A stretch of DNA of 64,000 nucleotides from Sphaerotilus microaerophilus (GTDB taxonomy: Bacteria; Pseudomonadota; Gammaproteobacteria; Burkholderiales; Burkholderiaceae_C), in assembly GCF_023734135.1 (NCBI RefSeq), contig NZ_AP025730.1, positions 3,782,001 to 3,846,000 of the forward strand, in the 5' to 3' direction. Shown in pieces: positions 1 to 64,000 of this stretch. Positions within the stretch are counted from its first letter, which is position 1, and every line of letters starts with the position of its first letter. The translations under genes were made by a program, and so were the position numbers. Below the pieces are notes generated by a model. That model saw only the letters and a list, made by a program, of their open reading frames with translations. It was not told the origin of the DNA and made no database searches.

Positions 1-661
1 TGCCCTCGTCGCGCGTGAGGGTCACGTCCTCGTGGCCCGTGGCATTGCCCTCCTTGTCGAACAGCTGCTTGCGGCTGGCCAGCGGCACGATCTCGTCGGC
101 GAACAGGCCGGCGGCCTGCGCCGCCGCCACGCGCTGCTGGCTGCGCAGCGCGTACTCGTCCTGCGCCTGGCGGCTGACGCCGTAGCGGCGGCTGACGATC
201 TCGGCCGTTTCGATCATCTGGATGTAGGCGGTCGGCGCAGCGGCCAGCACGGCCCGGGACTGTGCCCGGTGGCTGTTCTTGTACTTGTTCTGCACCAGCG
301 AGATCGATTCCAGGCCACCGGCCACGGCGATGTCCATCTCGCCGGTCACAATGCCCTTGGCCGCGGTGGCGATGCTCACCAGGCCCGAGGCGCACATGCG
401 GTCGATGGTCATGCCACCCACGCTCTCGGGCATGCCGGCGGTGTAGGTGCACAGGCGACCCAGGTTGTAGCCCTGGCTGCCCTGCTGGGCCGCGATGCCC
501 AGGATCACGTCGTCCACGTCGGCGCCGTCCACACCGGCCTTGTCAAGCGCGGCGCGGATCACGTGGCCGCCGAGCACCGGCGCCTCGGTGTCGTTGAAGG
601 CGCCACGGTAGGCCCGGCCGATCGGCGTGCGGGCGGTGGAGACGATCACTGCTTCGTTCAT
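1..661 (-). CDS. Thiolase (acetyl-CoA C-acyltransferase), 3' end outside window
   Basis: The first 220 codons of a thiolase are present; the gene runs off the left edge. It starts with ATG at 661 and reads MNEAVIVSTARTPIGRA, the usual thiolase opening. The acyl-accepting cysteine is Cys90 in the motif DRMCASG. Thiolases cleave 3-ketoacyl-CoA with CoA in the last step of beta-oxidation. It is the most distal gene visible in the minus-strand steroid operon, 56 bp after the MaoC hydratase, so it likely acts on a late ring-derived acyl-CoA. It is distinct from the FadA6 homologue at 6908-8071. The C-terminal His and Cys motifs lie outside the window, so completeness cannot be judged. Confidence 0.9.
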   Translation of the reverse strand, partial: MNEAVIVSTARTPIGRAYRGAFNDTEAPVLGGHVIRAALDKAGVDGADVDDVILGIAAQQGSQGYNLGRLCTYTAGMPESVGGMTIDRMCASGLVSIATAAKGIVTGEMDIAVAGGLESISLVQNKYKNSHRAQSRAVLAAAPTAYIQMIETAEIVSRRYGVSRQAQDEYALRSQQRVAAAQAAGLFADEIVPLASRKQLFDKEGNATGHEDVTLTRDEG

Positions 662-717
662 GGGGAAACCTGGTTGCTCAATCGGTCAAAGGGGAGGCGA
701 AGAGAGAGGCTGCTCGG

Positions 718-1179
718 CTACGCGAAGTAGAGACGGCTGATGGTGTCGACCACGCAGCCCGGTTTGTCCAGGCCCTCGATCTCCACCGTGACGCGCACGG
801 TGACCTGCACCCCGTCGCCCGCGATGGCTTCAGCCGCCACCACCTCGCCGCGCCCGCGCACGCGCGAGCCCACCCTCACCGGCGCCGGAAAGCGCACCTT
901 GCCGCAGCCATAGTTCACGCCCATCTTCAGGCGCTCGTAGCTCACCAGCTGGGGCATGAACAAGTTGGCCAGCGATAGCGTCAGATAGCCGTGCGCCACG
1001 GTGGCGCCGAAGGGGCCACTCTTTGCGCGCTCTGAATCCACATGGATCCACTGATGGTCGCCGGTGGCGTCGGCAAACAGGTTGATGCGTGCCTGGTCGA
1101 TCCGCACCCAGTCGGTGCTCCCCAGATCGCGGCCCACCGCGGCCAGCACGCCAGCCACTGAGTCGAAGGAGTTGCTCAT
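718..1179 (-). CDS. MaoC-like hot-dog enoyl-CoA hydratase
   Basis: A 153-residue single hot-dog protein of the MaoC family, which hydrate trans-2-enoyl-CoA to the (R)-3-hydroxyacyl form. The hydratase-2 type motif is visible at residues 35-48 (FADATGDHQWIHVD), with probable catalytic Asp41 and His46, followed by the conserved GATVAHGY segment near residue 58. It lies 4 bp after the IpdF homologue and before a thiolase, so a role in beta-oxidation of a ring-cleavage product is likely. The exact substrate is inferred from context only. The length is normal for single-domain MaoC proteins. Confidence 0.85.
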   Translation of the reverse strand: MSNSFDSVAGVLAAVGRDLGSTDWVRIDQARINLFADATGDHQWIHVDSERAKSGPFGATVAHGYLTLSLANLFMPQLVSYERLKMGVNYGCGKVRFPAPVRVGSRVRGRGEVVAAEAIAGDGVQVTVRVTVEIEGLDKPGCVVDTISRLYFA

Positions 1180-1183
1180 CGCA

Positions 1184-1969
1184 TCAGGCCCGCTGCGACG
1201 AGACCGAGACCACCTCGCCGGTCATGTACGAGGAGTAGTCGCTGGCCAGAAAGACCATCACGTTGGCCACCTCCCAGGGCTCGGCACCGCGGCCGAAGGC
1301 CTCTTTCGAGGACAGCTGGTTGAGCAGCTCCTCGGAGGCCGACTTCTTCAGAAAGGCGTGGATCGCGATCGACGGCGAGACGGCGTTGATGCGCACACCG
1401 AATTCGGCGGCCTCCATCGCCGCGCAGCGGGTCAGCGCCATCACGCCGGCCTTGGCGGCGGCGTAGTGCGCCTGCTCGACCTGGGCGCGCCAGCCCAGCA
1501 CCGAGGCGTTGTTGACGATGACGCCCTTGCCGCGCGGCTGCATCACCTGCAGCGCGGCGCGAGTCATGCGGAAGGTGCCGGTCAGCGTGATGTCCATCAC
1601 CCGCTGCCAGTCCTCGTCACTCATGTCGACGACACGTCTGGCGGTGCCGAAGCCGGCGTTGTTGATCAGCACGTCGATGCCGCCCAGGCGCTCCTCGGCG
1701 GCTGCGATCAGCGCATCCACCTGGGACTGCTGGCTCACGTCGCAGAGCTGACCGTACACCGCCTGCAGGCCGGTCTCGCGCTGGATGGCCTGCACCGCCT
1801 CGCCCAGGCGACGCTCATGCACGTCAGAGATGAACAGCGCGCGGCAACCCTCCTCGGCCGCGCGCTTGGCAGCGGCAAAGCCGATGCCGGCGCCTGCGGC
1901 AGCGGTGACCAGCACGGCCTTGCCCTTGAGCAGGCCGTGGGCAGGAACGTAATCAGGAGCAGGTTTCAT
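1184..1969 (-). CDS. ipdF: IpdF-type short-chain dehydrogenase (steroid C/D-ring catabolism)
   Basis: A 261-residue classical SDR. The nucleotide-binding glycine motif TAAAGAGIG is at residues 22-30, and an Asn-Asn-Ala-Ser segment and the YAAAK catalytic pair follow. From memory it matches Mycobacterium tuberculosis Rv3559c (IpdF) closely, including VLGWRAQ, INAVSPSIA and SDYSSYMTGEV. IpdF oxidises the 5-hydroxy group of an unsaturated HIP-CoA intermediate. The start is ATG at 1969 (MKPAPDYVP); the frame stays open to 2053, but the extra residues look non-conserved and cross the palindrome at 2032-2049. It sits between fadE30 and the MaoC gene. Confidence 0.85.
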   Translation of the reverse strand: MKPAPDYVPAHGLLKGKAVLVTAAAGAGIGFAAAKRAAEEGCRALFISDVHERRLGEAVQAIQRETGLQAVYGQLCDVSQQSQVDALIAAAEERLGGIDVLINNAGFGTARRVVDMSDEDWQRVMDITLTGTFRMTRAALQVMQPRGKGVIVNNASVLGWRAQVEQAHYAAAKAGVMALTRCAAMEAAEFGVRINAVSPSIAIHAFLKKSASEELLNQLSSKEAFGRGAEPWEVANVMVFLASDYSSYMTGEVVSVSSQRA

Positions 1970-2031
1970 GGGGGCAGAGCCTCGGTGGCCATCGACTGGC
2001 GCCGATGGTCGCCACCGCGACATGGCGACGC

Positions 2032-2049
2032 ATCGTCCAGGTGGACGAT
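2032..2049. promoter_or_regulatory. Candidate operator palindrome upstream of ipdF
   Basis: ATCGTCCA-GG-TGGACGAT is a perfect inverted repeat with 8-bp arms, in the 89-bp gap between fadE30 and ipdF and about 63 bp before the ipdF start. It shares the pattern T(C/A)GTCC-N5-GAC(T/G)A with sites at 15844, 44802 and 45794. The binding protein is unknown and no regulator of this operon is in the window. Confidence 0.45.
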
Positions 2050-2058
2050 CCAAGAGGC

Positions 2059-3246
2059 TCAGGCTGGCCGCGGCGCCCGGGGCATGCCCAGCGCGCGCTC
2101 GGCGATCAGATTGAGCTGGATTTCGTTGGTGCCGGCGTAAATGGTGTCGGACCGCGCAAACAGCGCCGACTGCTGCAGCAGCCGCAGCGGCAACGGGTGA
2201 TCGCGCAAATCGCCGTCGATGCCCATCACGTCCAGCGCCAACTTGCCCAGGTCACGGTGCCAGTTGGACCAGCAGTACTTGTACATCAGCGCCTCAGGAC
2301 GCAGGCGGCCGTCCTGCGGGCCCGAGAGCATGCGCAGCGCGTTGTAGCGCAGCACGCGCAGGCCGGCCCAGGCCTGGGCGATGCGCGCGCGCAGGTGCGG
2401 ATCTCGCGCGGTACCGTTCTCGCGCGCCAGCCGCATGACCAGCTCCAACTCCTGCGTGAAGTGCATCTGCTGGCCCAGCGTGGAGGCGCCGCGCTCGAAG
2501 GCCAGCAGCGCCATGGCCACGGCCCAGCCATCACCCGGCTGGCCCACGATGTCGGCGGCCTGGGCGCGGGCGCCGTCGAAGAACACCTCATTGAACTCGG
2601 CGCCGCCGGTGAGCTGGCGGATCGGTCGGATCTCGATGCCCGGCTGGTCCAGCGGCATCAGCAGGAAGCTCAGCCCCTTGTGGCCCTTGCTGCCGGACTC
2701 GCTGCGTGCCAGCACGAAGATCCAGTCGGATTCCAGTGCCCAGGAGGTCCAGACCTTCTGGCCGTGCACGATCCAGTCGCCGCTGGCGGCGTCGCGCGTG
2801 GCACGGGTTTGCACGTTAGCCAGGTCGGAGCCGGCGCCGGACTCGCTGTAGCCCTGGCACCAGTATTCGGTGCCGGCACGGATGCCGGGCAGGAAGCGTT
2901 CGCGCTGGGCATCGGTGCCCAGGGCCAGCAGCGTGGGGCCGACCAGGCCTTCGCCCAGGTGGCCCAGGCGGCCAGGGGCGCCGGCGCGGGCGTATTCCTC
3001 GTGGAAGATCAGCTGCTGCTCGATCGACAGGCCGCGGCCGCCCCACTCGCGCGGCCAGCCCACACAGGTCCAGCGACCGGCGGCGAGCTCGCACTCCCAG
3101 GCCTTGCGCAACGCCGGATCGGCGTCCTCGTCGCCCGGGCCGCCGCGGTGGCGCACCGCCTCGAACGGGCCGCTCAGGTGTTGCGCCAGCCAGCCGGCGA
3201 TCTCGGCCCGGAAGGCCTCTTCCTCGGGGGTGAAGTCAAGACGCAT
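2059..3246 (-). CDS. fadE30: Acyl-CoA dehydrogenase, FadE30 type
   Basis: A 395-residue FAD-dependent acyl-CoA dehydrogenase. The pattern (EEYARAGAP, WCQGYSESGAGSDLANV, GQKVWTS, AEFNEVFFD, and a C-terminal TIYAGTNEIQ segment) matches FadE30 (Rv3560c) as I recall it. FadE30 introduces the first double bond into the propanoyl side chain of 5-hydroxy-HIP-CoA, the entry to beta-oxidation of the C/D-ring fragment. The start is ATG at 3246 (MRLDFTPEEEAF); the open frame extends further upstream but overlaps the preceding gene and is not protein-like there. It ends 89 bp before ipdF, and this pairing with ipdF fits the pathway. Confidence 0.85.
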   Translation of the reverse strand: MRLDFTPEEEAFRAEIAGWLAQHLSGPFEAVRHRGGPGDEDADPALRKAWECELAAGRWTCVGWPREWGGRGLSIEQQLIFHEEYARAGAPGRLGHLGEGLVGPTLLALGTDAQRERFLPGIRAGTEYWCQGYSESGAGSDLANVQTRATRDAASGDWIVHGQKVWTSWALESDWIFVLARSESGSKGHKGLSFLLMPLDQPGIEIRPIRQLTGGAEFNEVFFDGARAQAADIVGQPGDGWAVAMALLAFERGASTLGQQMHFTQELELVMRLARENGTARDPHLRARIAQAWAGLRVLRYNALRMLSGPQDGRLRPEALMYKYCWSNWHRDLGKLALDVMGIDGDLRDHPLPLRLLQQSALFARSDTIYAGTNEIQLNLIAERALGMPRAPRPA

Positions 3247-3274
3247 GGTGTTCTTCAGCTCTTCAGTCAGCGCG

Positions 3275-4402
3275 TCAGTCGAGCAAGGCCGCGGCGATGC
3301 GCTCGCGCCACTGGTCGGCGCTGCCCAGCCAGTGGCCGGACGCCTGCGCGCGCTTGAAGTACAGGTGCGGGTCGTATTCCCAGGTGAAGCCCACGCCGCC
3401 GTGCAGCTGGATGGCCTCCTGGGCACAGAAGAAGAAAGCCTCACCAGCGCGCGCCTTGGCGGCACCGGCTTCCAGGCGCAGGGCCGCCGCCGCGGCGCCC
3501 GAGTCGGCCAGCGCCGCGGCGCCGTAGATCAGCGAGCGCGTGGCCTCGATCTCCACCATCATCAGCGCGCAGCGGTGCTTGACGGCCTGAAAGGCAGCGA
3601 TCTTTTGGCCGAACTGGCTGCGCTCGGCGGTGTAGGCCAGGGTCAGGTCCAGGCATTGCTGCGCACCGCCCAGCTGCTCGGCCGCCAGCAGCAGGGCCGC
3701 GCGGGCCTCCATGGTCTGCAGCGCCGCCGGGTCCAGCGCGCCCTCGTCCAGCCGCGCCGCGGCATCGAGCGTCACGGCCTTGAGCGTCAGGCGGGCCAGC
3801 GGTCGGCTGCAGTCCCAGGTCTCGCAGGGCCTGCGGTCCAGGCCTTCGGCCGGCACCGCAAACAGGCCCAGCCCACCCTCGGCCAGCCGCGCCAGCACCA
3901 GCACCAGCTCGGCGCTGGCGCCATCGGGCACATGCGCCAGCTCGCCGTCCAGCCACCAGCCCTGGCCGCTGCGCTGCGCCGTGACGCCCGGCTCGCCCAG
4001 TCCTACGCCGCGGCCGGCCAGGGCCAGCGTGGCACGCAGCTCGCCGGCGGCGATAGGCGGCAGCCACCGCTGCTGCGCCGCGGCGCCGCCCAGCAGCTGC
4101 AGCGCATTGGCGGCCAGCGCCACGGTGGCGAAGAAGGGCGAGCACAGCAGACGCCGGCCCATCTGCTCGAACAGCAGCACCTGCTCCACCGTGCCCAGGC
4201 CGAGGCCGCCCAGGTCTTCGGGGATGGCCGTAGCGCACCAGCCCATCTCGGCCCCCAGCTGCTGCCACAGCGCGGCGTCGAATCCACCGTCGCTGCCGCC
4301 ATCGATCACCGCGCGCAGCGCGGCGCTGCTGCCGGCCTTGGCCAGGAAGTCGGCCGCCGCGTCCCGGATCATCAGCTGGTCATCGGTCAGAGAGAAGTTC
4401 AT
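3275..4402 (-). CDS. Acyl-CoA dehydrogenase (candidate FadE33-like subunit)
   Basis: A 375-residue acyl-CoA dehydrogenase starting MNFSLTDDQLMIRDAA. The C-terminal region contains HGGVGFTWEYDPHLYFKRA, typical of the subunit class that pairs with a catalytic partner in the heteromeric steroid dehydrogenases. The middle of the protein is diverged. It lies 28 bp upstream of fadE30. In Mtb the operon also carries FadE31, FadE32 and FadE33; FadE31-like and FadE32-like genes are present elsewhere here, so this may be the FadE33 counterpart. That assignment is by elimination, not by confirmed similarity. Confidence 0.75.
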   Translation of the reverse strand: MNFSLTDDQLMIRDAAADFLAKAGSSAALRAVIDGGSDGGFDAALWQQLGAEMGWCATAIPEDLGGLGLGTVEQVLLFEQMGRRLLCSPFFATVALAANALQLLGGAAAQQRWLPPIAAGELRATLALAGRGVGLGEPGVTAQRSGQGWWLDGELAHVPDGASAELVLVLARLAEGGLGLFAVPAEGLDRRPCETWDCSRPLARLTLKAVTLDAAARLDEGALDPAALQTMEARAALLLAAEQLGGAQQCLDLTLAYTAERSQFGQKIAAFQAVKHRCALMMVEIEATRSLIYGAAALADSGAAAAALRLEAGAAKARAGEAFFFCAQEAIQLHGGVGFTWEYDPHLYFKRAQASGHWLGSADQWRERIAAALLD

Positions 4403-4504
4403 CGTGGAAGACGGGTTGTGGCGTCGATGAAATGGCGCCGGCAGGCGGACCGCAAGGAATTGACAGGTGAGACTGACGGCACCTCCGCGTAGACCCGGCC
4501 GAAC

Positions 4505-5380
4505 TCAGCTGCCGTAGACCTTCTGCGGCCGGGGTGCCTCGGCGATCAACCGATCCACCACGGCGCCCAGCTCGGCGGGCACCCAGCGTGCGCCCTTGTC
4601 AGTGATCTGGCCGGTGTGCCAGCCGTCGGCCACCGAGATCTCGCCGCCCTTGGCCTCGAAGCAGCGGCCGGTCACGTGGGCCGACAGCGGGCTGCCCAGC
4701 CAGACCACGATCGAGGCGACGTTCAGCGGATCCCACACGTCGAAGCCGCTCTCGGGCTTCTTCACCATGTCGGGCATGCCGGCCTCGGTCATGGCGGTGC
4801 GCGCGGCCGGGGCCAGGCAGTTGACGGTGATGCCGTAGCGTGCCAGCTCGGCGGCCTGCACCAGGGTCAGCGCGGCGATGCCGCCCTTGGCGGCGACATA
4901 GTTGCTCTGGCCGATCGAACCCTGCAGGCCAGCGCCCGAGCTGGTGTTGATGATGCGCGCATCGACCTTGCTTCCGGCCTTGGCCGCGTCGCGCCAGCGC
5001 CGGCCCAGCACATTGGCCAGGCAAAAGTGGCCGCGCAGGTGCACGCGCATCACGGCGTCCCAGTCGTCCTCGGTGAGCGACAGGAACATGCGGTCGCGCA
5101 GGATGCCGGCGTTGTTGACCAGCACATGCACCTCGCCAAACTCGGCCACGGCGGCATCGACGATGGCCTGCGCACCGGCGATGCTGCAGATGTCGCCGCT
5201 GTTGGCCAGCGCACGTCCGCCGGCGGCCAGCAGTTCGGCTGCCACGGCTTCGGCGGCATCCTGGCGGATGTCGTTGACCACCACGTTGGCGCCCTCGGCG
5301 GCGAAGGCTTGCGCATAGGCGCGGCCCAGGCCGGCACCTGCGCCGGTGATGATGACGGTGCGTTGATCGCAGATACCCAT
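4505..5380 (-). CDS. Short-chain dehydrogenase/reductase
   Basis: A 291-residue SDR that starts MGICDQRTVIITGAGAGLG, giving an N-terminal TGxxxGxG nucleotide site, with NNAG, an NTSSGAG serine segment and the YVAAK catalytic pair. The C-terminal extension (about residues 200-291, including AKGGEISVADGW) is longer than in minimal SDRs and resembles the dehydrogenases annotated as steroid or 3-hydroxyacyl-CoA dehydrogenases in actinobacterial cholesterol clusters. It probably oxidises a hydroxyl on a steroid-derived acyl-CoA. ATG at 5380 is chosen because the domain begins directly there; the 17 upstream in-frame residues are not conserved in character. Confidence 0.75.
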   Translation of the reverse strand: MGICDQRTVIITGAGAGLGRAYAQAFAAEGANVVVNDIRQDAAEAVAAELLAAGGRALANSGDICSIAGAQAIVDAAVAEFGEVHVLVNNAGILRDRMFLSLTEDDWDAVMRVHLRGHFCLANVLGRRWRDAAKAGSKVDARIINTSSGAGLQGSIGQSNYVAAKGGIAALTLVQAAELARYGITVNCLAPAARTAMTEAGMPDMVKKPESGFDVWDPLNVASIVVWLGSPLSAHVTGRCFEAKGGEISVADGWHTGQITDKGARWVPAELGAVVDRLIAEAPRPQKVYGS

Positions 5381-5427
5381 GGTGTTCGATTCCGTGAATG
5401 GCAAAGAGAAGTGATGCTCGGCCCGGC

Positions 5428-6933
5428 TCACGCCGGGGGGCGGCGCGCGGCCCAGGGCGCCGCCTGCTCCAGTTGGGCCGCGAGAGCCAGCAACCGGGTC
5501 TCGGCGCCGAGGTCGGCCACGAACTGCGCGCCCAGCGGCAGGCCGGCGGCGTTCCAGTGCAGCGGCACCGACATGGCCGGGTGGCCGCTCATGTTGAACA
5601 GGGCGGTGAAGGGCGAGGCCATCACTGCGGCCTTGACATAGTCGTCATAGGGCTGGTCGAGCGACATCGCGCCCAGCGGCGGCGGCGGCGCGGCAGTGAC
5701 CGGCGAAAGCAGCAGGTCGTGGCCGGCGAAAAACAGGTCGAACAGCCGACCCACCTGGTCGAAGCTGGCGCGCGCCGCCAGCAACTGCTCGGCGCTGTGG
5801 CCGCGGGCACGGTCAATGTTGCCCCAGCTCACGGCTTCGAGCTCGCTCTCGCGCACAGCGCGGCCCAGCTGCTGCTCGCGGGCGTGCACGCTGGCCAGCA
5901 GGCCGGTGGTGGTGACCACGCCCATGCCGGCGAACATCTCGCCCACCAGCGCGGCCGGCAGCGGCAGCGGCACCGGCTCGACCTGGTGGCCCAGCGACTC
6001 GCACAGCGCGGCAGCACGGCGCGCGGCGTCCTGACAGTCGGGGTGCACCGGCAGGCCGAACGGGTTGGTCTCCAGCAGCCCGATGCGCAGCGTGCGCGGC
6101 GGCCGCTGCAGCGCGCCCAGCATGTCGTCGGACGGCGGCGCGGTACGGCTGCCGGGCTCGGCGCCCTGGGTCAGCTGCAGCAGCAGCGCGCTGTCGCGCA
6201 CCGAGCGGCTGATGACATGGTGCGTGGACAGGCCCATCCAGCCCTCCAGCATGCGCGGCCCGGTGGGCAGACGCCCGCGGCTGGGCTTGAGGCCGAACAG
6301 GCCGCAGTGCGAGGCCGGGATGCGGATCGAGCCGCCCCCGTCGCTGGCATGGGCCACCGGCAGCACGCCAGCGGCCACCGCCACCGCCGAGCCACCGGAC
6401 GAGCCGCCGCTGCTCAAGGCGCGGTTCCAGGGGTTGAGGGTGCGGCCGTACCAGCGCGACTCGGTGGTGGCGGTCTGGCCGAACTCAGGCGAGATGGTCT
6501 TGCCGAAGATGTTGAGGCCGGCCGCTTTGTAACGCTGCACCAGGGTGGAATCGTGGTCTGCCACCGCGTCCTGGAAGAAGGCACAGCCATGGCTGGTGAC
6601 GGTGCCTTGCAGCGCCAGGCCCAGGTCCTTGAGCAGGAAGGGCACGCCCAGCAGCGGCGCGCCGGCGGCACGCCGGGCGCGCTCGGCCGGGCCCAGGCCG
6701 GCCAGCCGGCTGGCCGCGGCGCGCGCCTGCTCGTGGTGGCGGTGGCTGATGGCATTCAGGCCGTTGGCCCCGGTGCGCGCTTCCGCGCGGGCGATGGCCG
6801 CTTCCAGCACCTCCAGCGCGCTGAGCTGGCCGTCGCGGATCAGGGCCGCCATCGAGGTGGCGTCCCAACCTTCGTACTCGGGCAGGGGCAGCGCCACCGC
6901 CTTGGCCTCAGAGCCGTTCGATGATGGTGACAT
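5428..6933 (-). CDS. Amidase-signature family hydrolase embedded in the steroid operon
   Basis: A 501-residue amidase-signature enzyme with the Ser-cisSer-Lys triad. The lysine is in GVPFLLKDLG, and the Gly/Ser-rich signature is SSGGSSGGSAVAV. These enzymes hydrolyse amide bonds. It starts at ATG 6933, inside the last 26 bp of fadA6, and so is probably translationally coupled to it. An amidase is not part of the known ring-degradation route. Deconjugation of glycine- or taurine-conjugated bile acids would fit the setting, but this is inference. No signal peptide is visible, so it should act in the cytoplasm. Another amidase of the same superfamily lies at 49522-50949. Confidence 0.85.
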   Translation of the reverse strand: MSPSSNGSEAKAVALPLPEYEGWDATSMAALIRDGQLSALEVLEAAIARAEARTGANGLNAISHRHHEQARAAASRLAGLGPAERARRAAGAPLLGVPFLLKDLGLALQGTVTSHGCAFFQDAVADHDSTLVQRYKAAGLNIFGKTISPEFGQTATTESRWYGRTLNPWNRALSSGGSSGGSAVAVAAGVLPVAHASDGGGSIRIPASHCGLFGLKPSRGRLPTGPRMLEGWMGLSTHHVISRSVRDSALLLQLTQGAEPGSRTAPPSDDMLGALQRPPRTLRIGLLETNPFGLPVHPDCQDAARRAAALCESLGHQVEPVPLPLPAALVGEMFAGMGVVTTTGLLASVHAREQQLGRAVRESELEAVSWGNIDRARGHSAEQLLAARASFDQVGRLFDLFFAGHDLLLSPVTAAPPPPLGAMSLDQPYDDYVKAAVMASPFTALFNMSGHPAMSVPLHWNAAGLPLGAQFVADLGAETRLLALAAQLEQAAPWAARRPPA

Positions 6934-8071
6934 TGGCCTGGCCACCCCCCTCGCACATGGTCTGCAGGCCGTAGCGGCCGCCGCTGCGTTCGAGCTCATG
7001 CAGCAGCGTGGTCATCAATTTGGCGCCCGAGGCGCCCAGCGGGTGGCCCAGCGCTATGGCGCCGCCGTTGACGTTGGTGCGCTCGTGCGGGTAGTCGGTC
7101 TCGCGCAGCCAGGCCAGTACCACCGAGGCGAAGGCCTCGTTGATCTCGACCCGGTCGATGTCAGCCAGCTTCATGCCGGCCTTCTTCAGCGCGTGGGCGG
7201 TCGCCGGGATGGGTGCGGTCAGGTGCCAGATCGGGTCGTCGGCGCGCACGCTGAGGTGGTGGATGCGTGCACGCGGCGTCAGGCCGTAGCGCTTGAGGGC
7301 AGCCTCGCTGACGACCAGCACCGCCGCTGCGGCATCGCAGGTGGAGCTCGACACCGCCGCCGTGATCTTGGGATAGGCCGCGTCCACTGGCTGCAGCGTG
7401 GCCATCTTCTCCAGGGTGCTGGCACGCGCAGTCTCGTCCATGAAGAACTCACCTTGCGGCAGGGGGAAGGGCACGATCTCCCGGTCGAAACGCCCGGCAG
7501 CGATGGCCGCCAGCGCACGGTCGTGGCTTTCCTTGGCGAAGACCTCCAGGTCCTCGCGGCTGAGACTCCAGTGGTCGGCGATGCGTTGGGCGGCGTAGAA
7601 CTGGTTCACCGGCGCATCGCCGAAACGTTCGCGCCAGCCCAGGCTCTCGGCAAAGGGCGTGGTGAAGCCCAGCGGCTGACCGGCCAGCATCGCCGACGAG
7701 ATCGGGATGCTGCTCATGGTCTGCACGCCGCCGGCCAGCACCACATCCTGGGTGCCACTCATCACCGCCTGGGCGGCGAAGTGGATGGCCTGCTGCGAGC
7801 TGCCGCATTGCCGGTCCACGGTCGTGCCGGGAACGCTCAGGGGCATGCCGGCGGCCAGCCAACTGGTACGGGCGATGTCGCCGGCCAGGGCACCGATGGT
7901 GTCGACACAACCGAAGATCACGTCGTCGTAATCGGCGGCCGGCACATCGTTGCGCTCCACCAGCGCCTTGATGACGTGCGCGCCCAGATCGGCGCCGTGC
8001 ACATGGGCGAGCGATCCCTTGCGCTTGCCGGTGGGCGAACGCAGGGCATCGACGATGAAGGCTTCTGCCAT
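6908..8071 (-). CDS. fadA6: Thiolase FadA6
   Basis: A 387-residue thiolase. Cys89 in TVDRQCGSSQQAI is the acyl-accepting residue, and AGGVQTMSSIPISSAM, NEAFASVVL, GHPLGASGA and CEGGGQAN follow in the usual order. The QCGSSQQA active-site variant and the IPISSAM segment match Mtb FadA6 (Rv3556c) from memory. FadA6 performs thiolysis during beta-oxidation of the methyl-oxo-octanedioyl-CoA left after ring C and D opening. It is directly downstream of the FadE31/FadE32-like pair that would supply its pathway. Confidence 0.88.
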   Translation of the reverse strand: MAEAFIVDALRSPTGKRKGSLAHVHGADLGAHVIKALVERNDVPAADYDDVIFGCVDTIGALAGDIARTSWLAAGMPLSVPGTTVDRQCGSSQQAIHFAAQAVMSGTQDVVLAGGVQTMSSIPISSAMLAGQPLGFTTPFAESLGWRERFGDAPVNQFYAAQRIADHWSLSREDLEVFAKESHDRALAAIAAGRFDREIVPFPLPQGEFFMDETARASTLEKMATLQPVDAAYPKITAAVSSSTCDAAAAVLVVSEAALKRYGLTPRARIHHLSVRADDPIWHLTAPIPATAHALKKAGMKLADIDRVEINEAFASVVLAWLRETDYPHERTNVNGGAIALGHPLGASGAKLMTTLLHELERSGGRYGLQTMCEGGGQANVTIIERL

Positions 8072-8113
8072 GGAAGGGGGTCTCCGTTGCGGGCCTGGCG
8101 TCAGGCGTCGAGA

Positions 8114-9184
8114 TCAGCGGTGGAAGGTGGCGCCGGGGCCGAGCGGCGCACCGTCAGCCAGCAGCCCGTCGGCCAGCCGGGCCTTGTGGAAGGCGCGGTC
8201 GCCCCAAGCGGCATCGAGCACCCAGGCACGCTTCATGAACATCTGCAGGTCCACTTCCCAGGTGTAGCCCATCGCGCCGTGCACCTGGATGCCCTTGCGC
8301 GCCGCCAGCCAGGCGGCCTCGGCGCAGGCCAGCTTGGCGTGTGACACCCGCACCGACCGCTGCGCAGCGGGCTCCTCCATCGCGCAGGCCGCGCGGTACA
8401 GCACGGGCTTGGCGAACTCGATCTGCGTCACCACATCGGCCAGATGGTGCTTGACGGCCTGGAATGACCCAATCGGCTTGCCAAACTGCTTGCGCTGAGC
8501 GGCATAGTCCACTGTCAGGTCGAGCATGCGCTGGGCCAGCCCGATGAGCTGTCCCGCGGTTCCGAGGGCGGCACGATCGAGCAGTTCGTCAGCCAGGCGC
8601 TGTGCCAGCGCGCCCTCGGCCACGACGCTGGTCTCTGCGGGCTCCCAGCTCACCTCGGCCAGGCGGCGCGAGGCATCGATGCTGGTGACTGGCTGCACCT
8701 GCACCTCGCTGCGCTGGAGCGCATGCCAGCGACAGCCCTCGGCGCCCTGCACACACAGTAACAGCAAGTCCGCCAGATGCGCGTCCGCCACCCAGGGATT
8801 GACCGGGTGGCCCACTGCGATGCGCCCCGAACCGTCGACGATGCGCGGCATCCAGGTCTGTCGCAGCAGGTCACCGTCGGGCAGCGAGGCAAGCAGACCG
8901 CTGGCTAGGTAGGCACTGTCGGCCAGCGAGTCGGGGATGGCGAAGTAACCCAGCTCCTGGGTCATCAGTGCCCAGTCGATGTCGCCCAGACCGAGGCCGC
9001 CGTGGGCTTCGGGGACCGACAGCGCGGTCAGCCCCTGGTGGGCCATCTTGGCGCGCATCACAGGCGATCGACCGGCGTCGGTTTGCCAGATCTCGCGCAG
9101 CTTCTCTGGGGCGGCCTCGACCATCAGGAAACGACTGACGGAGTCCCGGAAGGCCTGCTGATCCTCGGTGAAGGTGAAGTCCAT
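8114..9184 (-). CDS. Acyl-CoA dehydrogenase subunit, FadE32-like
   Basis: A 356-residue acyl-CoA dehydrogenase starting MDFTFTEDQQAFRDSV at ATG 9184. It has the HGAMGYTWEVDLQMFMKRA block near the C terminus and RKQFGKPIGSFQAVKH in the helical domain. Its position directly after the FadE31-like gene (22 bp gap) mirrors fadE31-fadE32 in Mtb, where such proteins act as paired subunits on ring-derived acyl-CoA. The central beta domain is weakly conserved, as is common for non-catalytic partners. Naming is by synteny and general resemblance. Confidence 0.75.
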   Translation of the reverse strand: MDFTFTEDQQAFRDSVSRFLMVEAAPEKLREIWQTDAGRSPVMRAKMAHQGLTALSVPEAHGGLGLGDIDWALMTQELGYFAIPDSLADSAYLASGLLASLPDGDLLRQTWMPRIVDGSGRIAVGHPVNPWVADAHLADLLLLCVQGAEGCRWHALQRSEVQVQPVTSIDASRRLAEVSWEPAETSVVAEGALAQRLADELLDRAALGTAGQLIGLAQRMLDLTVDYAAQRKQFGKPIGSFQAVKHHLADVVTQIEFAKPVLYRAACAMEEPAAQRSVRVSHAKLACAEAAWLAARKGIQVHGAMGYTWEVDLQMFMKRAWVLDAAWGDRAFHKARLADGLLADGAPLGPGATFHR

Positions 9185-9206
9185 GGTGACTTTCGACTTG
9201 ATCGGC

Positions 9207-10373
9207 TTAGGACTTGGGCAGGCCGAGCAGGCGCTCGGCGATGATGTTGCGCTGAATCTCGTTGCTGCCGGCGTAGATCGAACCGGCCTGCGCGAAGAGG
9301 AATCCTTCCAGCCAGTCGTGCACCTCGGGATCGTCCCGCAGTTCGGCACGCGGGCCGAGGATGCGCATCGCGGTCTCGTGCATCTGCAGGTCCAGCTCCG
9401 ACCAGAAGATTTTGTTGGTGCTGGCCTCGGCACCGATCGTGGCGCCCTTGAGGAGCCGCCCCACCACATGGTAGGAGGCCAATGTGTAGGCCTCGGCGCC
9501 CATCCAGGCGCGCAGCACGGACTCGCGGATCGACGGATCGCGATCGGCCTCGACCTGGTGCTGGCGGTAGAGCTGCACCAGCTTCTGCGCTGTGCGCTGG
9601 TAGCGCGCCGGCGAGCGCAACAGCAGGCCGCGCTCGAAGCCGGCCGTGGCCATGGCCACGTTCCAGCCCTGACCTTCCCCCCCGATCCTGTTCTCCACCG
9701 GCACACGCACGTCGTCGAAGAACACCTCGGCAAAGGCCTGCTTGCCGTTGAGTGCCTGGATCGGGCGGATGGTGATGCCCGGCGCGTCGAGCGGCACCAA
9801 CAGGTAGCTCAGGCCACGGTGGCGGCTGGAGGCCGGATCGCTGCGGAACAGTCCGAACAGCCAGTTGGCGAAGATGGCCCGCGTGGACCAGGTCTTCTGC
9901 CCGTTGAGGACGTAGTGGTCTCCATCACCGTCACTGACACGCAGGGCGCGGCTGCTGATCGCGGCCATGTCCGAGCCAGCATTGGGCTCGCTCCAGCCCT
10001 GGGCCCACATCGCGTCGCAGCGGGCGGTGGCGGGCAGGAAGCGCGCCTTCTGCTCGGGCGTGCCGAACTCCATCAGCGTAGGCCCCAGCAGCAGGATGCC
10101 GTTCTGGTTGACACGCATTGGCGCGTCGGCGGCCCAGTACTCCTCCTCGAAGATCAGCCACTCGATGAGGTCACTGCCGCGCCCGCCCAGTTCGGTGGGC
10201 CAGGTCACGCTGCTCCAGCCGGCTTCGGCCAGCTTGGCTTCCCATTGGCGGTGCTGATTGAAGCCTTCGCGCGTGTCGTAGCTGGCGAAGGGTTCGGCCG
10301 GCACGTTCTTGCTCAGCCAGTCGCGTACCTCGGCCCGGAAGGCCTGTTGCGCGGGGGTGTAGTTCAGGTCCAT
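9207..10373 (-). CDS. Acyl-CoA dehydrogenase, FadE31-like
   Basis: A 388-residue acyl-CoA dehydrogenase. Segments such as SYDTREGFNQHRQWE, EEEYWAADAP, WAQGWSEPNAGSD, GQKTWSTRAIFA, GLFRSDP and RGLLLRSPAR follow Mtb FadE31 (Rv3562) as remembered. The C-terminal SIYAGSNEIQRNIIAERLLGL is the standard motif of a catalytically complete chain. It likely forms a heteromeric enzyme with the product of the next gene and desaturates a ring-opened steroid acyl-CoA. It lies 15 bp downstream of echA20. Confidence 0.8.
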   Translation of the reverse strand: MDLNYTPAQQAFRAEVRDWLSKNVPAEPFASYDTREGFNQHRQWEAKLAEAGWSSVTWPTELGGRGSDLIEWLIFEEEYWAADAPMRVNQNGILLLGPTLMEFGTPEQKARFLPATARCDAMWAQGWSEPNAGSDMAAISSRALRVSDGDGDHYVLNGQKTWSTRAIFANWLFGLFRSDPASSRHRGLSYLLVPLDAPGITIRPIQALNGKQAFAEVFFDDVRVPVENRIGGEGQGWNVAMATAGFERGLLLRSPARYQRTAQKLVQLYRQHQVEADRDPSIRESVLRAWMGAEAYTLASYHVVGRLLKGATIGAEASTNKIFWSELDLQMHETAMRILGPRAELRDDPEVHDWLEGFLFAQAGSIYAGSNEIQRNIIAERLLGLPKS

Positions 10374-10388
10374 GCGGCGTTGCCCCAG

Positions 10389-11147
10389 TCAGAACTTGGC
10401 GTCGCGCTTCTCGACGAAGGCGTGGCGTGTCTCGGCCGAATCCGGGCTCATGTAGGCCTGCAGCGTGAAGCCCTGCTCCCAGCGGTACTTGTCTTCGAGG
10501 TTGCCGTCCTCGATGCCGGTCAGCGCCTCCTTGGCGATGCGGATCATGGCCGGGCTCTTGGCGGCGATCTTCGCGGCGATGGCCAGCGCGGTGTCGCGCA
10601 GCTGCTCGCGCGGCACCACGCGCTCGATGGCGCCCAGGCGCAGCGCTTCGGATGCGCCGATCATGTCGCCAGTGAAGAACAGGTAGCGCGTCTTCTGCAC
10701 ACCGAACATGCGCTGCAGGTGGGCGGCGCCGCCCATCGCGCCACGGTCGACCTCGGGCAGGCCGAAACTGGCATCTTCGGCAGCAATGACGATGTCGGCC
10801 GCGCCGCAAATGCCGATGCCACCACCCAGCACGAAGCCGTGCACCGCGGCGATCACCGGCACCTTGTTCAGGTGCACCGCCTTGAAGGTGGCGTAGTTGC
10901 CGGCGTTGACGTCGACGATCAGCCGGTCGTTGCTCGCCAGCTCCTTGATGTCGACGCCGGCGCAGAAGCCCCGGCCCTCGGCGCGGACCACGATCACCCG
11001 CACCTCGAGCCGGCGGCCCAGCGCATCGATCTCGGCCGCCAAGCCGTACCACCCGGCGGAATTCAGCGCATTGACCGGCGGCCGGTCGATGACGACCTCG
11101 GCCACGCCGTTGTCGTGCACACGGGAAGAGAACTGTTCTTGTGTCAT
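10389..11147 (-). CDS. echA20: EchA20-type ring-D hydrolase (crotonase family)
   Basis: A 252-residue crotonase-fold protein. RAEGRGFCAGVDIKE forms the oxyanion region and GGGIGICGAADIVIA follows; FGLPEVDRGAMGGAAHL and the C-terminal YRWEQGFTLQ match Mtb EchA20 (Rv3550) as recalled. EchA20 opens ring D of the bicyclic indene-type CoA ester by hydrolytic retro-aldol-like cleavage. The ATG at 11147 is favoured because an AGGAGG-type ribosome site (CTCCT on the plus strand) lies just upstream; the longer open frame overlaps ipdC. It sits between ipdC and fadE31, the expected company. Confidence 0.88.
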   Translation of the reverse strand: MTQEQFSSRVHDNGVAEVVIDRPPVNALNSAGWYGLAAEIDALGRRLEVRVIVVRAEGRGFCAGVDIKELASNDRLIVDVNAGNYATFKAVHLNKVPVIAAVHGFVLGGGIGICGAADIVIAAEDASFGLPEVDRGAMGGAAHLQRMFGVQKTRYLFFTGDMIGASEALRLGAIERVVPREQLRDTALAIAAKIAAKSPAMIRIAKEALTGIEDGNLEDKYRWEQGFTLQAYMSPDSAETRHAFVEKRDAKF

Positions 11148-11161
11148 GGAATCCTCCTGGC

Positions 11162-12271
11162 TCAGGCCGCCGCACCCAGCGGCTGCAATGCGGCGATGCG
11201 CTCGCCGGCCTGCGCCACCATGGCGCCGATCAATTCCTCGCAGGAGTCGAGCCGACCGATCAGCGCAGCCACCTGGCCGGCCGACATCACGCCCTCGGAG
11301 GGGCGGCCCTCGACCATCGAGCGCTGCAGCAGCATTGGCGCGTTGGCCGCCATCACCGTCTGGGCGACGCTGGCCGAGTCCTCGCGCATCGCCTGCCAGA
11401 CCACGCCGAAGGCGTGGCTCAGCGTCATGCCGGTCTGTGCCTTCCACTGCAGGGCCAGGCTCAGCGCGATGCGCAGGCGTTTGAAGGCCGAGGCCTTCTC
11501 CAGCATGGCCATGTATTCGTTGGGGATCATGCGCTGCGGCATGCCGTCGACCAGGTAGGAGATCTGGATCTTCTCGGCGTCACGGGTGGCCAGGTAGCGC
11601 TGCAGCGTGGCGTCGGGCACGCCGGAGTCGCGCGTCATCAGGAACCGCGTGCCCATCGCGATGCCCTGTGCGCCGTAGGCCAGCGCGGCCACCAGACCAC
11701 GGCCATCGTAGAAGCCGCCGGCCGCCACCACCGGCACGTTCACCGCGTCCACCACCTGCGGCAGCAAGACCGTGGTGGGCACGCTGCCGGTGTGGCCGCC
11801 ACCCTCACCACCCTGGATGGTGATGATGTTGGCGCCCATCTCGATGGCCTTTTGCGCATGCTTGAGTGCGCCCACCGTGGGCATGCAGTGAATGCCGGCG
11901 TCACGCAGCCGCGCTATGGTCTTCTTGTCGGGTCCGCGGCCGTAGCTGACGGCGCGCAGCCGGTGCTTGACGGCCAGATCGAGCAACTGCTGCGCATTGG
12001 GCTGGAACATGTGGAAGTTCAGGCCGAAGGGCTTGCCGCCGGTGAGCTCCTTGACGCGCAGGATCTCGGCCTCGATGCGGTCGGCGGCGATCGTCGCGCC
12101 GGCCAGGAAGCCGAAACCGCCGGCATTGGTGGTGGCCGCCACCAGTGAGGAGCCGGCCACCCAGCCCATCGCCGTCTGGACGATCGGGTAGTGGCAACCC
12201 AGCAGGTCGCACAGCGGCGTGCGGATGGCCTGCGGGGTCGGGATCGGGGTCGCGGTTGAGTTGGGGTTCAC
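11162..12271 (-). CDS. ipdC: IpdC, flavin-dependent oxidoreductase of the nitronate monooxygenase fold
   Basis: A 369-residue TIM-barrel flavoprotein. VQTAMGWVAGSSLVAATTNAG at the N terminus, IQGGEGGGHTGSVPTT, AAGGFYDGRGL, AMGTRFLMT and VDGMPQRM follow Mtb IpdC (Rv3553) closely. IpdC is needed to desaturate the bicyclic CoA ester before ring opening. It is not expected to act on nitronates. It begins with GTG at 12271, overlapping the upstream crotonase stop as GTGA, which suggests coupled translation. Confidence 0.88.
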   Translation of the reverse strand: MNPNSTATPIPTPQAIRTPLCDLLGCHYPIVQTAMGWVAGSSLVAATTNAGGFGFLAGATIAADRIEAEILRVKELTGGKPFGLNFHMFQPNAQQLLDLAVKHRLRAVSYGRGPDKKTIARLRDAGIHCMPTVGALKHAQKAIEMGANIITIQGGEGGGHTGSVPTTVLLPQVVDAVNVPVVAAGGFYDGRGLVAALAYGAQGIAMGTRFLMTRDSGVPDATLQRYLATRDAEKIQISYLVDGMPQRMIPNEYMAMLEKASAFKRLRIALSLALQWKAQTGMTLSHAFGVVWQAMREDSASVAQTVMAANAPMLLQRSMVEGRPSEGVMSAGQVAALIGRLDSCEELIGAMVAQAGERIAALQPLGAAA

Positions 12272-13179
12272 GCCTGGGTCTCGCCTTTCTTGTTGGCCTG
12301 CACCATGGAGCGGGCGTCATGCCCGCCCAGGGCACCGGCGCCCAGCAACTGGCTGTGGGCATGAGCGAAGTGGTGGTAGCCGAAGGCCACGTCCATCGTC
12401 GTGCGCAGGCCCTGCAGCTCTTCGACGCGATTGATCACGGTCTTGGTCAGCGCCAGCCCCAGGCGCGGCTGCTGAGCGATCTTGCGCGCCCAGTCGTAGG
12501 TGGCGGCCTCGAGCTCGTCGCGCGGCACCAACTTGTTGACCATGCCCATCTGGTAAGCGCGTTCGGCCTTCATGCGCTCGCCCAGGAACAGGAACTCCTT
12601 GGCCACGCGCGGGTTCAGCTCGTGGGCATGGGCGAAGTACTCGACGCCTGGGATACCCATGCGCACCACTGGATCCTGGAAAAAGGCATCGTCGCTGGCC
12701 ACGATCAGGTCGCACACCCAGGCCAGCATCAGGCCGCCGGCCACACAGGCGCCCTGCACCATCGCGATGGTGGGCTTGGGCGCGTCGTGCCAGCGCCGGC
12801 ACATGCCCAGGTAGACCTCCTGCTCGCGGGCGTAGAGCTGCTCGGCGCCCGGCTTGTTGGTGTGGTCCCACCACAGGCCCTGGCGCTCGAAGGACTTGTT
12901 GATGTCGCGCCCCGGAGTGCCGATGTCGTGCCCGGCGCTGAAGTGCTTGCCCGAGCCGCGCAGCACGATGACCTTGACCGCATCGTCGTCCACCGCTCGG
13001 CGGAAGCCCGCATCCAGCGCGTAGGTCATCTGCGAGTTCTGGGCGTTGTTGAAGCCCGGCCGGTTCATCGTCAGGGTGGCGATGCCGTCCTGCACTTCGT
13101 AGCGCACCGGCTGATCGGTCTCGTAGACCGACTTGTCCTCGCGCTGGACGAAGGCATCACCCGGATCGGTGCTGCTCAT
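12268..13179 (-). CDS. Enoyl-CoA hydratase/isomerase family protein
   Basis: A 303-residue crotonase family protein, longer than the usual 260. It has a GSGKHFSAGHDIGT oxyanion-hole segment, AVQGACVAGGLML-like second motif (residues about 150-165) and a distinct central insertion containing the WWDHTNKPG stretch. A hydratase or hydrolase role on a steroid-derived CoA ester is likely from position between ipdB and ipdC. I do not recognise a one-to-one Mtb counterpart, so this may be a proteobacterial addition to the pathway. It starts at ATG 13179 and overlaps ipdC by 4 bp. Confidence 0.8.
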   Translation of the reverse strand: MSSTDPGDAFVQREDKSVYETDQPVRYEVQDGIATLTMNRPGFNNAQNSQMTYALDAGFRRAVDDDAVKVIVLRGSGKHFSAGHDIGTPGRDINKSFERQGLWWDHTNKPGAEQLYAREQEVYLGMCRRWHDAPKPTIAMVQGACVAGGLMLAWVCDLIVASDDAFFQDPVVRMGIPGVEYFAHAHELNPRVAKEFLFLGERMKAERAYQMGMVNKLVPRDELEAATYDWARKIAQQPRLGLALTKTVINRVEELQGLRTTMDVAFGYHHFAHAHSQLLGAGALGGHDARSMVQANKKGETQA

Positions 13180-13195
13180 GGCGTCGGTCTCCGGG

Positions 13196-13966
13196 TCAGC
13201 CCAGCGCGGTGGCGCGCAGGTTGTGGGGGTCCAGCCGGGCCAGCAGGGCCAGCTGCTCGGGCATCGGGTCGGCAGTCACCGGCACCTCGGCGGGAATGTG
13301 CAGCGCAAAGCCGGTGGCCTCCTGCACCTGCTGCGGCGTGACGCCCGGGTGCACCGAGCGTAGGCGCATCTGGTGTCCGGGGCCTCCGAAGTCCATCACG
13401 CACAGGTTGGTCAGCACCAGACGGATATCGGTGGTTTCCTCGAGCTGCCAGCCACGTTCGAGCCGGGCCGGGTTGTAGCCCACCGAGGCCACCATGTCGA
13501 CCTCGCCCGCAACGAAAACCTTGGTGCTGTGGCCGGGCACGAAGAAGCTGTTGGCGTGATTGATCGAGTTGCCGGGGAAGCCGCGCACGCCCAGCATCAT
13601 CGACTTGGGCCGTGCGTAGTCGCTACCCACCATCGAGATGTTGGCCTGGCCCCAACGGTCGATCTGGGTCGGCCCGACCATGGCGTGGCGCTTGCCGCCC
13701 CAGACGTTGTCGAAGATGCGCGAGAAGCCCATCCAGGTCTCGCGCCGCGGCTGGTAGCCCTGGCGCGGGCCCACAGGTACCGGCTCCGTGACCAACCAGG
13801 CCTCAGAGTCGGTCATCATCAGGTCGGTGTTGATTGACAGCATGCACAGCGAGGCGGCCAGTCGCGGCACGATGCCGATGCCGGTGGCCAGCACCTCGCC
13901 GTCGTCCTTCCAGGCCTGGGCCGCAGTGCAGATGATGCGGTCCACCAGAGAAATGTCGCTCATCAT
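13196..13966 (-). CDS. ipdB: IpdB, CoA-transferase-fold ring-C hydrolase, beta subunit
   Basis: A 256-residue class I CoA-transferase beta-like chain. It lies 6 bp after ipdA. The segment VGPTQIDRWGQANISMVGSDY and the later VTNLCVMDFGGPGHQM-like stretch match the Mtb IpdB (Rv3552) family pattern. IpdA and IpdB form a heteromer that, unlike true CoA-transferases, hydrolyses the last carbocycle (ring C) to give a methyl-oxo-octanedioyl-CoA. The product acts in the cytoplasm. The tight pairing with ipdA supports joint assembly. Confidence 0.88.
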   Translation of the reverse strand: MMSDISLVDRIICTAAQAWKDDGEVLATGIGIVPRLAASLCMLSINTDLMMTDSEAWLVTEPVPVGPRQGYQPRRETWMGFSRIFDNVWGGKRHAMVGPTQIDRWGQANISMVGSDYARPKSMMLGVRGFPGNSINHANSFFVPGHSTKVFVAGEVDMVASVGYNPARLERGWQLEETTDIRLVLTNLCVMDFGGPGHQMRLRSVHPGVTPQQVQEATGFALHIPAEVPVTADPMPEQLALLARLDPHNLRATALG

Positions 13967-13972
13967 CCGTCC

Positions 13973-14851
13973 TCAGAACACCGGCAGCGGCAGCTTGCGA
14001 ACCGCCTCGATCCCACCCACCCGCTCGAGGTACTCTGCCTCCGAGCAGTTCACGTAGCGCTCGGCATAGGCCTGCCAACCGCCCTCTGCCTTGGCGCTGG
14101 CGGCGTACTCCTTGAAGTGTTTGACGTCGAACCCGTACAGCGGACCGCAGGAACTGGGGTGCGCCCCGCCCGGCAGGTGCACCACTCCGGTGGTCTCGGC
14201 ACGCTCCCAGAACACGTAGCGGGCCTCGTCGCCCTCGGCAAAGAAGCTGCTGTCCACCAGCTCGTCGCAGCTCACGTAGGTGCACTTCGCGGCGCGCGCG
14301 AACAAGTCGTCCATGTAGTGGTCCGGGCCCTTGATCTGGCACACGCCGCGCGCATCGGCGCGGTCGACGTGGATCAGCGCGGCGTCCAGCGGCAGCGCCG
14401 GCATGGCGACCCAGTCCTTGTCGTCATAGGGCGATGCGGTGAGCTGGAGTCCCGGGTTCCGCTTGAGCACATCGGTGCCCAGTCCCACGCGGGTGGGAAT
14501 GAAAGGCACGCGCATGCCGGCGGCCTTCAAGCCCAGCAAGAACAGCCCTTCATCAAGCTCCATCACGTCGATCGCTCCGCTCTGGCGGGCGATGCGGAAG
14601 TAGGGCTCCAGCGGAATGAAATCCAGCGAGACGAAGGCAAAGATCAGCTTCTTGACCTTGCCCGCCGCGCAGAGCATGCCCACGTCAGCGCCGCCATAGG
14701 CGACCACGGTCAGATCCTTGAGCGGGCTGCGCAGGATCTCGCGCACCAGCGCCATCGGCTTGCGCCGCGGGCCCCAGCCACCGATGCCCAGCGTCATGCC
14801 GTCCTTCAACTGCGCCACCACGTCGGCGGCACCCATGCGTTTGTCGGCCAT
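13973..14851 (-). CDS. ipdA: IpdA, CoA-transferase-fold ring-C hydrolase, alpha subunit
   Basis: A 292-residue CoA-transferase alpha-like chain. It has GMTLGIGGWGPRRKPMALVRE near the N terminus (glycine-rich CoA site) and conserved VAYGGADVGML and FIPTRVGLGTDV segments, as in Mtb IpdA (Rv3551). Together with IpdB it would open ring C. It lies 5 bp after the HsaC/TesB-like dioxygenase gene and 6 bp before ipdB, so all three are likely co-translated from one message. Confidence 0.88.
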   Translation of the reverse strand: MADKRMGAADVVAQLKDGMTLGIGGWGPRRKPMALVREILRSPLKDLTVVAYGGADVGMLCAAGKVKKLIFAFVSLDFIPLEPYFRIARQSGAIDVMELDEGLFLLGLKAAGMRVPFIPTRVGLGTDVLKRNPGLQLTASPYDDKDWVAMPALPLDAALIHVDRADARGVCQIKGPDHYMDDLFARAAKCTYVSCDELVDSSFFAEGDEARYVFWERAETTGVVHLPGGAHPSSCGPLYGFDVKHFKEYAASAKAEGGWQAYAERYVNCSEAEYLERVGGIEAVRKLPLPVF

Positions 14852-14856
14852 GGCGT

Positions 14857-15771
14857 TCAGGCGTCCTGGTTCAGCAGCTGCTGCTGCGAGACGGTGAAGT
14901 CGTGGCCCCAGAGGCTCACGCGGGTGAACTCGTGCACGATGTGTTCGTCCCAGTCCAGCACGGCGCCGCCATAGCCGTACTCGATGTCGAAGTTCGACGG
15001 CGTGCGCATGTAGAAGGAAGTCATGCGGTCGTTGGTGTGCTGCCCCAGCGTGGCGCTCTGCACCACCCGGTGAGCCCGCATGCGGTCGATCGCCCGCCCC
15101 ACCTCAGGCATGTCCTCCACCTCGACCATCACATGCACACAGCCGCTCTCGACGGGGAAGCCGGCGATGGCCAGACTGTGGTGGCGGCCGTTGTTGCAGT
15201 GCAGGAAGTGGATCGGCAGCACCACACCCTCGGTGCCGGGCGGGCGGAAGTTGAATATGTCGGAGACCGCGAAGCCCATGACATCCTTCAGGAACGCAGC
15301 CGTCTTCGCGAACTCCGGCGCCGGCAGCACGGTGTGCCCCATGCCGATGCCCTCGGTGACGAAGCGCGACACGCCCGCTGGCGAATTGAAGCGCTCGAAG
15401 TCCGACTGGAAACCCCAGACCACCTCGTGGCGGTTGCCCGAGGGATCGCGGAAGCTGGCGGCCTGCTGCACGCAGCGGCGCGCGCAGAACGCGGCATCCT
15501 CCAGCACGAAGTCGACCCCGGCGCCTTCCAGCGTGGCCAACGCCGCGTCGAAGCCGGCCTGGCCCAGCACCTCCCACCCCGAGGCCACATAGGCATCGCG
15601 CAGGCCTGGCTGGATGGCAAAGCGGAACTGCCGCTCGTCCATGCGCAGGTACAGCCCGCCATCGGGTGACGGCGTCGTGCTCATGCCCAGCACGCCCTCG
15701 GCGTAGGTCCTCCAGCGCGCCAGGTCGGTGGTTTCGGCCACGACGTAGGCCAGTCCGCGAATGTCCATCAT
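14857..15771 (-). CDS. Extradiol dioxygenase, HsaC/TesB type (steroid A-ring meta-cleavage)
   Basis: A 305-residue two-domain vicinal-oxygen-chelate protein. The iron ligands of class I extradiol enzymes appear in the C-terminal half: His in GMGHTVLPAPE, His in GRHHSLAIAGF and Glu in FDIEYGYGGAV. HsaC and TesB cleave 3,4-DHSA, the catechol made from ring A. Two consecutive ATG codons (15771 and 15768) are possible starts. It is the first gene of the minus-strand operon, so cleavage of ring A and catabolism of rings C/D share one transcript. Related biphenyl-type diol dioxygenases are an alternative, but the neighbours argue for a steroid substrate. Confidence 0.82.
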   Translation of the reverse strand: MMDIRGLAYVVAETTDLARWRTYAEGVLGMSTTPSPDGGLYLRMDERQFRFAIQPGLRDAYVASGWEVLGQAGFDAALATLEGAGVDFVLEDAAFCARRCVQQAASFRDPSGNRHEVVWGFQSDFERFNSPAGVSRFVTEGIGMGHTVLPAPEFAKTAAFLKDVMGFAVSDIFNFRPPGTEGVVLPIHFLHCNNGRHHSLAIAGFPVESGCVHVMVEVEDMPEVGRAIDRMRAHRVVQSATLGQHTNDRMTSFYMRTPSNFDIEYGYGGAVLDWDEHIVHEFTRVSLWGHDFTVSQQQLLNQDA

Positions 15772-16034
15772 GGTTTTGATTCCCGGCCCCTGCCCACAGA
15801 GGCCCGATGAAATGGATTCTGGGGATCGGTCCAGCCCGGAACATCGTCCGTTGAGACTAACGGGATCGCCCCAGGATCCGCCATGCGCCCCGGCACCCCT
15901 GGAGCGGCGTGGATCGACTCCCTCGGCCAGGGTACGGAGGGTACAAACCCCCGGCTCATTCAAACGGACGATGGCAGCCTTCCTCAGGCCGCTAGTCTGC
16001 GGAAGCCGGCCTCTCGATCGGCGCCGAAAGCCCC
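15772..16034. promoter_or_regulatory. Divergent promoter region of the steroid operon with candidate operators
   Basis: This 263-bp gap separates the minus-strand steroid operon from the plus-strand genes. TCGTCCGTTGAGACTA at 15844-15859 fits the shared T(C/A)GTCC-N5-GAC(T/G)A pattern and lies about 73 bp before the dioxygenase start. CATCGTCCGTT at 15842-15852 is repeated in exact inverse as AACGGACGATG at 15963-15973, so a second half-site faces the plus-strand gene. I could not assign -35 and -10 boxes with confidence. Confidence 0.45.
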
Positions 16035-16571
16035 ATGACCCCGCTTCGCTTCTTCCTCGGCCAGCAAGTGCTGCCCGGTCTGATCAACGCCGCCATCAAC
16101 GGCGGCATCGCGTGGGCACAGCATGGCCAGTCGCCAAAGGTGGGGCTCTGGGACAACGGCGCTTATGCCGTGGATTTGCTGGCCACCGGGTTCCTGCTGC
16201 CGGCCCTCAGCTGGTTGATCCTGCGGCCCCTGCTACGGCGCCAGCAGTCGCAGGGCAAGGCACCCTGCCTCGAAGGCCAGCGAGCGCCCCGGCTGCTGCC
16301 GTGGATGCCCTCCTCGCTGTGGCGCGGCAGTCTGGTCATCGGGCTGCTCGGCATGACGCTGGTGGGCGGGTTCTGCCTGCTGCTCGCACTGGCCTTGGGC
16401 CAGCCGGGGTTCCCCGGTCCCCACTACGCCATGGTGAAGGCGGCCTATTCCGGGCTGCTCACACTCGCCCTGCAGCCGCTGATGGTCTTTGCTGCGCTGC
16501 ATAGAGCGCCCACCTCGGCGAAATCCGACAACCGTCAATCGACACACCGGCAACAACCGAACAGGCCATGA
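16035..16571 (+). CDS. Small integral membrane protein, unknown function
   Basis: A 178-residue hydrophobic protein that I do not recognise. It starts MTPLRFFLGQQVLPGL. About three to four membrane segments are visible: near residues 35-65 (AYAVDLLATGFLLPAL), 95-125 (LVIGLLGMTLVGGFCLLLAL) and 135-155 (YSGLLTLALQPLMVFAAL). The C-terminal tail is short and polar. It is divergent from the steroid operon and its stop overlaps the next start as ATGA, so it is probably co-expressed with the serine hydrolase. No catalytic motif is evident. Confidence 0.65.
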   Translation: MTPLRFFLGQQVLPGLINAAINGGIAWAQHGQSPKVGLWDNGAYAVDLLATGFLLPALSWLILRPLLRRQQSQGKAPCLEGQRAPRLLPWMPSSLWRGSLVIGLLGMTLVGGFCLLLALALGQPGFPGPHYAMVKAAYSGLLTLALQPLMVFAALHRAPTSAKSDNRQSTHRQQPNRP

Positions 16572-17905
16572 CCAGGAGACCAGACCCCATGCCGCCCAGC
16601 CAGACTCGACTTCGACTGCACACACGCCTCATGTACGGCGCCGCTGCCCTGCTGCTGGCCCTGCCTGCGCTGGCACAGACCGGCACACCGGCGCCGCTCG
16701 ACCCGGCTCGGCTGATGCAGGGCTTTCCGCCGCCGCCTGAGTACCGCGTCACCATCGCCAACTGGCAGCAGAACCCGCAGAAGGTCTGGTCCTTCCGGCA
16801 CGCGCGCGAGCTGTTCCCGACCCGCCCCCTGCAGCCGACCGGTGTGGTGCGCGAGCTTCCGGTGAGCAGCCGCGACAGCCTGAGTCAGTTCCAAGCCGGC
16901 CCGCCGGAGTCGCAGCAAACCTGGCCGCAGATGCTGGCCAGCACCCATGTGGACGCGGCCCTGGTGCTGCACCGCGGCCGCATCATCGACGAGCGCTATT
17001 TCAAGGGCATGCAGGCGCAGGAGCCACACCTGATGTTCTCGGCCACCAAGAGCATGGTCGGCCTGATGGCGGCCACGCTGATCGCCGAGGGCCGGCTCGA
17101 CGAGAACGCCCGGGTCGGTAGCATCCTGCCCGAACTGGCCGCCAGTGCCTGGGCCGACGCGACGGTTCGCCAGGTGCTCGACATGACCGACGGCGTGCGC
17201 TTCACCGAGATCTACACCGACCCGACTTCGGACATCTTCCCCTACATCGCATCGATGGGCTGGATTCCGGTTCAGCATCGCCGAGCCGACAGCCCCTTCG
17301 GCATCCAGGCCATGCTGCCCACGCTCAAACGCATGGAGCCCGGCGAGCGCGGCAGCGCCTTCCGGTACCGCAGTCCGGCCACTGACGTGGTCGCCTGGAT
17401 CGCTGCGCGCAGCGCCGGGCAGTCACTCAGTGACTGGTTGCAGCAGCGCCTTTGGAGCCGGCTGGGCATGGAACACCAGGGCAATGTGATGCTCGACCCG
17501 GAGGGCACCGAAGTCGCCTTCGCCGGCATGAGCGCGAGCGCGCGCGACCTGGGCCGCATCGGCCAGATGCTGCTGCAGCGCGGACGCTGGGATGGTCAGC
17601 AGATCATTCCCGAGCAGGTGGTCGATCAGTTGATCCGCGGCGGCAGCACCGAGGCCTTCAAGGCGGCCGGCATGGAGAAATTCCGCCCCGGCTGGTCCTA
17701 CCGCGACCAGTGGTGGGTCAATCCGCAGGCGCCGCGCTCCTTTGCCGCCATGGGGGCCTACGGCCAGCGGCTGTACGTGTTCCCCGACGACGAACTGGTC
17801 GTGGTGCTGCTGAGCAGTCATCCTCAGCCCATCGCCGCGCTGGTCGACGTCCCCCAACTCGTGGCGCTCAGGCGTCTGACCGAGGTGCTGCGCGCGCAGC
17901 GTTGA
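16568..17905 (+). CDS. Exported serine hydrolase of the beta-lactamase/penicillin-binding fold
   Basis: A 445-residue protein with an N-terminal export signal (hydrophobic core about residues 20-35, LLLALPALAQT). The nucleophile motif SATK (Ser-x-x-Lys) lies near residue 155, and a Tyr-x-Ser element (YRS) near residue 260 fits the second motif position. This places it in the class C beta-lactamase / 6-aminohexanoate-dimer hydrolase (NylB-like) group of esterases and amidases. The true substrate is unknown. The first ATG (16568) overlaps the upstream stop; ATG at 16589 is an alternative. It precedes an MFS carrier gene by 16 bp, suggesting hydrolysis outside and uptake inside. Confidence 0.75.
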   Translation: MTRRPDPMPPSQTRLRLHTRLMYGAAALLLALPALAQTGTPAPLDPARLMQGFPPPPEYRVTIANWQQNPQKVWSFRHARELFPTRPLQPTGVVRELPVSSRDSLSQFQAGPPESQQTWPQMLASTHVDAALVLHRGRIIDERYFKGMQAQEPHLMFSATKSMVGLMAATLIAEGRLDENARVGSILPELAASAWADATVRQVLDMTDGVRFTEIYTDPTSDIFPYIASMGWIPVQHRRADSPFGIQAMLPTLKRMEPGERGSAFRYRSPATDVVAWIAARSAGQSLSDWLQQRLWSRLGMEHQGNVMLDPEGTEVAFAGMSASARDLGRIGQMLLQRGRWDGQQIIPEQVVDQLIRGGSTEAFKAAGMEKFRPGWSYRDQWWVNPQAPRSFAAMGAYGQRLYVFPDDELVVVLLSSHPQPIAALVDVPQLVALRRLTEVLRAQR

Positions 17906-17921
17906 AGCGGAGCCCCGGTCC

Positions 17922-19187
17922 ATGCAACGGCACCTGACGCTGATACTGCTGACCCTGATCGCCACTGTGCAGTTCTTCGACCGAGCGCTGATGGTGGTGG
18001 TGATGGAGCCGGTCAAGCACGAGTTCAGCTTGAGCGATTCGCAGCTGGGACTGCTCTCCGGACTCAGCTATGCGGTGGCCTTTGCGCTGGCCGGTATTCC
18101 GTTGGGCTGGCTGGCAGACCGCGTCAATCGCCAGCGCCTGCTGGCCGGCCTGCTGCTTGCCTGGAGTGCGTTGGTTGCCGCTTGTGCTCAGGCCGGCAGC
18201 TTTGCCGCCTTGGTCGCAAGCCGCGTGGGCATTGGCGCAGCAGATGCCGGTGGCCAGCCCTGTTCGGTCTCGATGCTGGCTGACCTGTATTCACGGGAGC
18301 GCCGCGCCGGCGCTGTGGCGGTGCTCTACGCCGGAGTGCCGCTGGGCATGGCGGGCGGCTTCATGGGCGGCGCCATGTTGGCCGCCTACCATGGCTGGCG
18401 CGCCGGCTTCATGGCCGCCGCCGTGATGGGTGGCGCCCTCTCCGTACTGCTGATCCTGCTGGTACGCGAGCCACGGCGGGGCGCCAGTGACGGCCCGGCA
18501 TCAGCCAGTGAGCAGCCCCCGCCGCCACTGACCGTCACCTTGCGCTTCATGCTCGGCCAGCGCAGCCTGGTCCATCTGTTCGCTGCCTCCGTTCTGGTAA
18601 CCATCAGCTCTTCGGCGGTGATGTCCTGGATCGGCTCGTTGCTGATACGCAGCCACGGTCTGGACCTTCCCGGCGTCGGCCTGCTCACCGCCGTCTGCAT
18701 GGGCGGATTCGGCGCCTTGGGCACCCTCCTGTTCGGCTGGGCAAGCGACCGGCTGGGCGAAGAGGACATGAGCCGCCAGCTGCGCCTGATGGCGGCGCTG
18801 GCCCTGGGCTTGACCCTGGCCGGCAGCGTGGTCGCGCTGGCGCCCTCGATCATTGCGGTAGCCGTGGCGCTTGCACTGTTCGCCGCCTGCGTGGCCGGGT
18901 TGAACGGACCGACGTATGCGCTGTCGCAATCGCTGGTTCGGCTGCGCATGCGGGGGCTGTCGATGTCGGTGCTGATCGTGGCACTGAACCTGATCGGCGT
19001 GGGCGTGGGTCCGACGCTCGCCGGTGTGCTCAGCGATCTGTTCGCCAGCCGGTTCGGCGAGTCTTCGGTGCGCTGGGCCATGGTGTGTCTGTTGCTGATC
19101 ACGCTCCCTGCGGTGCTGCTGTTCAGCCGTGCCGCTCTCACGGTGCGCGACGATCTGGACCGAGCCCAAGCCCACCATGCCCCCTGA
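17922..19187 (+). CDS. Major facilitator superfamily transporter
   Basis: A 421-residue polytopic protein with about 12 hydrophobic segments. The MFS loop 2-3 signature is present as GIPLGWLADRVNRQRLL near residue 60, and a related GWASDRLG lies in the second half. The N terminus (QFFDRALMVVVMEPVKHEFSLSDSQLGLL) resembles transporters of organic acids and aromatics. It likely moves the product of the upstream hydrolase or a steroid-like acid across the inner membrane. Direction and substrate cannot be read from sequence. It overlaps the next gene by 11 bp. Confidence 0.85.
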   Translation: MQRHLTLILLTLIATVQFFDRALMVVVMEPVKHEFSLSDSQLGLLSGLSYAVAFALAGIPLGWLADRVNRQRLLAGLLLAWSALVAACAQAGSFAALVASRVGIGAADAGGQPCSVSMLADLYSRERRAGAVAVLYAGVPLGMAGGFMGGAMLAAYHGWRAGFMAAAVMGGALSVLLILLVREPRRGASDGPASASEQPPPPLTVTLRFMLGQRSLVHLFAASVLVTISSSAVMSWIGSLLIRSHGLDLPGVGLLTAVCMGGFGALGTLLFGWASDRLGEEDMSRQLRLMAALALGLTLAGSVVALAPSIIAVAVALALFAACVAGLNGPTYALSQSLVRLRMRGLSMSVLIVALNLIGVGVGPTLAGVLSDLFASRFGESSVRWAMVCLLLITLPAVLLFSRAALTVRDDLDRAQAHHAP

Positions 19188-20436
19188 AACCCACAGCCTG
19201 CCGCGCTGCCATCTGCCCCCACTTCCGCAGGGGCGCGCCTACCGCTTCCACACCATGGTCAAGCCGGCCGGCGCGCGGTGCAACCTGGACTGCCCCTACT
19301 GCTTTTATCTGCACAAGACCGAGCTGCTGGGACACGAAGCCCATGCCCGCATGGATGAAGCGCTGCTGGCGCAGCACATCCGCCAGACCCTCGAGGCCAA
19401 CACCGGCGACTCCGTGGTCTTCTCCTGGCAGGGGGGCGAGCCCACCCTCATGGGCCTGCCCTTCTACGAGACCGTGGTGGCACTGCAGCGCCGTCACGCC
19501 AGGCCCGGCCAACGCATCGAGAACGATCTGCAGACCAATGGCCTGCTGCTGGATGCGTCCTGGGTGACCTTACTGAAGCGCGAGGGCTTCCATGTCGGCC
19601 TGTCGATCGACGGCCCGCGCGAGTTGCACGACCGCTACCGCCCGACCAAGGGCGGCACACCCAGTTTCGACAAGGTGATGCGGGCCGCCCGGCTGCTGCG
19701 CGAGGCCGAGGTGCCCTTCGCGGCACTGTGTGTGGTCAACCGCGACGTGGCGCGCGCGCCGCGCGAGGTCTACCGCTTCCTGGCCGACGAGGTGGGCACC
19801 TGGCGCATCCAGTTCACGCCCTGCGTCGAGACGCGCGGTTTCGCGCAGCAGGCTCCGGCACGGCTGCCGGCGGCTCAGCAGCCGCTGCTAGGCAGCGAGC
19901 GCGCACGACCCGGCCACTCGCTGTCCATCGTCACCGACTGGTCGGTCGACCCCGAGGACTATGGGCGGTTCCTGTGCGAGGTGTGGGACGAATGGCTGGC
20001 GCAGGACTTCGGCCGCGTGCACGTCAATGTGTTCGAGACCGCGGTCGCCCAGTCGCTGGGCCTGCCGGCGCAGATGTGCACCTCCGGCCCGTTCTGCGGC
20101 AAGGCCCTGGCACTGGAGCACGACGGTAGCCTCTACAGCTGCGACCACTTCGTCTACCCCGAGTACCGGCTGGGCCACATCGCTGAGCAGCATGAAGGCG
20201 ACCTGGCCTTCTCCGCGCAGCAGGTGGCCTTCGGCCTGGCCAAGAGCGACACGCTGCCGGGCCACTGCCGCCGCTGCCCCCAGTTGAAGCTCTGCTGGGG
20301 CGAGTGCCCGAAGAACCGCCTGCTGCGCACACCCGACGGCGAACCGGGGCTGAACTACCTGTGCAGTGGCCTCCAGCGCTTCTACGCCCAGGTGCAGACG
20401 GACATGCCGGCACTGCGCCGGCGCCTCGGACGCTGA
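19177..20436 (+). CDS. Anaerobic-type sulfatase-maturating enzyme (radical SAM)
   Basis: A 419-residue radical SAM protein. CNLDCPYC (Cx3Cx2C) at about residues 30-37 binds the SAM-reducing cluster. The C-terminal SPASM-like region carries further cysteines (CTSGPFCGK, YSCDHFVYPEY, CRRCPQLKLCWGECPK) for auxiliary clusters. This is the anSME pattern: oxidation of a Cys or Ser in a sulfatase to formylglycine. ATG at 19177 (MPPETHSL) is chosen; it overlaps the MFS stop. The target is very probably the Ser-type sulfatase encoded next. Confidence 0.9.
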   Translation: MPPETHSLPRCHLPPLPQGRAYRFHTMVKPAGARCNLDCPYCFYLHKTELLGHEAHARMDEALLAQHIRQTLEANTGDSVVFSWQGGEPTLMGLPFYETVVALQRRHARPGQRIENDLQTNGLLLDASWVTLLKREGFHVGLSIDGPRELHDRYRPTKGGTPSFDKVMRAARLLREAEVPFAALCVVNRDVARAPREVYRFLADEVGTWRIQFTPCVETRGFAQQAPARLPAAQQPLLGSERARPGHSLSIVTDWSVDPEDYGRFLCEVWDEWLAQDFGRVHVNVFETAVAQSLGLPAQMCTSGPFCGKALALEHDGSLYSCDHFVYPEYRLGHIAEQHEGDLAFSAQQVAFGLAKSDTLPGHCRRCPQLKLCWGECPKNRLLRTPDGEPGLNYLCSGLQRFYAQVQTDMPALRRRLGR

Positions 20437-20620
20437 AACACGATTGACCTCTGCGCCACCCTGCACGGGACCGGCGCCGTACGCCTGCAGGACCACCTGG
20501 ATTGCCCGTTTTGGGCAGCTGCGCGACACAGACCGTGCTCCTCCCCATAGCATGGTCCGGAGCCGCGTAAAGCAGCGCAGCCCGTGCACCCAGGCCAGCC
20601 ACCGCTCAGGAGACTTCCAC

Positions 20621-22135
20621 TTGCGCACCCCCTTCAGCCACACCCACATCGCGGCCGCGACCCTCGCCCTGTGCCTGGGCAGCCTCAGTACCGCATCGGC
20701 CCAGGCGCCTCAAGGGCCAACCGCCCGGCCCAACATCCTGGTCATCATGGCCGACGACATCGGCCCCAGCAACGTCGGCATCTACAGCCACGGCATGATG
20801 GTGCCCACGCCGAACCTGGACCGCATCGCACGCGAGGGCCTGCTGTTCACCGACCACTACGCCGAGCCCTCGTCCACCGCCGGCCGCGCCGCCTTCATCA
20901 CCGGCCAGATGCCCATCCGTACCGGCCTGACCACTGTGGGCCTGCCGGGCTCACCCATCGGCCATGACAAGCGCGACCCCTCGCTGGCCGAGGTGCTCAA
21001 GCCGCTGGGATACCGCAGCGCCCACATCGGCAAGCACCACCTGGGCGACCGCGACGAGCACCTGCCCACCGCCCACGGCTTCGACTACTTCTTCGGCAAC
21101 CTCTACCACCTCAACGCGGAGGAGGAACCCGAGCAGGCCGACTACCCGAAGGACCCGGCCTTCCGCAAGAAGTACGGCCCGCGCGGCGTGCTCGAAGCCC
21201 GGGCCGGCGAGGCCCCCCGCGACCTCGGGCCGCTGACGGCCCTGCGCATGCAGACCATCGACGACGAGAGCACCGCGCGCTCGCTGAAGTTCATCGAGGA
21301 GTCCGCCCGGTCGGGGCAGCCCTTCTTCCTCTGGCACAACCCGACGCGGATGCACATCTACACGCATCTGAAGCCCGAGTCGCGCCTGCTCGCAGCGCCC
21401 TACTCGTCGGAGGAGGACATCTACGGCAGCGGCATGATGGAGATGGACGGCCATGTCGGCCAGCTCCTCGCCAAGCTCGACGAGCTCGGCCTGGCGAAGA
21501 ACACCATCGTGGTGTTCACCTCGGACAACGGCCCACAGAGCTTCACCTTTCCGGACGGCGGCACCACGCCGTTTCGCGGCGAGAAGTCCTCCACCTGGGA
21601 AGGCGGCTACCGCGTGCCCATGATGGTGCGCTGGCCGACGGCGATCCAGCCCGGCTCGGTCTCCAACGCCATCCAGACCCACTACGACCTGTTCACCACG
21701 CTGGCGAGGGCCGCCGGCGTGGCCAAGGTCGATGAGCTGCTGCTGCAAAGCCACAAGGTCAGGATCGACGGGCTCGACCAGCTCGACCACTGGCAGGGCA
21801 AGGCCCCAGGGCCTCGCAATCACTTCATCTACTACAACGAACGCGAGCTGGTCGGCGTGCGCATGGGCCCCTGGAAGGGGCTGTTCAAGGAGCGCGAAGG
21901 CTTCTTCGACCCACTGCATCCCAGCTTCGCCTTCTTCAACCTGCGCATGGACCCCTACGAGCGCAATGCCACCGGCAAGGACAGCAACCGCCTGGGCATG
22001 CGCAAGGCCTGGATCGGCATGCAGATCCAGGAGCTGCTGACCGGGCACGCGATCAGCCTGCGTCAGTTTCCACCGCGCCAGATGGGCGCAAGCCTCAGCC
22101 CGAGCGAACGTGCCGGCACTGCCGCGAAACAGTGA
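20621..22135 (+). CDS. Exported Ser-type sulfatase (arylsulfatase family), probable TTG start
   Basis: A 504-residue sulfatase counted from TTG 20621. AGGAG lies 7 bp upstream of this TTG, and translation from it gives a compact signal peptide (hydrophobic IAAATLALCLG, then AQA). An ATG at 20552 would add 23 residues before it. Metal site Asp45-Asp46 (MADDIG) and the modification motif S85-T-A-G-R are seen; the Ser at the cysteine position means formylglycine must be made by an anSME, which is encoded just upstream. DNGPQ and a late GMMEMD segment fit the arylsulfatase fold. The substrate may be a sulfated steroid, by context only. Confidence 0.85.
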   Translation: MRTPFSHTHIAAATLALCLGSLSTASAQAPQGPTARPNILVIMADDIGPSNVGIYSHGMMVPTPNLDRIAREGLLFTDHYAEPSSTAGRAAFITGQMPIRTGLTTVGLPGSPIGHDKRDPSLAEVLKPLGYRSAHIGKHHLGDRDEHLPTAHGFDYFFGNLYHLNAEEEPEQADYPKDPAFRKKYGPRGVLEARAGEAPRDLGPLTALRMQTIDDESTARSLKFIEESARSGQPFFLWHNPTRMHIYTHLKPESRLLAAPYSSEEDIYGSGMMEMDGHVGQLLAKLDELGLAKNTIVVFTSDNGPQSFTFPDGGTTPFRGEKSSTWEGGYRVPMMVRWPTAIQPGSVSNAIQTHYDLFTTLARAAGVAKVDELLLQSHKVRIDGLDQLDHWQGKAPGPRNHFIYYNERELVGVRMGPWKGLFKEREGFFDPLHPSFAFFNLRMDPYERNATGKDSNRLGMRKAWIGMQIQELLTGHAISLRQFPPRQMGASLSPSERAGTAAKQ

Positions 22136-22815
22136 GACGCAGCCCATTGATGCTCAACACCACAGACGCCATCCGTCAACGCCGCGCCGTGCGCGGCTTC
22201 CGCCCCGACCCCGTCCCCGATGCCCTGCTGCGCGAGATCTTCGAGCTGGCGCAACGAGCGCCGTCGAACTGCAACACCCAGCCCTGGCTGGTGGAAGTCG
22301 TCTCTGGCGACAAGCTGGCCCAGCTCAAGCAGCGCCTGCTCACCGCCACCGCCATCCCGGCCGAGCACCGGCCGGACATCCCCTACGAAGGCCGCTATGA
22401 GGGCACGTACAAGGAGCGCCAGTTCGACGCCGCCGCCCGGCTCTACGGCGCCATGGGCATCGCCCGCGAGGACAAGGCTGGACGTGCCGCCAGCTTCATG
22501 CGCAACTTCGCCGCCTTCGACGCCCCGCACGTGGCCTTCATCTACCTGCCAGCCGGTTTCGGCCTGCGCGAGGCGGCCGACTGCGGCATGTATGCCCAGA
22601 CGCTGATGCTGGCACTCACCGCCCACGGCCTGGCCAGCTGCCCCCAGACAGCGCTGAGCTTCCAGCCGCACATCCTGCGCGAGCTGCTTGAGCTGCCGCA
22701 GGGTCATCGGCTGCTGCTCGGGATCTCATTCGGCCATGAGGATCCGGCGGTACGCGCCAACCAATGTCGGGTGGGCCGCGCGCCGCTTGCCGAAGCGGTG
22801 CGCTTCCATCGCTGA
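22132..22815 (+). CDS. Nitroreductase family FMN oxidoreductase
   Basis: A 227-residue protein if counted from GTG 22132, which overlaps the sulfatase stop as GTGA; ATG at 22150 (MLNTTDAIRQRRAVRGF) gives 221 residues and is equally plausible. The FMN-binding RRAVRGFRPDPVPD, RAPSNCNTQPW and late GISFGHEDP segments define the family. Such enzymes reduce nitro groups, quinones or enones with NAD(P)H. It is the last gene of the sulfatase transcription unit, and its substrate is unknown. Confidence 0.85.
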   Translation: MRRSPLMLNTTDAIRQRRAVRGFRPDPVPDALLREIFELAQRAPSNCNTQPWLVEVVSGDKLAQLKQRLLTATAIPAEHRPDIPYEGRYEGTYKERQFDAAARLYGAMGIAREDKAGRAASFMRNFAAFDAPHVAFIYLPAGFGLREAADCGMYAQTLMLALTAHGLASCPQTALSFQPHILRELLELPQGHRLLLGISFGHEDPAVRANQCRVGRAPLAEAVRFHR

Positions 22816-23294
22816 GGCCACGCAGCCACGGTAGGCACAGACACTGGCGCCATCTGCGCACACCTGCGGCGCACATATTCGGTAGACCCCGCCCTCGGGC
22901 ATCGACTTCGGCCTTCGGCCCCCCGGGGGGTACGCATACGTACGCCCCCGGCCGCACTCACCCAGCATGCTCAGGCCACTGGCGGCATAGTGGTGCCACC
23001 GCGCACGGTGCGGCAGCACGTATCCTGTGGGTCAAGGATGGCCTCGTCGTAACCGCTGAGCAACTCGCGCAGGCCCGGTGTCTCATGCGTCAGGCTTCGG
23101 CGCCGGCCGCCGACTAGGGTCAGCTCTTCGATGTGAGGGTCGGCGGCTTGGTATTGACCGGCCGTTCGTCGGAGAGACCCAGTCGGCTCCACTCGGCCAG
23201 GAGCGGTCGGTGGCCACAGGCAGCTTGTCGGTGGCCGATCGAGGATCAGGGGTGGGACCCAAGGGAAGGCTGATGGCAGGACCGGAGTCAGCCG
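22816..23294. other. Gene-poor left end of the accessory island
   Basis: No convincing gene is seen in these 479 bases. An interrupted GC-rich hairpin around 22925-22952 (GGGG..GTACG-CATA-CGTAC..CCCC) follows the nitroreductase and could act as a transcription stop, though no T-tract follows. A 73-codon minus-strand frame (22971-23192) has some protein-like composition but no recognisable family; it may be debris of a former gene. The stretch separates chromosomal genes from the disrupted caspase module. Confidence 0.4.
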
Positions 23295-23381
23295 TCAGCC
23301 GGAGTTTGAAGAGGTGACAAAGGAGCAGCCGCGCGCCCACGCCGTGTCATCGATGCGCACGGTTTCGCGGCCATTGTCCAT
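23295..23381 (-). pseudogene. Remnant or very small third cistron after the caspase gene
   Basis: A 28-codon frame begins with ATG at 23381, 7 bp after the caspase stop codon, and ends with TGA at 23295. It reads MDNGRETVRIDDTAWARG and looks protein-like. AAGAAGG upstream could be its ribosome site. It may be the 5' end of a third gene of the module whose body has been lost, or the frame-shifted true tail of the caspase protein. Too short to assign. Confidence 0.3.
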
Positions 23382-23388
23382 GCCGCGA

Positions 23389-23750
23389 CTACCTTCTTCG
23401 CGCCGTCCAGCCGTAGGGGAAGTGAATCTTCTCGTCGCCCGTCCTGGTGAAGGACGCGTACTTGATCGTGAGTTGCGATGCCGGAACAACCATCTGTTCG
23501 GCGACGCGTTCTTCGAACTTGGCAAGACTCAGCTTCTCGAGCATCGGCGGTTCGCCAGGCTCGGGTGCATAGTCCGCGTCCTCCATCCACAGGATGCTGT
23601 CGCCTCCACAGTGGATCGACTTCAGGATGTGATTTCCCGCCTTCGCGCCGACCTTGGTGACCACATCGACAACAACCTGATGGCCCTTCCCTGGTACGGC
23701 GTAGAAGCGCCCGATGTCGGGCAGCAGACACTCGGCAACGAAGTCGAAGC
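23389..23750 (-). pseudogene. 3' fragment of the IS-disrupted caspase-like gene
   Basis: This stretch encodes the C-terminal ~120 residues of the caspase-like protein, starting in-frame at SFDFVAECLLPDIGRFYAV and ending TARRR. It is cut off from the 5' part by an IS630 element. Joining 26024-24919, one TA and 23750-23389 gives exactly 1470 nt, or 489 codons plus stop, with no frameshift. The fragment is unlikely to be translated on its own. It has no recognised domain; it may be a module specific to this family. Confidence 0.8.
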
Positions 23751-24886
23751 TAGTGCAGTGTTCCATTCTGTTTCCCACTTAACCGGGAGTTGGCGCGAAT
23801 GACCTTCTGCAAGATGTCGCGAGCGCTCTTGGTCCAGATGAACGGCTTGGGACTGGTGTTGTGATGCGCGACGTACGCCTTGATCGCCGCCTCCAGCTCG
23901 CCCACGCTGGTAAACACGCCGCGCCGCAGGCGTTCGGTGGTGATGTCGCGGAAGAAGCGCTCCACCATGTTCAGCCAAGACGCCGAGGTCGGCGTGAAGT
24001 GCATGTGGAACCTGGGGTGCTTGGCCAGCCACGCCTGCACCGCCGCGTGCTTGTGGGTGGCATAGTTGTCGGCAATCAGGTGCAGGGTCTTGCCCTTGGG
24101 CGTCTCGCGGTCGATCTGGCGCAGGAACTTCAACCACTCGGCGTGCGTGTGCCGCTGCTGGCACTGGCCAATGACCGTGCCGTCAAGCACGTTGAGCGCA
24201 GCGAACAGCGTGGTCGTGCCGTGGCGCTTGTAGTCGTGCGTCATCGTCTGCGCACGACCCTTCTTCATCGGCAGGCCCGGCTGCGTGCGGTCCAGTGCCT
24301 GCACCTGGCTCTTCTCGTCGCAGCACAGCACCAGGGCGTGCTCGGGCGGGGACATGTACAGCCCCACGATGTCTTCGAGCTTCTCGACGAACTTCGGGTC
24401 GCGCGAGACCTTGAAGCCACGCACCAGGTGCGGCTTGAGCCCATTGGCCTGCCAGTGACGCATCACCGTGCTGGGGCTGACCTGCAGCACCGCAGCCATC
24501 TTGCGCGTGCTCCAGTGCGTGGCGGCCTCGGGCTGGCTTTGCGTGGTCAGCTCCACCAGCTTGGCCACGTCCACCTTGACCGGCGGTGCCCCGCGCGGCA
24601 GGTCCCGCTCGATGCCCGCCAGTCCGGACTTGATGTAGCGCTGGCGCCAGCGACCCGCCGTGATCCGGTCGATGCCCAGCTCCTGGGCGATCTGCAGGTT
24701 CTGCAGGCCTTGCGCGGCCAGCAAAACAATGCGCGCACGCTCGGCCAGTCGAACGCTGGTCGCCTTCGAATGCGCCAGCCGGATCAACTCAGCCTCCTCC
24801 TCTTGACTCAACTCGATCGCAGGGGCAACTCGCACTTCCTGGCTCCAACTCTGTCCGTAGTAGACCATTGGAGTCGTGTTGTTCAA
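23750..24886 (-). CDS. IS630-family transposase
   Basis: A 378-residue DDE transposase. The N-terminal third is a helix-turn-helix region (IAQELGIDRITAGRWRQRY), followed by the RNase H-like catalytic core with Asp190 (LCCDEKSQ), Asp273 (IADNYATHK) and Glu309 (NMVERFFRD). This is the IS630 DDE_3 pattern. Its stop codon TAG is made at the junction: TA is the target duplication and the G comes from the interrupted caspase gene, so the IS borrows its stop from the host DNA. The length is slightly above the usual 340-360. Confidence 0.93.
   Translation of the reverse strand: MNNTTPMVYYGQSWSQEVRVAPAIELSQEEEAELIRLAHSKATSVRLAERARIVLLAAQGLQNLQIAQELGIDRITAGRWRQRYIKSGLAGIERDLPRGAPPVKVDVAKLVELTTQSQPEAATHWSTRKMAAVLQVSPSTVMRHWQANGLKPHLVRGFKVSRDPKFVEKLEDIVGLYMSPPEHALVLCCDEKSQVQALDRTQPGLPMKKGRAQTMTHDYKRHGTTTLFAALNVLDGTVIGQCQQRHTHAEWLKFLRQIDRETPKGKTLHLIADNYATHKHAAVQAWLAKHPRFHMHFTPTSASWLNMVERFFRDITTERLRRGVFTSVGELEAAIKAYVAHHNTSPKPFIWTKSARDILQKVIRANSRLSGKQNGTLH
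23753..23782. repeat. IS630 terminal inverted repeat, left
   Basis: Imperfect partner of 24887-24916. Over about 30 bp the two ends share GTG-AGTGTT--ATT and the inner CACTTAA/AACTTAA block, with mismatches between. It abuts the TA at 23751-23752. Confidence 0.8.
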
Positions 24887-24916
24887 TTAAGTTGCTTCAA
24901 CAATCAAACACTACAC
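24887..24916. repeat. IS630 terminal inverted repeat, right
   Basis: Inverse partner of 23753-23782, ending at the TA at 24917-24918. It starts immediately outside the transposase start codon, so the transposase promoter probably overlaps this repeat. Confidence 0.8.
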
Positions 24917-26024
24917 TAGACTTGAGGCGGGCATGCTGCTGCAGACGAAACAGCTCCTGAAACCTCTGTAGCTTGAACTCCTTGCGAAGGCGCGCATCGG
25001 GGTCGAAGAAGACTTCGAACAACATCCCGTCCAGTAGAGCTTTGCGCTTCTCGGGCTTCAGCCCGGCTGTGCGGGACATGAAATCGGCGATGTATGCGGT
25101 CGCGGCGTTTGAGCTTCCGCATGCTGCCTGATAGATGTTGCGACCGACGACGAAGAGCGAGTTCGATGATGCACGTCCGGCAAGGTCGGCAGTGAACTTT
25201 TCAACTGCGGGATTTTGTTGGTACCAGTCGTGGGTCTTCAACGCCCTGATGACCCCGTGGGATGTCTTCTTGTCGTCGATGACGAACAGGCTGTCGCGCA
25301 GCGACGTATCGGCGTACTCGTCGATCCGGGCGCCGAGGCTCAGGTTGAAGAAGAAGTCGCCGGCGAGAGACGTGTGCTCCCATGAAATCTGCTTGCCGCC
25401 TGTCGCAGTGCTGAGCGTGTTGCGCACTCGCTTGAACATGCTCTCGACGGAACAGTCAGGGGTCGCGAGGTGTTCAAGAAGCGCCGCCGTGTAGGCGCCA
25501 TTCCGCCCGCGGCCGTCACTGGCGATCTGACCGGGAGAAGTGGCGTAGGCAACCATCGTTCCCCTTGGCGCATAGACCGGTGCGAGGCCACGGGAACTCA
25601 TCGACCGCTCCCAGGCGCGCTCAAACGGGTTGTTGCGGCAGGCGTCAAGGATGATGATGCTTGAAGCGTTGTCGGCCTTCTCCATCACTTCGATGACCTG
25701 ATTCAGCGGCAGGGAGGAGTGCTTGGCCTCGATTTCGCCGCTTACGTCAGTATCGACGGCGGCAAGGTAGTTGCTACCGTCAACCTGCATACCGTGGCCT
25801 GCGAAGAAGAACAGCCCGACATCACTGTCCTTCAGCGCCCTCTTGAAGTCCTTGAGCGCCTGATCCATCTCCTGATGCGAGCAGTTCAGGTGTGTGGCAA
25901 CGGTGAAACCGCATTCCGTGAGCTTCGCGGCGATGTCCGTTGCATCGTTCCCGGGATTCTTCAACTTGCCGGCATCCGCGTAGTCCGCGTTGCCGATGAC
26001 GAGTGCTGTAAGGCGGCGGCTCAT
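24897..26024 (-). CDS. Caspase-like cysteine protease (peptidase C14), truncated by IS630
   Basis: The remaining frame encodes 375 residues, of which the last six (SVVFDC) come from the IS. A caspase p20-like domain fills residues 1-240: ALVIGNADYADAGKLKNPGN at the N terminus, catalytic His77 in FFFAGHGMQ and Cys129 in ILDACRNNPF. Such enzymes are often effectors of bacterial immune or cell-death systems. Its ATG at 26024 overlaps the GTPase stop (ATGA), implying coupled translation. The catalytic domain survives the insertion; the lost C-terminal 120 residues may be needed for regulation or targeting. No signal peptide is present, so it would be cytoplasmic. Confidence 0.88.
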   Translation of the reverse strand: MSRRLTALVIGNADYADAGKLKNPGNDATDIAAKLTECGFTVATHLNCSHQEMDQALKDFKRALKDSDVGLFFFAGHGMQVDGSNYLAAVDTDVSGEIEAKHSSLPLNQVIEVMEKADNASSIIILDACRNNPFERAWERSMSSRGLAPVYAPRGTMVAYATSPGQIASDGRGRNGAYTAALLEHLATPDCSVESMFKRVRNTLSTATGGKQISWEHTSLAGDFFFNLSLGARIDEYADTSLRDSLFVIDDKKTSHGVIRALKTHDWYQQNPAVEKFTADLAGRASSNSLFVVGRNIYQAACGSSNAATAYIADFMSRTAGLKPEKRKALLDGMLFEVFFDPDARLRKEFKLQRFQELFRLQQHARLKSSVVFDC

Positions 26025-28278
26025 GGCAGCATGACCCCGCCGCTTTCAACCACGGCCGCCCGAACCAGCTCGCGAACCCCGCGCATGAACTCAATCGCTG
26101 GCGCTGTGTTGACTGTGCCTGGGATCGGTGCGGCCAGTTCATAGATGCCGCGGATATCCACGGCGCGACGCGCCGCCGAACCCTTGCCTTTGTGCTCCAG
26201 GCCGCGGCGCCAGTCCGTCAGGTGTTCGTTAATCAGGCGCTGTAGCGCAAGCTGATGCAGCCTGCTGAACACGACTTGGCGGATCGGCGCGATGGCCTGC
26301 TGCGCTTCATCGGCATCGGGCGGCCGGGACCAGCCGATCGGGTTGTCGAGAAAATTCGCGATCTCTTCGATGATTCGGCCTACCAGATCTGCAACGGGCC
26401 GCAGTGAGTCGTACTCGACGCCGGTCTCGTTCGAAATCTTCCGGTTGAGCGCCTTGATGCGAGTCCAGTGCTCTGCAGGGAGCGTCGCGCCGATCGACAG
26501 GCCGAGGCGGGCCGCCCATGCCTTCTGGAAGCTGTCCGCGGCGCGTTGCACGGCAAACCCGAGCCCGGAGGCGTCGTATTGCGGCTTGGCGTCCGGCACC
26601 GGCGGCGGCTCGACCGATTTTTCGACGAAGGCGATCAGCTTATTGAGCTGCGCTTTCACTCCGGGCGGCAGCTTCGCGCTCGACCCATCGAGCGCGCCCA
26701 GCATGAAACTCTGGTCGTCGATCGTCCGCTCCATCGCGGCCACGATCGGAGCGTTCAACACTTCCTTCAGCTTGGAAAGATAGTTGTGAACGGAGGCCAG
26801 GACGTGTGCGCGCTTGTCGGCGAAGCTCGGCAAGTTCAGGCCCTTGACCTGGTCGAAGTGCGTAAAGGCGAGCAGGAGCTTGTTGTAGTTGCCGCTGGAT
26901 GCGACGGTGCGCAGGACCGACTGGGTCGCTGCCTGCACCGGCTGCTCGGCGTTGTCCACCAACAGAATGGCATCGACTTCCGAAAAGCGTCGCGTGATGT
27001 GGGTCGTCACGCTCGTTGACGAATCCGGCGTGTGGCCGAGCCCCTGGCCGTCCAGCAGCACAACCTTGGCCTGGTGGTCCGTGAAGGTCGGGAAGAGGGG
27101 GCCCATAACACGGATGCCATCGACCAGCGGCGTCAGCAGCTTGCCGAACGACGGCGCGAAGTTGCTCGAAAACCAGCGCACCTGCTTGAGGAATTCGTTC
27201 CGATCATTCGTGCTGTACGTCCACATGAGCGGCCATTTCGAGCTGGCGCTCCGGTAGGTTCGCTCGCCGCTCTGCATCGCATCGAAGCGCTGCAACGCCT
27301 CGTCGATCACGTCGTGGACGATGTCGTGAAACTGTTCGTCAGCAAACAGCTCGCTCTGGAAGATTTCAAGGGCTGCCTCGCGATCTTCGGCGTTCGCGGA
27401 GTGCGGATCGGGGAGCAGTTCCTTGCTGATCGCCTCGGCCTTCGCTGCGGCCAGCTTCGTGATGCGACCGACATAGTCCACCAACCGAGCCTGCTGAGCC
27501 TCGGCGTCGGCACTGGAAACGGCTTCGTCGCTGCTTGCCGCTGCCGTGGCCGCCTGGTCTGGCTCGCCGAAATCCCAGTCGTCAGCAGCAGGCTCGGCGG
27601 GCAGGTTCTTGCGCCATGAACCGAGCAGGTAGCTCAGCCGAAAGCGCTGGTCTGGGTGATGCAGAAAACGGTCCGCCACCTTGTCCTCGGGCAGCTTGTC
27701 CCAAACGGCGGCGCACGCGTTGAGCACGCAGTCCTCGACGTTGGCCTGAATGACGTTCTCGGAGAAGAAGGTCACCGCCGCCCGGAACTCGCCAGCGGCC
27801 GGGATCACCTCGATATCCGATACGGTGGTCTTGGCCGTCGAGGTGGACGGGAAGCGGTCCAGCTCAGGGTCCGAGCCGATCAGGTGCCGCAACAGCGAAG
27901 TCTTGCCCGCACCCGTCGTGCCGACGAACAGGGTCCGGGCGTAGCCCTCGGCCTTGCCGGGCAGGGGGATGACGTTGCTTCGGGTTTCGAAAGAGTCGGC
28001 GACGCCGGCCTGGATGCCGTCATAGAACGCATCGACGATACGCTGGTCAAAAATCTGGAGCGCCTCCTGATGCTTCGCCGCCGTCCACCAGATTTCATCC
28101 TGAAGTAGCTCGTTCATCTGGGCTACGAGGGCCTCGGCCTTGACTTTGTCATCGGTGCCCAGGCCGCGCCGCATTTTCAGACCGGACTTCCCCTTTGAAT
28201 CGAGCTTCAGGGGATGCCGGAAGCTGATACTGAAACCCGGCCGGCCGGGAGTGGTCGAGAGAGAGGCGGTGTAGGCCA
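26021..28278 (-). CDS. Large P-loop GTPase (dynamin/GIMAP-like fold), partner of the caspase
   Basis: A 752-residue protein. The P-loop GTTGAGKT is at residues 120-127. A threonine-rich switch (STSTAKTT) follows near 142, a G3-like LLDGQG appears mid-protein and a THFD motif (G4-like) later. Long helical and charged regions occupy the rest, including a Glu/Ala-rich linker near 270-300. The first 65 residues (FRHPLKLDSKGKSGLKMRRG) resemble the arm DNA-binding segment of tyrosine recombinases. The start is ATG 28278, with AAGGAG about 10 bp upstream. I infer that it senses a trigger and controls the caspase, but this has no direct proof here. Confidence 0.8.
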
Positions 28279-28373
28279 TAAGCCTGTGCTCCTTGTTGTT
28301 CCATGTTGTACCGAAGTACACTCTAGGCACGATCTGCCCCGCCGTCAAGTAATTTGGAACAACGCGGAACAAC
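28279..28373 (-). promoter_or_regulatory. Promoter and repeated GTTGTTCC sites of the GTPase-caspase operon
   Basis: Reading toward the GTPase gene, TTGACG (about 28343-28348) and TAGAGT (about 28320-28325) are separated by 17 bp, a good sigma-70 match. GTTGTTCC occurs twice just upstream of the -35 (28356-28363 and 28366-28373, 10 bp apart) and once in inverse downstream of the -10 (about 28294-28301). This arrangement suggests a regulator binding on both sides of the promoter. No regulator gene adjoins it. Confidence 0.6.
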
Positions 28374-28428
28374 ACTCCTCGGAAGGGTGCTTTGGGGTGG
28401 CGAGATCAGCGCTGCGGATGTCGCTTCA

Positions 28429-28460
28429 GGGTCGCTATGCAAAGCTATCCATAGCGACCC
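28429..28460. repeat. Perfect 11-bp hairpin at the left border of the RIT element
   Basis: GGGTCGCTATG (28429-28439) and CATAGCGACCC (28450-28460) are exact inverse copies around a 10-bp loop. The right arm overlaps the first bases of the RIT terminal repeat. CTATGCAAAG inside the hairpin region (28435-28444) recurs directly at 31866-31875, near the other end. It may be part of the target or a recombinase binding site. Confidence 0.55.
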
Positions 28461-28489
28461 CTATGCATAGGACTCAACTATGCGTAGGT
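28455..28489. repeat. RIT left terminal inverted repeat
   Basis: CGACCCCTATGCATAGG, one variable base, then CTCAACTATGCGTAGGT. It holds the perfect palindrome CTATGCATAG (28461-28470) and a second near-copy CTATGCGTAG, likely recombinase sites. Inverse of 31933-31967 with one mismatch at 28472. Confidence 0.88.
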
Positions 28490-28610
28490 CTGCCGCTGCC
28501 GGTGGTCGCTGGCCAGACGGCACGCGGCTCGCACGTCATCGACGCCTCAGGCATCTATACGTAGTTCTTGACCGGGCGTGCACTGGCGGCTCCACAACCT
28601 GGAGACTGCA

Positions 28611-29888
28611 ATGCCTTCCAAGCCTCGTTCTCGCCTCGATCCTTCCAGCCGCACTCGCGGCTGTGCACAGCTGGATCGCCACATCCCGGCCTACCGCCAT
28701 TACCTCGCGGATCGCGGCAATGCCGCCGGCTACGCGCGCAGCTGCGAAGCCGCCGTGGCGCATCTGTCGCTGTGGATGAAGGGCGCCAAGAAGCGCCTGG
28801 CCGACGTCGACGAGGGGCTCGTTGCCGAGTTCGTCGATCACCACCTTCCCGGCTGTCATTGCCCGACCAGTGCCCGCCATCCGAGCAGCGTGCGGGCCGC
28901 GTTGGGCCATCTGCTCGTCGTCCTGCGTGCCGCCGGCGCCATCGCACCCCAGCCGCTGGACATGACCGAGGTGGGTCAGGAGCTGCGCCGCTACGACCAG
29001 TACATGCAGCAGGTGCGGGGGCTTGCCCCGAACACGCGCAATGGAGCGCTGCGCCTCGTCGAAGCGCTGCTGCGCCAGCACTTCGGCAACGACGCCATCC
29101 GCTTCGAGGTCATCACGCCGGAGCGCGTGCGCCGCTTCTTCGCAGCGCAGGCCAAGAACTACAAGGCGCCGACAAGCCTGAGCACCGTGGTGGCGGCGCT
29201 GCGCGGCTACTTCCGCTGGCGTGCGACGCTGGGTGACCGCACACACGCGCTGGTTGGTGCGCTGGCGTATCCGGCGAACTGGCAATTGGCATCGCTGCCC
29301 AAGTCGCTGGAGCCGGCAGAGGTCGAGCTTCTCGAGGCCGCCCTTGGCCAGAGCGGGCCCTCGATGCTGCGTGCCGATGCGATGGTGCGCTGCATGCTCG
29401 ACCTGGGCCTGCGCAGCGGCGAGGTTGCACGCCTGAGCATGGACGACATCGACTGGGACGCCGGCACGATTACCTTGCGTCGCACGAAGGGTCGACGGGA
29501 GGACGTGATGCCGCTGCCCGAAGCCACCGGGCAGGCGATCGCCGCGTACCTGCACAGGGAGCGACCCAAGACCCAGCACCGCATGATCTTCGCCCGCCAC
29601 ATGACGCCACGCGAGCGACCGATCGGGCCGGACCTCGTGCGCAAAACCATCCGCCAAGCGTACGCCCGTGCCGGACTGCCGTACACGCGCTCGCATCTGC
29701 TGCGCCACACGATGGCGGGCCGCCTGCTGGCCGGCGGGGCCTCGCTCAAGGAGGTGGCTGACGTGCTGCGCCACCGTTCGCTGAACACGACGCTGATCTA
29801 CGCCAAGCTCGACAGCGGCAGCCTGGTCGAAGTGGCCCTGCCATGGCCTGGCATCCCTGCGGTTGCCACGACCGGGAGGGCATCATGA
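28611..29888 (+). CDS. Tyrosine recombinase, first of the RIT trio
   Basis: A 425-residue tyrosine recombinase. An N-terminal core-binding domain spans about residues 20-220, and the catalytic domain follows with Arg in LDLGLRSGEVARL, the HLLRHT box and the RHRSLNTTLIYAKLD segment carrying the nucleophilic Tyr. ATG 28611 (MPSKPRSRLD) has GGAG 7 bp upstream; an in-frame ATG at 28578 lacks such a site. Its stop overlaps the start of the next recombinase (ATGA), implying coupled translation. In RIT elements the three proteins are thought to act together. Confidence 0.88.
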   Translation: MPSKPRSRLDPSSRTRGCAQLDRHIPAYRHYLADRGNAAGYARSCEAAVAHLSLWMKGAKKRLADVDEGLVAEFVDHHLPGCHCPTSARHPSSVRAALGHLLVVLRAAGAIAPQPLDMTEVGQELRRYDQYMQQVRGLAPNTRNGALRLVEALLRQHFGNDAIRFEVITPERVRRFFAAQAKNYKAPTSLSTVVAALRGYFRWRATLGDRTHALVGALAYPANWQLASLPKSLEPAEVELLEAALGQSGPSMLRADAMVRCMLDLGLRSGEVARLSMDDIDWDAGTITLRRTKGRREDVMPLPEATGQAIAAYLHRERPKTQHRMIFARHMTPRERPIGPDLVRKTIRQAYARAGLPYTRSHLLRHTMAGRLLAGGASLKEVADVLRHRSLNTTLIYAKLDSGSLVEVALPWPGIPAVATTGRAS

Positions 29889-30850
29889 CCATCGGCCTGA
29901 CCGCGCTCGTTGAGCGCTACCTCATCGAACGCCGCACCCTGGGCTTCCAGTTGAAGTCGCCGGCCTACAGCCTGCGCAGCCTGGCCGAGTACGTCCGGCG
30001 CACGCGCCACCGGGGACCTCTGACGCTGGAGGTCATGGCCGAGTGGGCGCGTCTGGACTCGCACGCCAGCGTCGATCCCCGGACATGGGCCAGGCGACTG
30101 AAGAATTTGCGCTCCTTCGCACGATGGATGCAGCAGTTCGAACCAGCCACTGAGGTGCCCGACGACACGATCTTCGGTCGGTTGCCCGAGCGCCAGGCGC
30201 CGCACATCTACAGCCCCGAGGAGGTGCAGCAGTTGCTGGCTGCCGCGCGCGAACTCGGCCCCAGCCCCGGCCTGCGCGGACTGGTCTACGAGACGCTGTT
30301 CGGCTTGATCGCCAGTTGCGGCCTGCGCCTGTCCGAGGCGCTGTCGCTGACTGTCGCCGACGTCGATCTGCGCCGCGGTGTGCTGACCATCCGCCGCACC
30401 AAGTTCGCCAAGTCGCGCCAGGTGCCGCTGCATCCGAGCACGGCCAAGGCCCTGGGTCGCTACCGCTGGACGCGGGACGTGGCCGGCGCGTCACGCGACG
30501 ACGACGCGCCGTTCTCCATCGGCACCCGCGGCCGCCTGTTCGGCAAGCCGATCAGCGGGCACCAGGTGGAGCGCGTCTTCGCCACGCTGCGCAGTGAACT
30601 GGGCTGGATCAACCGCGGCACCCACCACGCGCCGCGGATCCACGACCTGCGGCATACCTTCGTGGTCAGGCGCATCCTGCTGTGGCAACAGCACGGCATC
30701 GACGTGGACGAGGCGATGCTCGCGCTGTCGACCTACGTCGGGCACGCGATGGTCACCAACACCTACTGGTACCTGCAGGCGGTGCCGGAGTTGATGGCGG
30801 TGGCGGCGAAGCGCTTCGAGGCGTGCATGCCGGAGTTCAGCCATGTCTGA
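29885..30850 (+). CDS. Tyrosine recombinase, second of the RIT trio
   Basis: A 321-residue tyrosine recombinase. The catalytic boxes are IASCGLRLSEALSL (Arg), IHDLRHTFVVRR (His-x-x-Arg) and YVGHAMVTNTYWYLQ (His and Tyr). ATG 29885 overlaps the previous stop codon by 4 bp; the upstream in-frame ATG at 29843 would lie inside the preceding gene and is unlikely. It is the smallest of the three, with a shortened N-terminal domain starting MTIGLTALVERYLIERRTLG. Confidence 0.88.
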   Translation: MTIGLTALVERYLIERRTLGFQLKSPAYSLRSLAEYVRRTRHRGPLTLEVMAEWARLDSHASVDPRTWARRLKNLRSFARWMQQFEPATEVPDDTIFGRLPERQAPHIYSPEEVQQLLAAARELGPSPGLRGLVYETLFGLIASCGLRLSEALSLTVADVDLRRGVLTIRRTKFAKSRQVPLHPSTAKALGRYRWTRDVAGASRDDDAPFSIGTRGRLFGKPISGHQVERVFATLRSELGWINRGTHHAPRIHDLRHTFVVRRILLWQQHGIDVDEAMLALSTYVGHAMVTNTYWYLQAVPELMAVAAKRFEACMPEFSHV

Positions 30851-31865
30851 GGCCCGTCATCACCGCAAGGCAGACCCTCCAGGCTTCCCGGCACTGGTGC
30901 AGCAGTTCTTCACCGAGTACCTGGTCGCGCAGCGTGCGCTCAGCCCGCGGACGGTGGCCAGCTACCGCGACGCAATGACGCTGTTCCTCGCGTATGCGAC
31001 CGACCACTTGCGCAAGACGCCGATGGCCCTGCAACTGACGGACATCACGCCGGAGTTGGTTCTCAAGTTCCTGGCCCACCTGGAACGCGAGCGGCACAAC
31101 TCGGTGCGCAGCCGTAACCTGCGGCTGACGGCGCTGCGGGCGTTCCTAAAGTTCGCCGGCCGCCGCGACGTGAGCGCGCTGCACACCGTCGAGCAGGTGA
31201 TGGCCGTGCCGATGAAGCGCTTCGAGCGGCCACTGCTCGGTCACCTGACGCGGCCCGAGATGATCGCCGTGCTGGGGCAACCTGGCAGCGACTGGACCTC
31301 GCAGCGCGACCATCTGTTGCTCAGCCTGCTCTACAACACCGGCGCACGGGTGTCGGAGATCGTCGGGGTGCGCGTCGTCGACGTGGTGCTGGGCGGTGCG
31401 GCATGCGTCCACCTGCATGGCAAGGGACGCAAGGACCGCTCGGTGCCGCTGTGGCAGTCGACCGCAGCGGCCGTGCGAGCGTGGTTGCATGCGAACCCCG
31501 AACTGCGCGGCTCGGCGGCGTTGCTGCCCAATCGATCTGGCCACCCGATGACACGGTGCAATGTGGCGCAGCGGCTGGCCCTCGCGGTCGACCGTGCTGC
31601 CGCCGAGCAGCCGAGCCTGAAGACCAAGCGCGTCTCGCCGCACAGCCTGAGGCACACGACCGCCATGCACCTGCTGCAAAGCGGCGTACCCTTCAACATC
31701 ATCGCCCTGTGGCTCGGCCATGAGAGCACGAACACGACGCACCGCTACGTTGAGGCCAACCTGGAGATGAAGGAGAAGGCGCTCGCGCGTCTGGAGGCGC
31801 CGGACATCAAGCTACAGCGCTTCAAGGCCAGCGATGACCTGATGAAGTTCCTGCGGAGCCTGTGA
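30843..31865 (+). CDS. Tyrosine recombinase, third of the RIT trio
   Basis: A 340-residue tyrosine recombinase of XerC/D-like layout. The core-binding domain (FFTEYLVAQRALSPRTVASY) is followed by YNTGARVSEIVGV (Arg), SPHSLRHTTAMHLL (His-x-x-Arg) and WLGHESTNTTHRYVEA (His, Tyr). It overlaps the second recombinase by 8 bp. The C-terminal helix rich in Lys and Glu resembles those that make contacts between recombinase subunits. Confidence 0.88.
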   Translation: MSEARHHRKADPPGFPALVQQFFTEYLVAQRALSPRTVASYRDAMTLFLAYATDHLRKTPMALQLTDITPELVLKFLAHLERERHNSVRSRNLRLTALRAFLKFAGRRDVSALHTVEQVMAVPMKRFERPLLGHLTRPEMIAVLGQPGSDWTSQRDHLLLSLLYNTGARVSEIVGVRVVDVVLGGAACVHLHGKGRKDRSVPLWQSTAAAVRAWLHANPELRGSAALLPNRSGHPMTRCNVAQRLALAVDRAAAEQPSLKTKRVSPHSLRHTTAMHLLQSGVPFNIIALWLGHESTNTTHRYVEANLEMKEKALARLEAPDIKLQRFKASDDLMKFLRSL

Positions 31866-31932
31866 CTATGCAAAGGACCGCGGTGGCCGAGACACGCGCC
31901 GCCATAGCCGGCGGCGAAGGCCGGCGCCGCGG

Positions 31933-31967
31933 ACCTACGCATAGTTGAGGCCTATGCATAGGGGTCG
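31933..31967. repeat. RIT right terminal inverted repeat
   Basis: ACCTACGCATAGTTGAG followed by GCCTATGCATAGGGGTCG, inverse of 28455-28489 with a single mismatch. It contains the CTATGCATAG palindrome at 31952-31961. Confidence 0.88.
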
Positions 31968-32168
31968 TGAGCCGCCCGTGACTAGTTGCCCCTGAATGTC
32001 AGCTGACCCGTCCCATCGCCGACATCCCGGCCCCTGGGGCGTGGCGGTGGGCCATACCGTCCCGGCGTGGCCTCGCCGCGACCGACGGCGTGCCCGACCG
32101 ACAGGTGCGCGTTCCGCTCGATGTTGAACCGAAACGTCCCACGAAAGTGGATGTGCGCGCACCGACCT
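31968..32168. other. Intergenic stretch between RIT element and GMC gene
   Basis: No gene is supported in these 201 bases. GTCAGCTGAC at about 31998-32007 is a perfect 10-bp palindrome. On the minus strand an open stretch reads with protein-like composition, which may be the degraded end of a gene cut by the island, but nothing is recognisable. Confidence 0.35.
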
Positions 32169-33827
32169 TCAAGACACAGGCCGCGCCGCGCCCACCAACA
32201 CCAGATCGGCGCCCTTGTCGCCGATCGCCACCGAGGTGGCGTTGGTATTGCCGCATATCAGGTTGGGCATCACCGAGGCGTCAATGACGCGCAGGCTCTG
32301 CAGGCCGCGCACGCGCAGGTCCGGCGTGCACACCGCCAGCGGATCGTCGTGGCGCCCCATGCGGCAGGTGCCGACCGGGTGGTAGCCCGTCGAGAGCATG
32401 GGGGCGGCCCAGGCGAGCCACTCGGCGTCGGTCTGCACCTCGGGCCCCGGGCGCACCTCGGCTTCGATGCGGTCGGCCAGGGCCGGCTGGCGGGCCAGTT
32501 CGCGCAGGAAGCGCAGCGCCCAGACCAACGCCCGGCGGTCGCGCTCGTCGTGCAGGTAGTTCATCGTGATCGCCGGGTGCTGCGCCGCGTCGGCCGTCTT
32601 CAGGCGCACATGGCCGCGCGAGAAGGGCCGCACCTGGAAGGGCGCCAGCGTCATGCCGGGCCAGGCGTCCGGCTGCGGGGCCTTGCCGCTGGATCCCGCC
32701 TGCTCGGGCTGGCCGGTGACCGGCAGGCCGAAGACCTGGATGTCGTTGTAGGGCAGCGCCGGGTCACTCTTCAGATAGGCGCCGAACTCTGCCGGCGCAC
32801 TCATCATGGGGCCGCTGCGACCGGCCAGGTAGCGCAGCATCGAGCCCATCAGCCCGAGGCCGCGAAAATGCCGGTTCATGCTGTCCTGCCGCGCGCGCAG
32901 GCGCCAGGACATCGGTGCACAGACATGGTCCTGCAGGTTCTCGCCCACCCCCGGCAGATCGGCCACCACCGGAATCCCCAGGGCCTGCAACTGCGCCGCC
33001 GGCCCCACGCCGGAGCACATCAACAACTGGGGCGACTGGATGGCACCGGCACAGAGCAGCACCTCGCGCGCTGCGCGGGTTTCATGCAGGCTGCCGTCGC
33101 CCATGCGGTAGCGCACGCCCACCGCACGCCGGCCCTCGAAGAGGATGCGCTCGACCATCGCACCGTGGCGCAGCAGCAGGTTGGGACGCTGCAGGGCCGG
33201 CACGATGGCGTTCAGGGCGATGGAGGAACGCCGGCCGTCGCGAACATTGACCTGGAAGGTGCCGGCGCCGGTGGCCCGGCCGTCGTTGAAGTCGTCGACC
33301 ACCTCCAGGCCAGCCTGGCGGGCGGCCTCGATCATCTGCCGCGTCATCGGGTGGAGGTCGGGCAGGTCGGCCACCGTCAACGGGCCGCCCCGGCCGTGCA
33401 GCGGAGCGCCCAGGCGCCGATGGTCCTCGGTGCGGATGAAGTGGGGCAGCAGCTCGTCCCAGCTCCAGCCCTCGGCCCCGGCGGCCACCCAGTCGGCATA
33501 GTCCTGCCGGTGGCCGCGGATGTAGATCATGCCGTTGATCGAGGAGGAGCCCCCCAGGGCCTTGCCGCGGGGCATGGCCATGCGGCGCCCGCCCGCCCAG
33601 TGCTCCGGTTCGGTCTCGTGCATCCAGGAGTAGCGCGGACTGTAGGTCATAGCGCCCCAGCCGGCCGGCATGCTGACCATGAAGTCCCGGTGCGTGACCG
33701 TGCCGGCCTCCAGCAGCAGGATCGCCCCGGCGTCCTGCTCGCAGGCCAGACGGGCCGCCAGCGTGCCGCCGGCCGATCCGGAGCCGACGACGATGTAATC
33801 CACGGCGGTTGGCAAGGCGGCGCTCAT
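32169..33827 (-). CDS. GMC-family FAD oxidoreductase (choline dehydrogenase-like)
   Basis: A 552-residue flavoprotein. The FAD-binding VVGSGSAGGTLAARL lies at residues 12-26, GMC signature 1 appears as GKALGGSSSINGMIYIRG near 90 and signature 2 as GAIQSPQLLMCSGVGP near 275. The catalytic His is in STGYHPVGTCRMG near the C terminus, with the GNTNATSVAIGDKG closing motif. GMC enzymes oxidise primary or secondary alcohols. ATG 33827 (MSAALPTAVDYIVVG) places the FAD motif correctly. Last gene of the second catabolic cluster; possible role in oxidising a side-chain or ring hydroxyl. Confidence 0.88.
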   Translation of the reverse strand: MSAALPTAVDYIVVGSGSAGGTLAARLACEQDAGAILLLEAGTVTHRDFMVSMPAGWGAMTYSPRYSWMHETEPEHWAGGRRMAMPRGKALGGSSSINGMIYIRGHRQDYADWVAAGAEGWSWDELLPHFIRTEDHRRLGAPLHGRGGPLTVADLPDLHPMTRQMIEAARQAGLEVVDDFNDGRATGAGTFQVNVRDGRRSSIALNAIVPALQRPNLLLRHGAMVERILFEGRRAVGVRYRMGDGSLHETRAAREVLLCAGAIQSPQLLMCSGVGPAAQLQALGIPVVADLPGVGENLQDHVCAPMSWRLRARQDSMNRHFRGLGLMGSMLRYLAGRSGPMMSAPAEFGAYLKSDPALPYNDIQVFGLPVTGQPEQAGSSGKAPQPDAWPGMTLAPFQVRPFSRGHVRLKTADAAQHPAITMNYLHDERDRRALVWALRFLRELARQPALADRIEAEVRPGPEVQTDAEWLAWAAPMLSTGYHPVGTCRMGRHDDPLAVCTPDLRVRGLQSLRVIDASVMPNLICGNTNATSVAIGDKGADLVLVGAARPVS

Positions 33828-33846
33828 CCCGGTGAACCTCTGCCTG

Positions 33847-35475
33847 TCAGAGCACGCTGGCATGGGCCAGCGCATACTCCCGGGCCCAGCGGTAGTCCGC
33901 CTTGCCCGCCGGGCTGCGCCGCACCTGGTCGGTCAGGTGCACCGAACGCGGCGTCTTGTAGCCTGCCAGATGCTCGCGGCAGATGCGTTCGAGTTCCTGC
34001 GCAGAGAAGTCCGCGCCTGGTGCCAGCTCCACCACGGCCGTGACACGCTGGCCCCAGCGTTCGTCGGGCAAGCCCACCACCAGCACGTCCTGCACCGCCG
34101 GGTAACGGCGCACCGCCTCCTCCACCTCCTCGGGGAAGACCTTCTCGCCGCCGGTGTTGATGCATTGCGAGCCCCGCCCCAGCAGCACGTAGCGGCCCTG
34201 CGCATCGATGCGGGCCTGATCGCCGGTGAGCACCCACAGGCGGCCGTCCAGGGTCACGAAGGTCTCGGCGGTCTTCACCGGATCGCCGTAGTAGCCCACC
34301 GGGGTGAAGCCAGTGCGCGACAGGATGCCTTCGGCGCCGGGCTCGGTACGCAGTCGGTGCGATGCGTCGATCAGGGCCAGGTCCGGCCGCGGCGCCAGCA
34401 CCAGCAGGCCCTCGCCGTCGGCCGGCTTCTCCCCACCACCCATGAAGCCGGCCTCGGACGAACCCAGGCCGTTGCTCACCATCACCTGCGGCAGCGCCGC
34501 CCGGATGCGCTCGGCCACCTGGGCCGACAACGGCGCCCCCCCGTTGCCATAGACCCGCACCTGCTGCAGGTTCCAGCGCCCGGGGTGCTTCTCGAGCGCC
34601 TGCACCAGCGGCAGCGCCATCGCGTCGCCCACCCCGGAGAGGATGTTCACGCCCAGCTCCTCGCAGAGCTGCCAGACATGCTCGGCGTCGAAATGGAGCT
34701 GATCGTTCACCACGACGGTCTGCCCCGCATAGAGGCTGATCAGTGAGGCCCACATCGCCGCGCCGTGCATCATCGGCGCCAGCGCGAAATAGCGGGCCTC
34801 GGGCGCCTGTGCCACCAGGGCGGCCAGTTCGTCCAGGCTCTGCACCGGGCCGCGGCGGAAGTACATGCCGCCGCCGCCCAGCGCGCCCATGAACAGATTT
34901 TTGTGCGGCCACAGCACGCCCTTGGGCGCGCCGGTGGTGCCGCCGGTGCACAGCAGGCTCAGATCCATGTCGCTGCGCTGCGGGTCGTCGAGCTCCAGCG
35001 TGCCGGCGTTCATCAAGGCGTCGAAATCCAGCGCCTGAACGGGCCTGGCGCCCGGCCCCGAACCCGGCCCCACCTGCACGCTCAGGCACAGCGTGGGCAC
35101 TTGGGGCTGGACCCGAGCCACCTCGGCCGCGAAGTCGCCGCTGTAGATCAAGACGCGCAGATCCAGCGACACGAAGAGCTGGCGCAGCTCATCGGCCACA
35201 TAGCGGTAGTTCACATTGGCCGGCACCGCGCCGATCTTGCAGCAGGCGAAAAAGCTCTCCAGGTAGGCAGCCGAGTTGTAAAGCTGCAGGCCGACGTTGT
35301 CGCCGCGCTTCACCCCCTGCGCGCGCAGGGCGCTGGCCAGCCGGGTGGAGCGCTCGTCGAGCTCCCGGAAGCTCAGGCGCTGCTCGCCGCAGATGAAGGC
35401 GCAGCGCTGCGGGTGCACCTCAGCCACGGTGCTGAAGATGTCGGCCAGATTGAAGGTCCGGGCGGGTTTGCTCAT
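33847..35475 (-). CDS. Acyl-CoA ligase, FadD19-like
   Basis: A 542-residue ANL-superfamily ligase. The ATP motif CTGGTTGAPKGVLW is near residue 182, GLGSSEAGFMGG and TGDQARIDAQGRYVLLGR follow, and the C-terminal RRSPAGKADYRWARE contains the catalytic lysine. The last segment and PPMIHGA-like APMMHGA resemble Mtb FadD19 (Rv3515c), a steroid-24-oyl-CoA synthetase, better than short-chain ligases. It would activate a carboxylic acid to enter the acyl-CoA dehydrogenase/hydratase/thiolase set encoded upstream. The substrate, a sterol or bile-acid side chain, is inferred. Confidence 0.82.
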   Translation of the reverse strand: MSKPARTFNLADIFSTVAEVHPQRCAFICGEQRLSFRELDERSTRLASALRAQGVKRGDNVGLQLYNSAAYLESFFACCKIGAVPANVNYRYVADELRQLFVSLDLRVLIYSGDFAAEVARVQPQVPTLCLSVQVGPGSGPGARPVQALDFDALMNAGTLELDDPQRSDMDLSLLCTGGTTGAPKGVLWPHKNLFMGALGGGGMYFRRGPVQSLDELAALVAQAPEARYFALAPMMHGAAMWASLISLYAGQTVVVNDQLHFDAEHVWQLCEELGVNILSGVGDAMALPLVQALEKHPGRWNLQQVRVYGNGGAPLSAQVAERIRAALPQVMVSNGLGSSEAGFMGGGEKPADGEGLLVLAPRPDLALIDASHRLRTEPGAEGILSRTGFTPVGYYGDPVKTAETFVTLDGRLWVLTGDQARIDAQGRYVLLGRGSQCINTGGEKVFPEEVEEAVRRYPAVQDVLVVGLPDERWGQRVTAVVELAPGADFSAQELERICREHLAGYKTPRSVHLTDQVRRSPAGKADYRWAREYALAHASVL

Positions 35476-35532
35476 GGTCTTGTCTCCGTGCCGGCTGCCG
35501 ACGCGCCGGCTTGTCTTGATCTGGAAGGCCTG

Positions 35533-37944
35533 TCAACGAACGAGCTGGCTGAACGGCACGCCCTTGTCGCTGCGTGGTTCGCCGGGCAGGCCCAGCACGC
35601 GCTCGCCGATGCTGTTGCGCACGATCTCGTCGGTGCCGCCGGCGATGCGCATGCCGGCCGCGCCGAACCAGAGGCGCTCGATCAGCGCAAAGCGCTCGCC
35701 CAGCTCGTTGGCCGCCAGCACCCCGCGCGGACCCTGCAGATCGATGGCGAAGGCGCTGATGCCCTGCAGCGTACTGGCCGCCACGTTCTTGGCGCCGCTC
35801 ATCTCCGGGCCCGGCATGCGGCCGTTGGAGAGCGCCGTCAAGGCACGGCACTGCAGCAGCCAGAGCGCCTGTCCGTTCAGGTAGAGGTTCGTCAGGCGTT
35901 CACGCATGCGGCCATCGGCCAGGGCGCTGGCGCCGAGAAAACGCGCCTCGCGCAGCAACTCGGCGACCAGCCTCCACAGCTCGGCCGGCATCACGCCACC
36001 GACCGACAGGCGCTCACTCATCAGGCCGGTCAGCGTGGTCTTCCAGCCGGCATTCACGGCGCCCACACGCTGGCTGTCCGGCACAAACACGTCCTCGAGG
36101 AATACCTCGTTGAACTCGGCCTCGCCGCTGGCCTGGCGGATGGGGCGTACCGTCACGCCCGGACTCTTCATGTCGATGAAGAAGGTCGTCATGCCGTCGA
36201 ACTTGGGCTGCTCCGGATCGCTGCGGGCCAGCACCAGACCGAAGTCGGCAAATTGCGCCAGCGAGGTCCAGACCTTCTGGCCGTTCAGGCGCCAGCCTGC
36301 CGTGCCGTCCGGGCCGTCGCAGCGCTCGGCGCGCGTGCGCACCATGCCCAGATCGGAGCCGGCACCGGGCTCGGACAACAGCTGGCACCACAGGTGCTGC
36401 CCGGTCAGCGCCGGCGCGATGTGCTGGGCCAGCACCTCCTTCGCGGCATGGGCCATCAGCGAAGGAATCACCATGCCCAGGCTGACATTGAAGAAGCCGG
36501 TGGGCACGTTGTAGCGCCCTTCTTCCTGGCGCCAGATCAGCTCCTGCATCGGCGTACCGCCCCGCCCACCCAGCGCCTGTGGCCAGGAGATGGCGCCAAA
36601 GCCGGCCGCCGCCTTGCGGCCCTGCCATTCGCGCGCCAGGCGCATGCGCTCAGCCGGGTTCAGATGCGGCTCGAAGAAGTCGTCGGGGCGCTGCTTCAGC
36701 GTGGCATGGGTCTCCAGCCAGGCACGGCACTCGGCACGGAAGGCCGCCTCCTCGACCGTATCGTCGAAGTCCATCGCGCCTTCCACGGCCGCGCGGGTCG
36801 TGGCCGGCAGCGGTGTGTCGAGCCAGCACACCAGCTCCGCTGCCAGCTGCTCGCTCCACTGCAGCTCATGGCCCAGCAGCACCGCCTGCTGGCGCGCACG
36901 GCGCAGGAAGAGGTGGCAATCCAGCTCCCAGGTGTAGCCCATGCCGCCGTGCACATGCAGGCCTTCCTGAGCCATCAGGCTGAAGGCCCGGCTGGCACTG
37001 ACGCGCGCGGCAGCAGCTGCGGCGGACAGTTCGGGGGCCGGTGCGGTCACATCGGCGGCGTCGGCCGCCAGCGCCCAGGCGCCGTAGTAACAATGCGCGC
37101 GGGCCATCTGGATCTCGGTGTAGAGATCGGCCAGCTTGTGCTTGATGCCCTGGTAGGAGCCGATGGCGCGGCCGAAGGCCTTGCGCTCGCGCGCATAGGC
37201 GGCCGCCATCTCCAGCGCCGCATCGGCTGCCCCGAGCTGCTCGAAGGCCAGCAGCACGGCCGCACGATTGCGCAGGCGCTGCAGCAGGCCGGGGGCATCC
37301 ACCACAGCATCCAGTGCCTCGGCCGGCGTGGCCTCGAAGCGCAGCTCGGCAAAGGGCTTGGCGGCATCCAGCGTCGCCAGCGCACGCCGGCCCACGCCCT
37401 GCTCCAGTCTCGCGAGCACCCACAGCGGCTGCTGTGCGGCATCAGCCGCCAGCACCACCGCCCACTGCGCGGCCAGGCCGTCGGCCACCAGGGCGGCGGG
37501 TCCGTTCAGGTTCTTGCCGTCGAAGCGCGGCAGCGCGGCCACATCGATCACACCATCCAGCGGCGCCGCCAGGCAGCCCACTGCACCAGCGGCCACCGCC
37601 GGCAGCCAGCGCTGCTGCTGATCGGCGCTGGCACCCAGAAGCAGGGCCTGGGCTGCCAGGTACAGCGTCGACGCCAGGGGCACCGGGCTGAGCTGGCGAC
37701 CGACTTCCTCAGCCACCACACACAGCTCCATCGCGCCCAGGCCGATGCCGCCCGCCTCGTCGGGCAGCATCAGCGCGGTGACGCCCAGCTCGGCCAAGCC
37801 GCGCCAGACCGCGTCCCGGCGCTCGCTGGCGGCAGCTTCTCCATCCATCAGCTGGCGCGACAGGCCCAGCGGCGATTCCTTGCCGAGGAACTTGCGAACC
37901 TGCTCGCGCAGCGCATCCTGGTCGGCGGAAAACTCGAAGTTCAT
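35533..37944 (-). CDS. Double-length fused acyl-CoA dehydrogenase
   Basis: An 803-residue protein made of two acyl-CoA dehydrogenase units. The first (residues about 1-390) ends with VHGGMGYTWELDCHLFLRRA; the second (about 395-803) has WCQLLSEPGAGSDLGMV, GQKVWTSLAQFADF, EAEFNEVFLEDVFVP and AGGTDEIVRNSIGERVLGL. Thus a partner-type half precedes a catalytic-type half. In Mtb, steroid side-chain dehydrogenases are commonly two-subunit heteromers, and FadE34 is a natural fusion. This protein is of that fused kind but longer. It would desaturate the CoA ester made by the ligase encoded 58 bp downstream. Confidence 0.85.
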   Translation of the reverse strand: MNFEFSADQDALREQVRKFLGKESPLGLSRQLMDGEAAASERRDAVWRGLAELGVTALMLPDEAGGIGLGAMELCVVAEEVGRQLSPVPLASTLYLAAQALLLGASADQQQRWLPAVAAGAVGCLAAPLDGVIDVAALPRFDGKNLNGPAALVADGLAAQWAVVLAADAAQQPLWVLARLEQGVGRRALATLDAAKPFAELRFEATPAEALDAVVDAPGLLQRLRNRAAVLLAFEQLGAADAALEMAAAYARERKAFGRAIGSYQGIKHKLADLYTEIQMARAHCYYGAWALAADAADVTAPAPELSAAAAAARVSASRAFSLMAQEGLHVHGGMGYTWELDCHLFLRRARQQAVLLGHELQWSEQLAAELVCWLDTPLPATTRAAVEGAMDFDDTVEEAAFRAECRAWLETHATLKQRPDDFFEPHLNPAERMRLAREWQGRKAAAGFGAISWPQALGGRGGTPMQELIWRQEEGRYNVPTGFFNVSLGMVIPSLMAHAAKEVLAQHIAPALTGQHLWCQLLSEPGAGSDLGMVRTRAERCDGPDGTAGWRLNGQKVWTSLAQFADFGLVLARSDPEQPKFDGMTTFFIDMKSPGVTVRPIRQASGEAEFNEVFLEDVFVPDSQRVGAVNAGWKTTLTGLMSERLSVGGVMPAELWRLVAELLREARFLGASALADGRMRERLTNLYLNGQALWLLQCRALTALSNGRMPGPEMSGAKNVAASTLQGISAFAIDLQGPRGVLAANELGERFALIERLWFGAAGMRIAGGTDEIVRNSIGERVLGLPGEPRSDKGVPFSQLVR

Positions 37945-37958
37945 CGTCCGTCTCCCGC

Positions 37959-40151
37959 TCAGGCCCGGGAGGCCTGGGCTGTGGCCATGGGCCGTGCCGT
38001 CCGGCCATAGAAGGTCTGGCCCCGCTCGGCCATCTCGCGCAGCAGGTGCGGCGGGCGCAGCTGCTCACCGAAGAGGTCCGCCAGGCGGTCGGCTTCGGCG
38101 ACGAAGGCCTTCAGGCCCACGCCGTCGATGAAGCAGAACGGCCCGCCGGTATAGGCCGGATAGCCCACGCCAAGAATCGAGCCCACATCGCCATCGGCCG
38201 GGTCCAGCAGCACGCCCTCTTCCATCGCACGCGCCGCCTCGACGGCCTGCACATAGAGGATGCGCTGCTTCAGGTCATCCGGGCTGGGCTGTATCGCGCG
38301 GCGAGGGTAGAGCTCGGCCAGACCCGGCCACAGGCGCTTGCCGCCCTGGGCGTCGTAGTCATAGAAGCCCTGGCCGTTCTTGCGCCCCAGCCGGCCCAGC
38401 CCGTACAGGCGCCGGAGCACCGGCACCGAGCGGCCTTCCTTGTACTCGTCGGGGAACTCCTTGCGCTGCGACTCGCCGGCATGCACCGACAGCTCGATGG
38501 ACAGCTCGTCTGTGATGGCCAGCGGGCCCACCGGCATACCGGCGTGGCGGGCGCAGTGGTCGATCAGCGCGGGGTGGATGCCCTCGGCCACCATGCCGAT
38601 GGCGTCGTCCACGAAGGCGCCGATGAAACGACTCGTGAAAAAGCCGCGGCGGTCATTGACGACGATGGGCGTCTTCTTCAGCTGGGCGACGAAGTCCAGC
38701 GCCTGGGCCAGCGTCGCGTCCGAGGTGGCCTGGCCGCGGATCACCTCGACCAGCGGCATCTTGTCGGCCGGCGAGAAGAAGTGCAGGCCGATGAAACGAT
38801 CCGGCCGGGCGCTGGCCTGGGCCAGCAGCGTGATCGGCAGGGCCGAAGTGTTGGTGGCGAGCACGCAGCTTGGTGGCAGTACGGCGTCCAACTTCTTCGT
38901 GACCTCGGCCTTGATCGCGCGGTCCTCGAACACGGCCTCGACCACCATGTCGGCGTCGCGCAGCAACTCATAGTCGGTGCTGGGCGTGATGCGCGCCAGG
39001 ATGGCATCGGCCTTGTCCTGCGTCATGCGTCCGCGCTGTACGCGCTTGGCCAGCGACTTGGCGGCATGGGCCTTGCCCCGCTCGGCAGATACCGGGTCAC
39101 GGTCGATCAGCACCACCTGGATGCCCCGCTGCGCGGCGTTCAGCGAGATGCCGCCGCCCATCATGCCCGCGCCAATCATGCCGAGCTTGGCGCACTTGAA
39201 CGGTGCCAAGCCTGCTGGCCGGTGCAGGCCTTTCTCGGCCTTGCTCTTGTTGATGAAGAGCGTGCGGATCATGCTGCGCGAGACCGGGCTGAACTGTGCC
39301 GTGTGCAGCAGGTACTTGGTCTCGATGCGCAGACCCTTGTCGATGGGCAGCTGCGTGCCCTCGAAGACGCAGCTCTGGATGGCCAGCGGTGCCGGCAGGT
39401 TGTGACAGGTGCCGGCCTGCAGCATCGCGTTGCCAACCACGAAGGCCGGTGCCACACGCGGGTCCAGCGCGTTGCCGCCGGGGATCCTGAAGCCCTTCTC
39501 GTCCCAGGGCTGAACGGCCTTGGGCGCGTCCAGCAGCCAGCGCCTGGCCGCGGCCATCAGCTCGGCGGGTGCCACCACCTCGTGGACAAGGCCGGCTTTG
39601 AGCGCGGTAGCCGCGTCGGCGCTCTTGCCCTCCAACAGCCAGGGCAGAGAAGCGGTGACGCCGATCAGGCGCGGCAGGCGCTGCGTGCCGCCGGCGCCGG
39701 GCACCAGCCCCACCTGCACCTCCGGCAGGCCCACGACCACACCCGGTGCATCGGCCATCACTCGGTGGTGGCAGGCCAGGCAGAGCTCGAAACCGCCGCC
39801 CATGGCGATGCCGTTGATGACCGCCACCAGGGGCTTGCCGCAGGTCTCGACGCGGCGGTACACGCGCGACAGCGAGGCGTACTTCTCGAACATGACATCG
39901 ACGCTGTCGTCGGCCATGCCGTCCAGGTTGTCCTCCATCGTCACCAGATCGGCACCGGCCACGAAGGCCTCCTTGCCCGAGGTGAGGATGCCGCCCTTGA
40001 CGGCTGGGTCGGCCACCAGGCGGGCGATGCCGGCGTCCAGGCTGTCCATGAAGGCCTGGTCGATGACGTTCATCGACTTGCCCGGATAGTCGATGGTCAG
40101 GGTGGCGATTCCGTCGGCGTCGACAGCGTAACGGATGACTTCTTGGTTCAT
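37959..40151 (-). CDS. FadB-like bifunctional enoyl-CoA hydratase / 3-hydroxyacyl-CoA dehydrogenase
   Basis: A 730-residue fusion. The N-terminal crotonase domain shows AGADLVTMEDN and GGGFELCLACHHRVMAD (residues about 65-140). The NAD-binding dehydrogenase domain begins near residue 320 with KLGMIGAGMMGGGISLNAA and includes THFFSP-like LHFFSPADKMPLVE and the GFFTSRF segment. It catalyses hydration and oxidation in beta-oxidation. The gene is 14 bp upstream of the fused dehydrogenase and 12 bp downstream of a thiolase, a complete beta-oxidation block. Confidence 0.9.
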   Translation of the reverse strand: MNQEVIRYAVDADGIATLTIDYPGKSMNVIDQAFMDSLDAGIARLVADPAVKGGILTSGKEAFVAGADLVTMEDNLDGMADDSVDVMFEKYASLSRVYRRVETCGKPLVAVINGIAMGGGFELCLACHHRVMADAPGVVVGLPEVQVGLVPGAGGTQRLPRLIGVTASLPWLLEGKSADAATALKAGLVHEVVAPAELMAAARRWLLDAPKAVQPWDEKGFRIPGGNALDPRVAPAFVVGNAMLQAGTCHNLPAPLAIQSCVFEGTQLPIDKGLRIETKYLLHTAQFSPVSRSMIRTLFINKSKAEKGLHRPAGLAPFKCAKLGMIGAGMMGGGISLNAAQRGIQVVLIDRDPVSAERGKAHAAKSLAKRVQRGRMTQDKADAILARITPSTDYELLRDADMVVEAVFEDRAIKAEVTKKLDAVLPPSCVLATNTSALPITLLAQASARPDRFIGLHFFSPADKMPLVEVIRGQATSDATLAQALDFVAQLKKTPIVVNDRRGFFTSRFIGAFVDDAIGMVAEGIHPALIDHCARHAGMPVGPLAITDELSIELSVHAGESQRKEFPDEYKEGRSVPVLRRLYGLGRLGRKNGQGFYDYDAQGGKRLWPGLAELYPRRAIQPSPDDLKQRILYVQAVEAARAMEEGVLLDPADGDVGSILGVGYPAYTGGPFCFIDGVGLKAFVAEADRLADLFGEQLRPPHLLREMAERGQTFYGRTARPMATAQASRA

Positions 40152-40163
40152 GGCTTGCTCCCC

Positions 40164-41372
40164 TCAGACGCGTTCGATGACCATGGCCGAGCCCATGCCG
40201 GCGGCCACGCACAGCGAGACCAGCGCGGTGTGCTTTCCTGTTCGCTCCAGCTCGTCGAGCACCGTGCCGAGGATCATGGCGCCCGTGGCGCCCAGCGGAT
40301 GGCCCATCGCGATGGCGCCGCCGTTGACATTCATGCGCTCGTGCGGGATGTCCAGCTCCTCCATCATGGTCAGCACCACCGAGGCAAAGGCCTCGTTGAG
40401 CTCCCACAGGTCGATGTCGCCGGCCTGCATGCCAGCACGCGCCAGGGCCTTGCGCGCCGCGATGGCCGGGCCGTCGAGCATCAGCGTGGGCTCGGAGCCG
40501 ATGGCGGCAAAGGAGCGGATGCGCGCGCGAGGTCGAAGCCCCAGGCGGACGCCCGCCTCGGCGTTGCCGACGAGCACCGCGGCCGCCCCGTCCACGATGC
40601 CTGAGCTGTTGCCCGCGTGGTGAATGTGCTCGATCTGTTCGACTTGCGGATAGCGCTGCAGCGCCACGCTGTCGTAGCCGTACTTGCGGCCCATCTCGGT
40701 GAAGGCGGGCTTCAGCACGGCCAGACTTCCGACCGAAGTGTCCGGACGGATGGTCTCGTCGCGCGACAGCAGCGTCAGGCCGATGAAGTCCTGCACTGGC
40801 AGCACCGATCGGTCGAAGCGGCCCTCGGCCCAGGCGCGCGCGGCGCGTCGGTGGCTCTCGGCCGAATAGGCATCCACATCGGCACGGCTGTGGCCGCGCA
40901 GCGAAGCCAGCAGATCGGCCGAGATGCCCTGCATCACGAAATAGGTCTTGCTGGCGACCTGCGGGTCCTGCGCCCAGGCACCGCCGTCCGACCCCATGGG
41001 CACACGCGACATCATCTCGATGCCGCCGCCGATGGTCAGATCGGCCTGGCCGCCCATCACCTTGGCCGCAGCAAAGGCCACAGACTCCAGGCCGGAGCCA
41101 CAGTAGCGGTTGATCTGCAGGGCCGGCACGCTCTGGTCGTAGTCGGCCTGCAGCACTGCCATGCGGGCGATGTTGCCGCCCTGCTCGCCCACCGGCACCA
41201 CGCAGCCGTAAACCACGTCGTCCACCGCCCGGGTGTCCAGGCCATTGCGTTCGCGCAGCGCCACCAGCGGCCGGCTGGCCAGCCACACGGGCGTCAGTTC
41301 GTGCAGGCTGCCGTCGGGCTTGCCCTTGCCGCGCGGCGTGCGGACATGGTCGTAAATGAAGGTAGGTTCCAT
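40164..41372 (-). CDS. Thiolase (acetyl-CoA acetyltransferase family)
   Basis: A 402-residue thiolase. Cys91 in INRYCGSGLESVAF is the acyl-accepting residue; NEAFASVVL, GHPLGATGAMILG and the C-terminal CVAAGMGSAMVIE are present. ATG 41372 (MEPTFIYDHVRTPRGKGK) gives the normal N terminus; upstream open frame is discarded. First gene of the beta-oxidation block. A small palindrome, TCATC-GACA-GATGA at 41390-41403, lies 18 bp before the start and could be a local operator. Confidence 0.9.
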   Translation of the reverse strand: MEPTFIYDHVRTPRGKGKPDGSLHELTPVWLASRPLVALRERNGLDTRAVDDVVYGCVVPVGEQGGNIARMAVLQADYDQSVPALQINRYCGSGLESVAFAAAKVMGGQADLTIGGGIEMMSRVPMGSDGGAWAQDPQVASKTYFVMQGISADLLASLRGHSRADVDAYSAESHRRAARAWAEGRFDRSVLPVQDFIGLTLLSRDETIRPDTSVGSLAVLKPAFTEMGRKYGYDSVALQRYPQVEQIEHIHHAGNSSGIVDGAAAVLVGNAEAGVRLGLRPRARIRSFAAIGSEPTLMLDGPAIAARKALARAGMQAGDIDLWELNEAFASVVLTMMEELDIPHERMNVNGGAIAMGHPLGATGAMILGTVLDELERTGKHTALVSLCVAAGMGSAMVIERV

Positions 41373-41496
41373 CTCGGCGCTTCCTGGAGTCATCGACAGA
41401 TGAGTCGCAGTCTCGGCTGAGGTGGTGCCAACGGGGGGCCTTCCCGCCCAAATTGGGCACTCCTGCGTGCCCGGGCCGGCACGAGCGCGCCGCCCC

Positions 41497-42558
41497 TCAG
41501 CCCGGTGGATAGTCGGTGTAGCCCGCCACACCAGCGGTATAGAGCGTGCGGCGGTCGAATCGGGCCAGCGGCTGACCCTGCCGCAGCCGCTCGGGCAGGT
41601 CCGGATTGGCGATGAAATGCCGGGCGAATGACACCGCCTCGCCCTGCCCGGCCTGCAGCGCAGCCTCGGCACTCGGGCCGTCGAAGCCGTCGTTGAGGAT
41701 CAACGGCCCAGCAAAGTGTTCACGCGCCAGCGCGAAGGCATCGATCCCCGCGACCGGCGAGCGCATCACGTGCAGATAGGCCAGGCCCAGCAACGAGGCC
41801 TGGCGCATCAGTTCGGCATGCGTGGCCGCGGAGTCCTCGTCGGCGGTGTCGTTGTAGGTGTTCCCGGGGTTCAATCGCAGACCGACTCGGCCGGCGCCGA
41901 TGGCTGCGCCCATCGCCTGCAGGCATTCGACGGCGAAGCGCGCCCGGGCCGCCGCCGCGCCGCCGTAGCAGTCGCTGCGCAGGTTGGTTGCCGAGCTGAG
42001 GAACTGCATCGCCAGGTAGCCGCTGGTACCGTGCAGCTCCACCCCGTCGAAGCCGGCCCGCACCGCCAGCGCAGCCGCCTGCGCGTGTTCGGCCACCACG
42101 GCACGCACCTCGTCGGTGTCGAGCGCGCGCGGCGTGTCGAAGGGCTGCATGCCGGCGGCATCGGTCCAGATCTCGCCCTGCGCGGTCAGCGCCGAGGCCG
42201 ACACGGTCTCGACACCGGCCGGCTTGATGTGGTGGCTGCCGATGCGGCCCGCGTGCATCAGCTGCAGCACGATGCGGCCGCCGCGGGCGTGCACGGCGTC
42301 GGTCACGGCGCGCCAGCCCTCGGCATGGGCCTCGGTGCAGATGCCGGGCTGGCGGCTGTAGGCCTGGCCGGCCGGGCTGGGCCAGCTGCCCTCCGCGACG
42401 ATCAGGCCCGCACCGGCACGCTGCGCATAGTGCTCGGCCATCAAGGCGTTGGGGGTACCGTCTGGATCGGCGCGGTTGCGCGTCATCGGCGCCATCACGA
42501 TGCGGTTAGCCAGGTCGAGATCGCCGAGCCGGGTCGGCGTGAAGAGGAGCTTGGGCAT
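41497..42558 (-). CDS. Old yellow enzyme family NADH:flavin oxidoreductase
   Basis: A 353-residue FMN TIM-barrel protein of the NemA type. NRIVMAPMTRNRA near residue 20, QLMHAGR near 97, GVELHGTSGYLAMQFLSS and the NLRSDCYGG segment are classic; the active-site His is in ELHGTSGYL. It reduces activated C=C bonds. In this cluster it could reduce an enone of a steroid ring or side-chain intermediate, but general xenobiotic reductases look the same. ATG at 42558 (MPKLLFTPTRLG) is chosen; the longer open frame overlaps the preceding gene. Confidence 0.9.
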   Translation of the reverse strand: MPKLLFTPTRLGDLDLANRIVMAPMTRNRADPDGTPNALMAEHYAQRAGAGLIVAEGSWPSPAGQAYSRQPGICTEAHAEGWRAVTDAVHARGGRIVLQLMHAGRIGSHHIKPAGVETVSASALTAQGEIWTDAAGMQPFDTPRALDTDEVRAVVAEHAQAAALAVRAGFDGVELHGTSGYLAMQFLSSATNLRSDCYGGAAAARARFAVECLQAMGAAIGAGRVGLRLNPGNTYNDTADEDSAATHAELMRQASLLGLAYLHVMRSPVAGIDAFALAREHFAGPLILNDGFDGPSAEAALQAGQGEAVSFARHFIANPDLPERLRQGQPLARFDRRTLYTAGVAGYTDYPPG

Positions 42559-42578
42559 CGGGTTCCCTTCAGCGCACT

Positions 42579-43214
42579 TCAGCGCACGCGCATCTTCGGC
42601 GCAGGGGTGCCGCGCCGCATCGTCTTGAGAAACTGCTCCAGCGGCGCCGGCGGCGCCACCTGCGGCAGGCTGTCCTTGTCGGGACGCTGCGCCCAGAATT
42701 CGCGCCAACTCGGGAACAGCTCATGGAAGCTGCCCCAGTAGGGCTCGCGGCCGGGCCAGCGCATCTTCATATCGCCGATGGGCGGACGGTTCAGATCCGT
42801 GGCGTACCAGTAGCAGGGCAGCCGTCGGCGGAAGTACCAGGTACCGTCGATGCGCTCGTAGTCGTCCCAGTAGAGCATCTGCATGATCACCCACTCGGGT
42901 CCGCACTCGTGCTCGTTCTTGGAGTAGACGACGCCGGTGGCGTGGTCGACATCGCTGAACTCGATGATGTGCTGGCCCAGGTGGTGCGAGGTGCCGGTGA
43001 ACTGGTCGCGCAGCGTGCTGTCCTGCCAGGCCTTGAAATGCTCACGGCCCACCTTGTCGCGGCCGACCCGGATGTCGGGCGCGAACAGGTTCACATGCGC
43101 GTCCATGTCGCGCATGTCCAGCGACAGCGCGTACTTCCCGGCCAGCTGGCGGATCGCGTCCAGCGACTCCAGCCGGTCGATGCGCTCCTCGAGCGACTTG
43201 GCGGCGCCGCTCAC
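42579..43214 (-). CDS. NTF2/SnoaL-like protein, possible steroid dehydratase
   Basis: A 211-residue protein with an N-terminal NTF2-like cone (about residues 8-150): IRQLAGKYALSLDMRDMDAHV, FTGTSHHLGQHIIEF and an aromatic-rich WYFRRRLPCYWYATD segment. This is the SnoaL_4 style that includes BaiE-type bile-acid dehydratases. A His pair (SHHLGQH) near residue 77 could be catalytic. A tail of about 60 residues is Pro/Trp-rich. The start is GTG 43214, overlapping the SDR stop by 4 bp, so the two are likely partners. Dehydratase function is inference only. Confidence 0.6.
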   Translation of the reverse strand: MSGAAKSLEERIDRLESLDAIRQLAGKYALSLDMRDMDAHVNLFAPDIRVGRDKVGREHFKAWQDSTLRDQFTGTSHHLGQHIIEFSDVDHATGVVYSKNEHECGPEWVIMQMLYWDDYERIDGTWYFRRRLPCYWYATDLNRPPIGDMKMRWPGREPYWGSFHELFPSWREFWAQRPDKDSLPQVAPPAPLEQFLKTMRRGTPAPKMRVR

Positions 43215-43984
43215 AGCGCCGTCACCAGCACCGCCGAGCGCCCGCCGTCCACCGGCAGCGACGCGCCGGTAATGTAGGCAGCCTCGTCACTGGCCAGGAA
43301 GAGGATGGCGTTGGCCAGTTCCTCCGGCCGCCCCACCCGGCCCATCGGGATGAGCTTCTCGGTGCTGCGCCGGCTCGCCTCGTCGGCCAGCATGCCGGCC
43401 GTAGCCGGTGTCTCGACCACTGCCGGCACCACCACGTTGACGCGAACGCCCGCCGCGGCCCCTTCGGCCGCCGCCGCACGCGAGAAGTTGTCCACCGCCG
43501 CTTTGGCCGCCGAGTAGCCAGCCATCCAGGGCGTGCCGAGCTGGCCGCAGATGGACGAGACATTGACGATTGAGCCGCCCTGCCCGCCGGCCTTCATCAG
43601 CCGGAGCGCGGTGCGGGTGCCCCAGAAGGTGCCATCCACCGTAGTGCGGAAGTTTGCGTGCCATTCGGCGGTGCTCGTCGACTCCAGGGCACCCCAGGTG
43701 AAGGCCATGGCGTTGTTGACCAGCACGTCCAGCCGACCATGCCGCTGCGCGGCGGCTTCGATAGCCCCGACGTACTGCGTCTCATCGCCCACGTCGGCCT
43801 GCACCGCCTCGGCCTGGCCACCGGCAGCACGGATCTGCGCCACCACCGCGTCCAGCGGCTCCTGGCGACGGCCGCAGATCACCACGCTGGCGCCTTCCTG
43901 CGCGAGGCGGATCGCGGTGGCCGCGCCGATGCCGCTGCCGCCCCCGGAGACGAAGGCCACCTTGCCCTGCATGCGTTGGCTCAT
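43211..43984 (-). CDS. Short-chain dehydrogenase/reductase
   Basis: A 257-residue classical SDR. SGGGSGIGAATA (residues 13-24) binds the nucleotide; CGRRQ at the end of strand 2 could accept NADP(H). NNAMAF replaces the usual NNAG, and VNVSSICGQ and YSAAK supply the catalytic Ser, Tyr and Lys. It probably oxidises a secondary alcohol in the pathway of the second cluster. ATG 43984 (MSQRMQGKVAF) is used; upstream sequence belongs to the next SDR. Confidence 0.85.
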   Translation of the reverse strand: MSQRMQGKVAFVSGGGSGIGAATAIRLAQEGASVVICGRRQEPLDAVVAQIRAAGGQAEAVQADVGDETQYVGAIEAAAQRHGRLDVLVNNAMAFTWGALESTSTAEWHANFRTTVDGTFWGTRTALRLMKAGGQGGSIVNVSSICGQLGTPWMAGYSAAKAAVDNFSRAAAAEGAAAGVRVNVVVPAVVETPATAGMLADEASRRSTEKLIPMGRVGRPEELANAILFLASDEAAYITGASLPVDGGRSAVLVTAL

Positions 43985-43995
43985 GGTGAGTCTCC

Positions 43996-44727
43996 TCAGA
44001 GGAAGGCGCTGCCGCCGTTGACCGCCAGGTTCTGGCCGGTGACGAAGCCGCTGTCGTCGCTGGCCAGGAACACCGCCACCCGGGCGATGTCGTCCGGCTC
44101 GGCCATGCGGCCCATCGGCACGCCGGCAATGATGGCATCGGACCATTCCTTGGGGATGCCCTGCATCATCGGCGTGTTCGTCGGGCCGGGCACCAAGGTG
44201 TTGACACGGATTCCGCTCTTGGCCAGCTCCTTGGCCATCGTGCGGGTCAGGCCCATCAAGGCAGCCTTGGAGGCGACATAGTGCGCGGGGCCGTCACCGC
44301 TGACCGCAGCGGTGCTGGAGACGTTGATCACGGCTCCGCCGCCGGTCTTGAGCATCGCGCGCACCGCAGCGCGGGCGCAGTAGAACGCGCCGTTCAGGTT
44401 CACACCCAGCACACGCGCCCAGCTCTCGTCGCTGATGTCGGCAAAGGCATCGACGCCACCGGTCCCGGCGTTGTTGACCAGCACGTCCACCCGCCCAAAG
44501 CGCGCCACGACCTGGTCCACCACGTCGTTCACGGCTGCGGAATCGGCCACGTTCAGCGCGAACGCGGTGCCCGCAGATCCCGACCCCTCCAGTGTCTGCC
44601 GGGCAGCCTCCAGGTTCAGATCCAACGCGACCACGGTCGCACCTTCATCGGCAAAGCGCCGAGCAATCGCCCGTCCCATGCCCTGCCCGGCACCGGTCAC
44701 CAGCACCACCTTGTCCTTGAGTCTCAT
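43996..44727 (-). CDS. Short-chain dehydrogenase/reductase
   Basis: A 243-residue classical SDR. The TGAGQGMGRA motif lies at residues 10-19, LDLN suggests NAD(H), and NNAGTG, VSSTAAVSG and YVASK follow. Two in-frame ATGs compete: 44739 and 44727. GGAG lies 6 bp before 44727 (inside the first candidate's second codon), so MRLKDKVVLVTG is preferred. First gene of a run of two SDRs and the NTF2-like protein; the candidate operator at 44802-44817 is 75 bp upstream. Confidence 0.85.
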   Translation of the reverse strand: MRLKDKVVLVTGAGQGMGRAIARRFADEGATVVALDLNLEAARQTLEGSGSAGTAFALNVADSAAVNDVVDQVVARFGRVDVLVNNAGTGGVDAFADISDESWARVLGVNLNGAFYCARAAVRAMLKTGGGAVINVSSTAAVSGDGPAHYVASKAALMGLTRTMAKELAKSGIRVNTLVPGPTNTPMMQGIPKEWSDAIIAGVPMGRMAEPDDIARVAVFLASDDSGFVTGQNLAVNGGSAFL

Positions 44728-44801
44728 GTCTCGCTCCATTGAATTGCCACGCCCGAGCCGGGCGAAAGCGGACACGCTATCGAAGCTTCGCGGCCGCACC
44801 A

Positions 44802-44817
44802 TCGTCCACCGGGACTA
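44802..44817. promoter_or_regulatory. Candidate operator upstream of the SDR pair
   Basis: TCGTC-CACCGG-GACTA fits the inverted-repeat pattern T(C/A)GTCC-N5-GAC(T/G)A found at three other places. CATCGTCC-N5-GACTA is identical to the copy before the steroid dioxygenase (15842). It lies in the 122-bp gap between two SDR genes. Confidence 0.4.
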
Positions 44818-44849
44818 GGCAGGACGCACTCTGCGATCGGCGAGGGAGT

Positions 44850-45653
44850 TCAACGCGGCTTGGGCTGCGGCAACCAGGGCACGCCGTTGATGTGGCTGCC
44901 GCCGTCCACGAACAGCGTGTTGCCGGTCAGGTAGCGGCAGTCCTCGCTGGCAAGGAACAGTGCGACACCGCCGATGTCGGTCTCCGGGTCGCCCATGCGG
45001 CCCATCGGGTTGAAGCGCAGCATCTCGGCCGCGTTCTCGGGTTGCGCGGCCGCGTACCGTCGGTAGGCATCCGTCGCGGCACCCGGGCAGATCGCATTGC
45101 AGCAGATTCCGTGGGGCGCCCACTCGCGCGCTGCCGTGCGGGTGAGGGTGCGCAGTGCCTCCTTGGCCATGTTGTAGTCCACCGAATAGGGATGGGCATT
45201 CACGCCGTTGAGTGAACAGAGGTTGATCACCCGCCCCCAGCGGCGCTGCCTCATGCCGGGAAACACCGCCTGCATGGCCCAGAGCGCAGCCTGAGGCGCC
45301 ATGCGCATGGCCCACTCGACGTCCTCGTCGGCCACCGCCTCCACCCCTGCGTGGCCACGTCGTCCAGGCCGCTGCCCCCAGGCGTTGTTGACCAGGACGT
45401 CGACTCGCCCGAAACGCGCGTGTGCGGCCCGGACCATGCCACCCACCTCATCAGGCTTGGTGACGTTGCTGCGACCGAAGCCGACCTCGGCAGCAAAGTC
45501 GCTCCGGATCGCCTCGGCAACCCGTTCCACAGCCTCGCCGTTCACGTCGGCCAGCCAGAGCGCCGCCCCCTCCGAGGCCAGGCGCCGGGCAATGCCCTCG
45601 CCAATACCCGCTCCAGCCCCGGTGACCAGGGCCACCCTGTCCTTCATTCGCAT
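44850..45653 (-). CDS. Short-chain dehydrogenase/reductase
   Basis: A 267-residue SDR starting MRMKDRVALVTGAGAGIG, with GGAGG upstream at a usable distance. NNAWGQ replaces NNAG; NLCSLNG supplies Ser and YNMAK the Tyr-Lys pair. A short insertion after strand 4 (QRPGRRGHAGVEAVADED) is unusual for the family. It is the first gene of the minus-strand block, preceded by a 259-bp gap with two candidate operator sequences. Confidence 0.83.
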   Translation of the reverse strand: MRMKDRVALVTGAGAGIGEGIARRLASEGAALWLADVNGEAVERVAEAIRSDFAAEVGFGRSNVTKPDEVGGMVRAAHARFGRVDVLVNNAWGQRPGRRGHAGVEAVADEDVEWAMRMAPQAALWAMQAVFPGMRQRRWGRVINLCSLNGVNAHPYSVDYNMAKEALRTLTRTAAREWAPHGICCNAICPGAATDAYRRYAAAQPENAAEMLRFNPMGRMGDPETDIGGVALFLASEDCRYLTGNTLFVDGGSHINGVPWLPQPKPR

Positions 45654-45912
45654 GTTCCACCCCTCCAGCGGCGCCAGCTCGGGCCGGCGACGGCCGGCCA
45701 CGAAGGCACACGAGCGGAACGTTCGGCCCCCGAACCGCTGCAGTCATCGTCCAAACGAAGCAGGCCAGGGTGAACCCGACCAGGGATCCAACTTAGTCCA
45801 AACAGACGAAGTGCAGGCCCATTCGACTGCGCAGACTTTGTTCATCGGGTGCGTAGCTGCTGCGAGTGTGCGAGCAGCTGCTGCAGACCCGCTTTCTTGT
45901 CCAGGAGGTTCC
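45654..45912. promoter_or_regulatory. Divergent promoter gap with candidate operators
   Basis: TAGTC-CAAACA-GACGA at 45794-45809 matches the shared operator pattern. CATCGTCCAAACG at 45745-45757 is a partial copy with the same half-site and spacer. The gap separates the minus-strand SDR from the small plus-strand gene at 45913. No clear -10/-35 pair was assigned. Confidence 0.4.
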
Positions 45913-46110
45913 ATGTCCATGGGTCGTTCATTTCTCCGCAGCTCTCTCTGGATTGCCATTGCCTGCGCAGCAACGGTCGCGTGGTGGATGCACTCGGGTA
46001 CCGATCGCACTCCGGCGGACGCAACCGAGAACATGAGCCTCACAACGGATGCACAGGCGCCCCTGTCGATGAAGCACCTTTGGGACTTCATGGCTGCTGG
46101 CCGGCACTGA
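45913..46110 (+). CDS. Small membrane-anchored or exported protein, 65 residues
   Basis: A short gene supported by a strong AGGAGG 4 bp before ATG 45913. The product begins MSMGRSFLRSSLWIAIACAA, a basic N terminus followed by one hydrophobic segment (about residues 10-27), then a polar tail rich in Thr, Asp and Ala. No family is recognised. It points away from the SDR cluster and toward the LysR gene, with which it is convergent. It could be an exported peptide or a small membrane protein. Confidence 0.55.
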   Translation: MSMGRSFLRSSLWIAIACAATVAWWMHSGTDRTPADATENMSLTTDAQAPLSMKHLWDFMAAGRH

Positions 46111-46158
46111 ACGGGCAGCATCTCGAATGCCCTCTGAGGAATCAGTCTCCATCCCACT

Positions 46159-47091
46159 TCAACCACCGGACTCGCGAGCCGGGGATGTCGACGCCTGCAC
46201 GAGTTCAGTACAGCGAATCAAGCAGTGAGACAGGTATGCTGCCGCCGGAGTCAGAGGCACGTCCGGTCGAGTCAGCAGGAGCAACTCCACGTCGCAAGGC
46301 CGAAATGGGCACGGATTGATCTCAACGATGCCCCGTGACTCCGGGTGACCCAGCAGCGGGGAGGGGAACAGGCTCACTGCGTCTGAATGGCGCATCAGCG
46401 TCATGGCTGCCAGGGTCTCGCACAGAATGATGCGCCTGGGCGGATCGACCCCTGCGAGTGCGAACATGGCGTCGATGCGTGGCTGCTGACCGCCTGCAAT
46501 CGGCTGCGTGAAGATCCACTCCAATTCTGTCAATGCGCCCGGGTTCGGGTCTGCCAGCACCGGGTGCCCTTCTCGCACCACGATCCGTTGGGACGCCTGG
46601 AGGATTCGCTGCCGTTGAAACTCATCCCCACCCAGTTCCCCAACATCGGCAGCAACCACCGCGATGTCGAGGGTTCCTGCCCGCAAGCCGGGAAGCACTC
46701 GGGCCATCAAGCCCTCGATGAGTTCGACCTGCACGTCCTGATAACGCTGGCGGAACCAGCGAAACGCCTCGCCCAGACCGGCCAAGGTCACCATAGGCGT
46801 GACGCCCAGGCGCACGGTGCCGGCATCCTCCCCCGCAGCCTGGCGTAAGTCGTCGCGGGCAAGCGCCACTTGGCGGGTGATCACCCGGGCCCTCGCCAGC
46901 AGCCTTGAGCCGGCCTCGGTCAGGTCCACGCCGCGGGAGCGGCGCAGGAGCAGCGGCACAGCGGCCTCCTCCTCCAGCAGCCGCATGGATTTGGTCACCG
47001 CAGCCTGTGACAGGTGCAGTGCACGTGCCGCCGCGCGAATGCCGCCTTGTTCGACGACGGCAACCAGGACCTGCAATTGCTGGAGTTTCAT
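46159..47091 (-). CDS. LysR-family transcriptional regulator
   Basis: A 310-residue LysR regulator. The N-terminal winged helix-turn-helix (residues 1-60: LQQLQVLVAVVEQGGIRAAA, LSQAAVTKSMRLLE) is followed by a periplasmic-binding-like effector domain. Divergent from the Bug-type binding protein, with a perfect 21-bp palindrome in the 216-bp gap, which is the usual LysR arrangement. It likely controls the downstream Bug, M20 and amidase genes in response to their substrate. Confidence 0.9.
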   Translation of the reverse strand: MKLQQLQVLVAVVEQGGIRAAARALHLSQAAVTKSMRLLEEEAAVPLLLRRSRGVDLTEAGSRLLARARVITRQVALARDDLRQAAGEDAGTVRLGVTPMVTLAGLGEAFRWFRQRYQDVQVELIEGLMARVLPGLRAGTLDIAVVAADVGELGGDEFQRQRILQASQRIVVREGHPVLADPNPGALTELEWIFTQPIAGGQQPRIDAMFALAGVDPPRRIILCETLAAMTLMRHSDAVSLFPSPLLGHPESRGIVEINPCPFRPCDVELLLLTRPDVPLTPAAAYLSHCLIRCTELVQASTSPARESGG

Positions 47092-47198
47092 GCGAATCGG
47101 ACGTCAGTGAAGCGGGGCTGGGAGCCCTCGCGCCCCTCGGTGTTTTCCCGCGGGCGCCGGTGAGCCCTTGCGATTGTGGCCCTCGAAGCAGCTTCCGA

Positions 47199-47219
47199 AT
47201 GACAACCATTGGTTGTCAT
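47199..47219. promoter_or_regulatory. Perfect palindrome, probable LysR operator
   Basis: ATGACAACC-ATT-GGTTGTCAT has exact 9-bp arms around 3 bp. It contains the T-N11-A pattern of LysR sites and lies 89 bp before the Bug gene and 108 bp from the lysR start. Confidence 0.7.
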
Positions 47220-47307
47220 GAATCCGATCTGGAGTCTTTCTGTCGTCCTGCTGCCTGCCTACGATGGCGCCATCCTGCTCGATGCCCTGAACCCTTCCGG
47301 AGACGCC

Positions 47308-48294
47308 ATGAATCCCGCGATCACCCGCCGTCTGTTCAACCTGAGCTGCCTGGTCGGCAGTGCATCTCTGGCCGGGGCAGCCTGGGCACAGGAGGCCCGC
47401 ATCACCACGCTGGTCGTGCCCTACCCGGCGGGGGCACTGTCGGACGCGATTGCGCGGGCAGTGCAGGAGCCACTGCGCGGACAGCTGCAGCAGACGCTCG
47501 TCATCGACAACGTCAGCGGGGTCAGCGGCACCGTGGGCGCGCAGAAGGTGCTCAGCGCGCCGGCCGATGGTCAGATGCTGTTCCAGGGCTCACCCAATGA
47601 GCTGATCCTGCCGCCGCTGGCGCTGAAGTCGGTCAAGCTGCGGGCGGAGGATTTTCGAATCGTGCACCCGATCGGTGAATCGCCCTTCGTGCTCATTGCC
47701 CGAGCTGGGCTGCCGGTTAAGACTGCTGACGAGCTGATCGCCCTGGCCAGGTCGCAGCCGGACAAGCCATTGACCTACGGCAGCACCGGCATCGGCTCGG
47801 CCTACCACCTGCTGACCGAGCAGTTGGCGAATCAGAACGGCGTGAAATTCACCCACGTGCCCTACCGCGGCGGTGCGCCGATGGTGCAGGATCTGATCGG
47901 GGGACGGCTCGATTTCGTCATCACGCTCTACAACAGCGTCATCGTCGGCATGACCGAAAAGGGGCAGCTCAACCCCTTGGCGGTGTTCGGCAACCTGCGC
48001 CATGAGCAGATGAAGTCGATGCCCGCGGCCAGCGAGACCCAAGTGCTCAAGGGCATGCCAAGCAGCCTGTGGACGGCCTACATGGTGCCGGCCAAGACCC
48101 CGGACGCCGTAGTGCAGAGGCTGCATCTGGCGCTGCTGAAGGTGGCCTCCGACATGCAGGTGCGCAGCCTGCTCGAGAAGCTCGGCATGCGGCCGGCCCA
48201 GCCGATGTCGTTGGCCGACTCGGCGACGTTCTACACCGCCGAAATCGCCCGCTACCGCGCGCTGGCGGCGGCGATCCACCTGCAGGCGGAGTGA
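47308..48294 (+). CDS. Bug-type periplasmic solute-binding protein (tripartite tricarboxylate family)
   Basis: A 328-residue exported protein. The N terminus (ITRRLFNLSCLVGSASLAGAA) has a twin-arginine-like TRR start and a cleavable hydrophobic core ending AWA. The mature region shows VVPYPAGALSDAIAR and later TYGSTGIGSAYHLLTE, the Bug fold hallmarks. These proteins are abundant in Burkholderiales and bind carboxylates or amides. ATG 47308 gives the correct signal; an upstream in-frame start at 47209 would overlap the operator. No membrane partner genes are adjacent. Confidence 0.88.
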   Translation: MNPAITRRLFNLSCLVGSASLAGAAWAQEARITTLVVPYPAGALSDAIARAVQEPLRGQLQQTLVIDNVSGVSGTVGAQKVLSAPADGQMLFQGSPNELILPPLALKSVKLRAEDFRIVHPIGESPFVLIARAGLPVKTADELIALARSQPDKPLTYGSTGIGSAYHLLTEQLANQNGVKFTHVPYRGGAPMVQDLIGGRLDFVITLYNSVIVGMTEKGQLNPLAVFGNLRHEQMKSMPAASETQVLKGMPSSLWTAYMVPAKTPDAVVQRLHLALLKVASDMQVRSLLEKLGMRPAQPMSLADSATFYTAEIARYRALAAAIHLQAE

Positions 48295-48307
48295 GGCGGC
48301 GGTGCCA

Positions 48308-49525
48308 ATGAACGTGCACCCGCTGGTGGGTCAACTGCAGAGCCGGAGTGAGGCCTTCGTGGCGTTGCGCCGCGACCTGCACCAGCACCCGGAACTGGGT
48401 CTGGCCGAGCAGCGCACTTCGCAGCTCGTGGCGCAGCGGCTGGCAGCCTGGGGCTACGAGGTCCATCAGGGACTGGCGACCACCGGGGTGGTGGGCACCC
48501 TGCGCCGCGGCACAGGAGCGAAGCGGCTGGGCCTGCGCGCGGACATGGATGCGCTGCCGATCCACGAATGCAGCGGCAAGCCCTGGTCGAGCGTGCACGC
48601 GGGCGTGATGCACGCCTGCGGCCACGATGGCCACACCGCGATGCTGCTGGCCGCGGCACAGCACCTGGCCGAACAGGGCGACTTCGACGGCACGCTGCAC
48701 CTGATCTTCCAGCCGGCCGAGGAGCACCCCGGTGGCGCGAAGCTGATGATCGAGCAGGGCCTGTTCGAGCGCTTCCCTTGCGACGCGGTGTTTGCGATGC
48801 ACAACATGCCCGGCACGCCGCAGGGTCACTTCGTGCTGCGCGACGGGCCGGCGATGGCGTCTTCCGACGACGTCAGCATCACCTTGCGCGGCGTGGGCGG
48901 CCACGGCGCCATGCCCCACCGGGCCACCGACCCGGTGGTGGCTGCGGCGAGCATCGTGATGGCGCTGCAGACCATCGTCTCGCGCAACGTGGACCCGCAG
49001 CAGGCGGCGGTGGTCACGGTGGGTGCCCTCCAGGCCGGGCGGGCCAACAACGTGATCCCGGAGCTGGCAACGCTGGAACTCAGCGTGCGCTCGCTCGACC
49101 CCGACGTGCGCGACCTGCTGCAACAGCGCATCACCGCCCTGGCGCAGGCCCAGGCGCAGAGCTACGGCGTGCTTGCCAAGGTGGTCTACCGGCGCGACTA
49201 CCCGGTGCTGGTGAATCACCGCGCCGAGACCGACCTGGCGCGCGAGGTGGCGCTGGAACTGGTCGGTGCCGACCGGGTCACGCTGCAGGGTCCTGCGCTC
49301 GTGGGCAGCGAGGACTTCGCGGTGATGCTGGAGTACTGCCCCGGCAGCTACCTGCTGATCGGCAACGGCGCCGAAGGCCACCCCTGCCAGAGCCCCTGCA
49401 TGGTTCACCACCCCGGCTACGACTTCGACGACCGCAACCTCCCCATCGGCGCCGCTTTTTGGGTACGGCTGGCCGAGCGTTTCCTGACCCACGGGCAGCC
49501 CATCGAACGAGGAGAGTGCGCATGA
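48308..49525 (+). CDS. M20-family amidohydrolase (hippurate hydrolase-like)
   Basis: A 405-residue metal-dependent amidohydrolase. LRADMDALPIHE, HACGHDGHTAMLL and the QPAEEHPGGAK segment provide the dinuclear metal ligands and catalytic Glu of the AbgB/HipO group. Such enzymes remove acyl groups from amino acids (for example hippurate) or related amides. The start is ATG 48308; a GTG at 48302 is an alternative. It overlaps the amidase start by 4 bp, implying coupled expression. Confidence 0.9.
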   Translation: MNVHPLVGQLQSRSEAFVALRRDLHQHPELGLAEQRTSQLVAQRLAAWGYEVHQGLATTGVVGTLRRGTGAKRLGLRADMDALPIHECSGKPWSSVHAGVMHACGHDGHTAMLLAAAQHLAEQGDFDGTLHLIFQPAEEHPGGAKLMIEQGLFERFPCDAVFAMHNMPGTPQGHFVLRDGPAMASSDDVSITLRGVGGHGAMPHRATDPVVAAASIVMALQTIVSRNVDPQQAAVVTVGALQAGRANNVIPELATLELSVRSLDPDVRDLLQQRITALAQAQAQSYGVLAKVVYRRDYPVLVNHRAETDLAREVALELVGADRVTLQGPALVGSEDFAVMLEYCPGSYLLIGNGAEGHPCQSPCMVHHPGYDFDDRNLPIGAAFWVRLAERFLTHGQPIERGECA

Positions 49526-50949
49526 ATACCGAACCCTGGCGCCTCGGCGCCGCCGAACTCGCCGCTGCGATCCGTGACCGCCGCCTGAGCGCCCGCGAGG
49601 CCACCGACAGCGTGCTGGCTCGCATCGCGGCGGTCAACCCGCAGCTCAACGCGCTGGCCACCGTGCTGGCCGATGACGCCCGCGCCGCCGCCGATGCCGC
49701 CGATGCCCACCAGGCCCTCGCCCAAGCCCGCGGCGAGCCTCTCGGTCCGCTGCACGGCGTTCCTGTGACGATCAAGGTCAACGTCGACGTGGCCGGTCAA
49801 CCGACCACCGACGGCGTCGTCGCGCTGAAGGACAACGTGGCGACGGAAGACTCGCCGCTGGTGCGCTCGCTGCACGATGCCGGTGCGATCCTGGTCGGGC
49901 GCAACAACGCACCGGCGTTTTCGCTGCGCTGGTTCACCGACAACGCCTTTCATGGCCGCACGCTCAACCCCTTTGACGCCCAGGTCACTCCCGGCGGCTC
50001 CAGCGGTGGCGCCGCTGCGGCGGTGGCCACCGGCCTGGGCCCGATCGCGCACGGCAACGACTACGGCGGCTCGATCCGTTACCCCGCCTGGGCCTGCGGC
50101 GTAGTGGGCCTGCGCACGACGGTGGGACGCATCCCCTCCTACAAGGCCAGCGCGCCCAACCGCATTGTCACCAACCAGCTGATGTCGGTTCAGGGTCCGC
50201 TGACGCGCAGCGTGCGCGACGCCCGCCTGGCGCTGCAGGTGATGGCGCAGGGGACACCGCTGGACCCACAGTGGACGCCCGCGCCGCTGGAACAGCCCGA
50301 TGCCGCCCGGCCCGGCCGGGTGGCGCTGTTCACCGGCTGGAAGGGATCGCGTGTCGATCGCTGCGTCCTCGCAGCCTGCGAACAGGCTGCGCGCTGGCTG
50401 GAGGCCGCCGGCTTTACCGTGGAGGAGGCCGAGCCACCTCATTTCGCCGAGGTGTCGGCGATGCAGTTCCAGCTGGTGATGAACGACATGCGCCGCGGCG
50501 GCGTCGCCTTCATGCGTGAGCACGGCGACGAGGCGCTGCGCCGCGCGCTCGAACACTACCTCACCGTCACACCGGAGTGGGATCGCGATCAGATACTGGA
50601 GGCCCTGACCCGACGCTTCAACATCGCGCGTGACTGGGCGGTCTTCCTGGAGCGCTTCCCGGTGCTACTGATGCCGAACTCCTGGGAACGCCCGCTGCCG
50701 ATCGACGACGACCAGGCCTCGCCCGAGCGTGTGCAGCAGATCCTGCTGGCGCAGTCGCCGCTGCTCTCTACTGCGGTGCTGGGTCTGCCGGGGCTGTCCG
50801 TGCCCACCGGCCGATCCGAAGGTCTGCCGGCCGGAGTGCAACTGGTGGCGAACAAGTTCCGCGAAGACCGGCTGTTGGCCGCCGGTGAAGTGATCGAACA
50901 CGCTGCCGGCTGGGACGTGCTGGAACAGCTGCCGAGCCGCTGGCTCTGA
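49522..50949 (+). CDS. Amidase-signature family hydrolase
   Basis: A 475-residue amidase. The triad lysine is in GVPVTIKVNVD, and the Gly/Ser signature is TPGGSSGGAAAAVATG. ATG 49522 overlaps the M20 stop (ATGA). Together with the Bug binder and M20 hydrolase it suggests uptake and stepwise hydrolysis of an amide or N-acyl amino acid. It is clearly different in sequence from the amidase in the steroid operon. Confidence 0.9.
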   Translation: MNTEPWRLGAAELAAAIRDRRLSAREATDSVLARIAAVNPQLNALATVLADDARAAADAADAHQALAQARGEPLGPLHGVPVTIKVNVDVAGQPTTDGVVALKDNVATEDSPLVRSLHDAGAILVGRNNAPAFSLRWFTDNAFHGRTLNPFDAQVTPGGSSGGAAAAVATGLGPIAHGNDYGGSIRYPAWACGVVGLRTTVGRIPSYKASAPNRIVTNQLMSVQGPLTRSVRDARLALQVMAQGTPLDPQWTPAPLEQPDAARPGRVALFTGWKGSRVDRCVLAACEQAARWLEAAGFTVEEAEPPHFAEVSAMQFQLVMNDMRRGGVAFMREHGDEALRRALEHYLTVTPEWDRDQILEALTRRFNIARDWAVFLERFPVLLMPNSWERPLPIDDDQASPERVQQILLAQSPLLSTAVLGLPGLSVPTGRSEGLPAGVQLVANKFREDRLLAAGEVIEHAAGWDVLEQLPSRWL

Positions 50950-51035
50950 TCCATGCTGCGGTAGCCGCGGGGCTGCCGGGCGATACTGGCATCCTCGGCT
51001 TCGTCGGCGCCTCCCTGCAACCCTGCTTTTCCGCG

Positions 51036-51461
51036 ATGAAAATCGATGACACCGACCGCCAACTGCTGGGCCTGCTGCGCCGCGATGCCCGCCTGAGCGT
51101 GCAGGCGCTGGCCAGCAAGCTCGGCGTGTCGCGCGGCACAGTCACCAACCGCATGCGGCGGCTGGAGGACGAAGGTGTGATCGCGGGCTACACACTGCAG
51201 TTGCGCCCCGAGAACGAACCCGCCTGGATCCGCGCCTGGATGGGCGTGCTGGTGGAGGGCAACCAGACTCGCGCTGTGGTCGCGGCCCTGCTCGGTGAAC
51301 CGGGCGTCTGTGGTCTGCACGACACCAACGGCCGCTGGGACCTGCTGGCCGAACTGCGTGCTGAGGACATGGCAGAACTCTCCCGCGTGCTGGAGCGGGT
51401 GCGGCTGATCAAGGGCATTGCCAACACCGAGACCAGCATCCTGCTGAGTTCCTTTCTTTGA
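51036..51461 (+). CDS. Lrp/AsnC-family regulator
   Basis: A 141-residue Lrp/AsnC protein. The helix-turn-helix (DTDRQLLGLLRRDARLSVQA, LGVSRGTVTNRMRRLE) covers residues 4-50 and a RAM effector domain follows (AVVAALLGEPGVCGLHDTNG). These proteins respond to amino acids. It is followed convergently by an ornithine-cyclodeaminase family gene, a pairing that points to control of amino-acid turnover. Confidence 0.9.
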   Translation: MKIDDTDRQLLGLLRRDARLSVQALASKLGVSRGTVTNRMRRLEDEGVIAGYTLQLRPENEPAWIRAWMGVLVEGNQTRAVVAALLGEPGVCGLHDTNGRWDLLAELRAEDMAELSRVLERVRLIKGIANTETSILLSSFL

Positions 51462-51488
51462 GGCAAGACTCGGCGGGCCCTGCCCTCT

Positions 51489-52613
51489 TCAGGCCGGCAC
51501 AGTGTCCCTCGCTGCGGCGTGGGTCGTTTCGACCGCCCGCGCGTCGATCACTGGAATACCGCCCAGCAGACCAAACAAGTTCTTCGGGTTGGCGGGGGCT
51601 GCCACCAAGTCGATGTCCTGGCCCAGTCCGAGCAGACTGGCGGCCTCGTACAGCACGCTCAGGGCGCTGAAATCCTCCAGCGCAAAACCCACCGAGTCGA
51701 ACACCGTCACCTCATCGGCGCTGCGCCGGCCTTCGACCTCGCCGGCCAGCACCCGCCAGAGCTCGGTGACCGGGAAGTCGGCAGGCATCTGCTGCACGTC
51801 GCCCTCGATGCGCGTCTGGGGCTCGTACTCGACAAAGACGCGGCCGCGCTCCAGCACCTGCGGGTGCAGTTCGGTCTTGCCCGGGCAGTCCCCGCCCACC
51901 GCATTCAGGTGCATGCCGGCTGACAGCATCTGCGGCGTCACGATGGTGGCACACTGCTTGTCGGCGGTCACGGTGGTGACGATGTCTGCACCCTCCAGCG
52001 CCTCGGCGGTGCTGCGGCACAAGGTGACGGCCATTCCCTGGCCTGTCAGGTTCTCGACCAGCTTGGCGGTCGCCGCCGGGTCGACATCGAACAGGCGCAG
52101 TGCGCAGATGCCCAGCGCATCGCGCATCGCCAGGGCCTGGAACTCGCTCTGGGCGCCATTGCCGATCAGCGCCATCGTGCGGCAGTTCGGCCGGGCCAGG
52201 GCCCGAGCGGCCACCGCTGACATCGCTGCGGTGCGGATGGCGGTGATCACGGTCAGCTCGCTGATCAGCCGCGGCGCTCCGGTGGCCACATCGGCCAGAA
52301 CGCCGAAGGCCATCACCGTGGGCAGGCCGACGCGAGTGTTGACCGGGTGGCCGTTGACGTACTTGAAGGCGAAGTGCTGCGCATCGGCAATCGGCATCAG
52401 CTCGATCACGCCGTCACTGGAGTGGCAGGCCACCCGCGCGCTCTTGTCGAAGTCGGCCCAGCGCAGGAAGTCGCTCTCGATGCGCTCGGCCACCCGCGCG
52501 ATGCAGGGGCTCAACCCGACCCGGCGCACCCACTCGACTACATCGTCGGTGCCGAGGTGGCGAGTGGTGCGGCAGATGTCTCTGGCGAGCGGGAAGTACG
52601 ATAGGCGGCGCAT
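51489..52613 (-). CDS. Ornithine cyclodeaminase / mu-crystallin family protein
   Basis: A 374-residue NAD(P)-dependent protein. RVACHSSDGVIELMPI, FKYVNGHP, LTVITAIRTAAMSA (substrate Arg region), ALIGNGAQSEFQALAM (Rossmann motif) and VGGDCPGKTEL follow the family. Activities include ornithine cyclodeamination, imine reduction and alanine or lysine metabolism, so the substrate is open. ATG 52613 (MRRLSYFP) is preferred; ATG 52625 is possible. It converges with the Lrp gene. Confidence 0.88.
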   Translation of the reverse strand: MRRLSYFPLARDICRTTRHLGTDDVVEWVRRVGLSPCIARVAERIESDFLRWADFDKSARVACHSSDGVIELMPIADAQHFAFKYVNGHPVNTRVGLPTVMAFGVLADVATGAPRLISELTVITAIRTAAMSAVAARALARPNCRTMALIGNGAQSEFQALAMRDALGICALRLFDVDPAATAKLVENLTGQGMAVTLCRSTAEALEGADIVTTVTADKQCATIVTPQMLSAGMHLNAVGGDCPGKTELHPQVLERGRVFVEYEPQTRIEGDVQQMPADFPVTELWRVLAGEVEGRRSADEVTVFDSVGFALEDFSALSVLYEAASLLGLGQDIDLVAAPANPKNLFGLLGGIPVIDARAVETTHAAARDTVPA

Positions 52614-52824
52614 GGGGTGTCTCATTCCATCGGTGGGGACTGTCGATGGCAGGAGTCTCGAGCCACTTTGATTCATGAAACAGTGGCCAGAATGACTTCC
52701 CTGTGCTGCGCAATAAAGCAAATCGTCAGATCAAAATGACGTATCGAAGACCTGACTCGAATCCCTCACTGGCCGGGCCAGATGACCCATCTTGTCCCAC
52801 GGATCTGATGCGCACAGGTCAATC

Positions 52825-53295
52825 TCACAAGGCATCTCCGCCGTTCAATGGGGTGGAGCGCATCTCCATGCACAACGTTTCCAAACGACTCGATTCAGGG
52901 TGAAATCCCTCATAGACGCGGCACTGTTGCTCATTGGCCGGCAGGTACACCAGCCCAGTCACCCCGACACAGTCGGCCAGGTGCGCCACCCGGTCCGGCT
53001 CCACAAAAGCCACCAGGATTGGCCCTGCCAGACGGCGCACGCGGATCCGCTCGGTGAGCAACTGGATCGTCAAGCCCCGAAGCTCATGGCGGTTGTCGCG
53101 ATCCAGGTTGCGCACCACGTCTTCCCCGAAGACGCTGGCAATTCGCCGATCCAGGCGAGACTTGTCCTGCAGAGCCAGACCCAGCATGTTTGCCCCGGTG
53201 GCGCGAAGCAGTCCCAGGCAGTGTTGGTGGGCGTGTCGCAGGTCGACCTCCGCGTCCGCCCCGACCTTGAGATGAAATCGTTGGTATCGACTCAT
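52825..53295 (-). CDS. Hypothetical protein
   Basis: A 156-residue protein from ATG 53295 (MSRYQRFHLKVGADAEVDL). Its composition is protein-like, rich in Arg, Leu and Asp, but I recognise no family and see no membrane segment. A weak ribosome site precedes it. It lies 157 bp beyond the integrase-like gene on the same strand and may be the outermost gene of the island. Codon use is less GC-biased than in the catabolic clusters, by eye. Confidence 0.5.
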   Translation of the reverse strand: MSRYQRFHLKVGADAEVDLRHAHQHCLGLLRATGANMLGLALQDKSRLDRRIASVFGEDVVRNLDRDNRHELRGLTIQLLTERIRVRRLAGPILVAFVEPDRVAHLADCVGVTGLVYLPANEQQCRVYEGFHPESSRLETLCMEMRSTPLNGGDAL

Positions 53296-53452
53296 GCGTG
53301 ACAGTTGAACATTCAATCCGATTCGTCGATGGTAAGCACACGCCCGATGCAGGCTGCATCGAACGAACCCTGTGCACACGGGGGATGGTCCACACTCTGC
53401 GTTGGACCGGCCCCTACGTCGACCCCCGAACCGCTTGTGGCAGCAATGTTCC

Positions 53453-54409
53453 TCAAATCGGCTCCTCCACCGCCTCCACCAGGCTCGGCCGCGGCCTGGG
53501 CAGCTGCTCGCGCACCGCGCTGCGATCCGCTATGCCCAGCACCAACCCCACCTGGTCCTCATCGGCCCCGCGGTCGTACATCCTCGACATCAGCGTCAAG
53601 CGCGCCGATTGGGTGTTCAGCCCCTTGATGCCGGACAGCCTGAACAGCTTGCGGAAGATCTCCAGCAGCGTCCTGCAGACCTGACGGTTCTGCTGCGGTT
53701 CGCCGTTGGGCGTGATGCGGTAGGGAGTCCCATCGGAGGAGAGGAACAGTGCACTCTCCCCGTCCAGGCCCCGATAGGCCGGCGACTCCCCCAACCCCTG
53801 CCGCCTGGCCAGACGCTCAGCCAGGTAGGCCTGAAGCGCCTCATCGAGCCGGCTGCTCTGAAACAGCAGCGGCCGCTCCCGCCCGTTGATGGCCGCCTCG
53901 GCCCGCAGCCGCGACTGGCGCACCACGCTGCCGTCGGCCAGCAGGTAGTCGCTCACCCGCAGGCGGGCCACCTCCAGCGGCCTCAACCCGGTCGCAAACA
54001 GCAGGTAGTACAGCGCCAGGTCATGCAGGGGCCGGCTGCTGCGCAGGCGGATGCGCCCTGCACCCTGGTTGACTTCGGCCGCACTCAGCACCCTTGCGGG
54101 GCGGGCGCCGGAGGCGTCCCGCGGCGCAAAGTCATCCAGTGCTCGCAGCACCGCCTCGCGGTGCAGGCGCAGGCGCCTCACGAAGGTGGCGCCCTCCTCC
54201 CTCAGTCCTTCCACCCCCACCACCTGCGTCAACTCGACCGCCACGGTCTTGATGCGGCGCTCCACGGCCGTGCGGGTGAGGCCGTGGGCCTGTGCCACCG
54301 TCTCATAGGTGCTGCCATGCACGACCGAACGCAGCATGTCGATCGACTGACTCAGGCTGCCCGCATTGCGACGGTGCGTGCCACTGAAGGTGTGTGCAAG
54401 TTCATCCAT
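53453..54409 (-). CDS. Degenerate tyrosine recombinase/integrase-like protein
   Basis: A 318-residue protein from ATG 54409, with GGGAGGAC upstream. A helix-turn-helix (YETVAQAHGLTRTAVERRIK) lies near residue 35. The middle and C-terminal parts resemble a phage-integrase catalytic domain: ATGLRPLEVARLRVSDY holds box I Arg and NTQSARLTLMSRM corresponds to box II, with Arg but without the usual His. Where the catalytic Tyr should be, the protein reads LGIADRSAVREQLPRP with no Tyr. It may therefore bind DNA without cutting, or work by another route. Confidence 0.7.
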   Translation of the reverse strand: MDELAHTFSGTHRRNAGSLSQSIDMLRSVVHGSTYETVAQAHGLTRTAVERRIKTVAVELTQVVGVEGLREEGATFVRRLRLHREAVLRALDDFAPRDASGARPARVLSAAEVNQGAGRIRLRSSRPLHDLALYYLLFATGLRPLEVARLRVSDYLLADGSVVRQSRLRAEAAINGRERPLLFQSSRLDEALQAYLAERLARRQGLGESPAYRGLDGESALFLSSDGTPYRITPNGEPQQNRQVCRTLLEIFRKLFRLSGIKGLNTQSARLTLMSRMYDRGADEDQVGLVLGIADRSAVREQLPRPRPSLVEAVEEPI

Positions 54410-54540
54410 GCCGTCCTCCCTTCGGAACCGATAGGCTCTCGCCGCGACCCCAGCGCGACCGGATGGATGCTGCCCACACAACGACGCGAGAACGACGTGG
54501 GAGACCACCCCAGTCCGTGCGACCCCGACGCCGGCCAAGC

Positions 54541-54620
54541 CCCTTTATCAAAGGGCAGGATGCGGCCAACGGGCATCCCACCAAAGGGGGAACTTTGGGG
54601 GTGTCAGGTGGTGAACCACC
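54541..54620. repeat. Cluster of three successive hairpins between integrase and AlpA genes
   Basis: CCCTTT-ATC-AAAGGG (54541-54555), CCAAAG-N6-CTTTGG (54581-54598) and GGTGGT-GA-ACCACC (54607-54620) follow each other in 80 bp. The 300-bp gap 54410-54709 holds no gene. The structures could be recombinase sites, a terminator pair or a structured RNA. Confidence 0.5.
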
Positions 54621-54709
54621 CCCCGCCGGCATCCCTCCAACGAGAAGCGTCGCTGGCCGCTGCACACACAGGCGCAACCCCTGCCGATACGGCGATGGCA
54701 GAAGGACTG

Positions 54710-54982
54710 TCATGACCGTCCCCCTTGCTCACCTATCCAGTGATGAACGTCCACGGCCCGCCAGACGGTGACCCGCTCGGAGAGCTTCACCGGCAAGGGG
54801 AAAGTGCCGGCCTGGACGCGGCGCCAAAGGGTGGACTTGGAGATCGGCACCAGGCCCAGCACCTGCGGCTGGCGCAGGAAGCCGGCGACCGGTGTCTGGG
54901 CCGGCGTGGTGGACGGCGCTGGCGCCACCGGCAAGGCTGCGCCCGGGGTTGGTGAACGAAGTGGGGTGGAGTGTGGAGACAC
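54710..54982 (-). CDS. AlpA-family DNA-binding protein (excisionase-like)
   Basis: A 90-residue protein. A Pro/Ala-rich N terminus (about 30 residues) precedes the AlpA/MerR-like winged helix: FLRQPQVLGLVPISKSTLWR, then RRVQAGTFPLPVKLSER and WRAVDVHHWI. AlpA proteins act as excisionases or as regulators of integrase genes in islands. It is read in the same direction as the integrase-like gene 300 bp downstream, and the hairpins at 54541-54620 lie between them. Confidence 0.85.
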   Translation of the reverse strand: MSPHSTPLRSPTPGAALPVAPAPSTTPAQTPVAGFLRQPQVLGLVPISKSTLWRRVQAGTFPLPVKLSERVTVWRAVDVHHWIGEQGGRS

Positions 54983-55310
54983 GATCGAACCTCCGATCGG
55001 CGCATTGCCTACATCGGGCTTGACCCGCTCTGTTTCGGAGGTGCCAGGTCACGAAGGCAGCCGCCGATGAGGGACCGGTGCATCGTCCGTGTCGCGGTGG
55101 TCCCGCGAAGTCGACACGGCGCTGGGGCAAAGGAGTGGACCGAGGGTCCAGGGACGAGGCGACGGGTGCAGCGACGGCAGGTCGCATCACGCACACGAAG
55201 ATCGGGGCAGGTATCGACTGCAACGCCGACGGGTCCGGCAGGAGGTCATCAGAGTGACCATGGACATCCGCGGAAGGGATCGATCGGGCGATCGATCCAG
55301 CACCACCAGC
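54983..55310. other. Intergenic region with a 22-bp inverted repeat
   Basis: These 328 bases upstream of the AlpA gene hold no convincing gene. GGATCGATCG-GG-CGATCGATCC at 55277-55298 is a perfect repeat with 10-bp arms, 13 bp beyond the stop of the DUF1845-like gene. It could be a terminator for that gene or an operator for alpA. CATCGTCC at 55081 is probably a chance match to the catabolic motif. Confidence 0.5.
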
Positions 55311-56177
55311 CTAAGGCGCAGGACTGCCGTGTTCAAGCGCCAGCGCGGCGTCGCCGCCCAAACTGGGCAGCGGTTCGGGCGCTTGAGGTGGCGACTCCGC
55401 TTCACCCGGTTCATCGACACCCTGGAACATCCCGTCAATGAAGCCATCAGTGACGAGCGGAGGGTCGGGGGCTGCGTCCGCGGCCGGGACCTGTTGCTCA
55501 TCCGGATCAACTTGCCCCTCCGCATCGATCCCGTCGACCGCCTGGCCCTGCGCCCCGGCAGCCTGACGGGACATCTGGTTCATCCGCCTGCGCAGCGCCG
55601 TGGCCTGGCTGCGGGCACCGTTGGCCACGTTGCGCACCTGCCGCTTCAGGGCGGCCCGCTGGCTGTCCAGCTGCTGCGCACTGAGCACCTCATGGATCTC
55701 CAGGGTCTGCAGCAGGGGCATCAGCTGATCGAGCTTGCCCAGCACCTCCAGGTAGCGGCGACTCAGGGAGGACAGCACATGCACTTCCAGCTCCAGTGGC
55801 AGGGCATCGTAGGTTGCCGGCGCGGTGATGCCATGGGCCCGGAACAGCACCTCAGCCTCATCGATGGCCCGGTTCAGCTTCTCGGTCACCTGTTCGAGCT
55901 GGCCACGCAGCGCCAGCTCGATGCGCGTGATCTCGTCGGCGTCGATGCGGGTGCGGGCGATCACCGAGATGAAGTGGGTGTTCAGCTGCAGGGTGTTGAA
56001 CATGCGCACGAACAGCCGTTTGCCCTCGGCGCTGGTGAAGCGCACCGGCATCTTGACGCTGGCCGCTTCGATGCGCCGGAAGTCGGCCTGGGCCTGTCGA
56101 GCCAGGATGCGGGCGTTGACCCCGCCATCGTCCACCTTGACGATCTGCAGCTCGGCGCTGCCGTTGCTGACGCTCAT
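55311..56177 (-). CDS. ICE protein of the DUF1845 / PFL_4669-like group
   Basis: A 288-residue cytoplasmic protein from ATG 56177, with AGGAGG 8 bp upstream. The N-terminal 170 residues (FRRIEAASVKMPVRFTSAEG, KRLFVRMFNTLQLNTHFISV) recall the integrating-conjugative-element protein family PFL_4669 (DUF1845). A basic helical stretch follows (RQVRNVANGARSQATALRRR), and the last 85 residues are acidic and Pro-rich. Function is unknown. It is divergent from the plus-strand ICE genes. Confidence 0.6.
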   Translation of the reverse strand: MSVSNGSAELQIVKVDDGGVNARILARQAQADFRRIEAASVKMPVRFTSAEGKRLFVRMFNTLQLNTHFISVIARTRIDADEITRIELALRGQLEQVTEKLNRAIDEAEVLFRAHGITAPATYDALPLELEVHVLSSLSRRYLEVLGKLDQLMPLLQTLEIHEVLSAQQLDSQRAALKRQVRNVANGARSQATALRRRMNQMSRQAAGAQGQAVDGIDAEGQVDPDEQQVPAADAAPDPPLVTDGFIDGMFQGVDEPGEAESPPQAPEPLPSLGGDAALALEHGSPAP

Positions 56178-56668
56178 GCCTGCCTCCTGAAGCGATGCCC
56201 CATCGTCCAACGCGAGGCCTGTGACCTCCACCGTGAATGGCCCCCAAATGCAGGCGGTTTCGGGATCGGTGGGGGATGAGGCGACGCCCATGGGTTGATC
56301 CGGGGCTCCAGCGGGACTAAGGTTCTGACCCAGCAGCAGCTGGCCCTGCGTCATCAGGCGAGCCCCGGAGACCCCGGTACAGCAATGCCACCCTGGCACG
56401 GCTGCACCCTCTGGCAACGCCATGTTGCCGAATCCCGCACCGCAGGCTTTTCAGGCCAGGGATGCGCACCCGCAGCGCCCTGCCCTGTGAAGCCTGTTCC
56501 CACCGGTCGCTGGCCCGTCCTTCTCTTATCTGCGCCGGCCTACCTGGCGCCTGCCAGCCTTGTCCAGCCCTTGCGGCAGCCGCCCGTCCAGGTCGGCATC
56601 TCATCCACCCTCGGGGGCTCGTCGCCCCGTCGGGTTGCATGTGGCCTCCGCCCTCTCCCGGAGGTTCC
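56178..56668. promoter_or_regulatory. Divergent intergenic region of the ICE
   Basis: This 491-bp gap between minus- and plus-strand ICE genes carries no supported gene. GGCAAC-GCCAT-GTTGCC at 56413-56429 is an inverted repeat with 6-bp arms near the centre and could be an operator. Promoters for both directions are expected here, but I could not assign boxes. Confidence 0.4.
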
Positions 56669-57217
56669 ATGCTTCTGTCTCAAGCCTGTCATCGCGGTCA
56701 TGACGCTTTCCCCGGCTTTGCCGATAGCCTGTTCCCACCAGGCCCTGATCACCCCTCCGACTCAGGCGACGCTGCGGCGGAGGCTGGCGCCGAGCCGCCC
56801 TTTGAATGGAGCGACGAAGAAATCGTCCTGCTCCAATGGCGCCTGTTGCAGGAGATCGAACGGCTGACCGATCCGGCCACGCCGCTGGAAGAAAAGCTCG
56901 ACACCCTGCGCTGGGTCTTCACCGAACGGCACAAGGAGGACCGGCCGTTCTCCTTCGTGCGCTGTCTGCACGTGGTGGGCTGCAGCCCGTTGTCACCGAT
57001 TGCCTACTGCGGTCTGGTGGATGCGGAGGTGCTGCGCGACCACATCCGCGCCGGTCTTCATCACTGGCTGGGCGCCACGCTGCAGCGCTATCCCCTGTGG
57101 GTGCGCGAGGCCATCGCCCAACGTCCCGAATGGGTCGAGTCGCAGTTGCTGCGCAACCCGCAGTGGCTCAACGAACAGGTGCTGCAAGTACGTCTTCAGG
57201 GCGACCTGTTCGCCTGA
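56669..57217 (+). CDS. Hypothetical ICE protein, 182 residues
   Basis: A cytoplasmic protein from ATG 56669, with CGGAGG 4 bp upstream. I do not recognise a family. An acidic start (PFEWSDEEIVLLQWRLLQEI) leads into a helical middle (LTDPATPLEEKLDTLRWVF) and a Trp/Arg-rich C-terminal half (YPLWVREAIAQRPEWVESQL). First of three plus-strand genes ending at the GHKL ATPase, with gaps of 56 and 110 bp, so it is likely part of one transcript. Confidence 0.65.
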   Translation: MLLSQACHRGHDAFPGFADSLFPPGPDHPSDSGDAAAEAGAEPPFEWSDEEIVLLQWRLLQEIERLTDPATPLEEKLDTLRWVFTERHKEDRPFSFVRCLHVVGCSPLSPIAYCGLVDAEVLRDHIRAGLHHWLGATLQRYPLWVREAIAQRPEWVESQLLRNPQWLNEQVLQVRLQGDLFA

Positions 57218-57273
57218 GTCGTGCCGAGGGCCCCGTCATCCGACTTCATTCGCCTTCCTCCAAGGAGCACACC

Positions 57274-57594
57274 ATGCCCCAGTTCACCTGTGAACACCCG
57301 CTGCCGCTGCGGCTGTGCCAGGTCACGCCTGACGACGACCTCGGCGAGTTGGTGCAGACCCAGGAAGTTCGCACCGGCCGCAGCGGCCGGCTGTTCCTGA
57401 TCCTCGGTGCCGAGCGCCTGCCCTACCAGGTGCACAGCCTGCCGGTGGGTGCCCATCTCGGGCTGCGCATCGACCGGCTCGACGCCCAGGGCCGTCCACT
57501 GCATTCCCAGTGCCTCACCCGCGCTGCGTTGCCGCGCCACGCCCTCGGCGAGGCGCAGGCCACTGGCCAGTTGTTCACGCCGTCGCTGCCGTAA
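57274..57594 (+). CDS. Hypothetical ICE protein, 106 residues
   Basis: A small protein from ATG 57274, with AAGGAG 8 bp upstream. It looks beta-rich (RSGRLFLILGAERLPYQVHS, HLGLRIDRLDAQGRPLHSQ) and has no membrane segment. No family is recognised. It lies between the 182-residue protein and the GHKL ATPase and probably belongs to the same transcript. Confidence 0.65.
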   Translation: MPQFTCEHPLPLRLCQVTPDDDLGELVQTQEVRTGRSGRLFLILGAERLPYQVHSLPVGAHLGLRIDRLDAQGRPLHSQCLTRAALPRHALGEAQATGQLFTPSLP

Positions 57595-57704
57595 GCAGCC
57601 GACCGCTCTGCCCTCTCTGCTCTCCCCTCCCCGCGCGGGCCCGACCCGCCGGGTGCGGGCCGGCTCGGGGCCTGTTCCCTCCACTTGTTGATCGAGGAGT
57701 TCCC

Positions 57705-59369
57705 ATGAAGATCCAGGTCCGCATCGATGCCGCTGGTGCCCTGCGCAACCAGCGCTTTGCTTTTGCACACCGCGACACCCTCGTGCTCGAGCTGCTGCAG
57801 AACGCCCGCCGCGCGGGCGCCACGAACATCGAGCTCCACTTCGACGCCGCAGCCCGCCGCCTGAGCGTGGCCGACGATGGCTGCGGCATCGAGGATTTCC
57901 AGACCCTGCTGACCCTGCACCAGTCGGGTTGGCAGGCCGAGCCCATCCGTGAGGAGCACCCCTTCGGGGTGGGCTTCTCAAGCTGCCTGTACGCAGCCGA
58001 GCGCTGCATCGTGCGCTCCAAGGGACGGTGCATCGACTTCCTCACCGAAGCAGCGCTGGCGCTGGAGCCGATCGAGGTCCAGCCCGATGCCGCCTCGTCC
58101 GGGTGTCCAGGCTGCCAGGTCGAACTGCACGGCGTCCACTTGGTCGAGCTGGAGCAGCGCATCGAGAGACTCTGCGAAGGCTTTCCGGTGCCCATCCATT
58201 TCAATGGACGGGCGCTGGAGCGACGCTACGCGATCGACCGACTGCAGGCGGTGCCGACCCCGGTGGGCCTGGTGCAATTGGCGGGCCGGTACGACGGCCG
58301 GCACAGCCGCGAGTGCCTGGTCTACCTGCAGGGCATCTGTGTGCTGCGCCCGATCTGGTGGGACGCCGACCGGGTCAACATCGTCCACCTGGACGCAGCT
58401 CAGTTCCTGGCTCGCCTGCCCGATCGGGTGAGCCTGTTGGATGAGGACCTGCAGGGCCCGCGCATCCAGGCCGCGCTGGGGTCTGCCTGGCGCGAAGCCC
58501 TGGTGGCGGCCAAGGCCCGGCTGAGTGCCGAGCGCTTCGTCGCTGCCTATTTCCAGGTGATGCGACAGTGGGGTCACCGGGACCTGCTCAACGACCTGGA
58601 CCTGCTGCCGGCCGAGCTTTGCCAGGCCATCGTAGGCTATCCGCACCAGCAGGCCGACGGCGCCTGCGACTTCCTTCAGGCACTCGACCGCGCCCCGTCA
58701 CGGGCGGCCATTGAGGGCGGCAGCTGCACGTTGGTGAACCTGGGACCGCTGGACGAGTTCAATGCGGCGCGCTGGATGTTCGCCCGCCATCGAGGCCACC
58801 TGGTGGTCGATGCGGTCTGGCTGGACCCTGGGCACTGGGCGCATCGCTGCATCCAGGACCTGGAATCGCAGGAAGTGGAGCTGCAGGCGATCGATGAACA
58901 CACCCGCAGCAGCTTCGAGGGCCGCTGGCTCTGGGCGCCGGTGGTGCTCTGCGACAGGCTGCGGATCCAATCGGGGGACATCAGCACAGAGGTCTCGTCT
59001 GAAGGCGTCGGCCATGACGGCACGCTGTACATCCCGGCCGGCGAAGCCAGTGGTCGCGCGCTGCGGCAGCTGTCGCGCTACCTGGATGAAAACGACCTGT
59101 CGCTGGACCACGAGCTGGGCGAGGACCTGCAGGCGCTGGCCGACCTGCTGCGCCGGTTGCGCTCCGCCGACCCGGTGCAGACCTTCGACTCGCTGCTGGC
59201 CGAGCTGCGGCTGGGGCAGTACCCGCTGCTGCGGGGCCGCAGCTTCCGGGTGTCGATCGGCATCGGGAACGGCAACGGCAACGGGGATCAGCCCGGCCAC
59301 TCGGTGGAATGCGATCCGGTCATCGACGCTCCAACAGAGTTTTCGGGAGACTCGCATGCTGCGCACTGA
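57705..59369 (+). CDS. GHKL-type ATPase (Hsp90/MutL-like fold)
   Basis: A 554-residue protein from ATG 57705, with GAGGAG upstream. The Bergerat ATP fold is clear: N-box ELLQNARRAGAT (29-40), G1 DDGCGI (57-62) and G2 FGVGFSS (87-93). The rest (about 95-554) matches no domain I know and includes a Gly/Asn-rich stretch (GIGNGNGNGDQ) near 525. GHKL proteins of this type occur in conjugative and defence islands, where they may remodel proteins or DNA complexes. It overlaps the primase gene by 14 bp. Confidence 0.8.
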   Translation: MKIQVRIDAAGALRNQRFAFAHRDTLVLELLQNARRAGATNIELHFDAAARRLSVADDGCGIEDFQTLLTLHQSGWQAEPIREEHPFGVGFSSCLYAAERCIVRSKGRCIDFLTEAALALEPIEVQPDAASSGCPGCQVELHGVHLVELEQRIERLCEGFPVPIHFNGRALERRYAIDRLQAVPTPVGLVQLAGRYDGRHSRECLVYLQGICVLRPIWWDADRVNIVHLDAAQFLARLPDRVSLLDEDLQGPRIQAALGSAWREALVAAKARLSAERFVAAYFQVMRQWGHRDLLNDLDLLPAELCQAIVGYPHQQADGACDFLQALDRAPSRAAIEGGSCTLVNLGPLDEFNAARWMFARHRGHLVVDAVWLDPGHWAHRCIQDLESQEVELQAIDEHTRSSFEGRWLWAPVVLCDRLRIQSGDISTEVSSEGVGHDGTLYIPAGEASGRALRQLSRYLDENDLSLDHELGEDLQALADLLRRLRSADPVQTFDSLLAELRLGQYPLLRGRSFRVSIGIGNGNGNGDQPGHSVECDPVIDAPTEFSGDSHAAH

Positions 59370-60378
59370 CGCTGCTGCCTCGGCCGCCCGCCTCGACGCG
59401 GTGCGGCTGCGGGCCCAGGGCCGCTGGAGCGAGATCCTGCCCCGACTGGGTGTGGACCCGCGCTGGCTGTCCCGACGCAACCAGCCCTGCCCGCGCTGTG
59501 GCGGCACCGACCGCTACCAGTACACCGACAAGTTCGGCGAAGGCAACTACCACTGCCGGCACTGTGGCCCCGGCGGCGGCTTCAAGCTGCTGCAGGCCAC
59601 CACCGGGATGGGCTTTGCGCGTGCGCTCCGGGAAGTCGAAGCCTGCGTGGGGCTGCTGCCCCTCGTTCCTGCTGCGACGGCACAGGCCCCGGCGCCTTCC
59701 TCGGCCTCCATGAAGCAGCTGGTGCAGCGCATCTGGGACGAAGCCGCCCCAGTGACCAGCGGCGACGCGGTGGATCGCTACCTGCGCGGGCGGGGCCTGG
59801 CGCTGCCGGTGTTCCCTGCGGTGCTGCGCTTCCATCCGGCATTGGGCTACTACGCCAAGGACGAGGCCGGCCGGTCGCGTCGTGTGGCCGAGTACCCGGC
59901 GATGTTGGCCTGCATCCAGGGGCCGGATGGCCAGGCCGTGACGCTGCACCGCACCTACCTGGACGGCGGGGGCAAGCTGCATGCGGCCGATGCCAAGAAG
60001 GTGCTCTCCGGCGGCCTGCATGGCGCCGCGGTGCGCCTGTACGAACCGGGCGAAGGCCTGGCGATTGCCGAAGGCATCGAGACGGCGCTGGCGCTGCACC
60101 TGGCCACCGGCAAGCCGGTCTGGGCGGGCCTGAACGCCGGAAACCTGGACAAGCTCTGGTTGCCTGCCGGGCTGCGCCGGGTCGATGTCTACGCGGACAA
60201 CGACGCCGACGGCGACTTCGCGGGGCAGTGCGCTGCCTTCGCGCTGGCCCGGCGGCTGCGTCGCGAAGGCAATGGCGAAGGCGACCGACAAGTCAGGGTC
60301 TTCGTGCCCCGACATGCAGGCGCCGACTGGGCCGATGTGTGGTGCCGGCGCTCGCTGATCACTGGGGCGCCGGGTTGA
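59356..60378 (+). CDS. Toprim-domain primase with zinc ribbon (phage P4 type)
   Basis: A 340-residue protein. A zinc ribbon holds Cys45-x2-Cys48 (CPRCGG) and Cys67-x2-Cys70 (CRHCGPGGG). The Toprim domain follows at about 225-310, with AIAEGIETALAL (Glu) and VDVYADNDADGDF (Asp-x-Asp). This pattern is that of P4-alpha-like and plasmid primases, without the helicase part. It would make primers for replication of the transferred strand. The start overlaps the GHKL ATPase stop, linking the two functionally. Confidence 0.85.
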   Translation: MLRTDAAASAARLDAVRLRAQGRWSEILPRLGVDPRWLSRRNQPCPRCGGTDRYQYTDKFGEGNYHCRHCGPGGGFKLLQATTGMGFARALREVEACVGLLPLVPAATAQAPAPSSASMKQLVQRIWDEAAPVTSGDAVDRYLRGRGLALPVFPAVLRFHPALGYYAKDEAGRSRRVAEYPAMLACIQGPDGQAVTLHRTYLDGGGKLHAADAKKVLSGGLHGAAVRLYEPGEGLAIAEGIETALALHLATGKPVWAGLNAGNLDKLWLPAGLRRVDVYADNDADGDFAGQCAAFALARRLRREGNGEGDRQVRVFVPRHAGADWADVWCRRSLITGAPG

Positions 60379-60608
60379 AGTTTCCGATTTGACTTTCTCC
60401 ACTGGCAGCTGTCAGGCCAGGCGCTGCAGGCCCCCACCCGAGCGCAAAGACAGCCTTGAAGCACGCCGTGCGGCCCCTTTGGGGATGAAGCACGGCCCGG
60501 GCCGGACCCACGGCCCAGACATGACCTTGCCCCTTCATTTCATCCACCCCGCGGGGTTCCCCCGCGATGGCGGCGGGCCCCGCACTGTCTTCTCACGAGG
60601 AGCCTCAC

Positions 60609-61673
60609 ATGAAACACGGACGCAGTCTCATCAGCCTGGCCCATGAACTGGAGCGCCAGCAAAGCGCCAAGAAGGACCTGCTGGTCCCCTCGCAGCGCCT
60701 GCAGCATCGCACCGAGTCGGGTGGTCACACCCACCTGCTGGTGGAGGACGGCCCCAGCCCCACCCGCTATGGACTCACCACGCTGGCGCGCCGCCAGCTG
60801 GCCGAGAAGCTGAAGATCCCCTTCGCCTACTTCGAGCGCATGCGCGAGGAGCAGCCCGGGCTGCTGGACCACAACGTCAACACCTGGCTGCAGGAAGACG
60901 GCGAGCGGCGCATGCTGCGCACACTGGACGGAACCGTGCGGGCGGTCCTGTCGGATCGCTACCGCCGCCTGGACAACCACGAACTCGCCGAGAGCGTGCT
61001 GCCCATCCTGATGCAGGTGCCGGAGTTGCGCTTCGAGTCGATGGAGTTGACCGACACGCGCATGTACCTGAAGTGCGTCACCCCGCTGCTGAGCTGCGAG
61101 ATGGCGCCCGGGGATGTTGTCCAGGCCGGTCTGGTGATCTCCAACTCGGAGGTCGGCCTGGGCATGCTGTCGATCCAGCCGCTGCTGTACCGGCTCGTCT
61201 GCCGCAACGGCCTGATCGCCGCCGACCACACGCTGCGCAAGACCCACGTGGGTCGCTCGCTGGCGGTGGACGAGCCGGCGGCCTCGGTGTTCCAGGACGA
61301 CACCCTGCGCGCCGACGACCGCGCCTTCTTCCTGAAGGTGCGAGATGTCGTGCAAGCCACCGTCTCGGAGACCGTGTTCCGCCAGGTGGCCGGGCGGTTT
61401 CAGCGAACACGTGAGCTGGAGTTGACCGGCGACCCGACCCGCAGCGTCGAGGTGCTGGCGCAGCGCCACAGCCTCAACGAGGCCGAACGCATCGGCGTGC
61501 TGCGCCACCTTGTCAGCGGGGCTGACCTGTCCGGCTACGGACTCGTCAACGCCGTCACCCACTACAGCCAGGAGGTGCCGTCCTATGACCGCGCCACCGA
61601 GCTGGAGGCCCTGGGCGGCAAGCTGGTCGAGCAGTCGGCCACGGAGTGGAAGGCGCTGTTGTCGCCCGCCTGA
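60609..61673 (+). CDS. DUF932 family protein
   Basis: A 354-residue protein from ATG 60609, with GAGGAG upstream. The DUF932 pattern is visible: YGLTTLARRQLAEKLKIPFA near residue 55, AVLSDRYRRLDNHELAESVL near 120, and LVCRNGLIAADHTLRKTHVG near 200. These phage- and plasmid-borne proteins are common in mobile elements, and their biochemical role is not settled. A 230-bp gap without a gene precedes it. Confidence 0.8.
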   Translation: MKHGRSLISLAHELERQQSAKKDLLVPSQRLQHRTESGGHTHLLVEDGPSPTRYGLTTLARRQLAEKLKIPFAYFERMREEQPGLLDHNVNTWLQEDGERRMLRTLDGTVRAVLSDRYRRLDNHELAESVLPILMQVPELRFESMELTDTRMYLKCVTPLLSCEMAPGDVVQAGLVISNSEVGLGMLSIQPLLYRLVCRNGLIAADHTLRKTHVGRSLAVDEPAASVFQDDTLRADDRAFFLKVRDVVQATVSETVFRQVAGRFQRTRELELTGDPTRSVEVLAQRHSLNEAERIGVLRHLVSGADLSGYGLVNAVTHYSQEVPSYDRATELEALGGKLVEQSATEWKALLSPA

Positions 61674-61694
61674 GTTCGGCAGGCCTGCGAACCC

Positions 61695-61722
61695 CCGCTG
61701 CGGCACACCGTTGCCGCAGCGG
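61695..61722. terminator. Hairpin after the DUF932 gene
   Basis: CCGCTGCGGC (61695-61704) and GCCGCAGCGG (61713-61722) form a perfect 10-bp GC stem with an 8-base loop, 22 bp after the stop codon. No T-tract follows, so it may be a weak or Rho-aided terminator separating this gene from flhDC-like genes. Confidence 0.5.
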
Positions 61723-61926
61723 AGTGCCTTCCCGGGTCCTGTCGGGCAAGGCGCCCCTCGGCAGGCGAACGCAATGCTGCCACCTCACGGGCGCTTGAGT
61801 GTGGCGTTCAGAGCTGGGAACCTGAGCTGCAAAAACCACCATTCCCACGAAACAAGCAGTTACATATTCTGAATCCAGGGACAGGTTTCACTGCAACACG
61901 AGTGCATCACCACTGGGAGACGACCC

Positions 61927-62259
61927 ATGAGTCACCTGACACTGACCGATGTCGAGTGGATCAATCTGCAGATCCTCACCAGCATTCACGCGGCCGTTCA
62001 GGCCGATGCGGCCGAGGCCTGCAGCCGGTACGGGCTGGACACCGCCCTGGCCGACCACCTGCGCGAGCTGCATCTGGATCAACTCTGGTCGCTGATCCTG
62101 CAGGTTGGCGACAACTCCCTGTTCCCTCCCCGGCCGGACCTGCTCGCCCTGATCAGTGCACCCGCCGTGCTGGCCGGCCCGCTCGCCCTGGTGCACCAGC
62201 GTCTGCAGCCGCGGGTTCGCTCCCTTCCTGCGGAGTTCGGCCGTGCGCAGCCGCGGTGA
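61927..62259 (+). CDS. FlhD-like activator subunit (SetD/AcaD role)
   Basis: A 110-residue helical protein starting MSHLTLTDVEWINLQILTSI. The FlhD core is recognisable: INLQILTSIHAAVQADAAEA, then YGLDTALADHLRELHLDQLW. It is followed by an FlhC-like gene that it overlaps by 17 bp, so the pair should form a FlhD-FlhC type complex. In conjugative elements such complexes (SetCD in SXT, AcaCD in IncC plasmids) switch on transfer genes. This is not a flagellar locus, as no flagellar genes are near. Confidence 0.75.
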   Translation: MSHLTLTDVEWINLQILTSIHAAVQADAAEACSRYGLDTALADHLRELHLDQLWSLILQVGDNSLFPPRPDLLALISAPAVLAGPLALVHQRLQPRVRSLPAEFGRAQPR

Positions 62260-62860
62260 CCGCCACCTGCAGGCCGTGCGACTGGCGCGCGAGCTGGCCC
62301 TGTTGGGAGCCCGGCTGAAGACCATCCACGCCGTGACCGGCCTGCCGCCGCGACAGGTGCAGTCGCTGTTCTTTCCGGACGGCTTGACCATCCCGCGCGG
62401 CCGGGCACCGGACTCGGTGGAGTGGTTCCACGGTGCCAACCTGATCCTGCGTGCCGACGCCTGTCTTTTGGGGGTCAAGTATGAGCAGCTGCGCCAGCAG
62501 GGCCTGGCTGCGGGCGACGCGCTGCTGTGCGCCTACCGCGCCTACCAATGCGTCACGCGCACCCCCAGCCGCATCAGCATGGACCGAGCCTTCAATGTGG
62601 CCTCCTACCTCGACGGCATCTGGCTGGCCCGCGAACCGGCGCTGTCGGTGAGCCACTGCAGACATTGCGGCTGCGCTCACCTCACTGCCATCGGAACACC
62701 GGCCGTGCACAGCAACGGTTGCCCGTTCTGCCGGCTGCTGGAGCGCTTCCATCACGACCCTCGACTTCAGGTGGCGTACCGGGATCGCAGCCGGCCGCTG
62801 CCGATCGATGCAGACCGCTTGAAAGCCTGGCCACAAGCGCCGCAACGTCGGGCCGCATGA
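62243..62860 (+). CDS. FlhC-like activator subunit (SetC/AcaC role)
   Basis: A 205-residue protein most likely starting at GTG 62243 (VRSRGDRHLQAVRL), with GGAG 8 bp upstream. LARELALLGARLKTIHAVTG matches FlhC, and a zinc site CRHCGCAHL...NGCPFCRLL (Cx2C...Cx2C) lies near residue 140-165, as in FlhC. It should bind DNA with the FlhD-like partner. The overlap with the FlhD-like gene indicates coupling. It is followed after 7 bp by the relaxase gene, a plausible first target. Confidence 0.8.
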   Translation: MRSRGDRHLQAVRLARELALLGARLKTIHAVTGLPPRQVQSLFFPDGLTIPRGRAPDSVEWFHGANLILRADACLLGVKYEQLRQQGLAAGDALLCAYRAYQCVTRTPSRISMDRAFNVASYLDGIWLAREPALSVSHCRHCGCAHLTAIGTPAVHSNGCPFCRLLERFHHDPRLQVAYRDRSRPLPIDADRLKAWPQAPQRRAA

Positions 62861-62867
62861 GGTCGGC

Positions 62868-64000
62868 ATGCCTTCCTTTGACTGCTCTGCCGCTGCCGCA
62901 GATCCCTGGCCAGGGTCCGACGCAGGACTTCGGCGCCTGCCTGTGGTGGCGATCGACTCCTTGCTGGCGGCACAAGCGGGCTGGCTCACCCGCATTCGGC
63001 TGGCGCACGGTGGCGGCATCGCTGGTTTTGAAGCGGAGCTGCTGCCGCTGATCCAGCGCTACGCGAGCTGTGTGCACCTGTTGCCAGCAGCCGCCGAGGG
63101 GCCCTTCAGCGAAGCAGGAGGACTGTTCCAGCTCGGACTGCAGACGGCGTTCTTTGCGCTGCAAGGCACCGATGCCCGAATCTTTGCTGGACCTTCGTCG
63201 CTGACCACCCGCCAGCAGCTGGAGCCGCGCTGGCGCCTGGCCACCTTTGCGGCCGGGCTGTGCAGCGAGCTGCACCGGGTGGCCGACCGGCTGGAGGTCA
63301 GCGACGAAGCCGGTCAGCAGCGCTGGCATCCCCTGCTGGAGCCGCTAATGGACTGGTTGCAGCGACAGCAGCTGCGGCATTACCAGTTCCGCTGGCTGCC
63401 CTGCAGACCGGCCGCACGCAGCCTGGGGCTGTTCCTGCTGCCTCAGATGCTGCCAGAGGCATTGCTGCGCCAGTTGGCCGAGGGCCATGACCTGGTCTTG
63501 CCGCATCTGATGGCCAGCGTCAGCGGGGTGCCGGTGTATCCGGAACCCAATGTGCTGGACGCCCTGGTACGGCGGGCACTGTGGCTGTGTCTGCAGCAGG
63601 GCACATCTCCTTCCAACAGCGGAGAAGACCCGGCCTGGGCGGACGAGGTGCTGCAGCGCGAGCTGATCGATGGGATGCGTCAACTGGCGGCCAGCGACCC
63701 GGGCTGGGTGGTCAACCGGGAGAAGTCCCGCCTCTGGTGGGCAGCCGATGGCGCCTATGTGGTCTGGCCCGGTGGGGGCGAGGACGTGCTGCGCCTGCTC
63801 ACCGCCAACGGTCTGAGCGGCCTGCCCAAGGGAGCGAAGGAGGCCGCCGAGTTGTTGCTGCGGTCCGGCGCGGTGGAGCCCCGACCGGATGGGTCTGAGT
63901 TCTGGTCGATCCGCCCACCCGGTGGACGGGGCGCGGTGAACGCACTCAAGCTGCGCCACCCGGGCCAGGTGGGGCTGGGATGCGACGCTGCGCCAGCGAT
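62868..64000 (+). CDS. TraI-type (TraI_2) relaxase, 3' end outside window
   Basis: The first 377 codons of a conjugative relaxase; no stop before the window ends. Starting from ATG 62868 (MPSFDCSAAAADPW), the N-terminal domain shows IQRYASCVHLLPAAAEGPFS, GGLFQLGLQTAFFAL and RWRLATFAAGLCSELHRVAD, as in the PFGI-1 class TraI family. Later VNREKSRLWWAADGAYVVWP resembles the TraI_2 C-terminal domain. The His-His pair usual after LLPAS is absent (Glu-Gly here). It directly follows the FlhC-like gene. Confidence 0.78.
   Translation, partial: MPSFDCSAAAADPWPGSDAGLRRLPVVAIDSLLAAQAGWLTRIRLAHGGGIAGFEAELLPLIQRYASCVHLLPAAAEGPFSEAGGLFQLGLQTAFFALQGTDARIFAGPSSLTTRQQLEPRWRLATFAAGLCSELHRVADRLEVSDEAGQQRWHPLLEPLMDWLQRQQLRHYQFRWLPCRPAARSLGLFLLPQMLPEALLRQLAEGHDLVLPHLMASVSGVPVYPEPNVLDALVRRALWLCLQQGTSPSNSGEDPAWADEVLQRELIDGMRQLAASDPGWVVNREKSRLWWAADGAYVVWPGGGEDVLRLLTANGLSGLPKGAKEAAELLLRSGAVEPRPDGSEFWSIRPPGGRGAVNALKLRHPGQVGLGCDAAPA

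Follow-up and report, generated by a model that had tools for sequence, protein, structure and literature searches.

Introduction

P1-type ParA proteins are P-loop ATPases that carry an N-terminal DNA-binding head and repress their own promoter, and type I ParA is marked by a deviant Walker A motif with an extra lysine. Lambda integrase bears an N-terminal arm-binding domain, and its arm sites lie in tandem at a phase of about 10 bp. Prokaryotic conflict systems offer two further points of comparison. DO-GTPase-GAP1 systems, in the part of PMC7159879 drawn on here, pair various partners with a GTPase switch that is proposed to act in immunity, and the conflict-system GTPases in that part carry zinc ribbons or membrane segments. 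EACC1-caspase systems, in the parts of PMC7159879 and PMC8195603 drawn on here, consist of two genes with the caspase in the 3′ position.

The locus studied here lies in a 64,000-nucleotide stretch of the Sphaerotilus microaerophilus genome (contig NZ_AP025730.1, positions 3,782,001 to 3,846,000), hereafter the window, and resembles each of these systems in part. It shares with P1-type ParA a P-loop NTPase with a predicted N-terminal DNA-binding head and proposed self-repression. Unlike P1-type ParA, its P-loop, GTTGAGKT, lacks the deviant Walker A lysine, its head is integrase-like, its partner gene is not conserved and its relatives sit mostly off plasmids. Like a lambda-type integrase arm-binding domain, or DUF6538, the head is an N-terminal domain paired with tandem sites at about 10-bp phase; unlike in the integrase, the recombinase catalytic domain is absent (Pfam scan for Phage_integrase) and the sites flank a promoter. 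The protein recalls DO-GTPase-GAP1 as a proposed immune GTPase switch, but has an integrase-like head and an operator where the part of PMC7159879 drawn on here describes zinc ribbons or membrane segments; in this comparison, no constant downstream gene occurs among the GTPase loci listed. As in the EACC1-caspase systems, insofar as the same sources describe them, the window holds a two-gene set with a 3′ caspase. It differs from them in that the caspase scores 74.8 bits against the EACC1-associated model NF047832, under the cut-off of 140, and the 5′ gene is a GTPase that matches no NCBIfam model.

Results

The window carries a GTPase-caspase pair whose caspase gene is split by an insertion sequence. 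The caspase-fold gene starts 3′ of the GTPase gene on the minus strand, and the two overlap by ATGA. The ORF list and the sequence agree with the initial annotation on both ORFs, their strand and this overlap; the end of its range, 28278, lies one base from the GTPase start at 28279. The genes and their parts are as follows.

26021..28279, minus strand: P-loop GTPase-like gene, an ORF of 752 residues; landmarks are the N-terminal domain (residues 1-95) and, as conserved motifs in 63 sequences, P-loop (120-127), DGQG (410-413) and THFD (473-476)
27995..28279, minus strand: region coding for the N-terminal domain (residues 1-95), the proposed DNA-binding head, from DUF6538 likeness and box co-variation
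24897..26024, minus strand: N-terminal portion of the caspase gene, its ORF continuing into IS630; sequence shared with the family stops near 24906-24919
23750..24919, minus strand: IS630 element within the caspase gene; transposase ORF 23750-24886 (NF033545 transpos_IS630, 282.6 bits, NCBIfam)
23389..23754, minus strand: detached C-terminal part of the caspase gene, including its stop; 93% identity to P0121 residues 369-489

A tblastn search with the caspase relative P0121 placed its residues 1-373 at 26024-24906 and a second stretch of 121 residues (369-489) at 23754-23392, astride the IS630 element, which has CTAG at both ends (23750-23753 and 24916-24919). The window ORF runs to 375 residues, the final ones contributed by IS630, against 485-511 for most of the 120 best relatives; the insertion has cut off roughly a quarter of the protein. 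The claimed caspase fold is clear (Peptidase_C14, PF00656, E 8.7e-41, Pfam), and the proposed catalytic residues His77 and Cys129 are present, in columns invariant across 34 aligned sequences, the window copy among them. The initial annotation missed the split, and the protease is not as it described: the IS630 insertion and the detached C-terminal 121 residues beyond it rule out an intact caspase here. With the caspase broken, only the GTPase half can work in the window.

The pair stands out from its surroundings. Its G+C content is 0.59-0.63, compared with 0.68-0.70 in sampled flanks. The recombinases said to lie beside it are three tyrosine recombinase genes (28578-31865, plus strand, Pfam) on the other side of the GTPase from the caspase, which we take to be a recombinase-in-trio element.

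Linkage of the two genes is rare. We compared 72 GTPase loci besides the window with duplicates removed, 22 fetched loci (duplicates, near-copies and the window itself) having been dropped beforehand. Of these, 55 extend at least 1.5 kb past the gene, and just one, in Variovorax WDL1 (L003), has the caspase. There the genes again overlap by 4 bases, and the GTPase is frameshifted near residue 632, so that both fetched pairs are damaged, one in each partner. Genome G585 encodes a GTPase 95% identical to the window's, with no caspase in the 8 kb fetched to each side. Whole-genome searches of 12 other GTPase genomes found no full-length caspase relative; caspase matches occurred in five, none extending past residue 239 of 489. 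Across 399 genomes from the window's family, six have the GTPase, three the full-length caspase, and the window's own alone has both; among 399 genomes drawn from the order, eight have the GTPase.

The caspase is also found by itself. None of ten loci with a full-length caspase (L102-L109, L217, L218) has the GTPase nearby, and at one of the ten (L108) the caspase relative is in two pieces. Full-length caspases occur on 13 plasmid records, nine of them Edwardsiella (5 of the 13 examined). The caspase adjoins the Gabija genes GajA and GajB in one viral contig and qatA on an Agrobacterium plasmid. The initial annotation had proposed a coupled module and named missing linkage elsewhere as grounds for dropping it. 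Linkage is largely missing, and we reject a conserved GTPase-caspase module; the GTPase seems to work without the caspase in most genomes seen.

By sequence, the GTPase family is widespread across several phyla and has no family name. We found 2968 homologues at E ≤ 1e-3 among 8000 candidates scored. Relatives come from Pseudomonadota, cyanobacteria, Acidobacteriota, Planctomycetota, Nitrospirota, a Bacillus bin and a Methanoperedens bin, and many are metagenome bins. They occur on 11 of 72,556 plasmid records and on fifteen viral contigs; Rhodococcus plasmid relatives lack the first ~90 residues. None was found in 50,697 phage genome records, which counts against the reading we prefer below.

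Motifs point to nucleotide use by the GTPase, and profile searches add little to them. As first annotated, the 752-residue protein has a P-loop, GTTGAGKT at residues 120-127. It has no Pfam match above cut-off (MMR_HSR1 reaches 20.3 bits, cut-off 21.9). The suspicion that the pairing belongs to no named system held: the GTPase matches no NCBIfam model and the caspase stays below its cut-off there, while PADLOC returned a generic caspase model alone (E 1.8e-12) and, for the GTPase, a 22-residue P-loop match alone (E 0.006). The P-loop, DGQG and THFD motifs, the last being its reading of TKxD, suggest a GTPase; GTP use is a prediction only, because the ATPase model AAA_22 and MMR_HSR1 match equally many members (62 of 63 each). 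A PDB profile search gave P-loop matches alone (best E 0.019), and further such searches gave one match (E 0.038), single stretches being not significant. In PHROGs, terminase P-loop matches appear for up to 16 of 63 members and for the window protein there are none. Among the open-licence papers listed, we recognized no description of the GTPase or its operator: nothing came up on DUF6538, on a GTPase with arm-binding or on an autoregulated anti-phage GTPase, and none of the papers listed for the box letters dealt with it.

Two exact repeat boxes, on which the initial annotation was silent, flank the GTPase promoter. Along the gene, the upstream box reads GTTGTTCC-GC-GTTGTTCC and sits directly upstream of the -35 hexamer. 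The promoter features, in order along the gene, are as follows.

28356..28373, plus strand: upstream box pair, GGAACAACGCGGAACAAC as read on the plus strand; 0 mismatches
28343..28348, minus strand: -35 hexamer TTGACG, from sequence
28320..28325, minus strand: -10 hexamer TAGAGT at 17-bp spacing, predicted from sequence
28295..28312, minus strand: downstream box pair, GGTACAACATGGAACAAC, 0 mismatches to GGWACAACNNGGWACAAC; about the predicted transcription start
28285..28302, minus strand: GGAACAAC with a degenerate third repeat at 10-bp phase, a match offset by one unit; 3 mismatches; over the ribosome-binding region

The window holds four box matches at ≤3 mismatches, against a mean of 0.38 in 100 shuffles of it. 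DNA similarity between the window and locus L114 runs from 28373, the outer edge of the upstream box, to the GTPase stop.

The operator, its conservation and its exclusivity to the GTPase promoter are borne out at the level of DNA. Many loci have the same block upstream of the start: GTTGTTCCnnGTTGTTCC, ~8 bp, TTGAC, then GGAACAACnnGGAACAAC and the start codon. Both standard boxes occur at ≤3 mismatches (of 16 each) in 47 of 65 distinct upstream regions, and in 44 of those 47 TTGAC follows the upstream box by 6-9 bp; none of 4000 random windows has both boxes at ≤4 mismatches. When four half-site classes and two spacings are scored, the classes having been picked after the sequences were inspected, 60 of 63 loci reach ≤8 of 32 mismatches compared with 0 of 3000 random windows (best random 9); many Rhodobacterales rows are near-copies, and the set of 63 omits headless copies and the broken or cut loci L019, L030, L032, L033, L125 and L126.

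Exclusivity was gauged across whole genomes. Both exact boxes in the window's 6.06-Mb genome lie at the GTPase promoter (2/2). Across 18 other GTPase genomes, so do 31 of 36 boxes at ≤1 mismatch and all 16 exact ones, bringing exact standard boxes to 18/18 in 19 genomes; one of the 18, G869, has no box at ≤1 mismatch. A reversed control pattern gave 7 matches to the box's 36 in those 18 genomes at ≤1 mismatch, and 5 to the box's 3 in G000 at ≤2 mismatches. A form with 11-bp phasing is similarly placed: across 9 genomes, 11 of 12 exact matches lie at GTPase promoters. The Methanoperedens bin has its boxes as direct repeats on either side of TTTAAATA, a sequence resembling an archaeal TATA box.

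Some loci lack the boxes. Solo caspases have none (7 loci, 6-8 mismatches). Four of the five Rhodococcus headless copies were read, and these lack boxes in the 400 bp upstream (6-7 mismatches). Against a link between head and boxes, three loci with a head (L011, L036, L112) have no recognized boxes in the 170 bp upstream; L011 has an exact box at -228 only, beside an apparent remnant of the GTPase gene's start.

Box phasing and box sequence follow the N-terminal domain, as their co-variation across the 63 loci attests. A 10-residue loop after FRHP goes with 11-bp phasing in 7 of 7 loci, and shorter loops with 10-bp phasing in 52 of 52 parsed, where L034 was unparsed and the pattern used gave too short a length for L018 and L023. 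QNPGR occurs in 4 loci, each with GGAACATC half-sites (4 of 4), and in none of the remaining 59. In a tree built from the protein without its head, the 11-bp form traces to a single origin, a point against the reading we prefer below, and the QNPGR/GGAACATC combination appears in two places, L111 and the L118/L122/L123 group, so either convergence or joint transfer of head and operator took place.

Profile comparison suggests an integrase-like DNA-binding domain for the head. In hhalign, the head profile scored 59.9% against DUF6538 (E 8.7e-5, from one comparison); 27 control slices from other parts of these proteins scored at most 2.34%. Pfam found DUF6538 in 7 of 23 N-terminal domains, all below cut-off (best E 0.0063), and a PDB profile search with the head returned no match. 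Of 15 places checked in 11 genomes, DUF6538 itself shares a frame with Phage_integrase in 10, of which two fall under the integrase cut-off. These likenesses point to what the head may be and do not prove it.

Neighboring genes make a defense role for the GTPase plausible. Among sampled neighbors at 30 GTPase loci, type I restriction models match 3 of 109 ORFs per subunit model, DpdF 2 and PsyrT 2; the control hits listed are mainly to reverse-transcriptase models and mad3 (4 members). PADLOC models matched at E ≤ 1e-10 number 239 for the GTPase neighbors and 42 for the control, counting overlapping models and not genes; the neighbors were 109 of 215 ORFs and include the L003 caspase, and the control was 109 of 110 ORFs drawn from 207 in 20 stretches of 6 genomes. 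In Antarctobacter (L028) the GTPase adjoins a DUF6441 gene in opposite orientation, near a phage major capsid gene in a prophage. The defense module first proposed is supported in part: restriction and defense neighbors and the copy beside a prophage capsid gene lend the GTPase a plausible role, and its linkage to the caspase is not conserved.

Discussion

We consider it slightly more probable than an even bet that the GTPase is a single-gene element: a GTPase that regulates its own expression, probably serves immunity and carries an integrase-like head together with its own operator. From sequence we infer DNA binding, repression, GTP use, defense and caspase activation. The core would be a P-loop GTPase-like protein that travels with its operator, two mutually inverted pairs of 10-bp-phased half-sites on either side of a TTGAC promoter, the first immediately before the -35 and the second about the transcription start. 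The N-terminal integrase-arm-like head would bind both box pairs and hold its own promoter down. A change caused by infection, in nucleotide state or through a phage factor, would release the protein, which would then turn against the invader. The promoter may, in a few Burkholderiales, also drive a translationally coupled caspase, a second, separately mobile defense gene added to the core as executioner.

A broader version of this account is tentative and rather doubtful. It holds that the protein is a self-gated immune GTPase locked on its own promoter by an integrase-derived head, so that switch and transcription factor are one molecule. Such an element would have spread across phyla together with its operator, with box sequence and phase re-tuned along with the head, and would occasionally capture an executioner such as the caspase.

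Other readings center on the pair. Two independent defense genes may have come to share a promoter by an accident of island shuffling and be functionally uncoupled, an account that is quite possible though we lean away from it. The GTPase does occur alone near restriction genes and in prophages, and the caspase alone beside GajA/GajB and qatA; but a 4-base overlap in two genomes goes beyond mere adjacency, and it puts the caspase under the operator of the GTPase. That same overlap, ATGA in the window and 4 bases in Variovorax L003, favors the opposite idea, in which the pair works as one unit and the GTPase is a sensor dedicated to activating the caspase. Two cluster pairs also have equally long longest contigs (P0005/P0124, 12311; P0027/P0135, 60088), suggesting, not proving, more linked copies. 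We nonetheless find a dedicated sensor unlikely given a caspase at 1 of 55 other GTPase loci and none beside the close G585 relative, no full-length caspase in 12 whole genomes, no GTPase near ten caspase loci, and damage to both fetched pairs. An ATGA-coupled GTPase-caspase pair in one genome need not mean a conserved suicide system.

The boxes invite two further explanations. Plasmid partition loci have phased repeats around a promoter and an autoregulated NTPase with a DNA-binding head, and relatives of the GTPase do occur on plasmid records. The protein could then be a partition or DNA-bridging NTPase, a segregation or stabilization factor with centromere-like boxes. This is improbable: those records number only 11 of 72,556, the loci are mostly single genes on chromosomes or unassigned contigs, copies without head and boxes exist, and insertion in a prophage is unlike a partition locus. 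It is more improbable still that the boxes serve gene mobility, as sites of recombination or attachment, instead of forming an operator. The integrase-like head would fit such sites, as would the window-L114 similarity, which begins at 28373 and ends at the GTPase stop; against them, the protein has no catalytic recombinase domain, and the boxes are fixed around the TTGAC promoter (44/47) and absent from the far end of the gene.

If the autoregulated single-gene reading is true, the design is compact, with one protein serving as sensor, repressor and effector. It would also be directly testable, with a known operator, identifiable residues that co-vary with its specificity and natural variants that provide the swaps.

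Caspase may not be the only partner coupled to the GTPase, as suggested by two loci in which the neighbouring gene overlaps the GTPase stop by 4 bases. One of these genes encodes a SEC-C motif protein (L120:10220-11689) and the other a DUF4238 protein (L122:6943-7941). In the Variovorax WDL1 pair (L003), the GTPase carries a frameshift near residue 632 (locus position near 6865).

At five Rhodobacterales loci (L024, L026, L028, L029 and L030), the GTPase is found amid phage genes and is itself in opposite orientation, adjoined in Antarctobacter (L028) by DUF6441 and major capsid protein E. In the window, the neighbouring recombinases probably form a recombinase-in-trio element:

28578-31865, + strand: three tyrosine recombinase genes in a row

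The repeat boxes are the putative operator for the GTPase N-terminal head. In a Methanoperedens bin (L037), they are direct repeats on either side of TTTAAATA, an arrangement suggestive of an archaeal promoter inserted between them. At L011 and L019, a box at about -228 and -216 from the GTPase start, respectively, is followed by sequence resembling the opening codons of an additional GTPase copy that is truncated.

Caspase relatives also occur elsewhere. The window's own genome has a second caspase-domain gene (C1:2076199-2076873), with 50% identity to residues 6-232 of P0121, the 489-residue caspase relative used as query. A viral contig encodes a full-length caspase relative with GajA and GajB (Gabija) immediately downstream (L102:6001-11436), and a DNA methyltransferase lies near this stretch.
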